Source: Natronobeatus ordinarius
GTDB taxonomy: Archaea; Halobacteriota; Halobacteria; Halobacteriales; Natrialbaceae
Reading direction: 5' to 3'
NCBI RefSeq assembly: GCF_024362485.1
Contig: NZ_CP101456.1
Span: forward strand, 2,046,001-2,110,000
Length of the DNA stretch: 64,000 bases
The notes under the pieces were generated by a model that had not been told where the DNA came from, ran no database searches, and was given only the letters and a program-made list of their open reading frames with translations. The translations under genes and the position numbers were made by a program. Position 1 is the stretch's first letter. Each line of letters begins with the position of its first letter. Below are positions 1 through 64,000 of this stretch, in pieces.

Positions 1-1116
1 CGATCCGAGCATGACGGCGTCCGCACCGGCCGCAATCGCCTTGATCGCGTCGCCGGAGTAGCGAATGCCGCCGTCGGCGATCACCGGCACGTCGTGTTCT
101 GCCGCGACGTCGGCGACCTGAGCGACCGCCGTGATCTGGGGCATCCCAGCCCCCGAGACGACCCGCGTCGTACAGATCGAGCCCGGACCGATTCCGACCT
201 TGATGCCGTCGGCGAAGTCGACGAGGTCGGCAGCCGCCTCTCGCGTGCCGACGTTGCCGACGACGACGTCCGCGTCGACCTCCGATTTGATCTCGCGAGC
301 CCCGTCGATCACGTTCAGGTTGTGCGCGTGCGCGGTGTCGATGAAAAGCACGTCGGCACCCGCCTCGTCGGCTGCACGCGCACGATCTAGCTCGAACGGG
401 CTGACGGCGACGCCACAGCGAAGTCGCCCCGCCTCGTCTCGAGCGGCCTGTTTGTACTCCCGACGCTGGAGGATGCCCTGCATCGTGACCAGGCCGACGA
501 GCAGTTTCTCCTCGTCGACGACCGGGACCCGTTCGATCTTGTGCTCGTACATCATGTCGAACGCCTCGCGGGCGTCGACGTCCTCGGGTGCCGTGATGAC
601 CTCGTCGGTCATCGCCGCCGTCACCGGGTCGTCCTCGTTGACCTCGAGGTGTGGGCGGATGTCCGTACTCGAGATGATCCCCAGCACCTCCCCGCGGGTG
701 TTGACGACGGGCGCGCCGCCGACGCCTTCCCGGATCATCATTTCATCGACCTCCGTGACCGTCATTTCGGGATCGGCCGTGACGACCGACTCGAGTGGGA
801 TGATCAGTTCGTCGGCGCTCTTGACGCGTTCGATCTCCTCGACCATCTGGTCGATCGTCATGTTCCGGTGGATGACGCCGAGGCCGCCGTGGCGGGCCAT
901 CGCGATCGCCATCCCGCTCTCGGTGACGGTGTCCATCGCCGCCGAGAGGATGGGGACCGAGACCTCGACGGTCGTCGAGACGCGCGAGGTGAGGTCCGCC
1001 TCGTCGGGTTCGACCCGGCTCTCTTTCGGTCGTAACAGGACGTCGTCGAACGTCAGCGCTTCCGGTACCTGGAGTTTCGAAGAATAGGGCTCGTGCTCGG
1101 GAACGTCGTTCGCCAT
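1..1116 (-). CDS. guaB: IMP dehydrogenase, 3' end cut by window edge
   Basis: Oxidises IMP to XMP with NAD+, the committed step of GMP synthesis, in the cytoplasm. I translated 372 residues from the ATG whose complement is at 1114-1116 down to base 1; the C-terminus lies outside the window. The N-terminus has the family motif LTFDDVLLRP (residues 21-30). A pair of CBS domains spans about 110-215. The catalytic loop GPGSICTTR (about 310-318) carries the nucleophile Cys315, followed by the phosphate-binding IADGGIRYSGD stretch near 347. Nothing looks truncated apart from the window edge. The gene is transcribed leftward and is divergent from the small gene at 1307. No clear TATA box was seen. 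Confidence 0.97.
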   Translation of the reverse strand, partial: MANDVPEHEPYSSKLQVPEALTFDDVLLRPKESRVEPDEADLTSRVSTTVEVSVPILSAAMDTVTESGMAIAMARHGGLGVIHRNMTIDQMVEEIERVKSADELIIPLESVVTADPEMTVTEVDEMMIREGVGGAPVVNTRGEVLGIISSTDIRPHLEVNEDDPVTAAMTDEVITAPEDVDAREAFDMMYEHKIERVPVVDEEKLLVGLVTMQGILQRREYKQAARDEAGRLRCGVAVSPFELDRARAADEAGADVLFIDTAHAHNLNVIDGAREIKSEVDADVVVGNVGTREAAADLVDFADGIKVGIGPGSICTTRVVSGAGMPQITAVAQVADVAAEHDVPVIADGGIRYSGDAIKAIAAGADAVMLGS

Positions 1117-1306
1117 GTAAACCGTCGGACGGCGTGCGGGAAAAACGTTGCGAGACGGACCGTCCCGTGGGAGCGATCCGCTCGCCCGGCCCCACTCCTC
1201 ATCGTGCCGCGTGTCTCCACCCTCGCCATGCCGCGTGTCTCTGCCCTCGCCGTGTGCCCCCACTTCCCACGCAATATTTATTGTCAAACGAGTACTCGAA
1301 CCTGTC

Positions 1307-1504
1307 ATGAGCACTGTGAATGCCAGTGAGGCCCGGATTGCCGGTCAGACGAGCGACGACTTCGTCACCGCGTTCAACTTCGGGAACTTCACATTCACAG
1401 TGCAGGCTTTTAAACGGTCGCTCGACTGGCTCGTCTCGGGCCAGCCCGTGTCGGACCGTTCGTCTCACCACCTGTCGGCCCAGGGGGACGGCCATCGTTC
1501 GTAA
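1307..1504 (+). CDS. small hypothetical protein (65 aa)
   Basis: I do not recognise this protein. The ATG at 1307 lies about 28 nt downstream of a TATA-like ATATTTATT (1274-1282), the usual geometry of a leaderless haloarchaeal mRNA, so I chose this start over earlier in-frame codons. The protein begins MSTVNASEARIAG, has an aromatic middle (FNFGNFTF) and a polar tail, with no membrane segment or metal site. The stop is 3 nt before the next gene at 1508, which suggests co-transcription. A 12-nt inverted repeat (1311-1322 with 1392-1403) lies inside the reading frame, so the transcript might act as structured RNA instead. No function can be inferred. Confidence 0.5.
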   Translation: MSTVNASEARIAGQTSDDFVTAFNFGNFTFTVQAFKRSLDWLVSGQPVSDRSSHHLSAQGDGHRS

Positions 1505-1507
1505 CCG

Positions 1508-2419
1508 ATGAGCACGTCACAGCACCCGGTCGCCCTTCGTCTCGAGCGGTTAGTCGGCGGTGACGCCAAGCTACTCGCACTCGTGATGGGGCTGCCCCTG
1601 ATCGACGGTATCTTTCCCGCACTCATCCTCGCGGGCGCGCTCGACGATCCCGTCGGCGCGTTCCAGGTCGGCCTGCTCATCTTCGGCGGGAGCGCCACCG
1701 TCGCGGTGATCCTCGCGGACATGGAGGGTACGCCCCGCGAACAGGCGGCGATCGTCCTCCTCGTTGGGCTGCCGTTGATCGTCCTCGCCGCCGTCCAGGC
1801 CGCGCTGGCACCCGCCATCGAGAGCGTTCTCGCCATCGACACCTTCAAACGGTTCGCCGCCGTCGTCATCGCCGCCATCGCCGCCAAAACGGCGAGCGCG
1901 ACCGTCGGCGAGTACCTGCCGAGCCCCGGCGTCATCATCGTCCTCGGCCTCGTCGCCAGTCTCGAGCCCGCCGGCGCATCGTTCGCCCTGCTCGAGGACC
2001 CGGCGCTCGTGGCCAACGCCACCCTCTCGGCGGCTGTCGGCGTCGGCTTCGCGCTCTCGATCGCCCTCGGCAGTCCCTACCTCCGCGAGTACATGGACAT
2101 CGATCGCTTCCGCTTCGGCAGCGCCGTCGCCCTCGGCCTGCTGCCGCTCTCGCTGCTCGGGATGCCCTTCGGCAACGCCCCGCTGGCCGTCCTCGTCGTC
2201 ACCGCGCTGTTCGCGTTCGACCCCAATACCTCGCCGCTCGAGGAACTCGTCGGCGACGCGACCACCGACGGCGGCCCCGACGACGAACCCGACGTCGACG
2301 CCGAGGCCGACGGTGAGCCGGCGTACCCGGCACTCGAAGCCCTCGAGGAGGAGACGGCCGACGACCCGTATCCCGGCGACGACACCACGGACACCGCGGG
2401 CCGCGCCCCCTGGCTCTGA
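1508..2419 (+). CDS. haloarchaeal multi-pass membrane protein, function unknown
   Basis: A 303-residue protein with about seven hydrophobic segments between residues 25 and 245. A strongly acidic, low-complexity Asp/Glu/Pro tail (about 245-303) is likely exposed to solvent. It begins MSTSQHPVALRLERLVGGD. From memory it resembles a widespread haloarchaeal DUF family (possibly DUF5794); I could not check this. It follows the small gene at 1307 by 3 nt. No transporter signature or catalytic motif is visible, so no role is assigned. The start ATG is well placed because upstream in-frame sequence is short. Confidence 0.85.
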   Translation: MSTSQHPVALRLERLVGGDAKLLALVMGLPLIDGIFPALILAGALDDPVGAFQVGLLIFGGSATVAVILADMEGTPREQAAIVLLVGLPLIVLAAVQAALAPAIESVLAIDTFKRFAAVVIAAIAAKTASATVGEYLPSPGVIIVLGLVASLEPAGASFALLEDPALVANATLSAAVGVGFALSIALGSPYLREYMDIDRFRFGSAVALGLLPLSLLGMPFGNAPLAVLVVTALFAFDPNTSPLEELVGDATTDGGPDDEPDVDAEADGEPAYPALEALEEETADDPYPGDDTTDTAGRAPWL

Positions 2420-2465
2420 CCCGAATCGTAACGGCTTTAGGGGTAATCACCCAAGGATTGCTCGA

Positions 2466-2640
2466 GGGGTCGTGGCCAAGCCAGGCATGGCGACTGACTC
2501 CAGAGGTAACGCGCCTGGGACGAAACTCCAGACTGATATACTGATCGGACACCTGATCAGTGTCCGTGTGATGACCCTCTGGAGTTCCGAGGCGCACCGG
2601 AGATATCAGTCGATCGGGGGTTCAAATCCCTCCGACCCCA
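2466..2640 (+). tRNA. trnW: tRNA-Trp (anticodon CCA) with a 101-nt intron
   Basis: The acceptor stem GGGGTCG (2466-2472) pairs with CGACCCC (2633-2639), with discriminator A2640. The anticodon stem ACTGA (2493-2497) pairs with TCAGT (2606-2610). The T-stem 2616-2620 pairs with 2628-2632 around TTCAAAT. The anticodon CCA is at 2500-2502. The precursor forms a textbook bulge-helix-bulge: central helix CTCC (2498-2501) with GGAG (2599-2602), bulges AGA (2502-2504) and ATA (2603-2605). This places the splice sites after 2503 and after 2604 and gives a 74-nt mature tRNA without encoded CCA. A TATA-like CTTTAGG (2435-2441) sits about 27 nt upstream. Confidence 0.97.
2504..2604 (+). ncRNA. tRNA-Trp intron, probable box C/D 2'-O-methylation guide
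   Basis: The intron contains a canonical box C, GTGATGA (2568-2574), and CTGA box-D candidates at 2533, 2541 and 2553. Just after box C, CTCTGGAGT (2577-2585) is complementary to the anticodon loop of the same tRNA (2497-2505). The tRNA-Trp intron of Haloferax volcanii is known to guide 2'-O-methylation of C34 and U39 of its own precursor, and this intron has the same layout. The inner stem is GCGCCT (2511-2516) with AGGCGC (2590-2595). Confidence 0.85.
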
Positions 2641-2686
2641 TTTCTTCACCGCGAACAACTTCGTGAGCGGTGAGTACTGGATGAGC

Positions 2687-2750
2687 GAGGGATTTGAACC
2701 CAGAGGACGAGCGAAGCGAAGTCCTCTGGGTTCAAATCCCTCCGGCCTCA
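2687..2750. repeat. 22-bp perfect inverted repeat containing a copy of the tRNA-Trp 3' end
   Basis: The left arm (2687-2708) and right arm (2721-2742) are exact reverse complements, separated by the 12-nt loop GAGCGAAGCGAA. The right arm runs into 2728-2750, which matches the tRNA-Trp 3' end (2618-2640) at 21 of 23 positions, including the full T-loop and terminal CCTCA/CCCCA. This looks like a tRNA-type attachment site copy, or a small mobile-element footprint, left 87 nt after the intact tRNA. A weaker hairpin (ACCGC 2648-2652 / GCGGT 2667-2671) precedes it. Confidence 0.7.
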
Positions 2751-2879
2751 CGAGGAGTAACCGTTCGTTCCGGCTCGAGCAAGCGAGTCTCACTCGTCGA
2801 TGGGCTCGAGATCGTCCGCATCGCGATCTCCCTCGAGGCTACTCTGCTAGCTACAGTACACGGAGCCAGCGCGTCCGTC

Positions 2880-2910
2880 CACGACCGCGGTCGTGACCGA
2901 GCGTTCGGTC
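2880..2910. promoter_or_regulatory. adjacent palindromes upstream of a regulator gene
   Basis: CACGACCGCGGTCGTG (2880-2895) is a perfect 16-bp palindrome. It is followed directly by GACCGA/TCGGTC arms (2895-2900 and 2905-2910). The pair lies in the 411-nt gap 2641-3051 between tRNA-Trp and the regulator at 3052, where I see no coding sequence. It may be an operator for that gene or a folded RNA element. No convincing TATA box was found nearby. Confidence 0.4.
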
Positions 2911-3051
2911 AGCACGCTACCTGAGAGAGAACTAGTTTGAAGTGTGAGCAGTGTGAACTATCTCACAGACGTGGGTGTGGGGCGGTCGAACGGGGATGCG
3001 AACTACACGCCAGCGCGGGACTCGGCACCGCATCGAGGTAAAATCAATTCA

Positions 3052-3987
3052 ATGAGTGACATGGGGGACGACATCGACGCAATCGACGAGGTATTCCACC
3101 TGCTGGCCAACGAGACCCGGATGCAGATCATGCACGTCCTCTGGGAACGGTTCTCGTTCAGCGCGTACGTGACCGAGAGCCACGAGGGAATCGCCTACTC
3201 CGAGCTCTTGGCCGGGGCGGGGGCCGAAGACAGCGGCAACTTCAATTACCATCTCGGTCAGCTAACGGGCACTCTCGTCGAGAAACGCACAGACGGCTAC
3301 GTGCTCACGCCGCTGGGCTACAACCTCATGCGATCGATCGAACGGTATTCGTCGTTCGAGTACGAAACTCGTCCGAAACGGCCGCTCGAGGAGCCCTGTC
3401 CCTTCTGCGGTGGCGAACTGGTCGGAGAGTATCGGCGGGAGATCGTCAGCGTCCGGTGTCAAGACTGCGATGGGCTGGCCGACGACGGCAACTTCACCTT
3501 CGTCCAGATTCCTGCCTCTGGGGCCACCGACTTGTCGATGGCGGCGCTGGTCGACGTGGCGACGCTCGAGTTATTCTCGAAGGTAACCACGGCTGGCCAC
3601 GGCTTCTGCTGGAGTTGTCACGCGCCGATCGACTGTTCGATCGACGGCTGTGAGTCCCACGAGCGGACGGCAGCGGGGAGCTGTGAGCGGTGTGGGCAAC
3701 GGTTTCACAGTCTGCTGGGAATCGAGTGTGACAGCTGCGGGACGAGCGGGCAGGGGCCGCTGCTCGAGTACGTCCTCACCGTTCCGGCCGTCAGCGCGTT
3801 CTTCGAGTCGGCGGGGGTGGGTCCCCGGCAGGTCGGACCGTGGCGCTACCGACTGGCGGCGTTCGGCGCCGTCACGGAGACCGTCGTCGACACCGATCCC
3901 GTCATCGTCGAGTTCAGCTTCTCGCTCGAGGACCGGTCCTGCAGCGTGACCGTCGGTGAGGACTTCACCCTCGATATCGACTGCTGA
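3052..3987 (+). CDS. ArsR-like winged-helix regulator with zinc-ribbon C-terminal half
   Basis: A 311-residue predicted DNA-binding protein. The N-terminal ~95 residues (AIDEVFHLLANETRMQIMHVL onward) form an ArsR-type winged helix typical of haloarchaeal regulators. The rest holds several zinc-binding pairs: CPFCGG, CQDC, CWSC, CERCG and CDSCG, so it probably contains tandem zinc ribbons and a ligand or partner-binding region. I start at ATG 3052 because the helix domain begins there. The in-frame extension to 2944 is low-complexity, and a second ATG lies at 3061. The last codons are part of a 22-bp tandem duplication. Target genes are unknown. Confidence 0.85.
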   Translation: MSDMGDDIDAIDEVFHLLANETRMQIMHVLWERFSFSAYVTESHEGIAYSELLAGAGAEDSGNFNYHLGQLTGTLVEKRTDGYVLTPLGYNLMRSIERYSSFEYETRPKRPLEEPCPFCGGELVGEYRREIVSVRCQDCDGLADDGNFTFVQIPASGATDLSMAALVDVATLELFSKVTTAGHGFCWSCHAPIDCSIDGCESHERTAAGSCERCGQRFHSLLGIECDSCGTSGQGPLLEYVLTVPAVSAFFESAGVGPRQVGPWRYRLAAFGAVTETVVDTDPVIVEFSFSLEDRSCSVTVGEDFTLDIDC

Positions 3988-4015
3988 GCGGGCCGCGATC
4001 GACTGCTGAGCGGGC
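3976..4015 (+). repeat. 22-bp tandem duplication across a stop codon
   Basis: The 18-mer ATCGACTGCTGAGCGGGC occurs at 3976-3993 and again at 3998-4015, a period of 22 bp. The first copy includes the TGA stop of the regulator gene, so the second copy is an untranslated duplicate of its 3' end, suggestive of a recent replication slippage event. Confidence 0.75.
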
Positions 4016-4089
4016 TGGTAAAGCGACTCGGACGTGCTGGAGTGGGCGATTGAGAACCCTTAAGCGCCGGCGCGGAGAACCGCCGCCCG

Positions 4090-5250
4090 ATGACCACACT
4101 CGAGTCGCCAGGACCGACCCTCGGCGTCGTCGGTGGGGGACAGCTCGGTCGGATGCTCGCGGAGGCGGCGGGACCTCTCGGTGTCGAGGTGATCGTGCTC
4201 GACCCGACGCCAGAGTGTCCAGCCTCGGCGGTCTGCAGAGAGCAGCTCGTCGGCGACTTCGACGACGAAGCGGGCATCCGCGAGCTCGCCGAGCGGGCGG
4301 ACGTCCTCACCTTCGAGATCGAGCTCGCCGACCAGGACCTGCTCGATCGCGTGAGCGAAGAGACCGGCATCCCGGTCCATCCGCGGCCGGCAACGCTCGA
4401 GTTGATCCACGACAAACTCCACCAGAAGCGCGCGCTCCGTGAGGCCGGAATCCCAGTGCCACCGTTCCGGGCAGTCGAGGACGCCGACGACGTCCGGGAG
4501 GCGATCGAAGAGTTCGGTGCGCCCGTGATGCTCAAAGCCCGGACGGGCGGCTACGACGGTCGGGGGAACGTCCCCGTCGAGTCCGCCGAGGAGACCGAGG
4601 ACACCCTCGAGGCCGTCGCCGGGCCGGCGATGGTCGAGTCGTTCGTCGACTTCGAGCGCGAGATCTCTGTAATCGCCGTCAAGGGCGACGGCGAGGTCGC
4701 CACCTTCCCCGTCGGCGAGAACGTCCACGAGGAGGAGATCCTCCGGGAGACGGTCGTCCCCGCCCGCTCGGACGACGACGCGCTCGAGCGGGCCCGGGCG
4801 GTCGCGACGGACGTCCTCGAGTTACTCGACGGCCGGGGAACGTACGGCATCGAACTTTTCGAGACGGCCGACGGCGAGATTCTCGTCAACGAAATCGCCC
4901 CGCGACCGCACAATTCGGGTCACTGGACCATCGAGGGGGCGGTCACCTCGCAGTTCGACGCCCACGTCCGCGCCGTCCTCGGCTGGCCCCTCGGCTCGAC
5001 CGAGCTTCGCAGCCCCACCGTGACGGCCAACCTGCTTGCCGACGTCGACGACACGCGGGAGGCACGCCTTTCGAACGTCGACCGAATTCTCGAGACGCCC
5101 CGCGCCTCCCTCCACTGGTACGGCAAGCACGAGGCCCGCCCGCTGCGGAAGATGGGCCATATTACCGTCACTGCGCGCGAGGGCGAGACGCGCGCGGAGC
5201 TGCTCGAGACGGCGCGCGAACTCCGCGATTCAATTACGTTCAACGAGTAA
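4090..5250 (+). CDS. purK: 5-(carboxyamino)imidazole ribonucleotide synthase
   Basis: Carboxylates AIR to N5-CAIR with ATP and bicarbonate in de novo purine synthesis. The 386-residue protein has the ATP-grasp layout: an N-terminal nucleotide-binding fold (LGVVGGGQLGRMLAEAA), the ATP-grasp lid with LKARTGGYDGRGN near residue 155, and the metal/phosphate-binding VNEIAPRPHNSGHWTIEGA near 265-283. The length is normal. The ATG at 4090 is about 28 nt after a CTTAAG TATA-like box (4059-4064). purE follows after 3 nt, so the two form an operon and channel N5-CAIR. Confidence 0.97.
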   Translation: MTTLESPGPTLGVVGGGQLGRMLAEAAGPLGVEVIVLDPTPECPASAVCREQLVGDFDDEAGIRELAERADVLTFEIELADQDLLDRVSEETGIPVHPRPATLELIHDKLHQKRALREAGIPVPPFRAVEDADDVREAIEEFGAPVMLKARTGGYDGRGNVPVESAEETEDTLEAVAGPAMVESFVDFEREISVIAVKGDGEVATFPVGENVHEEEILRETVVPARSDDDALERARAVATDVLELLDGRGTYGIELFETADGEILVNEIAPRPHNSGHWTIEGAVTSQFDAHVRAVLGWPLGSTELRSPTVTANLLADVDDTREARLSNVDRILETPRASLHWYGKHEARPLRKMGHITVTAREGETRAELLETARELRDSITFNE

Positions 5251-5253
5251 CCC

Positions 5254-5886
5254 ATGGCAGACAGCGTATCCGATCTGATCGACCGATTGCACCGTGAGGC
5301 GGCGATGGAGAAGCCGCCGGAGGAGACGCCCGACGTGGGCATCGTGATGGGCAGCGACTCGGACCTCGAGACGATGCTGACCGGCGGCCGTCGGCCGGGG
5401 GCGTACGACGCCCTCGTCGACGAACTCGGTTTCGAAGAGCAGACGGACTTCGAGAATCCGCCCGACTCACGCTTTACGTTCGAGACGTACGTCACCTCGG
5501 CCCACCGCACCCCCGAGTTGATGTACGCCTACGCCGAGACGGCCGCGGATCGAGGGATCGAGGTCATCATCGCGGGGGCTGGCGGGAAGTCTGCCGACCT
5601 GCCGAACATGACCGCCTCGATCGCCTATCCCCTTCCCGTGATCGGCGTCCCCGTCCAGGAGAAGTCCGTCGACAGCGTGATCGGGATGCCCGCCGGCGCG
5701 CCCATCGTCGCCGTTGACGCCGGCAAGTCGTTCAACGCCGCGCTCTCGGCCGCCCAGATTCTCGCCCTCGAGCACGACGACCTCCGGGATCGGCTGGTTG
5801 CCTACCACGAGCGGCTCAAGGGGGACGTCGGCGACGTCTCCCGGGAGCTGCACGACCGCGGTACGCTCGAGTTCTCGAGTGAGTGA
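5254..5886 (+). CDS. purE: N5-CAIR mutase, catalytic subunit
   Basis: Converts N5-CAIR to CAIR, the step after PurK. It carries the PurE signatures GIVMGSDSD (about residues 29-37), TSAHRTPE (about 82-89) and AGAGGKSADLPNM, with the catalytic His in SAHRTP. Compared with a bacterial PurE of about 165 aa, this 210-aa form has an N-terminal extension of about 25 residues. It also has an insertion of roughly 18 residues between the GSDSD loop and SAHRTP. It lies 3 nt after purK. Confidence 0.96.
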   Translation: MADSVSDLIDRLHREAAMEKPPEETPDVGIVMGSDSDLETMLTGGRRPGAYDALVDELGFEEQTDFENPPDSRFTFETYVTSAHRTPELMYAYAETAADRGIEVIIAGAGGKSADLPNMTASIAYPLPVIGVPVQEKSVDSVIGMPAGAPIVAVDAGKSFNAALSAAQILALEHDDLRDRLVAYHERLKGDVGDVSRELHDRGTLEFSSE

Positions 5887-6042
5887 CCGGCTCGTAGCGG
5901 CTCTCCGTCGGTTGCAGACGCAGCGACGGCGTTCGTCACGGCTGGCTCGACGCACCGACATTCTACCCGATCATTCGCGATAATAATTTCGGGAGAGACG
6001 GCCCGAGGACGCCGATACCAGCAAAAACGCGAAGAATCAACC

Positions 6043-6050
6043 CTTATATG
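6043..6050 (+). promoter_or_regulatory. TATA box of the nuo operon
   Basis: CTTATATG lies about 35 nt before the nuoA ATG at 6082. The 195-nt gap after purE (5887-6081) has no other recognisable signal. The operon downstream has almost no intergenic space, so this is the best candidate for its main promoter. Confidence 0.55.
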
Positions 6051-6081
6051 GGTGGCTTTCGAAGCTCAAGACGGTACGGAG

Positions 6082-6489
6082 ATGAATGAATGGATAGCCG
6101 TCGGGGCACTCGCGTTCGTGGGGCTGCTGATCCCGGTAGGGATGATGGCGGTGTCGTATCTCCTGCGACCGAGCGTACCCGAAACGAGTAAACGCGCCAC
6201 CTACGAGAGTGGCGAGGTGCCGACCGGCGGAACGCGCATCCGCTTTAACATCCAGTATTACATGGTTGCGCTTCTCTTCCTGGTTTTCGACATCGAAACC
6301 GTCCTGCTGTTCCCGTGGGCGGTCGTCTACCGTGATGCCGTCGCCGAGGTCGGGCTCGCACACGCGCTCGGACCGATGCTGGTGTTCGTCGGAATCCTCG
6401 TCGTCGGACTCGCGTGGGCGTGGCGCACCGGAGCCGTACAGTGGGCGAAAAGTCCGCGTCAGGTCGAAGCCGAGGTCGATCGACCATGA
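6082..6489 (+). CDS. nuoA: respiratory complex I-like subunit A
   Basis: A 135-residue membrane subunit of the proton-pumping complex I-like dehydrogenase. It shows the NuoA/NdhC core: the ATYESGEVPTGG loop and RFNIQYYMVALLFLVFDIE, with the conserved acidic residues in TM2, and three hydrophobic segments. I chose ATG 6082 (MNEWIAV) rather than 6052 because it matches the family N-terminus and sits at a proper distance from the TATA box. The stop overlaps nuoB by 4 nt (ATGA). Confidence 0.95.
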   Translation: MNEWIAVGALAFVGLLIPVGMMAVSYLLRPSVPETSKRATYESGEVPTGGTRIRFNIQYYMVALLFLVFDIETVLLFPWAVVYRDAVAEVGLAHALGPMLVFVGILVVGLAWAWRTGAVQWAKSPRQVEAEVDRP

Positions 6490-7190
6490 GTAACGAACCA
6501 CGCCAGGAAATCTACGGCAGTACCGCACCAGGAACCGACACCCGGGACGCTCGCATGGGCGGCGGCGTCGACGACCGGTTCAACTCGAAACTCAGGGAGG
6601 CGTTCGGCGCCTCACCGTTCATCCTCACCAAGTTCGATCAGTTCATGAACTGGGTGCGGGGGAACTCGATGTTCATGCTGCAGTTCGGCATCGCCTGCTG
6701 CAGCATCGAGATGATACACACGTACGCGATCAAACACGACATCGACCGCTACGGCGCGGGCGTGCCGCGTGCCTCCCCCCGACAGGCCGACGTGATGATC
6801 GTCCCCGGGACGATCGTCTCGAAGTTCGGCCCCCGGATGAAGCGCGTCTACGATCAGATGCCTGAACCCAAGTTCGTCGTCGGGATGGGGTCGTGTACGA
6901 TCTCCGGCGGGCCGTTCCAGGAGGGCTACAACGTCGTCAAGGGCGCCGAAGAGATCATCCCGATCGACATCCACGTTCCGGGCTGCCCGCCGCGGCCCGA
7001 GGCGCTCATCTACGGCGTCCTCAAACTCCAGGAACGGATCCAGAACGGCGAGTCCTCGCCCGTCGTCGTCAAGCCGTACGAACTCGAGCGCTTTGGCGAC
7101 CTGCCGCGGGACGAACTCGTCCAGAAGCTGGCCAAGGAGATCGACGAGGACGACCTCGTCATGCGTTACAACTGGGCTGATTCGCCATGA
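6486..7190 (+). CDS. nuoB: respiratory complex I-like subunit B (cluster N2)
   Basis: A 234-residue peripheral-arm subunit that binds the terminal [4Fe-4S] cluster N2 and passes electrons to quinone. The Cys ligands are visible in GIACCSIE (the tandem Cys pair), GMGSCTISGG and VPGCPPRPEA. A polar N-terminal extension of about 35 residues precedes the core, as is common in haloarchaea. The start ATG overlaps the nuoA stop, and the stop overlaps nuoCD by 4 nt, which indicates translational coupling. Confidence 0.96.
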   Translation: MSNEPRQEIYGSTAPGTDTRDARMGGGVDDRFNSKLREAFGASPFILTKFDQFMNWVRGNSMFMLQFGIACCSIEMIHTYAIKHDIDRYGAGVPRASPRQADVMIVPGTIVSKFGPRMKRVYDQMPEPKFVVGMGSCTISGGPFQEGYNVVKGAEEIIPIDIHVPGCPPRPEALIYGVLKLQERIQNGESSPVVVKPYELERFGDLPRDELVQKLAKEIDEDDLVMRYNWADSP

Positions 7191-8833
7191 GCACGGGACT
7201 GGTACGCACGGACATCACCGAGGACGACCTCGAGGAACTGATCGGCGATCGGGCACTCGCCCGTGACGATCACCTGAACGCCCCCGGCTTCGTAATTCGG
7301 CCGGACGCCGTCCAGGACGTCCTGTTCGACCTGCGCGAGGAGGCGGGCTTCGATCACCTCTCGTGTGCGACGGCCCAGCAGTACGACGACCGCTACGAGA
7401 CGATCTACCACCTCAAACAGTACGCCGATCCGACCCAGGAGGTGAGCGTCGTCGTGCCGACGTCGGTCGACGAGCCGGTGAGCGAGACGGCCGAACCCGT
7501 CTTCCGGTCGGCCGACTGGGCCGAGCGCGAGAACTACGACCTCGTCGGGATCGAGTACGAGGGCCATCCCGACCTGCGCCGGATCCTGCTGCCGGAGACG
7601 TGGCAGGGCCACCCGCTCAGCCTCGACTACGACCAAGGGAAACCACAGGTTGTCACCCTCTCCGAGCACGCGAACCCGATCCAGCCCGACCACCACGACG
7701 CCGAGTCGGACACGATGTTCCTGAACATCGGTCCACACCATCCGGCGACCCACGGCGTGCTCCACGTGAAGGCGGTGCTCGACGGCGAGACGGTCGTCGA
7801 TGTCGACCCAGACATCGGCTATCTGCACCGCTGTGAGGAGCAGATGTGCCAGAACGGCACCTACCGCCATCAGATCATGCCCTACCCCGACCGGTGGGAC
7901 TACGTCTCGGCGGGCATCTTAAACGAGTGGGCCTATGCGCGTGCCGCGGAGGACTTAGCGGACATCGAGGTGCCCGAGTACGCCCAGGTGATCCGGACGA
8001 TGTCGGCCGAACTGTGCCGGATCGCCTCGCACATGCTCGCACTCGGCACGTTCTGTCTCGACGTCTACGGCGACTTTACCGCCGTCTTCCAGTACACGTT
8101 CCGCGATCGGGAGGTCGTCCAGGACATCTTAGAGGACCTCACCGGCCAGCGGCTCATGTTCAACTACTTCCGGCTCGGCGGCGTCGCCTGGGACCTGCCC
8201 GAACCGCGCGAGGAGTTCTTCGAGAACGTCCGGGACTTCCTCGACGACCTCCCCGCGAAAGTCGCCGAGTACAACGACCTCGTCACCGGAAACGAGATCT
8301 TCCAGATCCGCTGTGTGGACACCGGCATCCTCGAGCCCGAGGTCGCCAAATCCTACGGCTGTACGGGTCCCGTCGCCCGCGGCTCGGGCGTCGACTACGA
8401 CCTCCGACGCGACGACCCCTACGGCTACTACGAGAATCTCGAGTGGAACGTCGTCACCGAGGACGGCATGGACAACTACTCGCGCGTGCTCGTGCGCATG
8501 CAGGAAGTCGAGGAGTCGGCGAAGATCATCGAGCAGTGTGTCGACTTGCTCGAGGAGTGGCCCGAGGACGAACGCGAGATTCAGGCCAACGTCCCCCGCA
8601 CTCTGAAACCGGACGCCGATACGGAGACCTACCGGGCCGTCGAGGCCGCGAAGGGCGAACTCGGCATCTACATCCGGGCCGACGGGACGGACAAGCCGGC
8701 CCGATTCAAGATCCGCAGCCCGTGTTACCACAACCTCTCGGCGCTCGAGGAGATGGTGCAGGACGAGTACATTCCTGACCTGATCGCGTCGCTGGGGAGC
8801 TTAGACATCGTGCTCGGGGAGGTGGATCGCTGA
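7187..8833 (+). CDS. nuoCD: complex I-like fused subunits C and D
   Basis: A 548-residue fusion. Residues about 1-160 are the NuoC (30-kDa) domain (REEAGFDHLSCATAQQYDD, then DLRRILLPETWQGHPL). Residues about 175-548 are NuoD (49-kDa), with NIGPHHPATHGVLH, DIGYLHRCEEQM, the quinone-pocket helices and the C-terminal SLGSLDIVLGEVDR. NuoD supplies part of the quinone-binding cavity. The C-D fusion is usual for haloarchaeal nuo operons. It overlaps both neighbours. Confidence 0.97.
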   Translation: MSTGLVRTDITEDDLEELIGDRALARDDHLNAPGFVIRPDAVQDVLFDLREEAGFDHLSCATAQQYDDRYETIYHLKQYADPTQEVSVVVPTSVDEPVSETAEPVFRSADWAERENYDLVGIEYEGHPDLRRILLPETWQGHPLSLDYDQGKPQVVTLSEHANPIQPDHHDAESDTMFLNIGPHHPATHGVLHVKAVLDGETVVDVDPDIGYLHRCEEQMCQNGTYRHQIMPYPDRWDYVSAGILNEWAYARAAEDLADIEVPEYAQVIRTMSAELCRIASHMLALGTFCLDVYGDFTAVFQYTFRDREVVQDILEDLTGQRLMFNYFRLGGVAWDLPEPREEFFENVRDFLDDLPAKVAEYNDLVTGNEIFQIRCVDTGILEPEVAKSYGCTGPVARGSGVDYDLRRDDPYGYYENLEWNVVTEDGMDNYSRVLVRMQEVEESAKIIEQCVDLLEEWPEDEREIQANVPRTLKPDADTETYRAVEAAKGELGIYIRADGTDKPARFKIRSPCYHNLSALEEMVQDEYIPDLIASLGSLDIVLGEVDR

Positions 8834-9912
8834 TGGTCGTTCCGTTACAGAACGGCGATACGTACCTGCTGCCCGAGCGGATCAGCGACCTCACCGGGCT
8901 CGGCGAGTACGGGATAGCTGGCGAGCTGCTCGCGGCCTTCATCGCCGCGTTCATCGTCGGCAACATCATGCTCGCGATGACCGGCGTCGCCGGGCCGTGG
9001 GCGAAACGAAAGATCACGGCCGCGTTCACCGACCGGATCGCGGTCACCCACCTCGGGCCGGCGGGACTGTTCATCATCGTCGCCGACTCCGTTCGGCTGC
9101 TCTCGAAGGAGATGATCATCCCGGAGAACGCCGACCGGCCGGCGTACGACCTCGCGCCGATCGTCGTCGCGGGCTCGGCGTTGCTCGGCTTCGCCGTGAT
9201 TCCGATGGGATCGGGCATCCAACTCGCCGACCCCGAGGTCGGCCTGGTGTACGTCTTCGCCATCGCCGGCATCGCGAGCATCGGGCTCGTGATGGCTGGC
9301 TACGCTTCGGCGAACAAGTACTCGCTGCTTGGCGGCCTGCGCGCGGTCGCACAGAACATCGCCTACGAGATCCCGCTCGTGGTGACGGGGATGTCGGTGG
9401 TGATCTTCGCCGGGACGCTCCAGCTGAGCGAGATCGTCGCCGCCCAGGCAGAGCCGCTCGTTACGATCGCCGGCGTCTCGATTCCGGCGTGGTACGCACT
9501 GGTCAACCCGTTCGCGTTCGTACTGTTCCTCGCGGCGAACTTCGCCGAAGTGGGTCGAAACCCCTTCGACACGCCCGAGGCACCGACCGAGATCGTCGCC
9601 GGCTACCAGACCGAGTACTCCTCGGTCTACTTCGTCCTGATCTACCTCGGGGAGTTCTTACACATCTTCCTCGGGGGTGCGATCATCGCGACGATCTTCC
9701 TCGGCGGCCCCGCCGGTCCCGGTCCGGCTGAACTGGGCATCGTCTGGTTCCTCGTGAAGATCTGGGCGGTGTTCTTGCTCACCCAGTGGCTGCGCTCGGC
9801 GATCCCGCGCGTGCGGATCGACCAGCTCATCGAGATCGGCTGGAAGGGCATGCTCGTCCTGGCCTTCGCGAACCTGGTACTCACCGCGGTCATCGTGGGG
9901 ATGATAGCATGA
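8833..9912 (+). CDS. nuoH: complex I-like subunit H
   Basis: A 359-residue membrane subunit that forms the quinone access channel. It has eight or nine hydrophobic helices and family motifs, including AERKITAAF-like GPWAKRKITAAFTDRIAVTH, RAVAQNIAYEIPL, and the acidic loop AEVGRNPFDTPEAPTEIVAGY (about residues 237-257). The start shares one base with the nuoCD stop (TGATG), and the stop overlaps nuoI by 4 nt. Confidence 0.96.
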   Translation: MVVPLQNGDTYLLPERISDLTGLGEYGIAGELLAAFIAAFIVGNIMLAMTGVAGPWAKRKITAAFTDRIAVTHLGPAGLFIIVADSVRLLSKEMIIPENADRPAYDLAPIVVAGSALLGFAVIPMGSGIQLADPEVGLVYVFAIAGIASIGLVMAGYASANKYSLLGGLRAVAQNIAYEIPLVVTGMSVVIFAGTLQLSEIVAAQAEPLVTIAGVSIPAWYALVNPFAFVLFLAANFAEVGRNPFDTPEAPTEIVAGYQTEYSSVYFVLIYLGEFLHIFLGGAIIATIFLGGPAGPGPAELGIVWFLVKIWAVFLLTQWLRSAIPRVRIDQLIEIGWKGMLVLAFANLVLTAVIVGMIA

Positions 9913-10370
9913 TCGGACTACTCAAATCGATGGCAACGACGATGAAACACGCGCTGGACGGGGAGACGTTCACCGTCTCCTACCCCGAGGAGGCGCCGGA
10001 GATCTCGCCACGGTTCCGGGGGATCCACAAGTTCAGCCAGGAACGGTGCATCTGGTGTCGCCAGTGTGAGAACGTCTGTCCAAACGACACGATCCAGATC
10101 GTGATGGACGACCAGCGCAACGGCGAGCAGTACAACCTCCACGTCGGTCAGTGCATCTACTGCCGGCTCTGTGAGGAGGTCTGCCCCGTCGACGCCATCT
10201 TGCTCACCCAGAACTTCGAGTTCACGGGCGACACCAAACACGACCTCGTCTACAACAAAGAGCAGCTGAAAGCCGTCCCGTGGTACAAGGACATCGACCC
10301 GCTCGAGTCACGCGAACCCGACCGGGGGGCGTGGGTCGGCGAGGGCGACGGCGAGGTCGACTACCAGTAA
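9909..10370 (+). CDS. nuoI: complex I-like subunit I (two [4Fe-4S] clusters)
   Basis: A 153-residue ferredoxin-like subunit of the peripheral arm. It carries two classic cluster motifs, CIWCRQCENVCP and CIYCRLCEEVCP, which bind clusters N6a and N6b. I start at ATG 9909 (MIGLLKSMATTMKHAL), which overlaps the nuoH stop. In haloarchaea, which lack NuoEFG, an unknown donor must deliver electrons into this arm. Confidence 0.96.
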   Translation: MIGLLKSMATTMKHALDGETFTVSYPEEAPEISPRFRGIHKFSQERCIWCRQCENVCPNDTIQIVMDDQRNGEQYNLHVGQCIYCRLCEEVCPVDAILLTQNFEFTGDTKHDLVYNKEQLKAVPWYKDIDPLESREPDRGAWVGEGDGEVDYQ

Positions 10371-10420
10371 GCCGGATAGTCTCGAAATCTTCAACAGGCA
10401 GACCCAACCAGATCACACCA

Positions 10421-10687
10421 ATGACATACGAGTTGATCGCGTTCGCGCTGTTCGCGGCGGTCACGCTGGGTAGCGCGATCGGCGTCGTCCTCTTACAGGA
10501 CCCCTGGCACTCGGCACTGCTGCTGGGTGTGGCGCTGATGAGCGTCGCGGTCCACTACGTGATGCTGGCGGCCGAGTTCGTCGCCATGATGCAGATTCTC
10601 GTCTACGTGGGCGGGGTACTCATTCTCATCACGTTCGCCGTGATGCTCACGCAACCGGAGACAGCAGACGAGGTGGTACAGACATGA
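10421..10687 (+). CDS. nuoJ1: complex I-like subunit J, N-terminal half
   Basis: An 88-residue membrane protein equivalent to the first half of bacterial NuoJ. It shows the conserved VLLQDPWHSALLLGVALMSVAVHYVMLAAEFVA region and the glycine-rich VYVGGVLILITFAVML helix. NuoJ is split into two genes here; the second half begins at 10684 with a 4-nt overlap. The ATG at 10421 is 50 nt after nuoI, the largest gap in the operon. Confidence 0.92.
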   Translation: MTYELIAFALFAAVTLGSAIGVVLLQDPWHSALLLGVALMSVAVHYVMLAAEFVAMMQILVYVGGVLILITFAVMLTQPETADEVVQT

Positions 10688-11115
10688 CGACCGGTCCGAG
10701 CTTGCGCCTCGGCAAGGCGTTAGTTCCCGGCGTGCTCGCCGTGGCCCTCTTCGGGCTCATGGCGCTGATCGTCGTGAACACCGGGTTCGGGAGCATGCGC
10801 GGCTTCCCGGAGGGGATCTCCGTCACCTCCGAGATCGGCTACGCCTTGCTCGACCTGACGACGATGCAGTCGACCGAGGGCGCGATCGGCGGGACCGAGC
10901 GCTTTCTCGTCTCGTTCATCCTGATCGCCATCGTCCTCGACGCGGCGCTCGACGCTTCGCTCGTACTCGCAAAGCGCGAGGAGGAAGGCGAGCCCGTGAC
11001 GGCGCTCTCGAGCGCTCCATCGGACGCCTCGAGCGGTGCGGCGGGCGGGCGACAGGCGGCCGCAAACGGTGGAACCCGATCGGAGACCGCCGACGCAGGG
11101 GGTGAGGACGCGTGA
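10684..11115 (+). CDS. nuoJ2: complex I-like subunit J, C-terminal half
   Basis: A 143-residue protein with two or three membrane helices (residues about 10-90), followed by a hydrophilic acidic tail of about 45 residues rich in Ala, Ser and Gly. It corresponds to the distal helices of NuoJ. Its identity rests mainly on its place between nuoJ1 and nuoK and on the helix pattern, because the sequence itself is poorly conserved. It overlaps both neighbours by 4 nt. Confidence 0.85.
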   Translation: MTTGPSLRLGKALVPGVLAVALFGLMALIVVNTGFGSMRGFPEGISVTSEIGYALLDLTTMQSTEGAIGGTERFLVSFILIAIVLDAALDASLVLAKREEEGEPVTALSSAPSDASSGAAGGRQAAANGGTRSETADAGGEDA

Positions 11116-11417
11116 GCGTCCCGGTCGAGTACTACGTCCTGCTGTCGATGGCCCTGTTCTGTATCGGGCTGTTCGGCGTCCTGACGCGTCGAAACGCGCT
11201 GCTGTTCCTGATGTCCGTCGAACTCATGCTGAACGCGGCGAACATCAACCTGATCGCCTTCGCGTTCTACCACGGCAACCTCACGGGGCAGGTGTTCGCG
11301 CTCTTCGCGATGGCGCTCGCCGCCGCGGAGGTCGCCGTCGGACTCGGGATCATCCTGGTGCTGTACCGCAACTTCCGTGACGTCGACGTCACGGTACCGT
11401 CGGCGATGAGGTGGTAA
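11112..11417 (+). CDS. nuoK: complex I-like subunit K
   Basis: A 101-residue, three-helix antiporter-like subunit. The start is GTG at 11112, overlapping the nuoJ2 stop. NuoK hallmarks are visible: FCIGLFGVLTRRNALLFLMSVELMLNAANIN, with the buried Glu in SVELML, and MALAAAEVAVGLGIILVLYRN with the second conserved Glu. These acidic residues take part in proton translocation. Confidence 0.96.
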   Translation: MSVPVEYYVLLSMALFCIGLFGVLTRRNALLFLMSVELMLNAANINLIAFAFYHGNLTGQVFALFAMALAAAEVAVGLGIILVLYRNFRDVDVTVPSAMRW

Positions 11418-11421
11418 ACAG

Positions 11422-13461
11422 ATGGAAACTGCATTCGAATTCGCCCCAGCCATCGCCCTGTTCCCGCTCGCGGCGTTCGTCGTCGTGCTCGTCTTCGGGA
11501 AACACATGCCGAAGAAGGGCGCGCTCGCGGGCATCGTCGCCACGGGAGCGTCGCTGCTGTTCTCGCTGTGGGTGCTCGCGGCCGTCGCGGCCGGCGAAAC
11601 CTACCACGAGACGCTACTCGAGTGGGCGGCCGGCGACCCGACGAGCGAGACGGGCGTCGAGGGGATCGAGTTCACGTTCGGTATCTTGCTCGATCCGCTC
11701 TCGGCGTTGATGCTCGTGATCGTCTCGCTGATCGCCTTGCTCGTTCACGTCTTCAGCCTCGGCTACATGAACGCCGAGGGTGAGACGGGACTGCCGCGAT
11801 ACTACGCCGAGCTCGGCCTCTTCACGTTCAGCATGCTCGCGTTCGTCTACGCGGACAACCTGCTAATGGCCTTCATCTTCTTCGAGCTCGTCGGCCTCTG
11901 TTCGTACCTGCTGATCGGCTTCTGGTTCCGCACGCGCAGCGCGCCCTCGGCGGCGAAGAAGGCGTTTTTGGTGACGCGCTTCGGTGACTACTTCTTCCTG
12001 CTCGGGCTGGTCGCCATCGCCGCGACGTTCGGTACGGTCCAGTTCGCCGGCGACGCTTCGTTCGTCGCGGCGGCCCAGGAGGCGATCGAGGCGAACGAAA
12101 CGCTGTTCGGCGTCGACGCGCTCACGTGGGTGACGATCACCGGGCTGCTGGTGCTCGGCGGCGTGATCGGTAAGTCCGCGCAGTTCCCGCTGCACACCTG
12201 GCTGCCCGACGCGATGGAAGGCCCAACCACCGTCTCCGCGCTTATCCACGCCGCGACGATGGTCGCTGCGGGCGTCTACCTCGTCGCCCGGATGTTCGGC
12301 TACTACGCACTCAGCCCCACGTCGCTCGCGATCATCGCCTTCGTCGGCGGCTTCACCGCGCTGTTCGCCGCGACGATGGGCTGTGTCAAAGACGACGTGA
12401 AGCAGGTACTCGCCTACTCGACGATCAGCCAGTACGGCTACATGATGCTCGCTCTCGGCGTCGGCGGCTACGTCGCCGGGGTCTTCCACCTCATGAACCA
12501 CGCCTTCTTCAAGGCGCTGTTGTTCCTCGGGGCCGGCGCCGTCATCGTCCTCATGCACCACGAACAGGACATGTGGAAGATGGGCGGCTTAAAGCAGAGG
12601 GCGCCCGTCACCTACTGGACGTTCCTCGCCGGGGCGCTCGCGCTCGCGGGAATCATCCCGTTCTCGGGCTTCTGGTCGAAAGACGAGATTCTCTACGATG
12701 CGCTGATCGTCGGGCTCAACGAGCCGTTCATCCTCGCCGCGTACGCCATGGGGCTCGTGGCCGTCTTCTTCACCGGCTTCTACACCTTCCGGATGGTGTT
12801 CCTGACGTTCCACGGTGAGCCTCGAAGCGAGGCCGCGGAAGACCCACACCCCGTGGGCTGGAGCATCAAGTTCCCGCTCGCGACCCTGGGCGTGCTCGCG
12901 CTCGTCGCCGGCGTCGCCAACCTCGCGCCCGTCGCCAAACTCCTGAACCTGGACATCACGTTCCTCGAGTTCTGGCTCGACGGCGAGTACGGCGCGGTCG
13001 AGGGGCTGACCTACTCGGCCTACGGTGAGCTTGTCGCCTACGAGAGCGGCGTCATCGCCGGCTCGGAGACGGTCACGCTGCTGGTCGCCGCCGGCCTCGG
13101 GCTCGGCCTGGCGCTCGCCGGCGCCGGCGTGGCCTGGAAGCTGTACAACGTGCCTGAACCCGTCCGGCACACGGAGAAACTCGGCGGCGCCTACCGCGTC
13201 GCGCGAAGCAACTACTACCAGGACGAGTACCAGGTCTGGCTCGCCCGGAGCCTCACGCTGCCGCTGGCTCGAACCGCCGACCGGTTCGACCAGAGCGTCA
13301 TCGACGGCGTCGTCAACGGGATCTCGAGCGTGAGTCTGTTCGGAAGTCGCGGGCTCAAGCGGATCCAGACCGGCGTCGTGACGAACTACGCGGCGCTGAT
13401 CGTCCTTGGTTTCCTGGCGTTACTCGTCGCTCTCGGCGTTCACGGAGGCTGGTTCCTATGA
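11422..13461 (+). CDS. nuoL: complex I-like antiporter subunit L
   Basis: A 679-residue proton-channel subunit with about 16 hydrophobic helices and the lateral amphipathic helix region toward the C-terminus. Family motifs include the FELVGLCSYLLIGFW helix with the pumping Glu, KSAQFPLHTWLPDAMEGPT (channel Lys and the TWLPDA signature) and MNHAFFKALLFLGAG. It sits 4 nt after nuoK and overlaps nuoM by 4 nt. Confidence 0.97.
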   Translation: METAFEFAPAIALFPLAAFVVVLVFGKHMPKKGALAGIVATGASLLFSLWVLAAVAAGETYHETLLEWAAGDPTSETGVEGIEFTFGILLDPLSALMLVIVSLIALLVHVFSLGYMNAEGETGLPRYYAELGLFTFSMLAFVYADNLLMAFIFFELVGLCSYLLIGFWFRTRSAPSAAKKAFLVTRFGDYFFLLGLVAIAATFGTVQFAGDASFVAAAQEAIEANETLFGVDALTWVTITGLLVLGGVIGKSAQFPLHTWLPDAMEGPTTVSALIHAATMVAAGVYLVARMFGYYALSPTSLAIIAFVGGFTALFAATMGCVKDDVKQVLAYSTISQYGYMMLALGVGGYVAGVFHLMNHAFFKALLFLGAGAVIVLMHHEQDMWKMGGLKQRAPVTYWTFLAGALALAGIIPFSGFWSKDEILYDALIVGLNEPFILAAYAMGLVAVFFTGFYTFRMVFLTFHGEPRSEAAEDPHPVGWSIKFPLATLGVLALVAGVANLAPVAKLLNLDITFLEFWLDGEYGAVEGLTYSAYGELVAYESGVIAGSETVTLLVAAGLGLGLALAGAGVAWKLYNVPEPVRHTEKLGGAYRVARSNYYQDEYQVWLARSLTLPLARTADRFDQSVIDGVVNGISSVSLFGSRGLKRIQTGVVTNYAALIVLGFLALLVALGVHGGWFL

Positions 13462-14990
13462 TGATCGAAGCCCTGATCGCAGTCACGTTGGTCGGCGCGC
13501 TCGTGACGTTCGTCGCGCCGAATCGCATCGCCGGTAAACTCGCGTTCGTCGTCAGCCTCGTGCCCGTGGCGCTCTCACTGTGGCTGTTCGCGGCGTTCGA
13601 CGGGAGCGGGAACGCCTTGCTCGACGGCGACCTCGCGTTCGAATCCCAGGCCGAGTGGATCGACCTGGGGCCGTACACCATCTCGTGGTTCGTCGGACTG
13701 GACGGGATCAGCCTGCCGCTCGTGATCCTCACGACGGTGCTCACGACGCTCGCGATCGTGAGTTCGTGGACGCCGATCGACGACCGGGAGGCGCAGTTTT
13801 ACGGCCTCTTGCTGTTCATCGAGGCGAACCTGATCGGCGTCTTCGCGGCGCTCGATTTCTTCCTCTGGTTCATCTTCTGGGAGGCCGTGCTCATCCCGAT
13901 GTACCTGATGATCGGCGTCTGGGGCGGCCCGCGCCGGAAGTACGCCGCGATCAAGTTCTTCGTCTACACGAACGTGGCGTCGCTCGTGATGTTCGGGGCG
14001 TTCATCGCGCTCGTCTTCGGGCTCGGCGACGCCGTGACGAGCTTCGCCCTGCCCGAGATCACCGAGGCGATGCTCACCGTCGGTCCCGAGGGACTGTTCG
14101 GCGTCGACGGCACGACGCTCACGTCGCTCGTGTTCGTCGCGATGTTCCTCGGCTTCGCGGTGAAGGTGCCCGTCGTCCCGTTCCACACCTGGCTGCCGGA
14201 CGCCCACGTCGAGGCGCCGACCCCCGCGTCGGTGCTGTTGGCGGGCGTCCTGTTGAAGATGGGGACCTACGCGCTGTTACGGTTCAACTTCACGATGTTC
14301 CCACAGGAGGTCGTGACCGCCTTCGCGATCCCGATCGCGGCGATCGCCGTCATCAGCGTCATCTACGGCGCGATGCTCGCGCTCGCCCAGACCGACCTCA
14401 AACGGATCGTCGCCTACTCGTCGGTGTCGTCGATGGGCTACGTCATCCTCGGGCTGATTGCGCTCACCCAGTTCGGCGTCGGGGGCGCGACCTTCCAGAT
14501 GGTCAGCCACGGGCTCATCTCGGGGCTGATGTTCATGGCCGTCGGCGTCATCTACAACGCCACCCACACCCGGATGGTTACCGACATGTCCGGAATGGCC
14601 GACCGGATGCCGGTCGCCGTCGGCATCCTGGTCGCCGGCGCCTTCGGTTACATGGGCCTGCCGCTGATGAGCGGCTTCGCCGCGGAGTACTTCATTTTCT
14701 TCGGCGCCTTCGGCTCGGAGAGCCTGCCGTACGCGCCGATCTTCACCGCGCTGGCGATGTTCGGCATCGTCATCGTCGCGGGCTACCTGCTCTTTGCGCT
14801 CCAGCGGGCCGTCTTCGGCCCGTACCGACTCGAGACTGACTACGAGGTAGGCCGTGCGCCGCTGCACGACCTCGCCCCGATGTTCGTCCTGCTCGGACTA
14901 ATCATCGCGCTGGGCGTCGCCCCGGAGTTGATCTTCGAGCTGATCACGGACGCGGTCGATCCGATTCTGGAGCATGGAGGTGACCTCTGA
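13458..14990 (+). CDS. nuoM: complex I-like antiporter subunit M
   Basis: A 510-residue proton-channel subunit with about 14 membrane helices. Conserved features are FFLWFIFWEAVLIPMYLMI (the TM5 Glu), FHTWLPDAHVEAPTPASVLLAG and SVSSMGYVILGL. It begins with two consecutive Met codons; the first overlaps the nuoL stop. The stop shares a base with the nuoN start. Confidence 0.97.
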   Translation: MMIEALIAVTLVGALVTFVAPNRIAGKLAFVVSLVPVALSLWLFAAFDGSGNALLDGDLAFESQAEWIDLGPYTISWFVGLDGISLPLVILTTVLTTLAIVSSWTPIDDREAQFYGLLLFIEANLIGVFAALDFFLWFIFWEAVLIPMYLMIGVWGGPRRKYAAIKFFVYTNVASLVMFGAFIALVFGLGDAVTSFALPEITEAMLTVGPEGLFGVDGTTLTSLVFVAMFLGFAVKVPVVPFHTWLPDAHVEAPTPASVLLAGVLLKMGTYALLRFNFTMFPQEVVTAFAIPIAAIAVISVIYGAMLALAQTDLKRIVAYSSVSSMGYVILGLIALTQFGVGGATFQMVSHGLISGLMFMAVGVIYNATHTRMVTDMSGMADRMPVAVGILVAGAFGYMGLPLMSGFAAEYFIFFGAFGSESLPYAPIFTALAMFGIVIVAGYLLFALQRAVFGPYRLETDYEVGRAPLHDLAPMFVLLGLIIALGVAPELIFELITDAVDPILEHGGDL

Positions 14991-16498
14991 TGACGCTGAT
15001 CGAACTCCCACCGTGGACGGCACTCACCCCCGCGCTGATCCTCGCGCTGACGGCGCTCGCGCTCTTCGTCGTCGACAGCATCAACCCGCGAGCGACCAAC
15101 CGGACGCTGCTCGCGGGAACGGCGACCGCCGGCGCGCTCGCCTCGCTGGGCGTCGCCGTCTGGTTCACGGTCGCGGGCGTCGGCCAGGCCGAGACTGGCG
15201 GCGCCATCGACCTCTTCGGCGGCCAGCTGGTCGTCGACGGCATGGCGCTCTTTTTCATGACCGTCGTCGCCGTCGTCACCGCGATGGTCGCCGTCGCCAG
15301 CTACGACTACATGGACGGCCACGCCTACCAGGCCGAGTACTACTCGCTCGTCCTGCTCGCGGCGACCGGCATGTCGACGATGGCCGCCGCCAACAGCCTC
15401 GTGACGATCTTCATCGCGCTCGAGCTGGCGAGCCTGCCGTCGTACGCGCTGGTCGCAATCTTAAAGGACAACCGCGGCAGCGTCGAGGCCGGTCTGAAGT
15501 ACTTCCTGATCGGCGCGCTCTCCTCGGCGATCATGCTCTACGGGATCAGCCTCGTCTACGGGGCGACCGGCCACCTCCAGCTCGAGGCGATCGCAAACGC
15601 CCTCGGCGACGCCGGAGCCTACAGCGGCCTGCTCGGGCTGGGCGTCCTCATGGTGATCGGCGGCGTCGCGTTCAAGACCGCGAGCGTCCCGTTCCACTTC
15701 TGGGCGCCGGAGGCCTACGAGGGCGCACCCGCGCCGATCTCGGCGTTCCTCTCCTCGGCCTCGAAGGCCGCCGGCTTCGTGATCGCCTTCCGCATCTTCA
15801 CGGAGGCGTTCCCGATCGGGCCGATGCTCGAGCTGGGAATCGACTGGTCGTTCGCGTTCATCGTGCTCGCGATCGTCACGATGACCGTCGGCAACTTTGC
15901 CGCCGCGACCCAGGAGAACGTCAAGCGGATGCTCGCGTACTCCTCGGTCGGTCACGCCGGCTACGCGCTGATCGGCCTCGCCGGTCTGGGCGCCGGCAGC
16001 GAGCTCGTCTTCGGCGCGGCGATGATGCACCTGCTGGTGTACGGCTTCATGAACACGGGTGCGTTCCTGTTCGTCGGCCTCGCCGAGTACTGGGGCGTCG
16101 GGCGCACGTTCGAGGACTACAACGGCCTCGCGGCCCAGGCACCGATCGCCTGCACGGCGCTGGCGGTGTTCATGTTCAGCCTCGCCGGCGTCCCGCCCTT
16201 CGGCGGCTTCTGGAGCAAGTACTTCCTCTTCACCGGCGCGGTCGGCATCGGCAGCACGTCTATGCTCGTCGTCGCCGCCGCGCTCGTCGTCAACAGCGCG
16301 CTCTCGCTGTACTACTACGCGCGGCTGGTCAAGGCGGTCTGGATCGACGACCCCGTCACGCCGCGTGAGTCGCTCGCCCAGCCGACCGGTCTCTACGTGG
16401 CGATCCTCTTTGCCGCCGTCATGACCGTCGCCGTCCTGCCCGGCTTCGGGCCGATCGCCGACGCCGCCAGCGAGGCAGCTGCGGCGCTCGTCCCTTGA
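14990..16498 (+). CDS. nuoN: complex I-like antiporter subunit N
   Basis: A 502-residue proton-channel subunit, last gene of the operon. Typical motifs are FIALELASLPSYALV (TM5 Glu), FKTASVPFHFWAPEAYEGAPAP, and AYSSVGHAGYALIGL. With A, B, CD, H, I, J1, J2, K, L and M it completes the membrane and connecting arms. nuoE, nuoF and nuoG (the NADH-oxidising module) are absent here, as is usual in haloarchaea. Confidence 0.97.
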   Translation: MTLIELPPWTALTPALILALTALALFVVDSINPRATNRTLLAGTATAGALASLGVAVWFTVAGVGQAETGGAIDLFGGQLVVDGMALFFMTVVAVVTAMVAVASYDYMDGHAYQAEYYSLVLLAATGMSTMAAANSLVTIFIALELASLPSYALVAILKDNRGSVEAGLKYFLIGALSSAIMLYGISLVYGATGHLQLEAIANALGDAGAYSGLLGLGVLMVIGGVAFKTASVPFHFWAPEAYEGAPAPISAFLSSASKAAGFVIAFRIFTEAFPIGPMLELGIDWSFAFIVLAIVTMTVGNFAAATQENVKRMLAYSSVGHAGYALIGLAGLGAGSELVFGAAMMHLLVYGFMNTGAFLFVGLAEYWGVGRTFEDYNGLAAQAPIACTALAVFMFSLAGVPPFGGFWSKYFLFTGAVGIGSTSMLVVAAALVVNSALSLYYYARLVKAVWIDDPVTPRESLAQPTGLYVAILFAAVMTVAVLPGFGPIADAASEAAAALVP

Positions 16499-16536
16499 GC
16501 CGGTAGCTTTTACCGTTCTCGGTTGCAACCCGCGAT

Positions 16537-18030
16537 ATGGTCTCCCGGCTCGTTCTCGGCTGTGGGACTGTTGGACTCCGAATCGTCGAGCAGTTGACCG
16601 ACCGAGACGGCGAGTTGCTGGTCATCGACGACGACGAAGACGTCGTCACGACCCTCCGTGAGGAGGGCGTTCGAGCCCGAGCCGGCGATCCGACCGATCC
16701 GTCCCTCCTCGAGTCCCTCGAGGAGCCGGCGGTCGTCTGCATCGCTGGCGACCGGACGGATCACAACCGGGCTGCCCTCGAGTTCGTGAGCGAGCGGTTC
16801 GAAGACGCCGTCCTCGTCGTTTACGGCGGCGGAAACGTGACCGAAGCGGATCGACGGGTAATGGCGTCGATCGCCGATCACGTCGTCGATCCCGGCGACG
16901 AGGTAGCTGCGGAACTGCTCGAGCGGACGGTGAGTGAGTCGAGCGAACGAGCACTGGCGTTGCGACGACAGCTCGCGACGATCGACGGACGGCTCGCGGT
17001 CGTCATGCACGACAACCCGGACCCCGACGCCATCGCGAGCGCCGTCGCCCTCTGTGACCTCGCCGCCGACGTCGGCGTCGACGCCGACCCCTGTTACTAC
17101 GGGGAGATCTCACACCAGGAGAACCGGGCGATGGTGAACCTCCTCGAGTTCGACCTCCGGAACCTCGAGCCCGAGGACTCACTCGAGGGGTATGCGGGAT
17201 TCGCGCTGGTCGATCACTCCCGGCCGGGTGTCAACGATGGATTACCCGAAGATCTCAGCGTGGACGTCGTCGTCGACCACCACCCGCCTCGCGGTCCCGT
17301 TCCGGCTACGTTCTGCGACCTCCGCGAGGACGCCGGCGCGACGAGTACGGTGCTCACCGAGTACCTCGACCGGGCCGGCGTCGGCTTCGACTGGCGGACG
17401 GCGACGGCACTGTTGTACGGCATCCGGATCGACACGAACGACTTCACGCGCGAGGTTTCCTCGAGTGACTTTCGCGCGGCGGCGACGCTCTCCCCACACG
17501 TCGACGAGGGCGTGCTCCAGCAAGTCGAGTCGCCGACGGTCGAAGGCGAGACGTTCGACACGATCGCCAGGGCGATCAAGAACCGGACGCGAGAGGGCTC
17601 GGTCGTCGTCGCGAGCGCGGGTCGGATCGCCGATCGCGACGCGCTTCCACAGGCGGCCGACCAGCTACTCACGATGGACGACGTCGACACGACGCTCGTG
17701 TTCGGATTCGTCGACGAGATGGTGTACGTCTCGGCGCGATCACGGGCGAGCGACGTCGACCTCGGGGAGACGCTTCGTGACGCGTACGACCAGATCGGCA
17801 GCGCCGGCGGACACGCCGACATGGCCGGTGCACAGCTCGAAATCGGTATCCTGGGGGAAGTGAACGACGCGGGTCAGGCGGATTCGATCAAGAGCGTCGT
17901 CGAGGAAGTGATCACGGACCGCTTTTTCGAGGCGATACGAACCCGGCCGGGTGTGGCCGTCGGTGCGTACGATCTGACGAGCGAGTGGCTGTTCGTCCCC
18001 ACCGAGCGAGAGGAACGCAAATCCGCGTAG
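16537..18030 (+). CDS. RCK_N-DHH-DHHA1 phosphoesterase
   Basis: A 497-residue fusion. Residues 1-135 form a TrkA/RCK-type Rossmann domain (LGCGTVGLRIVEQL; acidic IDDD after the second strand). Residues about 145-400 are a DHH phosphoesterase with DNPDPDAIAS, DHSRPG and DHHPP as the manganese-binding motifs. Residues about 400-497 hold the DHHA1 domain with SAGGHADMAGAQ. DHH proteins of this type hydrolyse cyclic dinucleotides, nanoRNAs or single-stranded nucleic acid; the RCK part suggests nucleotide or ion sensing. The ATG is about 27 nt after TTTTA (16508-16512), so it is probably leaderless. The substrate is not predictable from sequence alone. Confidence 0.9.
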   Translation: MVSRLVLGCGTVGLRIVEQLTDRDGELLVIDDDEDVVTTLREEGVRARAGDPTDPSLLESLEEPAVVCIAGDRTDHNRAALEFVSERFEDAVLVVYGGGNVTEADRRVMASIADHVVDPGDEVAAELLERTVSESSERALALRRQLATIDGRLAVVMHDNPDPDAIASAVALCDLAADVGVDADPCYYGEISHQENRAMVNLLEFDLRNLEPEDSLEGYAGFALVDHSRPGVNDGLPEDLSVDVVVDHHPPRGPVPATFCDLREDAGATSTVLTEYLDRAGVGFDWRTATALLYGIRIDTNDFTREVSSSDFRAAATLSPHVDEGVLQQVESPTVEGETFDTIARAIKNRTREGSVVVASAGRIADRDALPQAADQLLTMDDVDTTLVFGFVDEMVYVSARSRASDVDLGETLRDAYDQIGSAGGHADMAGAQLEIGILGEVNDAGQADSIKSVVEEVITDRFFEAIRTRPGVAVGAYDLTSEWLFVPTEREERKSA

Positions 18031-18067
18031 CCGAGACTTTTTGCGCACTGGCAGTGTATCTCCGTCC

Positions 18068-18877
18068 ATGCACCACGCGTCGGACGACGGCAAGCCACGG
18101 GTAAAGGAGTACATGACGCGAGACGTGGCGACGGTGTCACCTGACGCGACCGTCCGCGAGGTAGCGACGCGAATCGCAGAGAGCAACGACCACAGCGGCT
18201 TTCCGGTGTGTGAGCGCCGTCGCGTCGAGGGGTTCATCAGCGCACAGGATCTCCTGTTGTCCGACGACGACGATCCGATCTTCAGGGTGATGGCGACGGA
18301 TATTATCGTCGCCCACCCCGAGATGAAAGTCACCGACGCCGCCCGCGTCATCCTTCGCTCTGGGATCCGGAAGCTGCCCGTCGTCGACGACGCGGGCAAC
18401 CTCGTCGGCATCATCTCAAACTCCGACGTCATCCGTAGCCAGATCGAACGGGCGACACCCGAGAAGGTCGTCAAACTCATGCAGACCTTAGAGAACATCC
18501 ACAACGTCGAGTTCTCACAGGAGCGACGGACCGTCAACCTCTACGAACTCATCCCGACCCAGGGTCGAGTGTACGCCGACGAACTCGAGGGGCGCCGGTA
18601 CGAACTCGAGCACGGCCTCGCCGAGCCGCTGGTCGTCATCGACAACGGTGGAACGCTGTTGTTGGCCGACGGCCACCATCGGACGCTCGCCGCCGACCGA
18701 CTGGGAATCGACGAGATGGACGCCTACGTCGTCGTCGTCGACCGGCGGATCGACCTCGGAATGGCCCGGACGGCCGAGAAAGAGGGGCTCGAGTCGCTCG
18801 AGGACATCGAAATCGTCGACTACGCCCGCCACCCGCTGGTCGAGACGACCGAACGGTTGAAGTCCGATCAGGGGTGA
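18068..18877 (+). CDS. CBS-pair protein with ParB/SerK-like C-terminal domain
   Basis: A 269-residue protein. Residues about 5-125 hold two CBS domains (YMTRDVATVSPDATVREVA and MATDIIVAHPEMKVTDAA), likely sensing an adenine nucleotide. Residues about 150-265 have a ParB/sulfiredoxin-like fold: LIPTQGRVYADEL, then the nucleotide-binding signature LLLADGHHRTLAADRLG. The Thermococcus serine kinase SerK belongs to this ParB-like fold, so a small-molecule kinase role is possible but unproven. I start at ATG 18068, 37 nt after the RCK-DHH gene, and it may share that gene's transcript. Confidence 0.85.
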   Translation: MHHASDDGKPRVKEYMTRDVATVSPDATVREVATRIAESNDHSGFPVCERRRVEGFISAQDLLLSDDDDPIFRVMATDIIVAHPEMKVTDAARVILRSGIRKLPVVDDAGNLVGIISNSDVIRSQIERATPEKVVKLMQTLENIHNVEFSQERRTVNLYELIPTQGRVYADELEGRRYELEHGLAEPLVVIDNGGTLLLADGHHRTLAADRLGIDEMDAYVVVVDRRIDLGMARTAEKEGLESLEDIEIVDYARHPLVETTERLKSDQG

Positions 18878-18931
18878 ATAGACCGGCGGGTGACGGGAGA
18901 GGGAGGCGATGAGCAGACCGATGAGGGCCGG

Positions 18932-19849
18932 TCACTCGGCGAGGTAGGCGATCCCGTCCGGGTGGAGTTCCGTCTCGAACCGGTCGACTTCCTCGAGTGC
19001 GTCCACGTCGATCACGGAGACGTCGTTCGTCTTGTTGTTGGCGACGAAGGCGCGGTCGCCGTCGGGATCGAAGACGGTGCCGCCCGGCCAGATGCCCACG
19101 GGGATCCGTGCGATCTCCCACGGCCGTCGTTCACCGTTTCGGACGAACTCGGTGTCGATCACGGAGACGTCGTTCGACTCGCGGTTCGGAACGAACGCGT
19201 ACCGGCTATCGGGAGAGAGGACGGTCCGAATCGGCGTCTCACCCAGCATGGCCCGGTTCGTCTCCTCGAGCGTCTCCGGGTCGAGCACCGAGAGCATCCC
19301 GTCGTCCTGGTTGGCGACGAGCACCTCGCCGGTGTCGGGGTCGACGCCGATCCCTTCCGGGCTCTCACCGACCGGGGGATCGCCGACGATCCGGCGGTCG
19401 TTACAGTCGATCACCGTCACGTTGTCGCTCCCGATGTTGGCGACGTACGCCCGGGACTCGTCGGGCGAGAGCGCCACCATGTGAGACTTGTCCTGGTAGG
19501 TCGGGAAGACCTCGAGCAACTCGGTCGTCGGTACGTCGAAGACGAATACCTGGCTGCTATACGTCGAGACCAGCCAGAGTTCGTCCGCCGACTCGCGGAC
19601 GGCGAGCCCATGCGGGAAGTCGAACAGCTCGTGTTCGAATCGCTCGACGACCTCGTGGCTCTCGTTGTCGATGACGTTCAGCGCCCCACCCAGCGAGCAC
19701 GTGACGTACGTCAGGCTCCCGTCCGGAGAGATCGCCACCTCGTGGGGGTTGAAGTCCGTCTCCACGACGGCCACCGTGTCACCGGTGTTGGGGTCGAGGT
19801 ACGAAACCGAGTCCGAATCCTTGTTGAGGACGACGAGACGGTCGCTCAT
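18932..19849 (-). CDS. YVTN-type beta-propeller protein
   Basis: A 305-residue protein with about seven repeats of the type VANxxSNDVSVID/TxxVVA..SPDG, typical of YVTN/NHL beta-propellers. Clear copies are NIGSDNVTVIDC, NRESNDVSVIDT and NNKTNDVSVIDV. No signal peptide, Tat motif or anchor is visible, so it may be cytoplasmic, unlike many family members on the cell surface. The start ATG is about 27 nt after a TATA-like TTTAAG on the minus strand (19874-19879), consistent with a leaderless transcript. Function is unknown; a ligand-binding or scaffold role is likely. Confidence 0.85.
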   Translation of the reverse strand: MSDRLVVLNKDSDSVSYLDPNTGDTVAVVETDFNPHEVAISPDGSLTYVTCSLGGALNVIDNESHEVVERFEHELFDFPHGLAVRESADELWLVSTYSSQVFVFDVPTTELLEVFPTYQDKSHMVALSPDESRAYVANIGSDNVTVIDCNDRRIVGDPPVGESPEGIGVDPDTGEVLVANQDDGMLSVLDPETLEETNRAMLGETPIRTVLSPDSRYAFVPNRESNDVSVIDTEFVRNGERRPWEIARIPVGIWPGGTVFDPDGDRAFVANNKTNDVSVIDVDALEEVDRFETELHPDGIAYLAE

Positions 19850-20065
19850 GTCTCACTGGAGTTTCGACCGCCACTTAAACCGTGTGATGGACGGGCGTCG
19901 CTCCGTTCGAGCGATCACCGTCAAAACGGTACAACGATCCGTCTCATAACGATGGTTGTGGCCTTTTACCGGTTATCGCCCCACCGGGACGACGATCACC
20001 GATAAACAGTTACAACCGTCAGTGTCATACTGCCGGACAAAACGGTTCACACATCGATCGCACGC

Positions 20066-20096
20066 GACCGGCCGTCAGCGAATCCGACGGCCGGTC
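20066..20096 (-). terminator. hairpin downstream of the aldehyde dehydrogenase gene
   Basis: GACCGGCCGTC (20066-20076) and GACGGCCGGTC (20086-20096) form an 11-bp perfect stem with a 9-nt loop, 40 nt past the end of the leftward aldehyde dehydrogenase gene. A short T-run follows on that strand. The 287-nt gap 19850-20136 holds no other feature I can support besides the propeller gene's promoter. Confidence 0.5.
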
Positions 20097-20136
20097 ACAG
20101 CGCGATCGAGTGGGTACTGACTGTTGTCCAGTAGTA

Positions 20137-21669
20137 TCAGTCGTCCTGGGTGGTGATGTCGGCGGAGAGGCCCTGGGCCATCTCGATCTCTTTGGAGTTG
20201 TTGAGCGTCCAGGCGGTGCGCTCGGTGACGGCTTCGATGGCTTCGCGGGCCGAGGGGTAGCCGTTGCCGGACTTTTTCACGCCGCCGAAGGGGAGCTGGA
20301 CTTCTGCGCCGATGCAGGGGAGGTTGGCGTAGGCCAGCCCGATTTCGGCGTAGTCACGGAAGTAGTTGATCTGGCGATAGTCTTCGGAGATGATGGCGCC
20401 GGCGAGCCCGTAGGGAGTGTCGTTGTGGATCTCGACGGCCTCTTCGATGTCGCCCGAATATTTCAAGAGCGCGACGTGGGGGCCGAAACACTCCTCTTTC
20501 AGACACCGAAGCTCGGTGTCGTACTCGATCTCGTAGACGAACGGGCCGACCCAGTTGCCGTCTTCGTGACCCTCGGGGATTTCGGCCTCGTCGAGTTCGG
20601 CGCGGTCGACGAGCACCTCGGCGCCCTCTTTGACCGCTAACTCGTTGTGTTTGTGGATCTTCTCGACGTGGGCGGGCTCGATGGCGGGCCCCATGAAGGT
20701 GTTCTCCTCGAGTGGGTCGCCAACGGCGACCGAGTTGGCGGCTTCGACGTAGCGTTCCTTGAACTCGTCGTAGACCTCCTCGTGGACGATCAGGCGCTCG
20801 GAGGAGACACAGCGCTGGCCGGTCGTTTTGAACGAGGACATGACCGCCGAGTGGACGGCGATGTCGAGGTCGGCCTTCTCGGTGACGACGATCCCGTTCT
20901 TGCCGCCCATCTCACAGGCCGCGAGTTTGCCTGGCTCGCCGCCGACTTTGCCCGAAATCTCGTGGCCGACTTCCGCGCTGCCGGTGAAGAGCACGGTGTC
21001 GACGCGGTCGTCGTCGACGATGGCGGCGCCGGCGTCGCCGAAGCCCTGGACCATGTTGAAGACGCCCTCCGGAATTCCGGCGTCGTCCATCATCTCGGCG
21101 ATGATCTGGGCGCACCACGGTGTCTGCTCGGCGGGTTTCCAGACGACGGTGTTGCCCTCGACCAGTGCGATCGCCATGTGCCAGAACGGGATCGCGACGG
21201 GGAAGTTCCACGGCGTGATGCAGCCGATGACGCCGCGGGGCTTCCGGCGCATGTAGGCGTCCTTGCTCGGAATCTCCGACGGCACGAGGTCGCCGTGAGG
21301 GTGGCGGGCGTTACCGGCGGCCCACTCGACCATGTGGTAAGCCTCGACGACGTCCGCCCGACCCTCGCTGATCTCTTTCCCGCACTCTTTGGTGACGATC
21401 TCGGCGAGTTCGTCCGTGCGCTCGCGCATCTCGTGGTAGATGTCCCACAGATATTCGGCGCGGTCGATGTAGCTGAGCGATCGCCACTCGTCGAACGCCT
21501 CCTCGGCCGCCTCGAGCGCGGCGTCGACGTCCGACTCGGTCCCCCGGTGGAACGTCGCCAGGCTCTCGCCGGTGGCGGGGTTGTGGCTCTCGAAGGTCTC
21601 CTCGCCGTCGCCGTCGGTCCACTCGCCAGCGACGTAGTGGCCGTAAGTCTCAGCGTTCTGTGTCGCCAT
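20137..21669 (-). CDS. NAD(P)-dependent aldehyde dehydrogenase
   Basis: A 510-residue ALDH-superfamily enzyme that oxidises an aldehyde to an acid. Visible landmarks are the NAD-binding ITPWNFPVAIPFWHMAIAL and LFTGSAEVG, the general base Glu in CEMGGKNGIVV, the catalytic Cys in TTGQRCVSSE, and the C-terminal LPFGGVKKSGNGYPSA. I start at ATG 21669 (MATQNAETYG) because the upstream in-frame extension has no family similarity. The TTGQRC pattern and overall layout resemble ALDH7 and P5C/semialdehyde dehydrogenases, but the substrate is not clear. It is divergent from a Bat-type regulator across a 92-nt gap with a palindrome. Confidence 0.93.
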   Translation of the reverse strand: MATQNAETYGHYVAGEWTDGDGEETFESHNPATGESLATFHRGTESDVDAALEAAEEAFDEWRSLSYIDRAEYLWDIYHEMRERTDELAEIVTKECGKEISEGRADVVEAYHMVEWAAGNARHPHGDLVPSEIPSKDAYMRRKPRGVIGCITPWNFPVAIPFWHMAIALVEGNTVVWKPAEQTPWCAQIIAEMMDDAGIPEGVFNMVQGFGDAGAAIVDDDRVDTVLFTGSAEVGHEISGKVGGEPGKLAACEMGGKNGIVVTEKADLDIAVHSAVMSSFKTTGQRCVSSERLIVHEEVYDEFKERYVEAANSVAVGDPLEENTFMGPAIEPAHVEKIHKHNELAVKEGAEVLVDRAELDEAEIPEGHEDGNWVGPFVYEIEYDTELRCLKEECFGPHVALLKYSGDIEEAVEIHNDTPYGLAGAIISEDYRQINYFRDYAEIGLAYANLPCIGAEVQLPFGGVKKSGNGYPSAREAIEAVTERTAWTLNNSKEIEMAQGLSADITTQDD

Positions 21670-21707
21670 GACGCCTAACTCTATCCCGCGGGGTTGAATA
21701 GGGCGAA

Positions 21708-21721
21708 CCTCCCATGGGAGG
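21708..21721. promoter_or_regulatory. 14-bp palindrome between divergent genes
   Basis: CCTCCCATGGGAGG is a perfect palindrome in the 92-nt region between the aldehyde dehydrogenase (start 21669) and the HTH regulator (start 21762). Its position, about 40 nt from each start, suits an operator controlling both genes. A binding protein is not known; the adjacent regulator is the obvious candidate. Confidence 0.5.
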
Positions 21722-21761
21722 GTAGCGACGGTGTCGCGGGGGTCACCGTCACACACCACCT

Positions 21762-22505
21762 ATGAGTACTGATAGCTCAACCGTACGAGGAACGAGGCTC
21801 ACGCTCGAGCTCTGGCATCCGGAGTGCTGGGCGATCGAGGCAACTGATCGACTGGGCGGCGGCATTTTAGCGCACGCGATCTACACCGCTCCGACGACCG
21901 AGGAACAGTCCGTCAACGGGCTGTTCACGGCCTACGGCGACACCACGAACGAAGTCGAAGCGCTCCTCGAGGCGATCGACGACTCGCCGCTGGCCGGCGA
22001 CGTCCTCGAGCTACAGGAGCGGTTCGGCGGCGGAGAAACCGCCGTGCCGGGAAACGTCGCCCGCGAGTTCTTCCTCGAGTACGACCCGGGCGTGATGATC
22101 TGCCCGACGCTCCTCGAGCACGGCTTCGTCCACAGCTCTCCCGTCCGAATCGAGGACGGACGGGAAGTCTGGGAGGTCTGCTTCGCTGGCGGTCGCGAGG
22201 GAGTCGAGTCGGCACTCGAGGGCGTCAGCGAGGACGGCTGTGCCGAAGTGTCGGTCGAGCGAATCGCAACTCGGTCGTCCCGTGCACCTGGATACAAACG
22301 CCGGATGGATACCCTCACGGCCGCCCAGCGCGAGGCGTTCGAACTCGCCCGTCGGCGGGGTTACTACCAGTGGCCCCGCGGCGTCTCGACGCGCGAACTC
22401 GCGGCCGAATTCGGCGTTTCGAAGACGACCTTGCTCGATCACCTCCGGAAGGCCGAATCGAAGCTCCTCGATCCGGACGACGCCGGATCCGACGAGTTCT
22501 ACTAA
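21762..22505 (+). CDS. bacterio-opsin activator-like HTH regulator
   Basis: A 247-residue protein. The N-terminal ~150 residues form the Bat-type ligand or GAF-like domain found in haloarchaeal regulators. The C-terminus carries HTH-10: LTAAQREAFELARRRGYYQWPRGVSTRELAAEFGVSK followed by TLLDHLRKAESKLLD. It probably controls the divergent aldehyde dehydrogenase, with which it shares a short palindrome-containing region. The inducer is unknown. Confidence 0.9.
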   Translation: MSTDSSTVRGTRLTLELWHPECWAIEATDRLGGGILAHAIYTAPTTEEQSVNGLFTAYGDTTNEVEALLEAIDDSPLAGDVLELQERFGGGETAVPGNVAREFFLEYDPGVMICPTLLEHGFVHSSPVRIEDGREVWEVCFAGGREGVESALEGVSEDGCAEVSVERIATRSSRAPGYKRRMDTLTAAQREAFELARRRGYYQWPRGVSTRELAAEFGVSKTTLLDHLRKAESKLLDPDDAGSDEFY

Positions 22506-23310
22506 GCCACGTCCGATTCTTAACCTGGATGACTGTTGAGCCAATAGATTTGCAATATTATGTATCATCAAAAGTGATTGTCGTGAGCGAATGTGCCTCG
22601 AAGTCGATCGGTAGCACTGGAGTGAATCGCTCTGGGAACGATGCTGAGTCGGTACCAACGGACTCCGGTGGCGCGTCGGTGCCTGGTGTTGAAAGCTGAC
22701 GGGGAGACACCGTAGACTGACTCGAGGAGGTGCCAAAGGGACGAATGCGTCCGGTTCGGTTTCGACCGTCGCGAACGTTCGGTAGTGTGGACCAGCAACC
22801 GGGACGATCGCGGGTTTCGACCGAAAACGACGACTGTGAGTCGGCACTGGTGCAACCGTGGGCCATCTTGCGGTTGCATCGAAACACAGCCGTCAGTCTG
22901 GAACGATTCGGCTGCGTGTTGCCTGTAGCAACCGTCTCGCTCTTTGAATGGTCCCGTCGCCAGCCTATCTCAAAATCAAATCATGATAGATAAGATTGCA
23001 GTATTTAAATATTAGATATCTCGAGATGTGCTGTCGATACGTCCGGGTTAGGCCGACTGACCAACAAAAATTGAGTCGTTAGAACCGCAGAAAGATTACA
23101 ACCATATGGCTGTAATCTCTCGAGACGAGTTCGTCCATCCAATACTTATCTATCAACTGTAAATTCTGGGCGGTCCCCTCGGGTTCGATCGGGTTGATCC
23201 CCATTGCCGTCGTCGATCTGTTCGCCGACGGTAAGGGGAACCTACTCTTCTAGTCGTTCGAAAACGTTGGGTCGAAGACGGTCGTCGAACCTCGACTCTC
23301 AGGCGATCGA
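22506..23310. other. 805-nt AT-rich gap with a 24-nt near-perfect palindrome
   Basis: I see no convincing gene here. The region 22960-23160 is unusually AT-rich for this genome. At 23094-23117, arms GATTACA and TGTAATC frame CCATATGG, with a single mismatched pair, giving a 24-nt near-perfect palindrome. A stretch reading AVPSGSIGLIPIAVVDLF and ending at a TAG (23250-23252) has a coding look but no start, and may be the remnant of a lost gene's C-terminus. Confidence 0.5.
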
Positions 23311-24288
23311 CTACGTTGTGTCACGAAGTGCGTCGTTCAACGCCGGGACGACCTCGTGGAGGTCACCGATGACGGCGTAGTCGGCCTTCTGGATGATCGC
23401 GGCTTCGGGATCGGTGTTGATCGCGAGGAGGGTGTCGGCACCCTTACAGCCGACCATGTGCTGGACGGCGCCGCTGATCCCACAAGCGATGTAGATGTCC
23501 GGGCTGATCTTCGCGCCGGTCTGGCCGACCTGGTCGTCGTGTGGGCGCCAGCCCTCGTTGATCGCGGCCCGCGAGGCCCCGACGGTGCCGCCGAGGAAGT
23601 CGGCCAGTTCCTCGAGCGTGTCGTACTTCTCGGGTCCGCCGACGCCTCGACCACCGCCGACGACGACCCGCGCCTCGCCCAGCGGGATGCCCTCCTCGTC
23701 GGACGTCTCGACCCGGTCGACCCGAACCCGGAAGTGGACGTCCTCGAGCGACGGCGTGAACTCGTCGACCGACGGCTCGATCGTCGTCTCGGCTTCCTCG
23801 ATCGGGAACTCGTGTGCGGCAGCGGTCACGAGCTTCGTGGTGGCCTCGAGTCGGGCGTGCTCGAGTAAGCTGCCGCCCCAGCGGTGGCGGGTCACGTCGT
23901 ACGCCGCGGCGCCGTCGGCGACGTCGATCTCGACGCAGTTGGTCGCCATCGGCGCGTCGAGCGTTGCGCCGACGCGAGCCAGCACGTCGTGCCCGCGGTC
24001 CGTCCCGGGAGCGACGACGGCGCTCGCGTCCAGCTTCGAGCCGAGCTGAGCGACACTTTCGGCCCACGCCTCGGGTGCGTAGCCCTCGAGTCGATCGTGG
24101 CGCACGCAGTGGAGCTCTTCGACGCCGTAGGGGCCGAGTTCCTCCGCCAGGCCGGCCGCCTCGTCGCCGAAAGCGACCACCTCGAGCGCAGTTTCGTGGG
24201 CGTCCGCCAGGTCGCGCGCCATCGTGAGCGCCTCGAGGGAGGGCTCCGCCGGCACGCCGCTCTCGTGTTCGACGAGCGTGAGAGTCAT
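23311..24288 (-). CDS. etfA: electron transfer flavoprotein alpha subunit
   Basis: A 325-residue FAD-binding subunit that accepts electrons from a dehydrogenase and passes them toward the quinone pool through ETF-quinone oxidoreductase. The C-terminal FAD domain is clear: GGGRGVGGPEKYDTLEELA, GASRAAINEGW, QVGQTGAKISPDIYIACGISGA and INTDPEAAIIQKADY. It is the last gene of the leftward oxidoreductase-etfB-etfA operon and overlaps etfB by 4 nt. The neighbouring dimethylglycine-dehydrogenase-like protein is the likely electron donor. Confidence 0.97.
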   Translation of the reverse strand: MTLTLVEHESGVPAEPSLEALTMARDLADAHETALEVVAFGDEAAGLAEELGPYGVEELHCVRHDRLEGYAPEAWAESVAQLGSKLDASAVVAPGTDRGHDVLARVGATLDAPMATNCVEIDVADGAAAYDVTRHRWGGSLLEHARLEATTKLVTAAAHEFPIEEAETTIEPSVDEFTPSLEDVHFRVRVDRVETSDEEGIPLGEARVVVGGGRGVGGPEKYDTLEELADFLGGTVGASRAAINEGWRPHDDQVGQTGAKISPDIYIACGISGAVQHMVGCKGADTLLAINTDPEAAIIQKADYAVIGDLHEVVPALNDALRDTT

Positions 24289-25058
24289 ATCACCTCCACC
24301 TCCTCTTCGAGGACCTCGATCACGTGCGGGACGGCCTCGGCTCCCTCGCCGAGGATCTCAGCGTCGTCGTCGTCTCGCTCGGGTGCCTCGAGGCGGAGCT
24401 TCTCGAGAGAGCCCGCCCCCGTCTCACCCTCGGGTTCGCGGCGGTCGACCGCCGTGCGACGCGCCTGCATCTTCGCACGCATCGAGGCGTAGCGGGGTTC
24501 GTTGATCCCCTCTTTGACCGTGACGATCGCCGGAAGGTCGACCTCGTACACCTCCTCGCCGCCGCCGATCTCGCGTTTCGCGATCGCCGTGCCGTCCTCG
24601 ACCTCGAGGTTTTTGATCCCGGTCACGCAGGGAAGCCCCAGTTCGGTCGCAACGCGGATGCCGACCTGGTAGTTGGCTGCGTCGGCCGACTCGTTGCCAA
24701 ACAGCAGGAGGTCGAACTCGACGCCGTCGTCGGCCAGGGCGTTCACGGCAGTCGCGATGGCGCTCGCGGTCGCACGTGGGGACCACTCCTCGCCGTCGGT
24801 CTCGAGCAGCGTCGCCTCGTCGGCCTGCATGGCCAGCCCCGTCCGGAGCTGTTCGGTCGCCTCGTCGGGACCGAGCGTGAGGACGTGCGCGGCGCCGCCG
24901 TGGGCCTCGACCTGCTGGATGGCCTCCTCGATGGCACACTCCTCGTGGGGGCTCATGGTGAACCCGAGGTTGCTCGCGTCGATTCGCTGTTCGTCGTCGG
25001 TCAGGACGATCTGTGCACCGGTGTTGGGTACCCGTTTGATACAGGCCAATACGTTCAT
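24285..25058 (-). CDS. etfB: electron transfer flavoprotein beta subunit
   Basis: A 257-residue ETF beta subunit that binds AMP and pairs with EtfA. Signatures are the N-terminal MNVLACIKRVPNTGA, the LFGNESADAANYQVG region, and DLPAIVTVKEGINEPRYASM. It lies 51 nt after the large flavoprotein gene and overlaps etfA by 4 nt, so the three are very likely co-transcribed and form one electron-transfer unit. Confidence 0.97.
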   Translation of the reverse strand: MNVLACIKRVPNTGAQIVLTDDEQRIDASNLGFTMSPHEECAIEEAIQQVEAHGGAAHVLTLGPDEATEQLRTGLAMQADEATLLETDGEEWSPRATASAIATAVNALADDGVEFDLLLFGNESADAANYQVGIRVATELGLPCVTGIKNLEVEDGTAIAKREIGGGEEVYEVDLPAIVTVKEGINEPRYASMRAKMQARRTAVDRREPEGETGAGSLEKLRLEAPERDDDDAEILGEGAEAVPHVIEVLEEEVEVI

Positions 25059-25109
25059 GCTGACGTGTGTGGATGTGGCCGTTTTCGGCCTCGAAGGTGG
25101 TTCGCGATC

Positions 25110-27644
25110 CTAGCTGCGGATCCGGTCGTTCTCCGGGTCGAACAGCGGTCTGCTGCCGGCGACCTCGACGGTCACCGGGTACTGTTCACCCATGTACTCG
25201 ACCTGCAGGCTGGTACCCTCGTCGGCGTACGCCGGAGGAAGGTAGGCCATCAGCAGGTGTTTGCCGACGCTCGGGCCGGTGCCGGCGCTCGTGACGTAGG
25301 CCTCCCGGCCGTGGTCGTCGACGATGACTTCGCCGTCTTCGTCGAGGACGGGCTCGTTCCCGAGCATGAACCGACGCTCGCCCGACTCGGAGGTGTGGTC
25401 GTCCACCGAGAGGGTACACAGCGTGGCCGCGTTCTCCTCGTCGATGGCCTCGGCGTACGCCTCCTTCCCGATGAAGTCTGACGTCTTGACGCCGTGGAAC
25501 GTCAACCCGGCCTCGGCGGGATTGTACTCGAGCTCGAGTTCGTGGCCGAACAGCCGGTAGCCTTTCTCCATCCGGCCCGTCGTCCCGTAGACGCCCATGC
25601 CGACGGGGCGGATATCGTACTCTGCGCCGGCCTCGGCGATGGTGTCCCAGAGACGCCCGCCTTTCGCGGCCGGGGCGTAGATCTCCCAGCCGAGTTCGCC
25701 GACGTAGGAGAGGCGCATCGCCCAGGCGTCGACCTCGCCGACGGTGAGTTTCTGGGCGGTGTACGGCGGGAAGGCCTCGTGGGAGACGTCTTCCTCGGTC
25801 ACCGAGTCGACGACTGCCCGGGCGTCGGGCCCCCAGACCCCGAGGGTACAGAGCGACTCCGAGCGGTCGATCATCGTGACGTCGGCGTCCTCGGGGATGT
25901 GCCCGCCGAACCAGGCGCGATCCGCCCCGGCCGCGGCGCCGCCGGTGATGACCCGGTACTGTTCGGGCCCGAGCCGGGCGATCGTCAGGTCCGAGACGAA
26001 GCCGCCGTTCTCGGCGAGGATCGGCGTGTAGACGGTCTTGCCGACGTCGACGTCGACCCGGCCGACCGCCATCCGTTCGAGGTAGTCCACGACGTCCGAG
26101 CCGACGAAGTCGAACTTCCCGAAGCCCATGTCGCCGACCATGGCGACGTGGTCGCGCATGTGGAGGTGCTCGCCGAGGATGATCGGCGACCACCACCGTG
26201 CGTCCCACTCGTTGCCCCGGAGCAGTCCCTCGAGTTCCTCGTTGTACGTCCGGACGAGGTCTTCGTTGGACCAGTACCACTGCGGTCGCTCCCAGCCCGC
26301 GGCCTCGAAGAAGCGGGCGTCGAGTTCCTGCTGGCGATCGTAGAACGGGCTCGTCCGCAACGGCCGGGAGCTCTGCCACTGCTCGGCCGGGTGGACGATG
26401 CCGTAGATCTTCTGGAAGCCCTCGTGGGCGCGGTTTTTCACGAACGCTCGCGAGTTTCCGTACTCGTAGAAGCGGTTGACGTCCGAGCCGTGGAGGTCGA
26501 TCTCCGACCAGCCGCGGGTCATCCACTGGGCGACGGCCTCGCCGATCGCCGGCGCCTCCTTGATCCAGACGGCGGCGCACGACCACAGGCCGTCGACGTC
26601 CTGGAGCGGGCCTAAAAGCGGCATGCCGTCGGGAGTCACCGACAGCAGGCCGTCGATCTCGTGGCGGACGCCCGCCTGGGGGTCGTCGAGCAATTCGGGC
26701 ACGATCTCTAAGGCGTCTTCCATCGACTGCTCGAACGCGTCGTCGGTCAGCGGCGGCTGAGTCGGCGACAGCGGCGACTCCTCGATCGACGGCACGTCGT
26801 CGACGTCCCAGAGGATCGGTCGATGCTGGTAGGAGCCGACCTCGAGATCGTTGCCGTGCTGGCGCTCGTACATCTGGGTGTCCATATCGCGCACGACGGG
26901 GAAGGAAATCTCACCCTCGTACTCCTCGAAAAAGGAGATCGGCCCGACGCTCACCATCTGGTGGACTGCAGGCGTCAGCGGGATCTCGACGCCGGCCATC
27001 TCGGCGATTTTCGGGCTCCACAGCCCCGCGGCGATGACGACCTCGTCGGCCTCGACGGTGCCGCGATCGGTCTCGACCGCCTGGATCGCCCCGCCCTCGA
27101 CGTGTACGTCGAGTACCACGGTGTTCGGCGAGACGGTCAGACCGCCGTCGGTCGCGTGGTCCGCTCGAGCCCGCATCACTTCGCCGGCCCGCAGCGGGTC
27201 ACAGGTGCCGGCGCCCTCGCTGTAGAAGCCGCCCTTGATGACGTCCGTGTTGACGTACGGCACCAGCTCTTCGATCTCTTCGACGTCGAGGAGTCGGCCC
27301 TTCTCGCCCCAGGCTTTCGCCGACTGGACGCGTCGCTCGAGTTCGGCCATCCGTTCGTCGGTGCGGGCCACCTCGATCCCGCCGCTGTTGACGAACGTGT
27401 CCATGTCCTCGTACTGCTCGATGCTCCGCCGGGTGAGGTGGGTCATCTCCTTTGCGTGCTCGACGGGCATGAGGAAGTTCGAGGCGTGGCCCGTCGAGCC
27501 ACCCGGGTCCGGCAGCGGCCCCTTGTCCAGCAGCAGGATGTCCGCTCGTCCTTCCTCTGCGAGGTGGTACGCGAGGCTGTTCCCGACGATTCCAGCCCCG
27601 ATAATGACGGTCTCCGCGGACGACGGGAAGTCACTGGAGCTCAT
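25110..27644 (-). CDS. dimethylglycine/sarcosine dehydrogenase-like FAD-GcvT protein
   Basis: An 844-residue two-part enzyme. Residues 1-380 form a DAO-type flavoprotein with VIIGAGIVGNSLAYHLAE at the FAD site and GSTGHASN (His53), aligned with the covalent-FAD His of dimethylglycine and sarcosine dehydrogenases. Residues about 420-830 are a GcvT-type tetrahydrofolate-binding module (DMGFGKFDFVG, GELGWEIYAP, KGYRLFGHELELEYNPAEAGL). Such enzymes oxidatively demethylate dimethylglycine or sarcosine and trap the carbon as 5,10-methylene-THF, with ETF as acceptor. etfB and etfA follow directly. Which N-methyl substrate is used cannot be told from sequence. Confidence 0.9.
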   Translation of the reverse strand: MSSSDFPSSAETVIIGAGIVGNSLAYHLAEEGRADILLLDKGPLPDPGGSTGHASNFLMPVEHAKEMTHLTRRSIEQYEDMDTFVNSGGIEVARTDERMAELERRVQSAKAWGEKGRLLDVEEIEELVPYVNTDVIKGGFYSEGAGTCDPLRAGEVMRARADHATDGGLTVSPNTVVLDVHVEGGAIQAVETDRGTVEADEVVIAAGLWSPKIAEMAGVEIPLTPAVHQMVSVGPISFFEEYEGEISFPVVRDMDTQMYERQHGNDLEVGSYQHRPILWDVDDVPSIEESPLSPTQPPLTDDAFEQSMEDALEIVPELLDDPQAGVRHEIDGLLSVTPDGMPLLGPLQDVDGLWSCAAVWIKEAPAIGEAVAQWMTRGWSEIDLHGSDVNRFYEYGNSRAFVKNRAHEGFQKIYGIVHPAEQWQSSRPLRTSPFYDRQQELDARFFEAAGWERPQWYWSNEDLVRTYNEELEGLLRGNEWDARWWSPIILGEHLHMRDHVAMVGDMGFGKFDFVGSDVVDYLERMAVGRVDVDVGKTVYTPILAENGGFVSDLTIARLGPEQYRVITGGAAAGADRAWFGGHIPEDADVTMIDRSESLCTLGVWGPDARAVVDSVTEEDVSHEAFPPYTAQKLTVGEVDAWAMRLSYVGELGWEIYAPAAKGGRLWDTIAEAGAEYDIRPVGMGVYGTTGRMEKGYRLFGHELELEYNPAEAGLTFHGVKTSDFIGKEAYAEAIDEENAATLCTLSVDDHTSESGERRFMLGNEPVLDEDGEVIVDDHGREAYVTSAGTGPSVGKHLLMAYLPPAYADEGTSLQVEYMGEQYPVTVEVAGSRPLFDPENDRIRS

Positions 27645-28009
27645 CGACGACCCCCGCCGTTGGCCGTCGACGGCTGTCCGATACCAGGTGTCCGATCTGT
27701 GAGTCTCGGGACTCGGTTCTCACCACTCACTATCATCTTCGTTATATAGAGAACACCTCGCAGACCATAAAAAGACAACATAAATGGCAGATTCATTATG
27801 AGACGAGCGAGAGCGGCTGAGCCGATCGGAGATCGGACCGGCCAGCGGACCACCGATTCCAAATCCTGACAGGAGAGTGCCACCTTGTGGTTTGGGCCAC
27901 GTCCGCTGTCCCGGTGTTTCGCGTCGGACGGTTCACAGTCGTCCACGTCGCATACGGAACGCTACGGGTACGTCAACACTTATGCCCACGTCGCGAAAAC
28001 CTCGTCAGT
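27645..28009. promoter_or_regulatory. divergent control region, flavoprotein operon / fhs
   Basis: No gene is seen. A leftward TATA-like element lies in GTTATATAGAG (27741-27751), which would give a leader of roughly 75 nt for the flavoprotein gene. On the plus strand, CACTTATG (27977-27984) is about 29 nt before the fhs ATG. The middle (27745-27800) is AT-rich and could hold regulator sites. The two directions serve the same one-carbon pathway. Confidence 0.5.
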
Positions 28010-29728
28010 ATGGCTTCCCAAGACGGGGACGACGGATCGATGCCGACCGACTACGAGATCGCACAGGACGCCGAGAAACGACCAATCGCGGACGTCATTG
28101 CGCCGTTCGGGCTCGAGCGAGACGATCTGGAGCTACTCGGCGAACACAAGGCGAAGGTGCGACTCGAGGCGATCGAGCGGCTCCGGGAGGGGGGTGATCC
28201 CGACGGCAAGCTCGTCCTCGTCACCGGGATGACGCCGACGCCGCTGGGCGAGGGGAAGACGGTGACGACGGTCGGGCTCGGCCAGGCGTTCAACCAGCTC
28301 GAGGAGGACGCGGCCGTCGCGATCCGCGAGCCGTCGCTCGGGCCGGTGTTCGGCGTGAAAGGCGGGGCGGCCGGCGGGGGCTACTCGCAGGTGCTCCCGA
28401 TGGAGGACATCAACCTCCACTTCACGGGGGACCTCCACGCGCTCACGTCGGCGCACAATCTCATCGCCACGATGCTCGATAACCACATCAAGCAGGGCAA
28501 CGAGCTCGACGTCGCGGTCAACTGGATCAACTGGCCGCGGGCGATCGACATGAACGACCGCGTCCTGCGCGAGACGGTCGTCGGGCTCGGCGGCGAGGTC
28601 ACCGGCGTGCCCCGCGAGGACGGCTTCGTCCTGACCGCGGCCTCGGAGCTGATGGCCGTCCTCTGTCTCGCCGACGGCATCGCGGACCTCAAGGCACGCC
28701 TCGCCCGGATCATCGTCGCCTACGACGGGGACGGCGACCCCGTTACCGTCGACGACATCGGGGCGACGGGCGCCGCCGCGATTCTGCTGAAAGACGCGCT
28801 GAAACCCAACGTCGTCCAGACAATCGAGGGGACGCCGGCGTTCGTCCACGGCGGCCCCTTCGCGAACATCGCCCACGGGACCAACTCGTTGATCGCCGAC
28901 GAGGTCGCCGCCCACTGCGCCGAGTACGTCATCACCGAGGCCGGCTTCGGCTCCGACCTCGGCGCCGAGAAGTTCATGAACATCGTCTGCCGACTCGGCG
29001 ACCTCGAGCCCGACGCGGTCACGATCGTCGCCTCGGTACGGGCGCTCAAGTACCACGGCCAGGACATGTGGCCGCCCGACGTCGACGCGCTCGAGGCCGA
29101 GGACGTCGACGCCGTCCACCGGGGACTCGAGAACCTCGACAAGCACGTCAACAACTTACGGCAGTTCGGCGTCCCGGTGGTCGTCGCCGTCAACCGCTTC
29201 CCGACGGACACCGACGCGGAGATCGAGGCGGTCCTCGACCACTGCGAGGACGACCTCGGCGTGCCGGCCGCTGAATCGACCGTCTTCGAAGACGGCGGCG
29301 AGGGCGGCCTCGAGCTCGCCGAACGCCTCGTGGAGGCCGCCGAGTCAGCGTCAACGTTCGAGCCGCTGTACGAGCTCGAGGCCCCCATCGACGAGAAGAT
29401 CGAAACCGTCGCCACCGAGATCTACGGCGCCGACGGCGTCGAGTTCCACGGCGACGCGAGAGACGACATCGAGCGGCTCACCGGCCTGGGCTTCGACGAC
29501 GTGCCGATCTGCATGTCGAAGACGTTCCACTCGCTCAGCGACGACGCGAGCCAGAAAGGCGTCCCGGAAGACTGGACGCTCGAGGTGAAAGAGATCTACC
29601 CCTCGGCGGGGGCCGGCTTCCTCGTCGTGCTCACCGCGGACGTCCTCACGCTCCCCGGCCTGCCCTCGGAGCCGGCGGCCGCCGGCATGGATCTCCACGA
29701 CGACGGCAGCGTCTCCGGGTTGTTCTAG
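28010..29728 (+). CDS. fhs: formate-tetrahydrofolate ligase
   Basis: A 572-residue cytoplasmic enzyme that interconverts formate, ATP and THF with 10-formyl-THF. Run in reverse it yields ATP from formyl-THF, useful when methyl groups are oxidised. It has the P-loop TPTPLGEGKTVTT (about residue 80), EPSLGPVFGVKGGAAGGGYSQV, NLHFTGDLHA and NRFPTDTDAEI. I start at ATG 28010 (MASQDGDDGS), placed for a leaderless transcript. Its stop shares the CTAG tetranucleotide with the stop of the convergent BCCT gene. Confidence 0.97.
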   Translation: MASQDGDDGSMPTDYEIAQDAEKRPIADVIAPFGLERDDLELLGEHKAKVRLEAIERLREGGDPDGKLVLVTGMTPTPLGEGKTVTTVGLGQAFNQLEEDAAVAIREPSLGPVFGVKGGAAGGGYSQVLPMEDINLHFTGDLHALTSAHNLIATMLDNHIKQGNELDVAVNWINWPRAIDMNDRVLRETVVGLGGEVTGVPREDGFVLTAASELMAVLCLADGIADLKARLARIIVAYDGDGDPVTVDDIGATGAAAILLKDALKPNVVQTIEGTPAFVHGGPFANIAHGTNSLIADEVAAHCAEYVITEAGFGSDLGAEKFMNIVCRLGDLEPDAVTIVASVRALKYHGQDMWPPDVDALEAEDVDAVHRGLENLDKHVNNLRQFGVPVVVAVNRFPTDTDAEIEAVLDHCEDDLGVPAAESTVFEDGGEGGLELAERLVEAAESASTFEPLYELEAPIDEKIETVATEIYGADGVEFHGDARDDIERLTGLGFDDVPICMSKTFHSLSDDASQKGVPEDWTLEVKEIYPSAGAGFLVVLTADVLTLPGLPSEPAAAGMDLHDDGSVSGLF

Positions 29729-31572
29729 TCCTCGCCCTCGTCCCCATCCCGGACGCTCGCGCGAGCGGCGCCGAGGCTCGACCGTCGACCGCGCTCGTGT
29801 CGGTAGAACGAGCCGGCGAGTCCCGCGAGCGCGACGAGGACGACCAGGGCGAACGGGCCGCCGGCCAGCACGGCCATCGCCTGCAGGACCTCGACGCTGT
29901 CGGTGACCAGCACGGAGACGGCGACGAGCCCCTGGACGATCCCCCAGAAGACGACCGCGCCGGTCGTCGGAGCGTGCTCGCGTCTCGTCGTCAGCACCGC
30001 CACGACGAGCGTGGAGGTGTCGGCTGACGTCGCCATGAAGACGACGATCAGCGCCAGAAAGAGGAACATGAGCAGCCGACTCAGCGAGAGCGCCTCGAAG
30101 ATCGGGAAGCCGGCGACGGCCTCGGCGCCGCCGTGGGCGTCGATCGCCGCGAGGACGTCGACGTCGCCGGCGTGCTGGAGGGAAAGCGAGGTCGAGCCCA
30201 GCAGGAGAAACCAGGCCATCGTCGCGAGCGAGGTCGCGACGAAGCCCGTGAGGACGACGGTCCGAATCCGTCGCCCCCGCGAGAGCGCCGCCAGGAAGAG
30301 GCCGGCAAATGGCGCCCAGGAGAGCCACCACGCCCAGTTCCAGATCGTCCAGTTCGCGACCCAGTCGTCGGCGATCGGTCCGTTACCGAGGTGGACGCTC
30401 AACGGGACGAACTCGAGGGCGTAGCCACCGACCGCGCGCGAACTGGTCTCGAGGACGAACGCACGGGGCGCAACGAGCAGGAACAGCGCGGCGAACAGGC
30501 CGAAGAGGGCGACGTTCACGCCCGCGAGCCGCCGGATCCCCCGGTGGACGCCGCTCTGGGCGGAGGCGACGAAGACGATCGTCAGTCCCGCGACGAACAG
30601 CAGCGAGCCGCCCGTCTCGAGGGCCACGTCCCACTGGAAGTCGATCCCGGTGAGGAACTGCTCGCCGACGAGCGCGATGGAGGTGGCGATGCCGCCGATG
30701 GTCGCGAACACCGCGAGCAGGTCGACGAGCCGACACCACGGCGAGTCGAGATTTTCGACGCCGAGAAACGGCGTCAGGATCGACGAGACTCGCAGCGGCG
30801 CGCCCCGCTGGTAGACGTAGTAGGCGATGGGGACGCCGACGGCGACGTAGGCGCTCCAGGCCGAAAAGCCCCAGTGAAACAGCGCGTAGACGAGCGCGGC
30901 GTCGACGGCGGCCTCCGATCGGGCTGGGGCGTCGACGTGCGGGGGCGGCGTCTCGTAGTGGAACAGCGCCTCGGCCGGCCCCCAGAAGACGATGCCGGCG
31001 GCGATCCCCGCGGTGAAGAACATGGTGAAGTAGACGGGGTAGGTGTAGGCGGGCTCCGCGTCCGGGCCGCCGAGTTTGATCGCGCCCCACGGCCCCACGA
31101 GCAGGGCCAGACAGCACAAAAGCGAGAGGAGCACGACGGCGGTGAACAGCCAGCCGGCGTTGGTCGTGACCAGCGCCTGTGCCGTGCCGACGGCGGCGAC
31201 GGTGCCATCCGGAGCGAGTAGCTGGCCGGCGAAAAAGAGCGCGAAGACGACGAGGGGGATCCCGGCCGTGACGGGATCCTGGCGGGCGCAGAACGCGCCG
31301 ACGGTGTCGGCGATGGAGCGATGGCGAACCGACAGCAACAGCTGGGCCTCGGTCGGCTCGGCGTCGGCGTCCGCCGGCAACACGGCGAGGTACGTCAGCC
31401 CGGAGCCGAAAAAGAGCAGTGAGACGACGAGCCACGCCCGGCCGGAGACGGTCTCGCCGACGAGCTCGGGGAAGAAAAACCCCGAGACGACGATTACGCC
31501 GGAGAGGACACAGAGCGGGCCCAGCAGCTTTCGGAGCAACCGTTCGACGACGCCGACACCCTGGAGTCCCAT
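29725..31572 (-). CDS. BCCT-family osmolyte transporter
   Basis: A 615-residue membrane transporter with about 12 helices, of the betaine/carnitine/choline family, which takes up quaternary-ammonium osmolytes coupled to Na+ or H+. Family landmarks are FTAGIAAGIVFWGPAEALFHY (TM3 region), HWGFSAWSAYVAVG and the Trp-rich WAWWLSWAPFAGLFLAALSRGR. I start at ATG 31572 (MGLQGVGVVERLL); the long upstream in-frame extension is an artefact overlapping the K+ channel gene. An N-terminal region of about 70 residues, and the TM3 variant GIAAGIVFW instead of GMGIGLMF, set it apart from the second BCCT at 34394. Confidence 0.92.
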   Translation of the reverse strand: MGLQGVGVVERLLRKLLGPLCVLSGVIVVSGFFFPELVGETVSGRAWLVVSLLFFGSGLTYLAVLPADADAEPTEAQLLLSVRHRSIADTVGAFCARQDPVTAGIPLVVFALFFAGQLLAPDGTVAAVGTAQALVTTNAGWLFTAVVLLSLLCCLALLVGPWGAIKLGGPDAEPAYTYPVYFTMFFTAGIAAGIVFWGPAEALFHYETPPPHVDAPARSEAAVDAALVYALFHWGFSAWSAYVAVGVPIAYYVYQRGAPLRVSSILTPFLGVENLDSPWCRLVDLLAVFATIGGIATSIALVGEQFLTGIDFQWDVALETGGSLLFVAGLTIVFVASAQSGVHRGIRRLAGVNVALFGLFAALFLLVAPRAFVLETSSRAVGGYALEFVPLSVHLGNGPIADDWVANWTIWNWAWWLSWAPFAGLFLAALSRGRRIRTVVLTGFVATSLATMAWFLLLGSTSLSLQHAGDVDVLAAIDAHGGAEAVAGFPIFEALSLSRLLMFLFLALIVVFMATSADTSTLVVAVLTTRREHAPTTGAVVFWGIVQGLVAVSVLVTDSVEVLQAMAVLAGGPFALVVLVALAGLAGSFYRHERGRRSSLGAARASVRDGDEGED

Positions 31573-31714
31573 TGTCCTCGAGTTCCGTTCGTTCGTGTTC
31601 GTCCATTCGTAACCGCTCGTCACCGCCACGGGAGCCGCTCTCGGAAACCCCGACACCTCTCGATTCCGACCGGTTGTGGATCGGCTCCGGCACCGTCCGG
31701 TCGGGGCTCGGCGA

Positions 31715-32962
31715 TCACGACGAGTTACCCCCTCCGAGGAGGTCGTCGGCCGACGTCCCCTCGAGCACCGACCGGCCGAGCAGGCGGCCGCCGATCGCCG
31801 TCGGACTGATGACCTCGTCGGCGCCGACCTGCTCGAGTTTCTCGAGGTGTGTGCGGTCGGTCGCTGCAGCGACGATGCGGACGTCCGGGTTGGCGTTCCG
31901 GGCGGCGAGGATCGCGAGGACGTCCCTGGCGTCGTCCCGGGTGGCGACGACCACGCCCGCCGCCGCGTCGATCCTGGCGTCCTCGAGTACCGCCTCGTCG
32001 GTCGGATCGCCAGTGAGGACGTCGACGGCCGCGTCGAGTTCGGCGGCCGACTCGCTGTCGGTCGTAACGACCACGACGTCGGTTTCGTCGGCGAGCGTCT
32101 CGAGCAGCGACGGTGTGAGGTCGCCGCTGCCGAGGACGAGGACGTGTGCATCGAGCAGGCTGAGTTCTGAGGGGGTCATCTGTCCGACGGCTGCAGCCAT
32201 TCGTTTTTCGATCGCCGGCACGATGAGTGCTCCGATGGCGACCGTGAACGCGCCCGTTCCGAAGAGGATCACAGAGAGGGAGAACCACTTCGCGCCGGTC
32301 GAAAGCGGGGTGACGTCGCCGTAGCCGACGGTAGCGATCGTGACGACGACGTAGTAGACGGCGTCGCCCCAGCTGTCGAGTCCGGCGAACTGATCGCGGA
32401 GGACGTAGGAGCCGACCGTGCCGTAGACGCCGACGCCGACGATCGAAGCGAGCGAGGCGAGCTGGAGCGAGGAGAGCTCGAGCCGTCGGTCGAACGCGTC
32501 GCCGTTGATCGCCAGCAGCGTGGTCGCGAGGGCGACCGCGGCGAGCAGCGGCACGTCGGTGGTCCGAAACGTCGTCAGCGGCAACAGCGCGGCGATCGGG
32601 AGGACGAGCAAGGAGAGATACCACGCGAGGCGCGTTCGTCGCGTGAGCCCAAAGACGAGCCCCGCGAGGACGAACGCGACCAACACGCCCGTAAACCGGA
32701 GCAGGCCGGGATCGACGGGGAGGACCGCCACGAGCGGCCCGTCGTAGCGCCCTTCCGGTCGACTGAGGTGAGAGAGGCCGGTCACGAACGTGAGGACGGC
32801 CGCCGTCCCGGTCAGGGCGACCGCCGTCTTCGCCTTCGAGACCGCCCGCCAGTCGACGAGCTGGACCCGCTCCGTGTGATAGAAGAGCGTCTCGAGACTC
32901 GAGTCGGGCGGGAGTTCCGGTGGATCGCTGGCCACGTCGCGTCGTTCGACGGGTCGGGCCAT
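31715..32962 (-). CDS. potassium channel with RCK (TrkA-N) domain
   Basis: A 415-residue ion channel. Several N-terminal helices precede a pore loop with the K+ selectivity filter TVGYGD (residues 211-216), then an inner helix and, from residue 273, an RCK Rossmann domain (HVLVLGSGDLTPSLLETL) and a short tail. It probably conducts K+ in a ligand-gated way, relevant to salt-in osmoadaptation. It lies between the BCCT gene, which runs in the same direction, and a divergent uspA. The glycine pattern GSGDLTPS differs from the GxGxxG of classical NAD-binding RCK domains. Confidence 0.93.
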   Translation of the reverse strand: MARPVERRDVASDPPELPPDSSLETLFYHTERVQLVDWRAVSKAKTAVALTGTAAVLTFVTGLSHLSRPEGRYDGPLVAVLPVDPGLLRFTGVLVAFVLAGLVFGLTRRTRLAWYLSLLVLPIAALLPLTTFRTTDVPLLAAVALATTLLAINGDAFDRRLELSSLQLASLASIVGVGVYGTVGSYVLRDQFAGLDSWGDAVYYVVVTIATVGYGDVTPLSTGAKWFSLSVILFGTGAFTVAIGALIVPAIEKRMAAAVGQMTPSELSLLDAHVLVLGSGDLTPSLLETLADETDVVVVTTDSESAAELDAAVDVLTGDPTDEAVLEDARIDAAAGVVVATRDDARDVLAILAARNANPDVRIVAAATDRTHLEKLEQVGADEVISPTAIGGRLLGRSVLEGTSADDLLGGGNSS

Positions 32963-33026
32963 AAGCGTTGGTGAGGGTAACGGTTATCCCGCGGAGCGTG
33001 GATACCTCAGACGGGTTCGAAAACGA

Positions 33027-33452
33027 ATGTACGACACCGTTCTGATCGCAACCGACGGGAGCGACGAGGCGGAAGCCGGCATCGAGTACGGCCTCGACGT
33101 CGCCGAGGCGATGGACGCGACGGTCCACGCACTGTACGTGGTCGAGACGAAAGCCACCTACATCCTGACTGTCGGCCTCTCCGATGACGAACTCGAGGCC
33201 TACCGGGAGTACGGCGAGGAGGTCGTCACCGACGTCGTCGAGCGGGCCGCCGAGCGGGGGCTCGAAGGCAGGGGAATCGTCAAGACCGGCCGGCCGGCGG
33301 AGGAGATCGTCGACTACGCCGAACGAAACGACGTCGACGTCGTCGTGCTCGGCAAGCAAGGCCACGGCGCGATCGACAGGCACCTGGGGAGCACGCCCGA
33401 GAAGGTCGTTCGAATGGCCGACGCCCCGGTGACGGTGGCCGCCGAGCGCTGA
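33027..33452 (+). CDS. universal stress protein, UspA family
   Basis: A 141-residue single Usp domain. It begins MYDTVLIATDGSDEAEAG, contains DVDVVVLGKQGHGAIDRHLGS, the glycine-rich ATP-binding loop, and ends with the usual DAPVTVAAER strand. It is divergent from the K+ channel gene. Usp proteins often sit beside transporters and modulate them; that link is inferred here from position only. A small membrane protein gene starts within its stop codon. Confidence 0.93.
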   Translation: MYDTVLIATDGSDEAEAGIEYGLDVAEAMDATVHALYVVETKATYILTVGLSDDELEAYREYGEEVVTDVVERAAERGLEGRGIVKTGRPAEEIVDYAERNDVDVVVLGKQGHGAIDRHLGSTPEKVVRMADAPVTVAAER

Positions 33453-33664
33453 TGGGCGAGAGAGCGCGTGCCAACCTGCGTGGTCAGACAGGGATGCACT
33501 GGAATCTACGAACGGTTGTTCGGCTCTTCTTGCTCGTCGGCGGCGTTCTCGCGCTCGCCAGCGGGACGCTCGGCGGTTCGACGACGACGCTCCTCGTCGG
33601 GGCCGTCGCGATGGGGCTCGGCGTCGTCGGCCTGGTGACCGAGTGGAACGAGTCGAGAACGTAA
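33452..33664 (+). CDS. small two-helix membrane protein
   Basis: A 70-residue protein with two hydrophobic helices (about 21-40 and 46-64) and a charged C-terminal tail (TEWNESRT). The ATG at 33452 overlaps the uspA stop as TGATG, which favours coupling. An internal ATG at 33494 (MHWNLRT) would give a 56-residue protein of equal plausibility. No family is recognised. It may be a small partner of the surrounding stress or transport proteins. Confidence 0.65.
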   Translation: MGERARANLRGQTGMHWNLRTVVRLFLLVGGVLALASGTLGGSTTTLLVGAVAMGLGVVGLVTEWNESRT

Positions 33665-33701
33665 CAATATGTATAAAGGTCGTCGCGGTCGTGTGTGGGC
33701 C

Positions 33702-33860
33702 ATGGCCAACCTCGTCGCGACCGTCGCCACGATTCTCGCGGTGGTGTTCGCCGTCGCGAGCCTCGCACAGCTCCTGTCGGGAAACTACTTCTTCGCCGGC
33801 ACCCTGCTTACGTTCGTCGCGTTCGCGATCTACTTCCGGGAAATCAACCTCGACCGATAG
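33702..33860 (+). CDS. small two-helix membrane protein
   Basis: A 52-residue protein starting MANLVATVATILAVVF, with two hydrophobic helices and a short polar tail (REINLDR). The reading frame opens further upstream at 33669, but that ATG lies across a good TATA box, TATAAA (33672-33677), which is 28 nt before 33702. A leaderless start at 33702 is therefore favoured. Function is unknown. Confidence 0.7.
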   Translation: MANLVATVATILAVVFAVASLAQLLSGNYFFAGTLLTFVAFAIYFREINLDR

Positions 33861-33880
33861 GGACACTATTTGTCGCGCCA

Positions 33881-33901
33881 TTTGGTACCAAAGCTATATT
33901 G
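33881..33901 (+). promoter_or_regulatory. 12-bp palindrome abutting a TATA box upstream of uspA
   Basis: TTTGGTACCAAA (33881-33892) is a perfect palindrome directly followed by AGCTATATTG (33892-33901), a TATA-like element about 40 nt before the second uspA ATG. The palindrome occupies the place of the BRE, so a bound protein would compete with or recruit TFB. Confidence 0.55.
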
Positions 33902-33936
33902 TTCAGTCCGCCGAATACGACGGTGGACGTACGGTT

Positions 33937-34362
33937 ATGCTGGATAAGCTACTAATCGCAACGGATGGAAGCGATACGGCGTCGGAGGCGGTCGAACACG
34001 GACTCGACCTTGCGGAGACGTGCGATGCCGAGGTACACGTGATCTACGTCGTCGAGACGGAGGCGACGTACCTTCTCACGGTCGGAGTAAGCGACGAGGA
34101 GATGGACGAGTATCGCCAGCACGGTGAAGCGGTCGTCACCGAGGTGGTCGAACAGGCCGAGCGACGGGGACTCGAGGGCATCGGCGTCGTCAAAACCGGG
34201 TCGGTCGCCCAGGAGATCGTCGAGTACGCCGAGGCAGAGAACGTCGACAGCGTGGTTGTCGGCGAACGCGGCCGCGGGACGCTCGAGAAGTACCTCGGAT
34301 CCAACGCCGAGAAGATCGTCCGGCTGTGTTCGACGCCCGTCACCGTCGTGCGCGCCGCCTAG
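33937..34362 (+). CDS. universal stress protein, UspA family
   Basis: A 141-residue Usp domain starting MLDKLLIATDGSDTAS. It is clearly a paralogue of the protein at 33027, with shared VHVIYVVETEATYLLTVGVSDEE-like middle and GERGRGTLEKYLGS as the nucleotide-binding loop. It is monocistronic, with its own TATA box and palindrome, and convergent with the BCCT gene at 34394. Its start was chosen by homology to the first copy. Confidence 0.93.
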   Translation: MLDKLLIATDGSDTASEAVEHGLDLAETCDAEVHVIYVVETEATYLLTVGVSDEEMDEYRQHGEAVVTEVVEQAERRGLEGIGVVKTGSVAQEIVEYAEAENVDSVVVGERGRGTLEKYLGSNAEKIVRLCSTPVTVVRAA

Positions 34363-34393
34363 ATTCGACCGGTTCGAGCGAATCGACCGACCG

Positions 34394-36193
34394 TCAGTCG
34401 CCGACGTCGACGTCGACGACCCGGTCGTCTCTGGTTCTGACCTCGGTCACGAGGTCGCCTCGCTGGGTCGTGACGACGACCTCGTCTTCGTCCTCGAGGT
34501 CGTCGATCAACTCGTTGAACTCGTCGGACTGGAGGATCCTGTACTCCCGTTTGAGTCCCTGCCTCACCGCGTAGATCATGAACAGCAGGATCACCACGAA
34601 CGGGAGGCCGCTGGCGATGGCGGCCGCCTGGAGCGCCTCGATGGCCGCGTCACCGCCGGCGACCAGGAGTGCAGCGGCGACGAGTCCCTCGGAGGCGGCC
34701 CAGAAGACGCGCCCGGCTGCCGGCGTCTCGTGTTTGCCGCCGGTACTCAGGTGCTCGAGGACGAGCGAGCCCGAGTCCGAGGAGGTAACGAAGAAGGTCG
34801 TGACGAGGACGATCGCGAGGATCGACAGAATCACCGTGCCCGGCATGGCGTCGAACATCGCGAACATCGCGACCTCGAGGCCGACGTCGAACATCGGGCC
34901 GCTGACCACGCCGGCGGTCTCCTCGCCCAGTTCGAAGTTGAGGGCGGTGCCGCCCATCGCTGCGAACCAGGCGAACGAGAAGACGACGGGGATCAGGAGC
35001 ACGCCGCCGACGAATTCGCGGATGGTGCGTCCCTTCGAGATGCGGGCGATGAACATCCCGACGAACGGCGACCAGGAGATCCACCAGGCCCAGTAGAACA
35101 CCGTCCAGTCGACGAGGAACTCGCCTTCGCCTTCACCGCCGGGACCGTAGAACTCAGAGCCCTGGAAGTAGTGGTTGTCGAAGCTGTTGCCGAAAAAGGA
35201 CAGCTCGAAGAAGTTGCCGATGTAGGCGCCGATCCCCTGTGGCAACGCACCCAGGATGAACAGCGTCGGGCCGAGGACGAACACCGACGCGAGCAACAGC
35301 ATCATCAGCGTGAGGTTCAGGTTGCTGAGCCGTCGAATCCCTTTGTCGAGGCCGAGGTAGACCGAGACGATCGCCAGCCCCGTGACCACGGCGATGATCG
35401 CGACGGCGACCCAGGTGGCGTCCGGGACGGCGGGGAACGTGCCCACCTCGTCGCCGACGAACGTCAGTCCCGCGTTGATCTGCAACGCGCCCAGTCCGAG
35501 CGAGGTCACGAGGCCGAACAGCGTCGCGAAGATGGTGAAGATGTCGATGACGTGGCCCGGCCAGCCGTAGATCCGCTCCCCGAGCACCGGGTAGAAGACC
35601 GACCGGAACGTCAGCGGCAGCCCGCGGTTGTACGAGAAGAAGGCGAGGCCGAGCGCGACCAGCGCGTAGATCGCCCACGGATGAAAGCCCCAGTGGAACA
35701 GCGACACGGCCAGCGCCACTTCGCCGGCGCCTTCGGTTCCCGCTTCGGCGCCCAGGTGCGGATCGAACAGGTGGAAGACGGGTTCGGCGACGCCGAAGAA
35801 CATCAGCCCGATCCCCATCCCCGCGCTGAACAGCATCGCGATCCACGAAATGTCGCTGAACTCCTTCTCGCCGTCGACCCCGCCGAGGCGGATCACGCCG
35901 TACTTGCTGATCGCGAGGTAGACCATGAAGATGATGAAGACGTTCGCCGCCAGGATGAACAGCCAGTCGAAGTAGTCCGAAATCGCGACGCGAGCGTCCT
36001 GATAGACCGTCCCCGCCTGGTCCGGAAACGCGAGCGAGAGGACGATGAACAGGACGATCAACCCGCCCGCGACGAGAAAGACGGGTGGATTGATGTCGAA
36101 TCCGTATCCCTGCCAGTTTCTGTCGCCCGGTTCTCTACTCGTGTCTGCGTGAAACAGTTCTCCCTGTATTCCTCGTTTGCCTTCATCTGCCAT
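34394..36193 (-). CDS. BCCT-family glycine betaine-type transporter
   Basis: A 599-residue transporter with 12 predicted helices. It holds the canonical BCCT core: MLFSAGMGIGLMFFGVAEPVFH, FHWGFHPWAIYALV, YWAWWISWSPFVGMFIARISKGR and FFVTSSDSGSLVLEHLSTGG. The long hydrophilic C-terminus (ILQSDEFNELIDDLEDEDEV) may act as an osmosensor, as in BetP. I start at ATG 36193 (MADEGKRGI); a strong AT-rich TATA-like stretch lies near 36376-36388, implying a leader of about 150 nt, and no gene is seen in 36194-36480. It likely imports betaine, choline, DMSP or a similar onium compound. Confidence 0.94.
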   Translation of the reverse strand: MADEGKRGIQGELFHADTSREPGDRNWQGYGFDINPPVFLVAGGLIVLFIVLSLAFPDQAGTVYQDARVAISDYFDWLFILAANVFIIFMVYLAISKYGVIRLGGVDGEKEFSDISWIAMLFSAGMGIGLMFFGVAEPVFHLFDPHLGAEAGTEGAGEVALAVSLFHWGFHPWAIYALVALGLAFFSYNRGLPLTFRSVFYPVLGERIYGWPGHVIDIFTIFATLFGLVTSLGLGALQINAGLTFVGDEVGTFPAVPDATWVAVAIIAVVTGLAIVSVYLGLDKGIRRLSNLNLTLMMLLLASVFVLGPTLFILGALPQGIGAYIGNFFELSFFGNSFDNHYFQGSEFYGPGGEGEGEFLVDWTVFYWAWWISWSPFVGMFIARISKGRTIREFVGGVLLIPVVFSFAWFAAMGGTALNFELGEETAGVVSGPMFDVGLEVAMFAMFDAMPGTVILSILAIVLVTTFFVTSSDSGSLVLEHLSTGGKHETPAAGRVFWAASEGLVAAALLVAGGDAAIEALQAAAIASGLPFVVILLFMIYAVRQGLKREYRILQSDEFNELIDDLEDEDEVVVTTQRGDLVTEVRTRDDRVVDVDVGD

Positions 36194-36480
36194 AGTTTCC
36201 CTCCGTGTTCGTGCTGACGTCGATCGTGGTTCGAAGCGGTCATGACACCGCGGTCGGTCTGAGCGATCGCACGGGCTAGTCCCAATCGCCCAACTCGACG
36301 TCTGCAACCACCTGCCGTGCGAGTACGTGCCGGGTGCTATGTGCTACCAACTTCATTGCATCGAATACTGGCGACGTATATATAATTTTGCTAAAAATAA
36401 TCCACCGTACCGATATAATGAAAGTCGAGGTATCTATACAGTCAGTGACGACCTGGCCGCGTGAACACCAGGCGATGAAC

Positions 36481-36786
36481 TCAAAACCGGGCGAAGATGA
36501 AGCCGAGCCGGGACGGCGTGGCGAGAAAGGAAACGAGCAGCGTCACGACAGCGAGTACGAACGAGCCGGCAGCCAGCCCGATGAGGTACGGTGCCACCGC
36601 CGTCGAGAACGGCATCGTAAGCATGACTACCGTCATCGACACCACGACGACCAACAACAACGCCATCGAGACGCGCAGCCCCATCTGTCTGGGGTTAAAT
36701 CCACAACGGGGGCAGCCTTCCTCGCCGCCGTCGAGTTCACCGCCACACCGGTTGCAGTGAGGGGCGTCATCGGCAAACGGAAACAT
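36481..36786 (-). CDS. small zinc-ribbon membrane protein
   Basis: A 101-residue protein. An N-terminal zinc ribbon (CNRCGGEL and CPRCGF, residues 11-31) is followed by two hydrophobic helices (about 41-60 and 66-90) and a short basic end. Such small haloarchaeal zinc-ribbon membrane proteins have no assigned function. It lies between the BCCT transporter and a micro-protein gene, all leftward. Confidence 0.8.
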   Translation of the reverse strand: MFPFADDAPHCNRCGGELDGGEEGCPRCGFNPRQMGLRVSMALLLVVVVSMTVVMLTMPFSTAVAPYLIGLAAGSFVLAVVTLLVSFLATPSRLGFIFARF

Positions 36787-36868
36787 ACCCTATCGTCTCT
36801 CTGGACGGACAAAAAGGCATACCCAGTCTCCGATCCCGGAGAACGGGGCGTTCGATCTCCGCTCGCCG

Positions 36869-37003
36869 TCAGCGGCCACGGCCGAACAGGCGGTCGACGA
36901 AGCGCTCGAGGAGACTCGATTGGTCGGAGGTGCTCGGCATCGCGGGAAGGTAGTTCACGAAGTCGTTCGACTGCGTCACGTCGGGGTCCGGTTCACGTTG
37001 CAT
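36869..37003 (-). CDS. micro-protein (44 aa), first of a similar pair
   Basis: Starts MQREPDPDVTQSNDF and ends LLERFVDRLFGRGR, 44 residues. Support for coding comes from its similarity in layout to the 59-residue protein at 41854: both show TxSND, then YLPxxPS, then a short amphipathic helix ending RGR. The first half looks disordered and the end could be a basic amphipathic helix. No family is recognised. Its position just upstream of, and divergent from, the dmdA-like gene suggests a link to that block. Confidence 0.6.
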   Translation of the reverse strand: MQREPDPDVTQSNDFVNYLPAMPSTSDQSSLLERFVDRLFGRGR

Positions 37004-37478
37004 GCAGAGTAGGGTTCGTTCCGATCGCTGTTAAGGATTGTGGACTTATTTTTCGGCTTCAGAATATTTCGTTTCTGTTTAGGCGAACGCTGTGGGGGTT
37101 CGGGCCAACTCCTCGACCGTCGTTGGCGGTTCGTCGACGAACCCGGTCGCTGGCGTTCGGCGCAGCAAAACGCGACGTGTCAGGGAACGCGCGAGTGTTG
37201 TCGACGTCGATCGACCGAACGATCGCCAGTGGCGACGACTGCGATCGTCGGTCCGCGCCGATCACCTCGCCGGCCCCTCACCGAACGGCTCGAATTCCAC
37301 AACCAATACGGATTCTGATAGGAGTGGTCGACGGACTCGAGCGTCGATTTCAGCTGGGTCGCCATCACAGAATCTGCACGTTAGGAGCTTCGTACTGGCC
37401 GTTTCTGAAAACTCTCTCGCGGATTGAACCGCCGGCTAGCTCACACTTTTATGAGTATTGCCGGATATGTAGGTAGTA
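37004..37478. other. 475-nt gap upstream of the dmdA-like gene
   Basis: No reading frame here has coding character. The only signal I can support is a TATA-like ACTTTTATGAG, with TTTTAT at 37447-37452, about 29 nt before the ATG at 37479, so that gene is probably leaderless. The motif resembles the CACTTATG element before fhs. The length leaves room for regulator sites that I could not identify. Confidence 0.5.
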
Positions 37479-38855
37479 ATGTCCGGCAACGAACCGCCAC
37501 AGACGGAGAGTCAGGATCATCCGAACTACCCGAGCGTCGACCAGTCCGACCGGGTACTGCCGCGAAACCTGCGTCAGTCCGGCGATCCAGGTATCGAGAT
37601 GCTCGTTTCGACGCGCGTTCGCAAGTCGCCGTTCTTCCACAAGTCGTTCGTGGAGAACGGCGCCTGGCGGGCGACGGTGTACAACCGGATCTACCACCCG
37701 CGGGGGATGCTCGAGCCCGAGGAGGGTGGGATGATGGCCGAGTACGACGCGCTCGTCAACCACGTGACGCTGTGGGACGTCGCGGTCGAACGCCAGATTC
37801 GCGTGAAAGGGCCCGACGCCGAGGCGCTCACGAACTACGTCATCACCCGCGATGCGACCGAGATCGAGCCGATGCGCGGCAAGTACGTCATCCTCTGTAA
37901 CGAGGACGGCGGCATCCTCAACGATCCCGTCTTGTTGCGCCCGGGCGAGGACGAGTTCTGGTTCTCGATCTCGGACTCGACGCTGATGCAGTGGCTCCAG
38001 GGCGTGAACGTCGGGATGGACTTCGACGTCGAGATCGACGAGATCGACGTCGCGCCGATGCAGATCCAGGGCCCGAAGTCGGTCGACGTGATGGTCGAGA
38101 TCGTCGGCGACGAGGTCGAAGAGATCCCCTACTACGGGCTGATGGAAGCGGAAGTCGACGGCGTCCCCGTACTGGTGAGCCAGACCGGCTTCTCCGGCGA
38201 GAAAGGCTTCGAGATCTACGTGAAGGATGCGTCGAAGAACGCCGAACGCATCTGGGATCCGGTCCTCGAGTCCGTCCGCGACCACGGCGGCATGCAGGTC
38301 GCCCCCGCCCACCACCGCCGGATCGCCGCGGGCATCCTCTCGTGGGGCCAGGACATGGACCACGAGACGTCGCCGTTCCAGGTCAACCTCGGCTATCAGG
38401 TGCCCGACGACAAAGACGCAGAGTACATCGGCAAGGAGGAACTCGAGCGCCAGCAGGAGCTGATCGACGAGGGCGAGTACCCCTTCGTCCACAAGCTGGT
38501 CGGTCTCAAGCTGGCCGGCGAACCGATCAGGGACTACGCGCCCGATTTCTGGCTCATCTCCGAACCCGACAGCGACGAGCCCTGTGGCTACGTCACGTCG
38601 CCGTGGCACAACCCCGAACTCGAGACGAACCTCGCGCTCGGCTTCGTCCCGGCCGAGACGCTCGACGGCGACCCGATGGCGGTCTACGACGGCGACATCG
38701 AGACGGAGTACCAGGTCCACCTGCCCGACGAGTACGCAGAAGAGCCCGGCGAGCCGGTGTACGCCAAAGTCTCGGAGGTGCCGTTCAAGCCCTCGGTCAA
38801 CCCGAGCGCCCGCGAGCAGGCGAAACTCCACGCCAAGGAGGACGCGTCGGAGTGA
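37479..38855 (+). CDS. DmdA-like GcvT-family demethylase
   Basis: A 458-residue cytoplasmic protein of the aminomethyltransferase fold. Its core resembles DMSP demethylase DmdA more than glycine-cleavage T protein: TVYNRIYHPRGM, LWDVAVERQIRVKGPDA, GGILNDPVLLRPGEDEFWFS, DVAPMQIQGPKSVDVM and GFSGEKGFEIYV all align with DmdA blocks from memory. Extra residues lie at both ends relative to a DmdA of about 370 aa. DmdA moves a methyl group from dimethylsulfoniopropionate to THF, giving 5-methyl-THF; a metF-type gene follows. The real substrate could be another sulfonium or ammonium compound. The name dmdA is withheld because the substrate is unproven. Confidence 0.8.
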   Translation: MSGNEPPQTESQDHPNYPSVDQSDRVLPRNLRQSGDPGIEMLVSTRVRKSPFFHKSFVENGAWRATVYNRIYHPRGMLEPEEGGMMAEYDALVNHVTLWDVAVERQIRVKGPDAEALTNYVITRDATEIEPMRGKYVILCNEDGGILNDPVLLRPGEDEFWFSISDSTLMQWLQGVNVGMDFDVEIDEIDVAPMQIQGPKSVDVMVEIVGDEVEEIPYYGLMEAEVDGVPVLVSQTGFSGEKGFEIYVKDASKNAERIWDPVLESVRDHGGMQVAPAHHRRIAAGILSWGQDMDHETSPFQVNLGYQVPDDKDAEYIGKEELERQQELIDEGEYPFVHKLVGLKLAGEPIRDYAPDFWLISEPDSDEPCGYVTSPWHNPELETNLALGFVPAETLDGDPMAVYDGDIETEYQVHLPDEYAEEPGEPVYAKVSEVPFKPSVNPSAREQAKLHAKEDASE

Positions 38856-38980
38856 GCCGGAGCGAGAACGGGCGTCGACGACCGTCAGGTACGAGGGGCT
38901 CGAGTCCCAACAGGCACCCGGAACGCGTGCGGCCGCCGCGACGATGCGGCCCCGGCGCGTGACGCGACGAGCGCACGACC

Positions 38981-39847
38981 ATGGCCTCAGAAATACAGTC
39001 GATCCCGACGGCCGAAGGCGTCGTTTCCCTCCTCGAGGAGCCACGCTTCGAACTGATGCCGTTCGAGAGCATGGACGAGCAACTCGAGTACCTGCCCGAC
39101 GGCGCCGAGGTCGCCATCACCACCTCGCCGACGCTCGGCCTCGAGGCGACGATCGAGTGGACCGAGCGCGCGAGCGAGCGCGGCTACGAGGTCGTCCCCC
39201 ACGTCGCGGCGCGCTACGTTCGCGACGAGGCGCACCTCGAGGAGCTCGCCGGGCGACTCACCGACGCTGGTGTCACCGACATTTTCGTCCCGGGCGGCGA
39301 CCGCGAGGAACCCGTCGGTGAGTTCACCTCGGCGTACGAGTTCCTGTCGACGCTCGAGGAGCTGGACTACGCGTTCGAGGAGGTCGGAATCACCGGCTAT
39401 CCCGAGGGTCACTCGTTCCTCGACGACCAGGTTCTCGCCGAGTCGATGGCGAAGAAAGAACCCTACGCTACGTACGTCGTGACGCAGCTGTGTTACGATC
39501 CCGACACCATCCTCGAGTGGATCGCCGAGATTCGCGAGCGCAGCGTCGACCTGCCCGTCGAGGTTGGCGTTCCGGGCGTCATGAAGTACCAGCGACTGCT
39601 GACCATCTCGAAGAAGGTGGGCGTTGGCGATTCGGTTCGCTTCCTCCAGAAGACGAGCGGCCTCCTCGGCTTCGTCCGACACCTCGTCGGCTCCCGGGGA
39701 ACGTACGTTCCTGAACCGCTCATCGAGGGGCTCGCGCCGTACGCCACCGACCCGTACTACGACGTCCGTGGAGTCCACATCTACGCGTTCAACCAGGTGC
39801 CGGATCTCGAGTCGTGGCGATCGGAGACGCTGGGTCGGTATCGGTGA
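38981..39847 (+). CDS. metF: methylenetetrahydrofolate reductase-like
   Basis: A 288-residue TIM-barrel flavoprotein of the MetF family, interconverting 5-methyl-THF and 5,10-methylene-THF. Aligned features are FELMPFES (the N-terminal acid), VPGGDREEP (flavin-binding loop), TQLCYDPDTILEWI (compare TQFFFD in MetF) and VGVPGVMKYQRLLTISKKVGV. It lies 125 nt downstream of the DmdA-like gene. The pairing suggests it oxidises the methyl-THF made there, a reversed direction relative to methionine synthesis; this is inference. Confidence 0.85.
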   Translation: MASEIQSIPTAEGVVSLLEEPRFELMPFESMDEQLEYLPDGAEVAITTSPTLGLEATIEWTERASERGYEVVPHVAARYVRDEAHLEELAGRLTDAGVTDIFVPGGDREEPVGEFTSAYEFLSTLEELDYAFEEVGITGYPEGHSFLDDQVLAESMAKKEPYATYVVTQLCYDPDTILEWIAEIRERSVDLPVEVGVPGVMKYQRLLTISKKVGVGDSVRFLQKTSGLLGFVRHLVGSRGTYVPEPLIEGLAPYATDPYYDVRGVHIYAFNQVPDLESWRSETLGRYR

Positions 39848-39886
39848 CGAGGATGGAAGCCGCGGGCGGGCGGCGGGGGCGGTCCC

Positions 39887-40750
39887 TCATTCGCTGCGCT
39901 TTCGCTCCTGTTTGGGGTGTTCGGAGACGAACACGCTCGTGTGCGCCGGCACGTCCTCCGTCACCCAGGAGTTCGCACCGATGCTGACGTGGTCCCCGAC
40001 GGTGACCGGCCCGAGGACTTTCGTGCCGGCGCCGATCACGACGTTGTTCCCGATGTCCGGGTGGCGCTTGTACCCCTTCTTGAGCGTCTTCGCCTCGTCC
40101 TCTTCCTCTTCGAAGTGCAGGGCGCCCAGCGTCACGTCCTGGTAGAGTCGAACCCAGTCCCCGATCGTCGCCGTCTCCCCGATGACGACGCCGGTGCCGT
40201 GATCGATGAAGAAGTACTCCCCGATCTCCGCCCCCGGATGGATGTCGATCCCCGTCACTGTCTTCGCGTACTCGGTGAGCTCCCGTGCGTACTCCGGCTC
40301 GCTCGCCTCGTACAGCTCGTGTGCGACCCGCTGCATCGTGACGGCTAACAGGCCGGGATACGAACGGATTACTTCCACGTAAGACTTCGCGGCGGGGTCG
40401 CCCTTGTACGCGGCCTCGACGTCTCGCTTCAGCGTTTCCCGAAGTTCCGGCAGCCGATCGAGCACGTCGTCGACCGTGTCGGACGGATCGCTCCCCGTGT
40501 ACGGTCGGATTCCCCGACAGTAAATCGTCCCGAGATCCGACAGCGTGTCTCGGATCGCTGACCTGTCCTCGAGCAGCTCGTCGGCGTTCCAGCACCTGGG
40601 GAAGAACAGGCGTCTGAGCAGCCCCATCTCGGCTCGCCGATGATCCCACTGCGGAAAGTTCATCGACGACCGCGTCGGGAAGGGGTCGGCGTCCGCCGCG
40701 TAAGATTCACCGAGCGCCTCGTGCGTGTCGCCGGTGTATTCGTAGCCCAT
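39887..40750 (-). CDS. cysE: serine O-acetyltransferase
   Basis: A 287-residue enzyme that makes O-acetylserine for cysteine synthesis. The C-terminal third is a left-handed beta-helix of hexapeptide repeats: GIDIHPGAEIGEYFFIDHGTG carries the catalytic-site motif (DHGTGVVIGETA), followed by VVIGAGTKVLGPVTVG. The long N-terminal helical part matches EpsC/SrpH-type SATases. It is convergent with the metF-like gene and divergent from folD (72-nt gap). Its presence in a putative DMSP-type block hints at assimilation of released sulfur, but it could be an ordinary housekeeping gene. Confidence 0.93.
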   Translation of the reverse strand: MGYEYTGDTHEALGESYAADADPFPTRSSMNFPQWDHRRAEMGLLRRLFFPRCWNADELLEDRSAIRDTLSDLGTIYCRGIRPYTGSDPSDTVDDVLDRLPELRETLKRDVEAAYKGDPAAKSYVEVIRSYPGLLAVTMQRVAHELYEASEPEYARELTEYAKTVTGIDIHPGAEIGEYFFIDHGTGVVIGETATIGDWVRLYQDVTLGALHFEEEEDEAKTLKKGYKRHPDIGNNVVIGAGTKVLGPVTVGDHVSIGANSWVTEDVPAHTSVFVSEHPKQERKRSE

Positions 40751-40822
40751 CTCTCCCCGTTCATTCGAATTCGATACACAAAGAGGTTCGACCTCGAGTG
40801 GCGACTTCCGACTATCCGGCGA

Positions 40823-41791
40823 ATGCTACAAGCGCAGGCCCCACGAAGTCGATACGTGTCGACTGAACTGCTCCGTGGCGCGCCGATCGCAACCGCCGTC
40901 CTCGAGTCGGTCGACGAGCGAGTCGCTGACCTCGCCGAACGGGGTGTGACCCCGACGCTCGCGACGGTGCTGATGAGCGACGAGCCGGCCGACGAGCGGT
41001 TCGTGGCGCTGAAACACGAGACGTGCGCCGACGTCGGCATCGACACTCGAGACGTCCGCCTCGAGCCCGACCATCCGGCAGCGCGCCTCTCCCGTGTGAT
41101 CGAGGACGTGTGTAACGATCCCGGAGTCGACGCCGTCTTCGTCCAGGCCCCACTCCCCGATCACGTGCCGCTGTCCGCGGTCCGGACGCGGATCGATCCC
41201 GCGAAAGACGTCGACTGTTTTCACCCCGAGAATCTCGGCCGGCTGGTCGCAGACGATCCCCGGTTCGTACCGGCCACGCCCGCGGCCGTGTGTCGGCTCC
41301 TCGAGTGGCACGACGTGGCGGTCGCGGGGGCCGACGTCGTGATCGTGGGTCGGTCCGAGCCGATCGGGAAGCCGCTGGCGAATTACCTGCTCCGGGACGA
41401 TCCGTGCGGAAACGCCACCGTTACGGTCTGTCACTCACACACGGCGAATCTCGCGTCGGTCACCCGCCGCGCGGACGTCCTCGTGACCGCCGCCGGCGTC
41501 CCCGAACTCGTCGATGGCTCGATGCTCTCGCCGGGCGTCGTGGTCGTCGACGTGAGCGTGAACCGTCGCCCGTCGAGCGCGTCGACCGGGGACCACTCGA
41601 GCGCTCGAGTCCCCACGGAATCGACGGGTAGAACAGCCTCGAGGGTGGTCGGCGACGTCGCGTTCGAGAGTGCACGGGAGAAGGCGAGTGCGATCACGCC
41701 CGTTCCCGGCGGCGTCGGTCCGGTAACGCTCGCGATGCTGGCCCAAAACGTCGTTCGCGCTTCCGAGCGACGGGCTGGAGACGAGCCATAG
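40823..41791 (+). CDS. folD: FolD-type methylene-THF dehydrogenase/cyclohydrolase, variant active site
   Basis: A 322-residue FolD family protein linking methylene-THF to formyl-THF. Conserved are Lys64 (VALKHE), Gln108 (VQAPLP), Asp131 (KDVD), GRSEPIGKP and PVPGGVGPVT. Two positions differ from the E. coli enzyme: the active-site Tyr (YVASK) is Phe60, and the Gly after the catalytic Asp (DVDGF) is Cys132. A hydrophilic insert of about 20 residues precedes VVGDVAF. The start ATG 40823 was chosen by homology; upstream in-frame sequence overlaps cysE. Whether both activities remain is uncertain. Confidence 0.9.
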   Translation: MLQAQAPRSRYVSTELLRGAPIATAVLESVDERVADLAERGVTPTLATVLMSDEPADERFVALKHETCADVGIDTRDVRLEPDHPAARLSRVIEDVCNDPGVDAVFVQAPLPDHVPLSAVRTRIDPAKDVDCFHPENLGRLVADDPRFVPATPAAVCRLLEWHDVAVAGADVVIVGRSEPIGKPLANYLLRDDPCGNATVTVCHSHTANLASVTRRADVLVTAAGVPELVDGSMLSPGVVVVDVSVNRRPSSASTGDHSSARVPTESTGRTASRVVGDVAFESAREKASAITPVPGGVGPVTLAMLAQNVVRASERRAGDEP

Positions 41792-41853
41792 CGTTCCGTT
41801 GCGGGCGATTCGGAACTGCTGTGGTGAAGATTCAGCTACGACGTTCGCTCGAG

Positions 41854-42033
41854 TCAGCGCTTTTCGAACTCGCGGGGCTGCTCGACCCGAACGCGTCCGC
41901 GGGGACGCAACAGCCACGTGATCATTCCCCAGACGCGATCGACGGCAGTCGGTGAGGGCGTTCCCGGGAGATAGAAGTCCGGCGCTTGTGCGTCGTTGGA
42001 GGCGGTTCGATCGGCGGTATGATCCTGGCTCAT
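41854..42033 (-). CDS. micro-protein (59 aa), second of a similar pair
   Basis: Starts MSQDHTADRTASNDAQ, contains DFYLPGTPSPTAVDRVWGMI and ends with a basic tail (LLRPRGRVRV ... FEKR). It shares TxSND, YLPxxPS and a terminal LxxRGR pattern with the 44-residue protein at 36869. An AT-rich TATA-like stretch (around 42045-42065) lies upstream on the minus strand. It is convergent with folD. No known family is recognised; a membrane-associated amphipathic helix is possible. Confidence 0.65.
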   Translation of the reverse strand: MSQDHTADRTASNDAQAPDFYLPGTPSPTAVDRVWGMITWLLRPRGRVRVEQPREFEKR

Positions 42034-42381
42034 ACCGGATAGCTCGGCCCGATCAAATTAACCATTTCGACGTGCCTCTCGAATGAATCATTGTTGTTCG
42101 TTATCGACACATATTGTCACGTGTCGTCGTCACAAACGCGCTGTCTCAGCATTCCCATGCTCGAGGGGGTGGCCGTCGTGGAGACGTCGGTTGCGAGGTC
42201 GGGTTCGGCAGTCGTTCCCGCGTCGTACTCGGAGACCGCGATTCACGACATAAGTAACAAAATTAGATACAGTATTTGAGATTGATGGAGAGGGCGATCT
42301 CACGTGCAGACGACCTGTCGACGAACCCGCTCGAACGGTCACGGCTACTCTCGTACCCGTTGAACGTCATTGCACAATCGG
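42034..42381. other. 348-nt AT-rich gap
   Basis: I find no gene with good coding character. The section 42040-42130 is AT-rich and probably contains the promoter of the 59-residue micro-protein. A second AT-rich patch at 42245-42285 has no obvious gene downstream. Nothing else is supportable. Confidence 0.4.
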
Positions 42382-43383
42382 TCACGGCGCTGGCTGCGTC
42401 GCGGAGACCTGGCGGAGTCGCGCGACGATTTCCTCGCGACCGATGTCTCGCTCGTGTTCCCTGGCGAGTCGGCCGACCACGAGATCGACCAGGTTCAGCC
42501 GTCGCAACAGCTCGAGCGTCTCCTCGCGGTCGAGCCCGACGTCCTGTCCGACTTCGTAGATCGTGTTCGATCGCGAGACTGACTCGACGAGGACGTCGAG
42601 ACTCACCCCGTCGGGAAGTCCGATTCCGTCGGTGAGTACGACCGGCGGCTGGTCGGCTTCTCGCTCCGATTCCGAACGCGTCTCCGGACGCTCCGCAGCG
42701 TTCGTCACCGTTTCGGAATCGGGTTCGGGTTCGACGTCGTCCTCCGATTTGTCGTCTTCACCCGAGTCGGTATCGTACGAGTTCGGCTCGTGGATCCCGT
42801 GGTCGATCATGTACCGCCGAACGGTTTCGGCGGTGACGTCCATCTCGATCACCTCGGCCATCTCGGCGAACGTCTCACAGGAGTCGTACACCGACGCGAG
42901 CAGTTCTGGATCCCTGAACGGCGGCCGGTTTCGCCTGCGAGTGCCGGCCGGTCCGTCGTCAGCACTGCTGGAAGCCGAGCGCTGACTCGAGGATCGGGCA
43001 CGCGCTGTGGACTCCTCGGCCGCGGTCGGCTGACTCCCGTTCGGGACGGACGCGTCGAGTGCGACTGTAATCGTCCCGTCACCGGTGATCGTCGCCTCGG
43101 CCGGCTCCAGTTCCAGCCCGTGGTCGGACGCCGGGACGACGGGAACCGCCGACTCGAGGACGAGCTGGAGGCGGCCGTCGCTGTCGAGTTCGACGGTTGC
43201 GGGTGCGACGCCGTCCACTCCGTTGGCTGCTGGTTTCATCGAGATGGTCAGCTCGACGTCGGCAGTGAGCCCGGGTTCCGAATCGACACCTTCGGTGACC
43301 TCGACCGCGTGTACGGTGCCACCTTCACCCTCACACGCCTCGAGAAACGCACCCATCTTCCGAAGATTGCTACCAACACCCAT
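42382..43383 (-). CDS. hypothetical protein with helix-turn-helix-like region
   Basis: A 333-residue protein of unclear role. Residues 1-120 form a mainly beta domain (VELTISMKP ... ITVALDASV). A low-complexity Ser/Arg linker follows, then a likely HTH, FRDPELLASVYDSCETFAEMA with DVTAETVRRYMIDHGIHEP. After an acidic linker comes a second helical segment (VSRSNTIYEVGQDVGLDREETLELLRRLNLVDLVVGRLA) that also resembles an HTH. It looks like a haloarchaeal transcription factor. A TATA-like ATTTAT on the minus strand (43424-43430) is about 43 nt upstream. Confidence 0.7.
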   Translation of the reverse strand: MGVGSNLRKMGAFLEACEGEGGTVHAVEVTEGVDSEPGLTADVELTISMKPAANGVDGVAPATVELDSDGRLQLVLESAVPVVPASDHGLELEPAEATITGDGTITVALDASVPNGSQPTAAEESTARARSSSQRSASSSADDGPAGTRRRNRPPFRDPELLASVYDSCETFAEMAEVIEMDVTAETVRRYMIDHGIHEPNSYDTDSGEDDKSEDDVEPEPDSETVTNAAERPETRSESEREADQPPVVLTDGIGLPDGVSLDVLVESVSRSNTIYEVGQDVGLDREETLELLRRLNLVDLVVGRLAREHERDIGREEIVARLRQVSATQPAP

Positions 43384-43745
43384 GGTGTATTATGACACAA
43401 CGAGGTTCCCCATCAGTATTCATGATAAATAGTGTTGACCTTTAAGTTAGATCCGGTCACTCCGCGGCTCACGCTCGTCCTTCGAGGTAACTCGTTCGCT
43501 CACCAGTGGTCAACCGACCCCTCCATCCAGTTTCGTTCGCTCGCCACTCCAGCCCACGTTCGATTTTTTGTAAATTATCGGACTATAATTGCATCATTTC
43601 GGAGTTCATACTGTTATAGATTCGGTGCGGGTGAGCGGTGGCACGACCACTCGTCGAACGGCTCGAGCGAGCCCCAAGCGGTGTAGCTAAAACGATCGTT
43701 TCAGCTACCCAAACGATCATCTTCCAACTGAGTGAACGATCGTGT
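43384..43745 (+). promoter_or_regulatory. 362-nt intergenic region with three phased ACGATC repeats
   Basis: No gene is seen. Immediately before the lipoprotein gene, ACGATC occurs at 43692-43697, 43713-43718 and 43736-43741, spaced 21 and 23 nt apart, i.e. about two helical turns. The first lies inside the perfect palindrome AAACGATCGTTT (43690-43701). The array resembles binding sites for a protein that binds cooperatively on one face of the DNA. The left part contains the leftward promoter of the gene at 43383. Confidence 0.5.
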
Positions 43746-44537
43746 ATGAGGCGAAGAGAACTACTCACGGGAAGTGGTCTGGTCGTGACAACGGCGCTCG
43801 CGGGCTGTCTCGGTCGGGCTCAGGACGGAGGCGAGGCCGCGACTCCCGACGCGTCGAGGCGGACGATTACGGTGAGGGCGTCGGGCGAATCGGCCGCCGA
43901 ACCAGACCTCGCCAGGCTTCGACTCGGCGTCGAGTTGACCGGGGACGACGCGGCGGCCGTTCGAAGCGACCTCGCCACGCGGGCGGCAAAGCTGGAAGCG
44001 AGCCTCCTCGAGCACGGACTCGAGGAGGACGACCTCACGACGGATCGGTTCAGGATCCGGGAGCGGTACGACCACGACGCCATGCGCGCAGACGGCGTCG
44101 AACCCAGAACCGAGGCGGACGCCGAGGAGTACCGGTACTACGTCGGAACCCACACCTACAGCGTCGACGTTCACGACGTCGACGACGTCGGCGACGTGAT
44201 TCGCGCCGCGGTCGACGACGGGGATGCCGACGAAGTCGGCCGAATCGAGTTCACCCTCTCCGAGGACCGACGTGACGAACTCCGCGACGACGCGCTCGAG
44301 GAGGCGCTCGAGGACGCCCGTGCCGAGGCTGACTTCGTCGCCACCGAAGTTGGTGCGTCGATCGTCGACGCTCGGCACGTCGACACCTCGGGAGCCGACG
44401 TCAGCCCGGTCCGCGAGCGATTCGATACGGCAGAGCTGGCCGGGGACGACGTCGACGCCGAAGCGCCCGGGACGGAGCTTCGGCCCGACGACGTGACGGT
44501 GCGTGCATCGGTCACCGTCAAGTACGAGATGGCCTGA
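43746..44537 (+). CDS. SIMPL-domain (DUF541) lipoprotein
   Basis: A 263-residue exported protein. The N-terminus RRRELLTGSGLVVTTALAGC is a Tat-like signal with a lipobox; Cys21 would be lipid-anchored. Residues about 38-260 form a SIMPL/DUF541 domain (RTITVRASGESAAEPDLARLRLGVE, ... VTVRASVTVKYEM), found in periplasmic or surface stress proteins of unknown activity. I start at ATG 43746 because the signal begins there. The preceding three ACGATC repeats suggest specific regulation. Confidence 0.9.
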   Translation: MRRRELLTGSGLVVTTALAGCLGRAQDGGEAATPDASRRTITVRASGESAAEPDLARLRLGVELTGDDAAAVRSDLATRAAKLEASLLEHGLEEDDLTTDRFRIRERYDHDAMRADGVEPRTEADAEEYRYYVGTHTYSVDVHDVDDVGDVIRAAVDDGDADEVGRIEFTLSEDRRDELRDDALEEALEDARAEADFVATEVGASIVDARHVDTSGADVSPVRERFDTAELAGDDVDAEAPGTELRPDDVTVRASVTVKYEMA

Positions 44538-44675
44538 GCAGGGTGTCCACCGTACCGCTTCGTGCTGGCTGCCCTGCGTCGAAAGCGCTGGCCGTTCGGT
44601 CGCGCGTTTCCCGCTGCAGCGACCAGTGAGCTACCCTGACAGCTATTTACAGTCGCGTGATAGTGTCCATCTACC

Positions 44676-44840
44676 ATGAGCACAGTTGACTGGACGTCAG
44701 GACGAACCGGAACGACCGTCGAGACGGGCTGTGACCTCCCCTCCCAGTACGGGCGATTCGATCCCGGGACCGTCACCGGGCGACCGCCGTTCGACGCGAC
44801 ACAGAGTGCCCACGCCGTTGCAGTTCGCGAAAACCGATGA
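44676..44840 (+). CDS. small protein (54 aa) coupled to ilvA
   Basis: Begins MSTVDWTSGRTGTTVETGCD and ends AVAVRENR. Two signs support translation: TATTTA (44644-44649) is about 29 nt before the ATG, and the stop TGA overlaps the ilvA start as ATGA (44837-44840). It may be a real micro-protein or a leader peptide that couples translation to ilvA. No homology is recognised. Confidence 0.6.
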   Translation: MSTVDWTSGRTGTTVETGCDLPSQYGRFDPGTVTGRPPFDATQSAHAVAVRENR

Positions 44841-46063
44841 GCCGAGATCACGTCCCCCTCGAGTTCGCGGACATCGAGGCCGCCCGCGACCGACTCGACG
44901 ACGAGTCGGTGGTCAGACGCACGCCGGTCGAGCGAAGCACCTCACTCGACGATCTCACCGGCGGCGAGGTGCACCTCAAGATGGAGCACCTCCAGTGGAC
45001 GGGATCGTTCAAAACGCGCGGGGCGTACAACAAGATCGCTCAGTGTGGCGACGACGTCGACCGGGTCGTCGCCGCGAGCGCCGGGAACCACGCCCAGGGC
45101 GTCGCCCTCGCGGCGACGACCCTCGGTGTCGGGTCGACCATCGTCATGCCGCGGACGGCACCCCAGGCAAAAGTCGACGCGACCCGCGGCTACGGGGCGG
45201 ACGTCGAACTCGTCGGCACTGACTTCCGGGAGGCGATGGCCCACGCGAAAGAGCTCACCGGCGACGGCACCGCGTTCGTCCACGCTTACGACGATCCCGC
45301 AATCGTCGCCGGCCAGGGCACGCTGGGGATCGAGATGCACGAGGACCTCCCCGACGTCGACACCGTCGTTGTCCCCATCGGCGGGGGTGGGCTCATCTCG
45401 GGTATCGCCACCGCGTTCGCCGAACGCTCCCCGGAGACGCGCGTCGTCGGCGTTCAGGCCAGCGGCGCCGCGACCGTTCCGGATAGCTTACAGAAGGGGA
45501 ACCCGATCTCGCTCGAGTCGGTGAACACGATCGCGGACGGCATCGCCACCGGCGGCGTCTCGGAGCTGACGCTGTCGCTCATCGAGGAGCACGTCGACGA
45601 GGTCGTGACGGTCACCGACGGCGAGATCGCCCGGGCGATCTTGCTGTTGCTCGAGCGAGCCAAGCAGGTCGTCGAGGGAGCCGGCGCGGCGTCAGTCGCC
45701 GCCGTCATCAGTGACGGGCTCGACGTGGAGGGCGAGACGGTGATGCCGTTGCTCTGTGGCGGCAACCTCGACATGACGATGCTCCAGACGGTCCTGGTGC
45801 ACGCGCTGACCGACCGCGAACAGCTGTTGCGCCTGCGCGTTCGCATCACCGACCAGCCCGGAAAGTTAGAGGAAATTTCGGGGGTCATCGCCGGACACAA
45901 CGCCAACATTCAGACGGTTCGCCACGACCGCTCGGCGCCCGAACTCGACGTCGGCGAGGCCTACCTCGTCTTCCAGATCGAGACCAGCGGCGCGGGACAG
46001 GCTCGAGCCCTCATCCGAACGATCCGAAGCCACGGCTACGAGGTCAGGCACGTCAACGCCTGA
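44837..46063 (+). CDS. ilvA: threonine ammonia-lyase with ACT domain
   Basis: A 408-residue PLP enzyme that deaminates threonine to 2-oxobutyrate, the entry to isoleucine synthesis. The PLP Lys59 lies in TGSFKTRGAYNK; the phosphate-binding loop is VPIGGGGLISGIA. The C-terminal ~80 residues (RLRVRITDQPGKLEEIS onward) form an ACT domain for amino-acid feedback. The single ACT resembles the shorter ThrD-II type rather than E. coli IlvA with its two regulatory units. It overlaps the upstream small gene by 4 nt. Confidence 0.95.
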   Translation: MSRDHVPLEFADIEAARDRLDDESVVRRTPVERSTSLDDLTGGEVHLKMEHLQWTGSFKTRGAYNKIAQCGDDVDRVVAASAGNHAQGVALAATTLGVGSTIVMPRTAPQAKVDATRGYGADVELVGTDFREAMAHAKELTGDGTAFVHAYDDPAIVAGQGTLGIEMHEDLPDVDTVVVPIGGGGLISGIATAFAERSPETRVVGVQASGAATVPDSLQKGNPISLESVNTIADGIATGGVSELTLSLIEEHVDEVVTVTDGEIARAILLLLERAKQVVEGAGAASVAAVISDGLDVEGETVMPLLCGGNLDMTMLQTVLVHALTDREQLLRLRVRITDQPGKLEEISGVIAGHNANIQTVRHDRSAPELDVGEAYLVFQIETSGAGQARALIRTIRSHGYEVRHVNA

Positions 46064-46102
46064 CTCGGACGCCGTGGCTGCGGGGTGACAGCCGGCCGCG
46101 AG

Positions 46103-46321
46103 CTAGCCGCCTTTGATCAGTCGCAACACGGTGACGTGGTCGACCTCGACTGGCTGGTCCTCGGGGACGGGACGGCCGTCGACGAGGACGCTTACCTCGT
46201 GTGGACTCAGTTCGACGTCGGTGAGCAGGTCGGCGTAGGTCGGTTCCTCGCCGTTCCCAACGCGGTCCTCGAGGTCGACCTCGTAGGTCCCCTCGCCTTT
46301 GACGTCGACGGTAACGCGCAT
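46103..46321 (-). CDS. samp2: ubiquitin-like small archaeal modifier protein SAMP2
   Basis: A 72-residue beta-grasp protein ending in the essential Gly-Gly (LRLIKGG). The block SPHEVSVLVDGRPVPEDQPVEV closely matches H. volcanii SAMP2 as remembered. SAMP2 is adenylated by UbaA, is conjugated to lysines of target proteins, and serves as sulfur donor for tRNA wobble-uridine thiolation. It is convergent with ilvA. A GEEPTYADLLTDVE insert is normal for the family. Confidence 0.95.
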   Translation of the reverse strand: MRVTVDVKGEGTYEVDLEDRVGNGEEPTYADLLTDVELSPHEVSVLVDGRPVPEDQPVEVDHVTVLRLIKGG

Positions 46322-46425
46322 AGTCGTGTGTTCGGGTCGTGGGCCTTGAGCGCGTCGCTCGAGCGTCGCATACAGAATCGACGAGTCGGGCGTGGAGTCG
46401 ATCGACTACCAGTGAACGACCCCTC

Positions 46426-46499
46426 GTTACTAGTATGTAGGAAGTCCAGTACCACCTTTCCTAGTAACTCTTTTTAAGGTAGCGGGTGCTGAGTTACTA
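46426..46499 (+). promoter_or_regulatory. TATA box flanked by an inverted repeat (zinc-finger gene promoter)
   Basis: TAGTAACTC (46462-46470) and GAGTTACTA (46491-46499) are perfect 9-nt inverted arms around TTTTTAAGG (46471-46479), the TATA box 29 nt before the ATG at 46505. A third half-site, GTTACTA, lies at 46426-46432. The right arm ends 5 nt before the start codon, so a bound dimer would cover the core promoter. This is the clearest operator in the window. Confidence 0.65.
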
Positions 46500-46504
46500 A
46501 CACA

Positions 46505-46657
46505 ATGGCATACACCTGTTCCACCTGCGACGAGCAGTTCCAGTCGGCAGCCGGCGTCACCCAGCACGTCGCGTTGCACCACGACACCTGTGCAGTCTGT
46601 GATGAGTCGTTCGACGACACCGCCGGACTCCGCGAGCACATTCACGCGGAGCACTGA
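46505..46657 (+). CDS. C2H2-type zinc-finger micro-protein (50 aa)
   Basis: A 50-residue protein that is almost entirely two zinc-binding units: CSTCDEQF...HVALHH and CAVCDESFDD...HIHAEH, each with paired Cys and paired His as in C2H2 fingers. Small zinc-finger proteins of this sort are common in haloarchaea and some act as regulators of stress or biofilm traits. It is probably leaderless. The inverted repeat over its promoter suggests autoregulation or tight control. Confidence 0.85.
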   Translation: MAYTCSTCDEQFQSAAGVTQHVALHHDTCAVCDESFDDTAGLREHIHAEH

Positions 46658-46722
46658 GCCGGCCACCGACGTCACACCGACCGAACGCGGATACGGACAC
46701 CATCGATCCGTACTGTCGACAT

Positions 46723-47016
46723 ATGCTCGAGGACACTCTCTCCCGGGCCATCGACGTCTACAACCGGTACCGCGAGCCGATGGTGAGTGCGACGCTCCTC
46801 GAGACCGCCGGTCGCCGATTTCGCGTCCGGTTCGCCGGTCCCTTCTGTACGACCTGCTGTCGAGACGACTACGTCGACGACCTCCGGTACGAACTCGACG
46901 AGTTCGGGGTCCCGGCCGAGGCGATCACCGTCGAGCGACTCGAGCAAACGGGATTCGAGCGCTACGAGGCGACGTTCAGCGTCGACGCGTCGCTCTCGGC
47001 TGAGGCGTTCGACTGA
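46723..47016 (+). CDS. conserved-looking hypothetical protein with CTTCC motif
   Basis: A 97-residue protein starting MLEDTLSRAIDVYNRYRE. It has a mixed alpha/beta pattern with a central GPFCTTCCRDDYVDD, where three Cys in five residues could bind a metal or undergo redox chemistry. The C-terminal part is a beta-alpha-beta stretch ending SLSAEAFD. No family is recognised. It lies between the zinc-finger gene and purU, both in the same direction. Confidence 0.75.
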   Translation: MLEDTLSRAIDVYNRYREPMVSATLLETAGRRFRVRFAGPFCTTCCRDDYVDDLRYELDEFGVPAEAITVERLEQTGFERYEATFSVDASLSAEAFD

Positions 47017-47139
47017 TCGCGTCACTCGTTCGACACCCCGATTCGGTCGGGTAGTTTTCGAAGATAGCAGGGCTTTTAGCCACCCACGACTTGAGAGGCG
47101 AGTGATGTTCCGAACGCCGCTCGAGCGGAGGTGGTGCCG

Positions 47140-48090
47140 ATGACGACCGATCTCGCCGAAATTACGGTCATCGGAGACGACGACACCGGGCTGATTGCCC
47201 GGGTAACGAGCCTCCTGTTCGAGCGCGGAGTCAACGTCGAGGACCTCGATCAGGCCGTCCGCGACGGCGTCTTCCGGATGTATCTCGCCGTCGATATTTC
47301 GGGGATGGTCTGCACCGAGGCGAAGCTCCGCGACGACCTCCACGAGCTCGGCGACGACCTCGGTCTCGACGTGCAGGTCCGATTCCCCGCCGACCGCGAA
47401 ACCCAGCAGATCGCCGTCCTCGTCACGAAAGAGAGCCACTGCCTCGAGGCCCTGTTCGAGGCCTGGGCGAACGACGAGCTCGGCGCCGACATCGGCGTCG
47501 TCATCGGAAACTACGACGACCTCCGGCCGCTGGCCGAGCACTACGACGTTCCGTTCCACGACATCGGCGTCGACGGCGGTCAGCAGGACGAAGAGAAGTT
47601 ACTCACGCTCCTCGAGGAGTACGATGCCGATCTCATCGTCCTCGCCCGGTACATGCGCATCCTCAGCCCGAACGTGGTCTTCCGGTACGAAGATCGCATC
47701 ATCAACGTCCACCCGTCGCTGTTGCCCGCGTTCCCCGGCGCCGAGGCCTACCGGCAGGCGCTCGAGGGAGGCGTCCGCGTCGCCGGCGTGACGGCACACT
47801 ACGTCACCACCGATCTCGACCAGGGGCCGATCATCACCCAGCGCGCGTTCGACGTCCCCGACGACGCCGACGTCGAAGCGATCAAACGACGTGGACAGCC
47901 ACTCGAGGCCGACGCGTTGCTCGAGGCAGTTTCCCTCCACCTGAACGGCGACGTCTCGGTTCACCGGGGCCGAACGACCGTCCGAAACGGCGGCGACGGC
48001 TACCAGCTTGGCCTCCCCGAGGAACTCGAGGAGTTCACGCCGGATCGTCCGATAGACGGTATCGGAACCGCCGTCGCGAACGACGACTAG
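47140..48090 (+). CDS. purU: formyltetrahydrofolate deformylase
   Basis: A 316-residue enzyme that hydrolyses 10-formyl-THF to formate and THF. Residues 1-85 are an ACT domain (ITVIGDDDTGLIARVTSLLFE) and residues about 88-280 a formyltransferase-type catalytic domain, with GNYDDL, NVHPSLLPAFPGAEAY (catalytic His) and HYVTTDLDQGPII (catalytic Asp). ATG 47140 follows a good Shine-Dalgarno GGAGGTG (47127-47133), which decides the start over GTG 47131. It could recycle THF made in the one-carbon region to the left, or balance folate pools. Confidence 0.92.
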   Translation: MTTDLAEITVIGDDDTGLIARVTSLLFERGVNVEDLDQAVRDGVFRMYLAVDISGMVCTEAKLRDDLHELGDDLGLDVQVRFPADRETQQIAVLVTKESHCLEALFEAWANDELGADIGVVIGNYDDLRPLAEHYDVPFHDIGVDGGQQDEEKLLTLLEEYDADLIVLARYMRILSPNVVFRYEDRIINVHPSLLPAFPGAEAYRQALEGGVRVAGVTAHYVTTDLDQGPIITQRAFDVPDDADVEAIKRRGQPLEADALLEAVSLHLNGDVSVHRGRTTVRNGGDGYQLGLPEELEEFTPDRPIDGIGTAVANDD

Positions 48091-48108
48091 TACTCCGCCA
48101 ACCGTCGA

Positions 48109-48152
48109 CTGCAGGGTCGAACCGGCCTTCGGCGACGGATTCGACCCTGCAG
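48109..48152 (+). terminator. 13-bp stem hairpin after purU
   Basis: CTGCAGGGTCGAA (48109-48121) and TTCGACCCTGCAG (48140-48152) are exact inverted arms with an 18-nt loop, 19 nt after the purU stop. No T-run follows, so it may stabilise the 3' end rather than terminate. The rest of 48091-48379, between convergent genes, shows nothing else. Confidence 0.5.
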
Positions 48153-48379
48153 ATCTGGCTTGGCAAAGCACTAGGGACGGTTCCGGGGCACTCGTTTTGC
48201 CGACGGAACAACCGGTGGTTCTGGAGGCGGTCACGGGGAGCAGTAGACAGCGACGAGCGCCTGATCAGTACGGACTGTGAGCTCACGGGATCGGCCCTTG
48301 AGCGGTAGTCGCCGTGGCAGTCACACTCGAGTGGTGGTCGTCGCCGCAGTCTCTCTCGGCGGTGGACGGCGCGTTCGTC

Positions 48380-49681
48380 TCACTGCCCACCTCGCTGTTC
48401 GGCGGCGACGAAACGGACCTCGACGGTGACGGGGTCGTCGGCGGTAGCCGTGAGTTCGTCGTGGATTCGATCGGCCAGTTCGGGCACGACCCCGGGATCG
48501 TCGCCGGAGACGGTGACGACGACCTGGTCGATCGATCGGAGCGGATAGTCGTCGTCGAGCGTCACCTCGACGGACTCGAGCTCGAGACCGTCGTACCGGG
48601 GCTCCTCGAGGGCAGCCTCGGCTTCGGCGGTCGCGGTCGAGGACAGCTGCGTCGCCTGGAAGTCGAGGGCAGTGACGCCGACCAGTGGGGCAGCCAGGAC
48701 GACCAGCGCGACGCCGAAGATGGCCGCGTAGGCGTAGGTCGGCCGGCGGGTCGGCGACACCTCGAACAGTCCCTGCGGGCGGTAGCCGGCCGCCCACAGC
48801 GTCACGAGGGCAGCGAAGTTGATCGAAAAGACGTTGACGGCCACGAGGGCACCCGCACCCACGGCCGCACCGTACATTCCCCACGCGACCGTGATCCCGA
48901 CGGCTGCGGCCGGCGGGATGAGCGCGGCCGCGATCATTACGCCGACGATGGCCTCGGAGAACCCCCGCGTGAGGCTCAGGATGCCGGCGACGCCGGCACC
49001 CAGTGCGACCGCCAGGGAGAACACGTTCGGCGAGACCCGCTCTTGCAACTCGGCGACGACGACGATGTCGACCCCGGCGGGCTCGAGGCCGGCCAGCCGC
49101 GCGAGGGTCGCCAGCCCGATCGAGGCGGCGACGACGACGGCAAGGCCGACCGCCTGGTAGCGAAAGCCGGTCGATTGCAACCCCCTGTCGCCGGTGACGA
49201 TGCCGACGTTCGCCGCGAGCGCGGGGCCGATCAGCGGCGCGATCACCATCGCACCGATCACGACCGCCGGCGAGTCCGCTAGCAGGCCGGCCGTGGCGAC
49301 AATGGCGCTGATGAGCAACATCGCGACGTAGATGGGGAACGTGGGCGTGAGCTCGTCGGCTTTCGTCCGGAGCACCTGCCTCGAGGTCCGTTCGCCCTTC
49401 GTGCCGCCGTGACTGTACTGATCGAGCAACGTCTCGAACCGGTTCGAAAGCACCGTCTCGGCATCGATGACGATCACGCGCGCCTCGTCACCGATTCCGG
49501 CCCGGTGCAGGCGATCGAGCGTCGGCTCGACGGCACGCGTCGGGAGCGGGAAGCGGACGACAGCGGCATAGCCCCGGCCGCTCGTCTCGTCGCTCACGAC
49601 GTAGTCGATCCCCTCCTCCTCCAGGATATCGAGGACGGCCCGGCGACGACCGTCCGGAACCGCAATCTCGAGATAGCGCAT
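48380..49681 (-). CDS. TIGR00341/DUF389 family membrane protein
   Basis: A 433-residue protein. The N-terminal ~85 residues are a soluble domain (MRYLEIAVPDGRRRAVLDIL). Residues about 115-345 hold six or seven helices with the family signature SPAVVIGAMVIAPLIGPALAANVG and GFSEAIVGVMIAAALIPPAAAVG. A soluble C-terminal domain follows (about 350-433). The family is widespread in archaea but its activity is unknown; transport is likely. I start at ATG 49681, where the conserved N-terminus begins. Confidence 0.9.
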   Translation of the reverse strand: MRYLEIAVPDGRRRAVLDILEEEGIDYVVSDETSGRGYAAVVRFPLPTRAVEPTLDRLHRAGIGDEARVIVIDAETVLSNRFETLLDQYSHGGTKGERTSRQVLRTKADELTPTFPIYVAMLLISAIVATAGLLADSPAVVIGAMVIAPLIGPALAANVGIVTGDRGLQSTGFRYQAVGLAVVVAASIGLATLARLAGLEPAGVDIVVVAELQERVSPNVFSLAVALGAGVAGILSLTRGFSEAIVGVMIAAALIPPAAAVGITVAWGMYGAAVGAGALVAVNVFSINFAALVTLWAAGYRPQGLFEVSPTRRPTYAYAAIFGVALVVLAAPLVGVTALDFQATQLSSTATAEAEAALEEPRYDGLELESVEVTLDDDYPLRSIDQVVVTVSGDDPGVVPELADRIHDELTATADDPVTVEVRFVAAEQRGGQ

Positions 49682-49795
49682 GGGGGGAGCCACCACGGAC
49701 TGGCGGATACGTCTAGGCCCGCCTCGAGTAGCCCGTCCGGATGACGGTCGCGTCGTCACACACTTGTCGGAGACGCCCGTAGCCGACCGTATCCA

Positions 49796-50077
49796 ATGAT
49801 CCGACGACTCGTTCTCGACGTGCTGAAACCGCACGATCCCGACCTCGTGGCGTTCACCGGACGGCTCGGCGACCTCGAGGGCGTAGAGGGGGCCACTGCC
49901 AAGGTCGTCGAGATGGACGAGAACGTCCAGACGGTCCGCATCGCGATCGAGGGGCCCGACCTCGAGTTCGACACCATCGAAGCCGAGATCGGCGACCTCG
50001 GCGGCTCGATCCACTCGACCGACGAGGTCTCCGCAGGCGAACGGATCGTCGAGGATTCGTGGGTCTCCGGGCCGTGA
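49796..50077 (+). CDS. DUF211 family protein
   Basis: A 93-residue ferredoxin-like-fold protein starting MIRRLVLDVLKPHDPDLVAF, with VVEMDENVQTVRIAIEGPDLEFDTIEAEIGDLGGSIHSTDEV. DUF211 proteins of archaea have been suggested to bind metal ions. The next gene, a VIT1/CCC1-like transporter, overlaps its stop codon, so a role in metal sensing or delivery to that transporter is a reasonable guess. Confidence 0.88.
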   Translation: MIRRLVLDVLKPHDPDLVAFTGRLGDLEGVEGATAKVVEMDENVQTVRIAIEGPDLEFDTIEAEIGDLGGSIHSTDEVSAGERIVEDSWVSGP

Positions 50078-50661
50078 CGCTCCGAGCGCGACTCGCGGAC
50101 GCCCGCCGCGTCTTCGAGAAAGAGGACGTCCGGGCGCTTTCGCGGCGCTACTTCGTCGCCAACGGTTTCGACGGGACGCTCACCAGCATCGGTGTCGTGA
50201 TCGGTGCCTACCTCGGCGGCGTCACAGACGGCGTGACGATCGTCGGGATCGGCCTCGGCGCTGCCGTCGGGCTCGGCACCTCCGGAATCTGGAGCGTCTG
50301 GGAGATCGAACGCGCCGAGACCAGCCGGGCACGCAAGGAGCTCGAGGACGCCATGCTCACCAGTCTGGACGACACACAGCTCTCGCGCGACCTCCGGACC
50401 GCACAGATCCTCCACGCGCTCGCTTCCGGCACCGGCCCCGTCCTCGCCGTCTTGCTCACGCTGGCTCCGCTGTTGCTCGAGGGGGTCGTCCTCTCGATCG
50501 AACAGGCCGTACTCGGCTCGATCGCGGTCGGCATCCTGCTCCTGGCCAGCGTCGGCGCCTACATGGGCTCGATCTCCCAGCAGCGCTGGTACGTCGCCGC
50601 CGTTCGGATGGGGCTGGCCGGAATCGTCGTCGCGATTCTCAGCGTTCTGCTCCCGGGCTGA
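50074..50661 (+). CDS. VIT1/CCC1-like membrane transporter
   Basis: A 195-residue protein with about five helices. RRYFVANGFDGTLTSIGVVIGAYLGG resembles the first helix and its metal-site loop in VIT1/CCC1 iron and manganese transporters, and the middle acidic region ERAETSRARKELEDAML matches their hydrophilic bundle. The GTG at 50074 overlaps the DUF211 stop (GTGA); an in-frame GTG at 50059 is the alternative. Substrate is inferred only from the family. Confidence 0.75.
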   Translation: MTLRARLADARRVFEKEDVRALSRRYFVANGFDGTLTSIGVVIGAYLGGVTDGVTIVGIGLGAAVGLGTSGIWSVWEIERAETSRARKELEDAMLTSLDDTQLSRDLRTAQILHALASGTGPVLAVLLTLAPLLLEGVVLSIEQAVLGSIAVGILLLASVGAYMGSISQQRWYVAAVRMGLAGIVVAILSVLLPG

Positions 50662-50699
50662 CGGGGCTCGCCGCGAGCGACAGGAAACGGAGATTCTGC

Positions 50700-50821
50700 T
50701 ATAGTATTCGTTGAAACGAGTTACACCCGGTCACAGCCGAGCGGTCTGCCTCGGCATCGTCGACGAGGCAGACCGCCGATGGTCGTGACCGGGTGTGCAA
50801 TGACTTTCAACGGTTACTATA
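50700..50821. repeat. 122-nt imperfect palindrome, possible MITE
   Basis: The ends TATAGTA (50700-50706) and TACTATA (50815-50821) are exact inverted repeats. Inside, three more arm pairs match: CGTTGAAA with TTTCAACG, CACCCGGTCAC with GTGACCGGGTG, and CGGTCTGCCTCG with CGAGGCAGACCG, around a short centre near 50755-50763. The whole element could fold into one long hairpin. It lies between two genes and has no coding capacity, as in a miniature inverted-repeat transposable element or an abundant palindromic repeat. Confidence 0.75.
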
Positions 50822-50901
50822 CCGTCCGAGCGCCGCCGACCGTTCGGGGTCCTCACCTGTTAGGCCGTCGTCCTATGCCCGTGACGGACGGATAACTCAT
50901 C

Positions 50902-51108
50902 GTGCCGATCGAGACTGTCGCCTGCCCGGCCTGTGATGAACCGGTAGCGATCTCGTTACCGAGGGGGTACGTCGGCCTCGAGGTGAGTGCAGAGCCCGAT
51001 CCGACGAAACCCGAGGACGAGCGCCACCACACCCGTCACGTACGCTGTTCGGCAGGCCACGTCGTCTACTTCTACTTCGAGCGTACCTACCGGGGACCTG
51101 GGGGCTGA
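50902..51108 (+). CDS. small zinc-binding protein
   Basis: A 68-residue protein starting at GTG 50902 (MPIETVACPACDEPVAISLPRG). The pair CPAC and the later CSAGH could bind one zinc ion. The rest is polar with an aromatic end (VVYFYFERTYRG). No family is recognised. It is convergent with the leftward Usp gene and stands about 80 nt after the palindromic repeat. Confidence 0.7.
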   Translation: MPIETVACPACDEPVAISLPRGYVGLEVSAEPDPTKPEDERHHTRHVRCSAGHVVYFYFERTYRGPGG

Positions 51109-51133
51109 GCCACGGGCCGCGCTCGAGGGGCGA

Positions 51134-51898
51134 TCACGACGGTTCGTCGCCTACGTCCGTCTCCTCCGAATCAGACTCCAGGTACTCCCCGCGGATCACC
51201 AGTACCGGATCGACCGACCGCTTGGCGAGCCGCTCGGCCCGATCGCGGAAGATCCGACGACGAATCGACGGTCGGCTCTCTCCGGCGACCAGCAGGTCGT
51301 GGTCGGCGGCCGCCTCGAGGATGGCGTCGGTCGGCGAGTCGTCCACGACGACAGTGACGTCGATCCCTTCGCGCCCGACTCCCTGCTCGACGAGCGTCGA
51401 TCGGGCCACCTCGAGACAGTCCAGCCCCCGTTCCCGGTCCTCGTCGCTCGCGGCGACGTGAAAGAGCGTCACGTCGATCCCCGCGTCGGCGACCACCGCC
51501 GCAACCAGCCGCGCGATGTACTCGACGTTGACGTCCCCCCTGATGGCGACGAGGATCCGCTCGAGCGACGGCGCCGGGTTCGACAGCAAGACGGCGTCGC
51601 ACTTGGATTCGAGGGCGACGCGTTCGAACGTCTTGAATCGGTTGTGGGTGAATACGAGTCGGGTGGTGACGTCGCCGCCGGCGTCCGCAAAGAGCGTCCG
51701 CAGCTCCTCGAGTTTCGCCTGCGCCTGGGCTTCGAACCGTTCCCGGGCCTGTCCCGGCGCGGTCTGGTCGGGGATCACGCGGTAGCCGAGGAGAACAACC
51801 GGGACCGACGCGAACGCGTGGACGACGGTCGTCGGGACGGTCTCGCCGCCGAGAACGTCGACCGGGACGAGCACGCGATGGTCGTGTCTGTCAGCCAT
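51134..51898 (-). CDS. tandem universal stress protein
   Basis: A 254-residue protein of two Usp-like modules. The first (residues 1-125) begins DHRVLVPVDVLGG and contains the TRLVFTHNRFKTFERVALE region; the second (about 125-245) ends with DLLVAGESRPSIRRRIF and VDPVLVIRGEY. I start at ATG 51898 (MADRHDHRV), after a non-conserved extension. The first module lacks an obvious ATP-binding glycine loop, so it may be degenerate. Confidence 0.85.
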   Translation of the reverse strand: MADRHDHRVLVPVDVLGGETVPTTVVHAFASVPVVLLGYRVIPDQTAPGQARERFEAQAQAKLEELRTLFADAGGDVTTRLVFTHNRFKTFERVALESKCDAVLLSNPAPSLERILVAIRGDVNVEYIARLVAAVVADAGIDVTLFHVAASDEDRERGLDCLEVARSTLVEQGVGREGIDVTVVVDDSPTDAILEAAADHDLLVAGESRPSIRRRIFRDRAERLAKRSVDPVLVIRGEYLESDSEETDVGDEPS

Positions 51899-52067
51899 TG
51901 GTGAGGGGCTTCTCGTACTACACGGTCTCGAGCCTAATAGTGGTGACACCGTCCACCGATGGATCGAACCTGTCGCGAACCCCATACCACGGGGGCGACC
52001 GGCGTCGCGTATCCGTCAGTCGTCTGTCTGACTGATATTTATATATCGCCTCGTGGGATCCGTCCCC

Positions 52068-52337
52068 ATGGAGTCAGGACGACTCGACGTCGAACTCGCA
52101 CAGCGAATCGCCGATCACGAGGGTGTCGACGCCGCCACCCTCGACCCGCCGCTGCACGACGTCGTCGACGTCGACGCGCTCGAGGCGCTGCTCAGCCCGC
52201 ACTCACACGAACGGACCGACTTCACCGGGACCGTCTCCTTCGAGTACGGCGAGTGCACGATCACCGTCGACCACACGGGGGCCGTGTCGGTCCGGCCGAC
52301 GCTCGAGGACGCCGAGGCCGAACTCGCTACGATGTAG
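52068..52337 (+). CDS. HalOD1-domain protein
   Basis: An 89-residue protein almost wholly made of the halobacterial output domain HalOD1: DPPLHDVVDVDALEALLSPH and GTVSFEYGECTITVDHTGAVSVRP. HalOD1 proteins accompany response regulators and are thought to act as signal outputs; no receiver domain is present here. ATG 52068 is about 30 nt after ATTTATATAT (52036-52045), a strong TATA box, so the gene is likely leaderless. Confidence 0.85.
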   Translation: MESGRLDVELAQRIADHEGVDAATLDPPLHDVVDVDALEALLSPHSHERTDFTGTVSFEYGECTITVDHTGAVSVRPTLEDAEAELATM

Positions 52338-52733
52338 ACACTTGGCTCCGCTGAAACAGTCTCGAATTGTACGTTCAATCCCCGACGTGGTCAGCACAGG
52401 AGAAGCGGTTATCGCAGTGACCATCGGTGCTCTCGTTAGCTGTCAAAAGTGGTCTGCTGAATACACCTATTCGGGCTCAGTCCCATGAAGTTGCCTGTTT
52501 GGCACTCAGTCCATCTAGAGGGCCACGCTGGGACGTGTTCAGTATCGGCCTTTGCCACTCCGGCTCCTTCACCACGAATCGAGGCTTAGCAGTCTCCACC
52601 GCTTTAGAGGGCCGATCTCTCACCTGTCGAACCGAATACAGTCGAGGAAGTGATGTGTTCTGAATTCACAGCTGCGAACCGTATTTCGACGGATGAGGGC
52701 CGATAACTCCGGCCGACGGCGACTATTCTGAAT
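52338..52733. other. 396-nt region of possible gene debris
   Basis: No intact gene is convincing. The stretch 52440-52660 is less GC-rich than flanking genes and open in one frame but lacks a recognisable product. A 10-nt direct repeat, TTCTGAATTC, occurs near 52659 and again near 52726. These facts fit a decayed insertion, but I cannot identify a transposase. Confidence 0.35.
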
Positions 52734-53543
52734 TCACTCTTTGGTCGCGACGGTCTGAAGGTACTGATTCTCGATAATTGCGGTCCCATCCGTCGTGCGA
52801 TTGTATCGACTCATGACGGTACCGAGGTCGTCTAACAGGTTCTCTCGGTCGGCGGGATCGATCGTCTCGAGCGCTCGGATCGTCGGGCCGAAGTACGTAC
52901 TGAACACCTCCACAGCGTGGTCGATCGACCGGTAGTACTGGAGGGCCGTCCGTCGCTTATTCTCGAGCGACCGAACACCCACGCCGAGTAGCTCCTCGAG
53001 TCCCTCGTTTGTTCCCCAACGAAGGGGAGACTGAACGCCGGGCGGTGGAGGCGCGTATTCAGCGTGCGCAGCAAACCAGTCTCCACTCCAGCCTTCCGAC
53101 ATCGGGCTCGCCAGACCGATTTTATCTCCGGAGTTACACACCCGAAGCAACTCGCGTGCTGCCCGTTCCTGATCGGGTGCAAACTGCACCCCGTACACAG
53201 AGAGTACCACATCGAAGCTGTCGTCGGGGAACGGCATATCCTGCGCATCGCCGACGTGAAAGTCGATAGCTTGCCCGTTGGCCTCGGCACGCGCCTCGGC
53301 GCGTTCGATCAATCCGGGAACGTAGTCGATGCCCGTGACCTCACAGTATCGTCGCTCCGCGACCAACGCCGCCGTTCCACTGCCACACGCGACGTCCAGC
53401 ACGCGCTGGCCGGGATGTGGATCGACCGCTTCGCAGAGTGTCTCAGCCATGACGACGTTTTGGCGGGCGATCTCGTTGAAATCGCCAGCTTTCCACGTCT
53501 CCTTCTGGCTCTCCGTCACGCCAGCATAGTCTGTTTCGTCCAT
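52734..53543 (-). CDS. class I SAM-dependent methyltransferase
   Basis: A 269-residue enzyme with the Rossmann methyltransferase core: motif I VLDVACGSGTAALVAER, acidic GIDYVPGLIERAEARA, motif GDAQDMPFPDDSFDVVLSVYGV. It resembles the UbiE/ArsM-like small-molecule group, but no substrate can be named. A perfect 14-bp palindrome (CCGCTCGCGAGCGG, 53554-53567) sits 10 nt upstream of the start. It is convergent with the HalOD1 gene and divergent from mutS. Confidence 0.88.
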   Translation of the reverse strand: MDETDYAGVTESQKETWKAGDFNEIARQNVVMAETLCEAVDPHPGQRVLDVACGSGTAALVAERRYCEVTGIDYVPGLIERAEARAEANGQAIDFHVGDAQDMPFPDDSFDVVLSVYGVQFAPDQERAARELLRVCNSGDKIGLASPMSEGWSGDWFAAHAEYAPPPPGVQSPLRWGTNEGLEELLGVGVRSLENKRRTALQYYRSIDHAVEVFSTYFGPTIRALETIDPADRENLLDDLGTVMSRYNRTTDGTAIIENQYLQTVATKE

Positions 53544-53944
53544 GTTCTCATACCCGCTCGCGAGCGGATCCGATCGCGAGTCGTGATACGCCCTCCCGTC
53601 TCCGCGAGCCGCTCGGGCAATCGGGAGATCACTCGAGAAGACGCAGAATGTTACACGATAGCAAACAGCATAACGGTGTCGGGTAGATCGACTCGGTTTA
53701 TTCCCCTGGTACGATCGCTTCCGAGGCCAACGACTGACACTGATACATACGTGCCCTATATTCAGGGTGAACCGGTGCTCTGGAAATAGAATGTCAACGG
53801 AGCCAGGTTTCCGGTATCCAGGGGCTCGCTCGAGTCACCGATACTGGCCGCGTCGACGAGCTTCGCGGCGACGGCGTCCCTCGGCGGACCACTTCCACCG
53901 CGGAACCCGCAGGACTTTAGCGGTGGAAGGACAGTTGACCGCAT
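53544..53944. promoter_or_regulatory. 401-nt divergent region with mutS promoter and palindromes
   Basis: No gene is seen. On the right, CTTCCACCG (53892-53900) and CGGTGGAAG (53921-53929) are perfect inverted arms around ACTTTAG (53914-53920), the TATA-like box 28 nt before mutS. On the left lies the 14-bp palindrome upstream of the methyltransferase. Both arrangements suggest protein-binding sites that block or shape transcription. Confidence 0.5.
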
Positions 53945-56623
53945 ATGACCGAGGCGACGGGGATCGTCGGGGAGTTTCTCTCGCTGAAGGCGGGGACCGA
54001 CGCCGACGTGCTGGCGATGCAGTGTGGTGACTTCTACGAGTTCTTCGGCGAGGACGCCGAACTGGTCGGGGAGGAACTCGACCTCAAGGTAACCTCGAAG
54101 TCCTCCCAGGGGCAGTCGTACCCGATGGCGGGCGTTCCGCTCGACGACCTGACGCCGTATCTCAAGGCCCTGGTCGAACGCGGCTACCGGGTCGCCGTCG
54201 CCGACCAGTACGAGACCGACTCGGGCCACGCCCGCGAGGTCGTTCGCGTCGTGACGCCAGGAACCTTACTCGAGACGACCGACGCGGACGCCCAGTACCT
54301 CGCGGCGATCGTCGAGGGCGAGGACGCCTACGGCCTCGCGTTCGCTGACGTGACGACGGGCCGCTTCCTCGTCGCCGACGGCGAGGACGCGGAGGCGGCG
54401 CTCACCGAGTTGTATCGCTTCGATCCGGTCGAGGTCCTGCCTGGGCCGGATGCTCGCAACGACGACGACCTGCTGAACCGCGTTCGCGAGCGGAGCGACG
54501 CGACGCTCACCCTCCACGACGCGGAGGCGTTCGCCCCGAAGCGCGCGGCGAGCCGGGTTCGCGAGCAGTTCGGCCGCGAGACGGTCGATCGGCTCCCGAT
54601 CGGCGACACCGCGATTGCCGCCGCCGGGGCCATCCTCGCCTACGTCGAGGAGACCGGCGCAGGCGTGCTCGCCTCGATGACCCGAATCCAGGCCCACCAC
54701 GGCGACGACCACGTCACCCTCGACGCGACCACCCAGCGAAACTTAGAGCTCACCGAGACGATGCACGGCGAGCGCGAGGGGACGCTGTTTTCGACGATCG
54801 ACCACACCGAGACCGCCGCCGGCGGCCGCCTCCTGAAAGAGTGGCTCGGCCGGCCGCGGCGCTCGCTCGCGGTCCTCGAGGAACGCCAGGCCTGTGTGGC
54901 CGCCCTCGCCTCGGCGGCGCTCGCCCGCGACGAGCTCCGCGACCGCCTCGGCGAGGCCTACGACTTAGCGCGGTTAGCCTCACGGGCGACCCACGGCAGC
55001 GCCGACGCCCGCGACCTGCTGGCGGTGCGAGACTCCCTGGCGGTTCTCCCGCGACTCGGCGAGGCGATCGCCGCCGAGCCGACGCTCGCCGAGTCGCCGC
55101 TGGCCGCGATCGTCGACCGCCCCGACCGCGAGGCTGCGGCCACCCTCGCTGAGACCCTCGACGAGGCGCTCGCCGAGGAGCCGCCGTCGACCGTCACCCA
55201 GGGTGGCCTCCTCGAGCGTGGCTACCACGAAGAACTCGACGCGGTGATCGACCAGTACGAGGAGGTCAACCAGTGGCTCGAGACGCTCGCCGACCGAGAA
55301 AAACGCCAGTACGGGCTCAGCCACGTCACCGTCGACCGGAACCGGACCGACGGCTACTACATCCAGGTCGGTAAGTCGGCGGCGGACGGCGTGCCGGACC
55401 ACTACGAGGAGATCAAGACGCTGAAGAACTCGAAACGGTTCACGACCGACGAACTCGAGGAGAAAGAGCGCGAGATCCTCCGGCTCGAAGAGCAGCGAGG
55501 CGACCTCGAGTACGAACTGTTCCAGGAGCTCCGGACGGAAGTGGCCGAGCGCGCCGAACTGTTGCAGGACGTCGGCCGGACGCTCGCGACCGTCGACGCC
55601 CTGGCCAGCCTGGCGTCACACGCAGCCGAGAACGGCTGGGTCAGGCCCGAACTCCACCAGGCCGAGGCGATCGACGTCGAGCAGGGCCGGCATCCGGTCG
55701 TCGAACAGACCACCGAGTTCGTCCCGAACGATGTCCACCTGGACGACGAGCGGGGCTTTTTGGTAGTCACCGGACCGAACATGTCCGGAAAGTCGACGTA
55801 CATGCGACAGGTCGCCTGTATCGTCCTGCTCGCCCAGGTCGGGAGCTTCGTCCCGGCGCGGGGGGCCCGGATCGGTCTCGTCGACGGCATCTTCACCCGT
55901 GTGGGCGCGCTCGACGAACTCGCCCAGGGCCGGTCGACGTTCATGGTCGAGATGAGCGAACTCTCGAACATCTTACACGCAGCCACCGACGACTCACTCG
56001 TCATCTTAGACGAGGTGGGCCGCGGGACGGCGACCTACGACGGAATCTCCATCGCCTGGGCGGCGACGGAGTATCTCGCCAACGAGATCCGCGCGAAGAC
56101 GCTCTTCGCCACGCACTACCACGAGCTGACGGGGCTGGCCGATCGGCTCCCGGGCGTCCACAACGTCCACGTCGCCGCGGACGAGCGCGACGGTGACGTC
56201 ACCTTCCTCCGGACCGTCCGCGACGGCCCGACGGATCGCTCCTACGGTATCCACGTCGCCGACCTCGCCGGCGTTCCCGAACCCGTCGTGGACCGTTCCC
56301 GGGACGTCCTCGAGCGGCTCCGCGAGGAGAAGGCGATCGACGTCCGCGGCGGCGAGGGTGGCGGCGGCGAAAGCCAGCAGGTCGTCTTCGACCTCGGCTC
56401 GGGCCAGTTCCGGAGCACGGCGAGCACGGACGGCGGCTCGAGTGCGAACACCTCGAGCGACGACGGCTCGGGCGCGGACGTCGGCGGAGACGAGAGCGGG
56501 GAGTCGCTCGACCCCACCGCCGAATCGGTGCTCGAGGAACTCGCCGAGACGGACGTGAACGAGGTTCCGCCGATCGAACTCATGAGCCAGGTCCAGGCGT
56601 GGCAACGGAAACTCGGGGAGTGA
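53945..56623 (+). CDS. mutS: DNA mismatch repair protein MutS
   Basis: An 892-residue MutS1-type ATPase that recognises mismatches. The N-terminal domain contains QCGDFYEFFGEDA, including the Phe-x-Glu mismatch-reading motif (FYEF). The core and clamp regions follow. Walker A is GPNMSGKSTYMRQ (about residue 610) and Walker B DEVGRGTATYDG (about 690), followed by ATHYHELT. A Ser/Gly/Asp-rich linker of about 60 residues (about 800-865) precedes the C-terminal helices. Its promoter is flanked by an inverted repeat. Confidence 0.97.
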   Translation: MTEATGIVGEFLSLKAGTDADVLAMQCGDFYEFFGEDAELVGEELDLKVTSKSSQGQSYPMAGVPLDDLTPYLKALVERGYRVAVADQYETDSGHAREVVRVVTPGTLLETTDADAQYLAAIVEGEDAYGLAFADVTTGRFLVADGEDAEAALTELYRFDPVEVLPGPDARNDDDLLNRVRERSDATLTLHDAEAFAPKRAASRVREQFGRETVDRLPIGDTAIAAAGAILAYVEETGAGVLASMTRIQAHHGDDHVTLDATTQRNLELTETMHGEREGTLFSTIDHTETAAGGRLLKEWLGRPRRSLAVLEERQACVAALASAALARDELRDRLGEAYDLARLASRATHGSADARDLLAVRDSLAVLPRLGEAIAAEPTLAESPLAAIVDRPDREAAATLAETLDEALAEEPPSTVTQGGLLERGYHEELDAVIDQYEEVNQWLETLADREKRQYGLSHVTVDRNRTDGYYIQVGKSAADGVPDHYEEIKTLKNSKRFTTDELEEKEREILRLEEQRGDLEYELFQELRTEVAERAELLQDVGRTLATVDALASLASHAAENGWVRPELHQAEAIDVEQGRHPVVEQTTEFVPNDVHLDDERGFLVVTGPNMSGKSTYMRQVACIVLLAQVGSFVPARGARIGLVDGIFTRVGALDELAQGRSTFMVEMSELSNILHAATDDSLVILDEVGRGTATYDGISIAWAATEYLANEIRAKTLFATHYHELTGLADRLPGVHNVHVAADERDGDVTFLRTVRDGPTDRSYGIHVADLAGVPEPVVDRSRDVLERLREEKAIDVRGGEGGGGESQQVVFDLGSGQFRSTASTDGGSSANTSSDDGSGADVGGDESGESLDPTAESVLEELAETDVNEVPPIELMSQVQAWQRKLGE

Positions 56624-56692
56624 CCACGCCGGGCGATGACCTGCCCGCGTCCACGCACGCCTGCGTCCATATCTCGCCCAGGAGCGGGTCGA

Positions 56693-58180
56693 TCAGTCCT
56701 CCGCCGGAAGCTCTGGCGGCTGCCTGGGGTCGGCCGCGTGCTCGTAGCCGGCCGCCAGCTCGAGCAGTCGGTGTTCCTCGTACGGCTTCCCGAGGAGTTC
56801 GACACCGACTGGGACGCCGTCGCCGGTGAGGCCGCCGGGGACGGAGACGGCGGGACAGAGCGTCTGGGAGGCGATCACCGTGTTCGTCGGGAACTCCGCC
56901 GTCGTGTACGTCTCCTCGAGGTCCCGTTCGGTCGGCGGAAGCACCTGAACGTCCGGGAAGACGAGCGCGTCCAGGTCGTGCTCGGCGAACGGCCTGAGAA
57001 GCGCCCGCCGGAACGACTCCTGGGCGACGGTTCGCCGCCAGTAATCGGGGTCGTCGGCCGGGTCGTCCGGACCCTCGGCGAACGCCTCGAACAGGTCGAG
57101 GCTCTCGTGGTAGGCGTCGCGCTCGTAGAGTTCCTCGACCGAGCCGACCGGGACGTCCCGCTCGGCCAGGAAGGCGTCGATGTCGTGTTTCGACTGGAGG
57201 ACGTAGAGCATCGTCTCCTCGATCCGTTCCTCGAGCCGAGAGACCTCGATGGGATCGACCAGTTCGGCACCCGCGTCGGCCATCGTGGAAAGCGCGTCCT
57301 CGACCAGTTCGGTCACCGGGGCGACAGTGGAATCGTCCGCGGCGCCGAATGCGTCGCGCAGGACGCCGAGGCGGGCGCCCTCGAGGCCGTCCTCGTCGAG
57401 GTGGTCGGCGTACGGTCCCTCCGGCGTCAGTTCGGTCGCGACGGTCCACTCGTCGGCCGGATCGTAGCCGACGATGGCGTCGAGCACCAGCGCCATATCC
57501 TCGACCGTGCGTGCCATCGGCCCGGCCGTGTCCTGGCGCTCGACGAGCGATGCGAGCCCTGTCCGGCTCACGAGCCCCGTCGTGACCCGGATGCCGTAGA
57601 GGTTACAGAAGCTCGCGGGGACGCGGATCGAGCCGCCGGTGTCCTCGCCGATGCCCACGGTGCCGAGGTTCGCCGCGACCCCCGCCCCCGTGCCGGCGCT
57701 CGAGCCGCCCGCGTCGCGCTCGAGGTCGTAGGGGTTTTTTGTCCGGCCGAGCGCCGAGGAGGTGGCGAACCACGAGGAGGCCCAGTCCGGCAGGTTCGTC
57801 TTCGCGAGGACGATCGCCCCCGCCGCTTTCAACTTCCTCACCACTGTCGCGTCGTCCTCGGGGACGTACCCCGTGAACGCCTCGGAACCGAACGTCGTCG
57901 TGATCCCGGCGGTCTCGACCTGATCTTTCACGAGCACCGGGATCCCGTGCAACGGTCCGACGAACCCGTCGTCGGCGAACGCCTCGTCGAGTTCCGCGGC
58001 GCGCTCGAGCGCGTTCGGGTTGACGGTGACGATCGCGGTCAGTTCCGGCCCGTCCCGATCGAGCGCGTCGATCCGCTCGAGGTACGTCTCGACGAGCTCG
58101 CGGCTCGTGATCTCCTCGGTCTCCATCGCTCGGTGAACGTCGCCGATCGTCGTCTCGGTCACGGTGAACTGAGAAGACAT
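56693..58180 (-). CDS. amidase signature family enzyme
   Basis: A 495-residue amidase. The catalytic Ser-cisSer-Lys set is visible as LVKDQVETAG (Lys), RDAGGSSAGTGAGVAANLG (cis-Ser) and GEDTGGSIRVPAS (nucleophile Ser). It could be a GatA paralogue or a general amide or ureide hydrolase; genuine GatA is usually found with gatB/gatC, which are not here. It is divergent from the alaX-like gene. Confidence 0.9.
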   Translation of the reverse strand: MSSQFTVTETTIGDVHRAMETEEITSRELVETYLERIDALDRDGPELTAIVTVNPNALERAAELDEAFADDGFVGPLHGIPVLVKDQVETAGITTTFGSEAFTGYVPEDDATVVRKLKAAGAIVLAKTNLPDWASSWFATSSALGRTKNPYDLERDAGGSSAGTGAGVAANLGTVGIGEDTGGSIRVPASFCNLYGIRVTTGLVSRTGLASLVERQDTAGPMARTVEDMALVLDAIVGYDPADEWTVATELTPEGPYADHLDEDGLEGARLGVLRDAFGAADDSTVAPVTELVEDALSTMADAGAELVDPIEVSRLEERIEETMLYVLQSKHDIDAFLAERDVPVGSVEELYERDAYHESLDLFEAFAEGPDDPADDPDYWRRTVAQESFRRALLRPFAEHDLDALVFPDVQVLPPTERDLEETYTTAEFPTNTVIASQTLCPAVSVPGGLTGDGVPVGVELLGKPYEEHRLLELAAGYEHAADPRQPPELPAED

Positions 58181-58303
58181 GTGGTACCATTATACAAGAT
58201 CGTCAGCTGGCAACAACCTTCGTACGTTCGATCCTGACGGTCGTCGGCCGAATCGAACGGGAACAGGGAATCGGTTTATACGTCGCGATCCGTGCGTTCG
58301 ACC

Positions 58304-59029
58304 GTGACCGAACCCCTTTACCTCGAGGAGACAACTCGCGTGCAGTTCGAGGCGACCGTCGAACGCGTCGTCGACGACCGCGTCGTGCTCGATCGAACGT
58401 GCTTTTACCCCCAGGGTGGCGGCCAGCCAGCTGACACCGGCGTCATCCGTGTTGACGGCGACTCCTGGCGGGTAACGGACGTGAAAAAGCGGGATACGAT
58501 CTACCACCATCTCGAGGGCGACGCCGACCCGCCGGAACCCGGCGCGACGATTTCTGGTGAACTCGACGCCGACCGCCGGCGAGCGCACAGTCGCTACCAC
58601 ACGGCCCAGCACCTGCTCTCGGCGGTCGCCCTCGAGGAGTACGACGCCGAAACGACCGGCAACCAGCTCTACGCCGATCGCGCACGGCTGGACTGCGCCT
58701 ACGAGCGGTTCACCGACGCCGACCTCGAGCGGATCGAGCAGCGGCTGAACGAGCTGATCGAAGACGACCTCCCCGTCAGGTGGTACACCCTCGAGCGGGC
58801 GGTCGCGGAGAAACGGCTCGACCCCGATCGAACCCGACTCAACCTGCTCCCCGACTCGATTACCGAGGTCCGGATCGTCGAGATCGGCGATACCGACGCG
58901 CCGATCGATCAGACCGCCTGTGCCGGCACGCACGTCGAGAACACGGCCGAGATCGGTCGATTCGAAGTGACAGGACGGGAGACGAGAGGCCCCGACGAAG
59001 AACGGATCCGGTTCCGGCTGCTCGAGTGA
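58304..59029 (+). CDS. AlaX-like alanyl-tRNA editing protein
   Basis: A 241-residue trans-editing hydrolase that removes Ser or Gly mischarged on tRNA-Ala. It resembles the editing half of AlaRS: DRTCFYPQGGGQPADTG, the zinc motif HTAQHLLS and CAGTHVENT. Length suits the AlaX-M type. TTTATA (58275-58280) is about 26 nt upstream of GTG 58304, so I prefer that leaderless start over GTG 58292. Confidence 0.92.
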   Translation: MTEPLYLEETTRVQFEATVERVVDDRVVLDRTCFYPQGGGQPADTGVIRVDGDSWRVTDVKKRDTIYHHLEGDADPPEPGATISGELDADRRRAHSRYHTAQHLLSAVALEEYDAETTGNQLYADRARLDCAYERFTDADLERIEQRLNELIEDDLPVRWYTLERAVAEKRLDPDRTRLNLLPDSITEVRIVEIGDTDAPIDQTACAGTHVENTAEIGRFEVTGRETRGPDEERIRFRLLE

Positions 59030-59071
59030 TCGGGGCGATACGTTTTTGCGGCCGTCCCGGGAGGAGTGGAT

Positions 59072-59965
59072 ATGAGCCTCGAGGAGTTACTGCGCGGAAT
59101 CACGTGTCCGATCGTCACGCCGTTCGACGCCGGGACCGGCGACGTCGACGAGGACGCGCTCGAGTCGCTGCTCGACCACCTGCTTGCGGGCGGGATCGAC
59201 GGGCTGTTCCCCTGTGGGACGACCGGCGAATTCGCGAGCCTGGCGCCCGAAGAACGGCACCAGGTCACGAAGCTGACCGTCGAGCACGCCGACGGCGAGG
59301 TGCCGGTGCTCGCCGGGGCGGCCGCGACGAGCGTCGTCGAGACGCTGTCGGCGATCGAGGACGCGGCCCGCGTCGGCGCCGACGCCGCCGTGGTCGTCCC
59401 GCCGTACTTCCACACGACGAACGACCCAGTCGGCAACGAGCGCTTCTTCGAGGCGGTCGCCGACGAGTCGCCGCTGCCGCTGTTGCTGTACAACATTCCC
59501 GTCTGCACGGGCCAGGAGATCGCCCCGGAGACGCTCGCCGCCGTCGCCGAGCACGAGCAGATCGTCGGCCTGAAAGATTCGAGCGGCGACCTCGAGTACT
59601 TCCTGGCCGCGATGGAGCGGACGCCGGCGGAGTTTCTCCTCTTGCAGGGCTACGACTCGTTGCTCGTCCCGGCGCTACGGATGGGCGCCGACGGCGGCGT
59701 GAACGCGCTGTCGAACGTGTATCCGGAGCGGTACGGCGCGGTGCTCGAGCACGCGGCTGAGGAGCGAGGGCGACGGCTGCAGTCGGACGTCCTCACGCCG
59801 CTGTTCGAAGCGTGTGGCGAGCACGGTTTTGCACCCGCGACGAAAACCGCGCTGGCCCACCGAGAGGTGATTCCGACTGACGCCGTGCGGCCGCCGCTGG
59901 TCTCCGTTCCCGAGGAGGGGCGAGCGGAGATCGCCGAGACGGTCGACGACGCAGTTGACGGTTGA
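59072..59965 (+). CDS. DapA/KdgA-family aldolase
   Basis: A 297-residue TIM-barrel class I aldolase. It carries GLFPCGTTGEFASL, the Tyr140 of LLYNIPVCTG and the Schiff-base Lys168 in VGLKDSSGD. The family includes dihydrodipicolinate synthase and 2-keto-3-deoxygluconate aldolase. Haloarchaea use KDG aldolases in sugar breakdown, but no sugar or lysine genes lie nearby to decide. ATG 59072 is preferred over GTG 59066. Confidence 0.9.
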   Translation: MSLEELLRGITCPIVTPFDAGTGDVDEDALESLLDHLLAGGIDGLFPCGTTGEFASLAPEERHQVTKLTVEHADGEVPVLAGAAATSVVETLSAIEDAARVGADAAVVVPPYFHTTNDPVGNERFFEAVADESPLPLLLYNIPVCTGQEIAPETLAAVAEHEQIVGLKDSSGDLEYFLAAMERTPAEFLLLQGYDSLLVPALRMGADGGVNALSNVYPERYGAVLEHAAEERGRRLQSDVLTPLFEACGEHGFAPATKTALAHREVIPTDAVRPPLVSVPEEGRAEIAETVDDAVDG

Positions 59966-59989
59966 GAGCCGACGTCGTAGCAGACGCGC

Positions 59990-61054
59990 TCACTCGTCGA
60001 CGTCGCCGTCGCCGCGACGCCACCGAAGCGAAATGCCGACGGTGTCGTTCACGAAGGGAAGCCGGGAGCTGTCGTCGTCCGTTTCGACCCGTTCGGGAAC
60101 CGGGAGGGAGATCGATTCGCCGTCGACGACGACGGTCACGTCGCTGGCGGTCGGGAGCCGGTGCTGGAGGGCCTCGAGTGCGCCTGCGGGGTCCTCATGC
60201 TGGGGCGGCAGGCCGTCCGCGGGCGCTGGGACGGGCGGGACGCCGCCGAAGACGGGCCGAATGTTGACGTCCTCACTCCGGTTCGAGAGGACCGCGTTGA
60301 TCGCGCCACCGACGAGCACGACGAGCCCGCTGAGATAGAGCCACGTCATGAACACGAGAATCCCGGCGAGGACGCTGTTCTGGGCCGCATCGGAGCTGTA
60401 TGCGACGTAGAGCTGAAACAGCGACTCGAAGCAGACGAGCGCGGTGGCGGTGAACAACACCCCCGGGGCCGCCTCGAGGGGGTGCATATCCGGCTCGTCG
60501 GGGAACAGGTAGTACATCGGGTAGAGCGCCAGCGCGATGAACGCGAGGAGGACCAGTCGGTGTGCGAGCCAGCCGAGCGTCGAGGTGGTCCCGAACGTGA
60601 CTCGCGATTCGACGAGGACGGCCACGAGGATGACGCCCGCCATCGAGACGAAGACCGTGAGTCCGTCGGCGATCTGGTTCCCGAACGTGTTCCTGGCTTC
60701 CGTCTCGTAGATGTCCGAAAACGCGGCATCCAGGCTCCGGAAGATGCGCAACATCCCCCACACGAGGACCACCAGGCCGAAAATCGACGCTTCGGTCGAC
60801 GTACTCCTGAGTTCGTTGACGAGCACCTCTCCGGCACCAGGGGTGACCGTCGCACGAACCACCGAAATGAGCCCCGACTCCAGTTGCTGGTCGCCGATGG
60901 CCGACACCACTGCCAACAGCAGAAACAAAAGCGGCAACAGTGAGACGAACGCGTTGTACGCGATACTTCCCGCCATGAACGTAATCCGCTCTACCCGAAT
61001 CTCGTGGACGATCGCCTCGAGTATCGTCCGGACGCGTTGTCTACGGCCTTCCAT
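59990..61054 (-). CDS. YihY/BrkB family membrane protein
   Basis: A 354-residue protein with about six helices. The family core is clear: FMAGSIAYNAFVSLLPLLFLLLAV, GMLRIFRSLDAAFSDIYE, and VFMTWLYLSGLVVLVGGAINAVL. A hydrophilic C-terminal region of about 85 residues follows. The family was once called ribonuclease BN, wrongly; the function is unknown. I start at ATG 61054 (MEGRRQRVR), where similarity begins. Confidence 0.9.
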   Translation of the reverse strand: MEGRRQRVRTILEAIVHEIRVERITFMAGSIAYNAFVSLLPLLFLLLAVVSAIGDQQLESGLISVVRATVTPGAGEVLVNELRSTSTEASIFGLVVLVWGMLRIFRSLDAAFSDIYETEARNTFGNQIADGLTVFVSMAGVILVAVLVESRVTFGTTSTLGWLAHRLVLLAFIALALYPMYYLFPDEPDMHPLEAAPGVLFTATALVCFESLFQLYVAYSSDAAQNSVLAGILVFMTWLYLSGLVVLVGGAINAVLSNRSEDVNIRPVFGGVPPVPAPADGLPPQHEDPAGALEALQHRLPTASDVTVVVDGESISLPVPERVETDDDSSRLPFVNDTVGISLRWRRGDGDVDE

Positions 61055-61197
61055 TACTTCGTGAGCGTCCTCCTCCCTGAACCGACTTCCCCGTTGTGAA
61101 AATCTCGAGTAACTGGTTTCGGTCACCTCGTGACCTTGGTGTAACTCTGGAGAGTTACTGGCAACAGTAAAGGTGCGAGTGCCCGATTCACCCACTA

Positions 61198-62295
61198 ATG
61201 GCCACCCCGTCGTCAACAGCGGCGAGATTCGACCTCGAGTTCGACGGGTCCGAACTGACGGGTGCGCTAGGGGATTCGATTACGGTGCTCCCCCTGCTCG
61301 TCGCGCTCGCGCTGACGACGAGCGTCTCGCTTCCCCACGTCCTGGTCGGCTTCGGCGTCTTCCAGATCGTCTGGGGGCTGTACTACGGCATGCCGCTCTC
61401 GGTCGAGCCCATGAAGGCGCTCGTGGGGCTGGCGATCGTCGGCGTCCTCTCTTACCCCGAACTCGCCGCGGCCGGCCTGCTCGCCGGCGGCGTCCTCGTC
61501 GTCGCCGGTCGCCTCGGCCTGGTCGGTCGCCTCCAGCGCGTCGTCGGCGAACCCGTCGTCCGCGGCATTCAGCTCGCCGTCGCGCTGCTGTTGCTCGAGG
61601 CGGCCGTCTCCCTCTCACTCGAGAACGTCTCCGTCGCGCTCGCCGGACTCGCGCTCGTCTCGCTCCTCGCGGTCGTCGGCTTCCGGCGAGGGAGTCCCCT
61701 CGTCGTGCTCGCGATCGGCGCCGGCGCGGCGGTGGTCGTCGCGGGCGTCCCGTCGCCACAGCTCCCCGCGGCGACGCTCTTCCCGGCCGGCACGCCGTCG
61801 CTCTCGACGGCAGCGCTCGAGGGGACCGTCGCCCAGCTCGCGATGACGGTCGGCAACGCGGCGATCGCGACCTCGCTGCTCTGTGCGGACCTCTACGACC
61901 GGCGGGTGTCGGCCGACGACCTCTCCGAAAGTATGGGCGTCACCTGCCTCGCGGCGGTTCCCGCCGGCGGGGTGCCGATGTGTCACGGCAGCGGCGGCCT
62001 CGCCGGGAAGTACGCCTTCGGCGCCCGAACCGCCGGCGCGAACGTCATCCTCGGCGTCGGCTACCTCGCGCTCGCGCTGGTCGCCACCGGCGCGCTCCTC
62101 GCGGCGTTCCCCCTCGCGCTGCTCGGCGTCCTGCTCGTTCTCGTCGCGTTCGAACTCGGTCGGGCCGCGATCGCCCCGATCGACAGCCTCCCCGCGCTCG
62201 CCGTCGTCGTCGTCGTCGGGCTCGTGGGCCTGCTCGGCAACGTCGGCCTCGCGTTCGTCCTGGGGACCGTCGCCTACTGGTTGATCGACCGGTGA
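61198..62295 (+). CDS. MOT1-like molybdate/sulfate transporter
   Basis: A 365-residue membrane protein with about 10-12 helices, related to SulP and to the plant/archaeal MOT1 family. Two MOT1-type signatures are seen: PLSVEPMKALVGLAI and VPMCHGSGGLAGKYAFGARTAG. MOT1 members take up molybdate at high affinity; some haloarchaeal ones are annotated for sulfate. Divergent from the YihY gene. The downstream small gene at 62351 may be co-transcribed. Confidence 0.88.
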   Translation: MATPSSTAARFDLEFDGSELTGALGDSITVLPLLVALALTTSVSLPHVLVGFGVFQIVWGLYYGMPLSVEPMKALVGLAIVGVLSYPELAAAGLLAGGVLVVAGRLGLVGRLQRVVGEPVVRGIQLAVALLLLEAAVSLSLENVSVALAGLALVSLLAVVGFRRGSPLVVLAIGAGAAVVVAGVPSPQLPAATLFPAGTPSLSTAALEGTVAQLAMTVGNAAIATSLLCADLYDRRVSADDLSESMGVTCLAAVPAGGVPMCHGSGGLAGKYAFGARTAGANVILGVGYLALALVATGALLAAFPLALLGVLLVLVAFELGRAAIAPIDSLPALAVVVVVGLVGLLGNVGLAFVLGTVAYWLIDR

Positions 62296-62350
62296 CGGCG
62301 GGTCCGAAGAACGGACCGATTTTTCACCTCCACGGCCGAACCGTTCCTCG

Positions 62351-62527
62351 ATGAGTACGTGGAAGGTGCTGTTCGATCGAGCCGAGACACACGACGTCTC
62401 GCAGTCGGCGATCTGCGAGGCACTCGAGCGACGACGATCGGCCGACGACGCCGATGCTGGACGAGGGACCGACGGAGACGAACGAGGTGTCGACGATGAG
62501 GCCAGAGGGGACGTCGACGATGCCTGA
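62351..62527 (+). CDS. small acidic protein (58 aa)
   Basis: Begins MSTWKVLFDRAETHDVSQSA, then a helical ICEALERRRSADD and a long Asp/Glu/Gly tail. The N-terminal third resembles a helix repeated at the start of other haloarchaeal small proteins. The stop overlaps the next gene's ATG region (62520-62527), suggesting coupling. No function is known. Confidence 0.65.
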   Translation: MSTWKVLFDRAETHDVSQSAICEALERRRSADDADAGRGTDGDERGVDDEARGDVDDA

Positions 62528-62993
62528 GCGCCCCAACCCCGCCCGGGTGGTGGCCGACGCCGATGTCCTCGCCGCGGACCTGCTCGTCGACGGCGACGCC
62601 CGCGAGGCGCTCGATCACGTCCGGCGCCACTCCTGGGTCGAACTCGTCGCCAGCGACCCCCTCCTCGAGGAAACCGAGGCGCTCGTCGCGGGCTTCGCCG
62701 ATCCCGACCTCGCCGCCGACCACCGAGCGCGACTCGAGCGAGAGCGCGTCGCCGTCGACCACCCCGAGGCTGATCACCCCGCGCTCGCCTCCGCCTATCG
62801 GGCCGGGGCGGCGCACCTGCTCTCGTACGACGATGGGCTTCGGTCTGCGGAGGCGGGGCTATCCCTCCAGCCGCGAATCTCGATCAGCGTCCGGACGCCC
62901 GACGCGTTCGCCCGCCTGTTCGACGCTGAAAGCCTCTACGAGGCGCTCGAGGGAGGGACGTATCCGGGGCCGGACGTCGATCCCCGAAGCTGA
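62520..62993 (+). CDS. PIN-like domain protein
   Basis: A 157-residue protein with the PIN-type start RVVADADVLAADLLVDGDAREALDHVRRH and a later acidic position in LLSYDDGLRSAEAG, which could complete a metal-dependent nuclease site. It may be a toxin-like or housekeeping ribonuclease; the small acidic gene before it, overlapping by 8 nt, could be an antitoxin, although it lacks an obvious DNA-binding motif. I start at ATG 62520 as the family N-terminus. Confidence 0.75.
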   Translation: MPERPNPARVVADADVLAADLLVDGDAREALDHVRRHSWVELVASDPLLEETEALVAGFADPDLAADHRARLERERVAVDHPEADHPALASAYRAGAAHLLSYDDGLRSAEAGLSLQPRISISVRTPDAFARLFDAESLYEALEGGTYPGPDVDPRS

Positions 62994-63108
62994 TATCGGT
63001 CCAACGACGTGTGTCCGATTTTGGGGTCGTTCACGGCCGGAAGCCGTCCCAGGAGTGGTCCGTTTTATACCACTCGTTCGTGTAGTTGCTACCGGAGTCC
63101 GGCGTCCC

Positions 63109-63252
63109 ATGACGTGTACCAACTGTGGAGCGAACCTCCCAATCCGGCGGTATCACCTCCACCTGTCGACGGGCGAGGTCGTCGAACTGGCGCTCTGTGA
63201 GGGGTGTCGGTACAAGTTCGTCACCGCAGACTGGGTAAAGGCGGTCATCTAG
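63109..63252 (+). CDS. zinc-ribbon micro-protein (47 aa)
   Basis: A 47-residue protein with two CxxC pairs, CTNCGANL and CEGCRYKF, that form one zinc ribbon, and a basic-hydrophobic middle (IRRYHLHLSTGEVVELAL). TTTTATA (63063-63069) lies upstream with a leader of about 15 nt. Such mini zinc proteins are numerous in haloarchaea and mostly uncharacterised. Confidence 0.75.
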   Translation: MTCTNCGANLPIRRYHLHLSTGEVVELALCEGCRYKFVTADWVKAVI

Positions 63253-63366
63253 CGCCTTCGCTCGCCGATCACCATCGCATGGGTAACGTCGACCGATCAG
63301 CCACGGCACTTCTCGATGTGATAAGTCTGCCGTCCTTTTATCTATTTATTATCCAACTGTCCAGTA

Positions 63367-64000
63367 ATGGCTGCAATCCAAACACGAAACCTCGATCGAC
63401 GCTTCGGCGACGTCACCGCCATCGACGGGCTCGACCTCGAGGTCCAACGGGGTGAGGTGTACGGCTTCCTCGGCCCGAACGGGGCCGGCAAGTCGACGAC
63501 GATCAACGTGCTTCTCGGCTTCGTGGCGCCCACGTCGGGGTCGGGAACCGTCCTCGGCCACGACGTCGAGACGGAGTCGCTCGCCGTACGGCAGTCGACC
63601 GGCGTCCTTCCCGAGGACTTCGACGTCTACGACCGACTGACCGCCCGCAAGCACGTCCAGTTCGCGATCGACACGAAAGGCGCCGACGATGACCCGAACG
63701 AGTTGCTCGAGCGCGTCGGACTCTCGGATGCCGCCGATCGCAAAGCCGGCGGCTTCTCGACCGGGATGGCCCAGCGCCTGGCGCTCGCGATGGCACTGGC
63801 TGGCGAGCCCGACCTGTTGATCCTCGACGAACCCTCGAGCGGTCTCGATCCGAACGGGGCTCGCGAGATGCGACGAATCGTCCTCGAGGAGGTCGACCGC
63901 GGCGCGACGGTCTTTTTCTCGAGTCACATCATGGAGCAGGTCGAGGCGGTGTGTGACCGCGTCGGGATCATGCGCGAGGGCCGACTCGTCGCCGAGGACA
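63367..64000 (+). CDS. ABC transporter ATP-binding protein, 3' end cut by window edge
   Basis: 211 residues are visible. Walker A is GPNGAGKSTT (about residues 36-45), the signature region is GGFSTGMAQRLALAMALAG, and Walker B is LLILDEPSSGLDPNG, with the switch His in SSHIMEQV. It belongs to the CcmA/DrrA-type exporter group, usually paired with a membrane permease encoded next. TTTTAT (63336-63341) is about 29 nt before the ATG, giving a leaderless start. Confidence 0.95.
   Translation, partial: MAAIQTRNLDRRFGDVTAIDGLDLEVQRGEVYGFLGPNGAGKSTTINVLLGFVAPTSGSGTVLGHDVETESLAVRQSTGVLPEDFDVYDRLTARKHVQFAIDTKGADDDPNELLERVGLSDAADRKAGGFSTGMAQRLALAMALAGEPDLLILDEPSSGLDPNGAREMRRIVLEEVDRGATVFFSSHIMEQVEAVCDRVGIMREGRLVAED

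Follow-up and report, generated by a model that had tools for sequence, protein, structure and literature searches.

Saline waters and the sea contain glycine betaine as a major compatible solute. The enzymes known to remove the methyl group considered here, BHMT, GbcAB, and MtgB, belong to families unrelated to the protein described below and use homocysteine, O2 (Rieske), and a corrinoid, respectively, whereas we propose direct transfer to THF. In haloarchaea, dimethylglycine oxidase and BCCT genes have been seen but the first demethylation step has not (Anderson et al. 2011, PMC3102087), and no enzyme has been named for it. Use of glycine betaine has also been reported for SAR11 bacteria (PMC3160333, PMC4744692), in which its conversion to dimethylglycine is currently assigned to BHMT; in our view this assignment is hard to reconcile with a bulk use of betaine carbon, because one methionine would be formed per betaine.

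Several THF-dependent demethylases with the GcvT fold are also described, i.e. DmdA (3tfh; NCBIfam model NF009133), the aryl O-demethylases LigM and DesA, and Tdm; the last three show low identity to the protein studied here and act on other substrates. Candidatus Pelagibacter ubique, which lacks metE and metH (PMC5069961), encodes an aminomethyltransferase beside metF, SAR11_1265, whose function was guessed to be a second DMSP demethylation (Sun et al., PMC3160333). In the part of the open-access literature that we searched, no report of an enzyme demethylating glycine betaine onto THF was found. Here we describe a 458-residue protein of Natronobeatus ordinarius that, judged from its context, is probably such an enzyme.

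The gene and its neighborhood

The window is the whole stretch of 64,000 nucleotides that was analyzed. The following features are referred to in the text (coordinates within the window, strand, description).

23311–24288, minus: electron transfer flavoprotein alpha subunit (PF00766 and PF01012)
24285–25058, minus: electron transfer flavoprotein beta-like subunit (PF01012)
25110–27644, minus: dimethylglycine/sarcosine dehydrogenase-like (DMGDH-like) flavoprotein (DAO + FAO_M + GCV_T + GCV_T_C)
27887–29728, plus: formate-THF ligase (FTHFS; PF01268, E = 1.3e-244)
29725–31572, minus: second BCCT transporter (domain and family matches)
34394–36193, minus: BCCT transporter, betaine/carnitine/choline family (domain and family matches)
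37479–38855, plus: DmdA-like, putatively THF-dependent demethylase of 458 aa with a GCV_T fold, proposed glycine betaine demethylase
37533–37583, plus: N-terminal extension motif SVDQSDRVLPRNLRQSG (aa 19–35), characteristic of the family and lacking in DmdA and GcvT
37920–37925, plus: codons of N148-D149, the DmdA-type Asn and the Asp aligned with D96 of T. maritima GcvT
38184–38216, plus: codons of TGFSGEKGFEI (aa 236–246), with F238/G240/E241 against [WY]/K/Q in canonical DmdA
38981–39847, plus: MTHFR-like reductase, proposed to convert 5-methyl-THF to 5,10-methylene-THF (PF02219)
40823–41791, plus: FolD, methylene-THF dehydrogenase/cyclohydrolase (domain and family matches)
44837–46063, plus: IlvA-type threonine/serine ammonia-lyase, through which serine is proposed to leave as pyruvate; a recurrent neighbor of haloarchaeal DmdA-like genes

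The open reading frame at 37479–38855 is a genuine gene, as indicated by its codon-position G+C (0.67/0.37/0.91), the acidic composition of the encoded protein, a GCV_T domain (E = 7.7e-43), and homologues with 67–91% identity in other haloarchaeal genomes. Both sequence blocks quoted in the earlier note, LWDVAVERQIRVKGPDA and GGILNDPVLLRPGEDEFWFS, lie within its translation. The window also encodes, at 42382–43383 (minus strand), a 333-residue protein with no Pfam match, possibly a regulator, homologues of which recur near the cluster in other haloarchaea.

Comparison with DmdA and GcvT

The earlier note described the protein as DmdA-like rather than GcvT-like, in an archaeon, and this description is borne out by a modest margin. 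Among NCBIfam models, DmdA (NF009133) ranks first with 239 bits, compared with 153 bits for the best GcvT model; the best PDB sequence match is 3tfh, the DmdA of P. ubique (E = 2.6e-44; T. maritima GcvT gives 4e-41), which is also the best fold match of the predicted structure; and canonical DmdA shares on average 32% identity with the protein, compared with 28% for haloarchaeal GcvT. The scores nevertheless fall below the curated cut-offs of both families (410 bits for DmdA; 300 and 235.85 bits for the two GcvT models, which give 153 and 131 bits). No NF009133 match of at least 410 bits was found in 292 haloarchaeal genomes, and such matches are present in 12 of 18 bacterial genomes.

In family trees, a single long-stemmed group with 100% support unites the haloarchaeal proteins and their bacterial relatives. 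Both trees place this group inside the DmdA group, and its union with the canonical DmdA clade is rejected in each (p-AU 0.009 and 0.003). In the GcvT-rooted tree the family stands apart from the GcvT clade (support 100/100), but a placement with the GcvT side survives the AU test (p-AU 0.65 and 0.47). A firm rooting inside the DmdA group was therefore dropped, and the family may branch either inside that group or beside it.

It is highly improbable that the protein is a GcvT-like aminomethyltransferase with 5,10-methylene-THF as its product, or that it assists the flavoprotein by binding THF. The GCV_T domain, the SGE-G loop, which resembles the TGEDG of GcvT, and the tree test just mentioned agree with this idea, but the DMGDH-like protein has a GCV_T domain of its own, and the nearly obligatory MTHFR partner described below points to 5-methyl-THF, not methylene-THF, as the product. 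The position corresponding to N148 is Asn in every row of the DmdA group and Asp in GcvT, so that the Asp-Asp pair of the GcvT motif G-I-I-D-D is N148-D149 here. This pair, the scores, and a separate GcvT-type gene in the host genome (C1:3877531, 31% identity to the 458-residue protein) led us to reject a duplicate of GcvT.

A family shared with alphaproteobacteria and SAR11

Relatives from alphaproteobacteria and SAR11 are 56–65% identical to the 458-residue protein over more than 430 residues and carry the same N-terminal motif and C-terminal tail. The N- and C-terminal extensions, which the earlier note had pointed out as being of unknown role, are thus real and conserved; within the former, SVDQSDRxxPxNLRQ(S/T)G is nearly invariant across 30 family members, SAR11 included. 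Since the extensions are common to haloarchaeal, alphaproteobacterial, and SAR11 members, they are hallmarks of the family and not local additions. The predicted structure recovers the GCV_T fold, with pLDDT below 50 for residues 1–45, a value that is uninformative on the N-terminal extension because the alignment rows lacked it.

The SAR11 orthologues are 56–57% identical over 440 residues, possess both extensions, and overlap metF, the MTHFR gene. Likewise, the 458-residue protein combines full-length homology, the VDQSDRxxPxNLRQ(S/T)G motif, the C-terminal tail, and an adjacent metF/MTHFR gene. These sequence comparisons strongly support its membership of a family separate from canonical DmdA and common to haloarchaea, alphaproteobacteria, and SAR11. 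On the basis of the metF neighbor, rather than of the HTCC1062 sequence, the SAR11 member is very probably SAR11_1265, although the evidence presented here favors glycine betaine over the second DMSP methyl group of the published guess. Another candidate for SAR11_1265, a clade with members in Lichenihabitans, Loktanella, and many Pelagibacteraceae (Clade C, L065–L144), was dropped, as the 456-residue SAR11 proteins adjoining metF are the real orthologues. The first tree nests the haloarchaeal sequences inside the bacterial ones; as the AU test is also compatible with all bacterial members in one clade (p-AU 0.63), any transfer between the domains may have gone either way.

Conserved residues

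Y136, D149, and E245 are the conserved equivalents of Y83, D96, and E195 of T. maritima GcvT, which we take to be folate-contacting residues; folate binding is therefore expected. N148 and Y247 match the DmdA group and not GcvT, and the protein shares with DmdA the fold, the THF-binding positions, the Asn-Asp pair, and the equivalent of Y206. It differs from DmdA in being about 80–90 residues longer and in the DmdA-group motif SG[WY]SKQGG, which is SGFSGE[KA]G in the family: F238, G240, and E241 are present in 30 of 30 family rows, where DmdA rows carry [WY], K, and Q. Likewise, the protein has A283, Q301, and N303 at positions that are almost always Glu, Glu, and Gly elsewhere in the alignment. 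The substrate pocket is thus probably changed relative to DmdA. W171, tied to DMSP binding in DmdA by Hernandez et al. (PMC7487153), maps onto W197 of 3tfh in our alignment and corresponds to Phe in all 30 family members. As Tyr occupies this position in 14 of 16 canonical DmdA rows, the Phe alone is weak evidence against DMSP, and we abandoned this residue as a decisive one.

These results bear on the DMSP demethylase identity that the earlier note had suggested. BCCT carriers can import DMSP, DmdA is the best characterized relative by sequence and fold, and the MTHFR/FolD/FTHFS route would serve DMSP methyl groups equally well; in addition, a related but separate clade from Marivivens occurs in a dmdBCD operon. 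The protein would then be a diverged archaeal DmdA, a sulfonium demethylase yielding methylmercaptopropionate and 5-methyl-THF. We consider this improbable: the score is below the DmdA cut-off, the canonical clade is rejected, the SKQGG motif with its DmdA-type [WY]/K/Q loop is lost, and dmdBCD was found neither in the window nor among the orthologue neighbors examined. Moreover, the tight link to DMGDH described below would be left unexplained, and two SAR11 genomes (G307 and G308) hold a true DmdA besides a member of the present family. Of the outcomes that the earlier note had set against its own proposal, a clade other than DmdA and the loss of residues at the DMSP head group were thus largely observed, whereas placement within GcvT was not. 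Membership among DMSP demethylases was rejected accordingly, and the idea is retained as a rival of low probability.

Co-occurrence in haloarchaea

In order to relate the family to other genes, we compared 292 haloarchaeal genomes, 68 with and 224 without the DmdA-like protein. A DMGDH-like protein is encoded in 68/68 of the former and 31/224 of the latter (Fisher p = 1e-42), and MTHFR in 68/68 and 3/224 (p = 1.5e-63), p-values that overstate the association because the genomes are related and not independent samples. The DmdA-like and DMGDH-like genes lie at most 30 kb apart in 61 of the 68 genomes, and the DmdA-like protein and MTHFR are present or absent together within about ten genera. 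The 31 genomes with DMGDH but not the DmdA-like protein indicate that another route into DMGDH exists in haloarchaea.

Two of the three genomes having MTHFR without the DmdA-like protein encode a DesA/LigM-like THF-dependent O-demethylase in the MTHFR locus, which thus stands in for the family near MTHFR. MTHFR being tied to THF-dependent demethylases in this way, the haloarchaeal enzyme seems to consume 5-methyl-THF. The two DesA/LigM-like (syringate/vanillate O-demethylase) GcvT-fold proteins (L217:15794–17185 and L219:7806–9374, both minus strand) have MTHFR, FolD, and PurU nearby, and the loci are possibly archaeal aryl O-demethylation loci. In the third genome (G280, L218:6952–7875), MTHFR lies beside tryptophanase with no nearby THF-dependent demethylase, an unexplained exception to the pattern.

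Neighborhoods of orthologues

The gene set of the window is found again around the orthologues of Haloarcula, Salinigranum, Halomicrococcus, Halobellus, and Haladaptatus, frequently on plasmids; a few haloarchaea (e.g. G002, G029, and G047) have the gene outside the betaine cluster. A plasmid of Haloarcula hispanica encodes a copy with 75% identity. A 29-kb plasmid stretch of Haladaptatus salinisoli (L222:1–29356) carries FolD, FTHFS, formate dehydrogenase, GlyA, MTHFR, two DMGDH-like proteins, IlvA, and BCCT together with FolP and PabAB, and so covers almost every step from betaine uptake to formate dehydrogenase, plus folate synthesis. Alphaproteobacterial loci encode MTHFR, FTHFS, serine dehydratase, DMGDH, and a regulator of AraC/DJ-1 architecture, the type of GbdR, the glycine betaine regulator of Pseudomonas. 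One SAR11 locus includes, besides the orthologue, OpuAC, an ABC permease, BHMT, and dimethylglycine dehydrogenase. An MttB-family gene is also present in the Halomicrococcus locus.

Another quaternary amine, such as proline betaine, carnitine, trigonelline, or beta-alanine betaine, could feed the same C1 pool, glycine betaine being handled by another enzyme. Several betaines are substrates of BCCT and OpuAC systems, the Haloarcula marismortui cluster includes a Rieske oxygenase, and sequence alone cannot give the substrate; furthermore, BHMT, encoded beside an orthologue, already serves the conversion of glycine betaine in SAR11, where the family member could accordingly act on another betaine. 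This alternative appears unlikely, as the dimethylglycine/sarcosine dehydrogenase, GlyA, and serine/threonine dehydratase of the clusters fit glycine betaine best, and no recurring gene set for the breakdown of proline, carnitine, or a pyridine ring was seen among the orthologue neighborhoods examined. Counting against glycine betaine, no benefit from, or growth on, betaine was reported for H. walsbyi and H. utahensis (PMC3102087).

Proposed pathway

Within the genome of N. ordinarius, searches for PF02574 (BHMT, homocysteine S-methyltransferase), PF00848 (Rieske alpha), and PF06253 (MttB) gave no match, although the same searches recover these families in control genomes; a SAR11 BHMT used as query, in a search run without a positive control, gave none either. 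The routes through BHMT, GbcAB, and MtgB were thus not found in the host, and the DmdA-like protein is the only candidate seen there for the conversion of glycine betaine to dimethylglycine.

In the pathway that we favor, glycine betaine would be taken up through the BCCT transporters and bound beside THF in the GcvT/DmdA fold. With DmdA as the model for the chemistry, a redox-neutral transfer is predicted, in which N5 of THF would accept one N-methyl group directly, so that dimethylglycine and 5-methyl-THF would be formed with no need for cobalamin, homocysteine, or oxygen. The flavoprotein, assumed to act on dimethylglycine as well as sarcosine, would convert both to glycine, with ETF as the electron acceptor and the C1 units captured by THF as 5,10-methylene-THF. 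An oxidative MTHFR would bring 5-methyl-THF into the 5,10-methylene-THF pool, a step that would require an acceptor with a suitable potential; FolD and formate-THF ligase would then turn the C1 unit into formate and ATP, and glycine would leave via serine to pyruvate. The metF of P. ubique fits such an oxidative role, as it cannot feed the absent metE and metH.

With somewhat more reserve than for the substrate of the N. ordinarius protein, we favor the view that a direct transfer of the methyl group of glycine betaine onto THF, with no cobalamin involved, is a new activity in haloarchaea, alphaproteobacteria, and SAR11, with a haloarchaeal betaine-to-pyruvate cassette that is often plasmid-borne. 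If so, a THF-dependent demethylase would close the gaps in haloarchaea and SAR11, give the SAR11 orphan gene a function, and explain the presence of metF in a bacterium without metE and metH; genes of this family should then not be counted as dmdA in DMSP surveys.

Related loci

Haloarchaea also encode paralogues of about 67% identity (haloB; L057:12028–13395 and L221:7214–8395), surrounded by TusA, DsrE, YeeE/YedE, TauE, or sulfurtransferase genes and no C1 genes. Given this proximity to sulfur-transfer genes, the paralogues may differ in substrate, perhaps acting on a sulfur compound. On a Marivivens plasmid (L062:9998–15157), the first gene of the dmdBCD operon is a diverged DmdA scoring 360 bits against the cut-off of 410; the curated model thus probably misses real bacterial relatives of DmdA. 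Finally, a trio encoding a DUF3726 protein, a 550-residue protein whose SAR11 copy matches no Pfam family, and a membrane dipeptidase (M19) adjoins the SAR11 orthologue (L175:4996–8249, L176:11189–14424, and L063:7638–10977), and a similar trio is annotated beside the DmdA of Phaeobacter.
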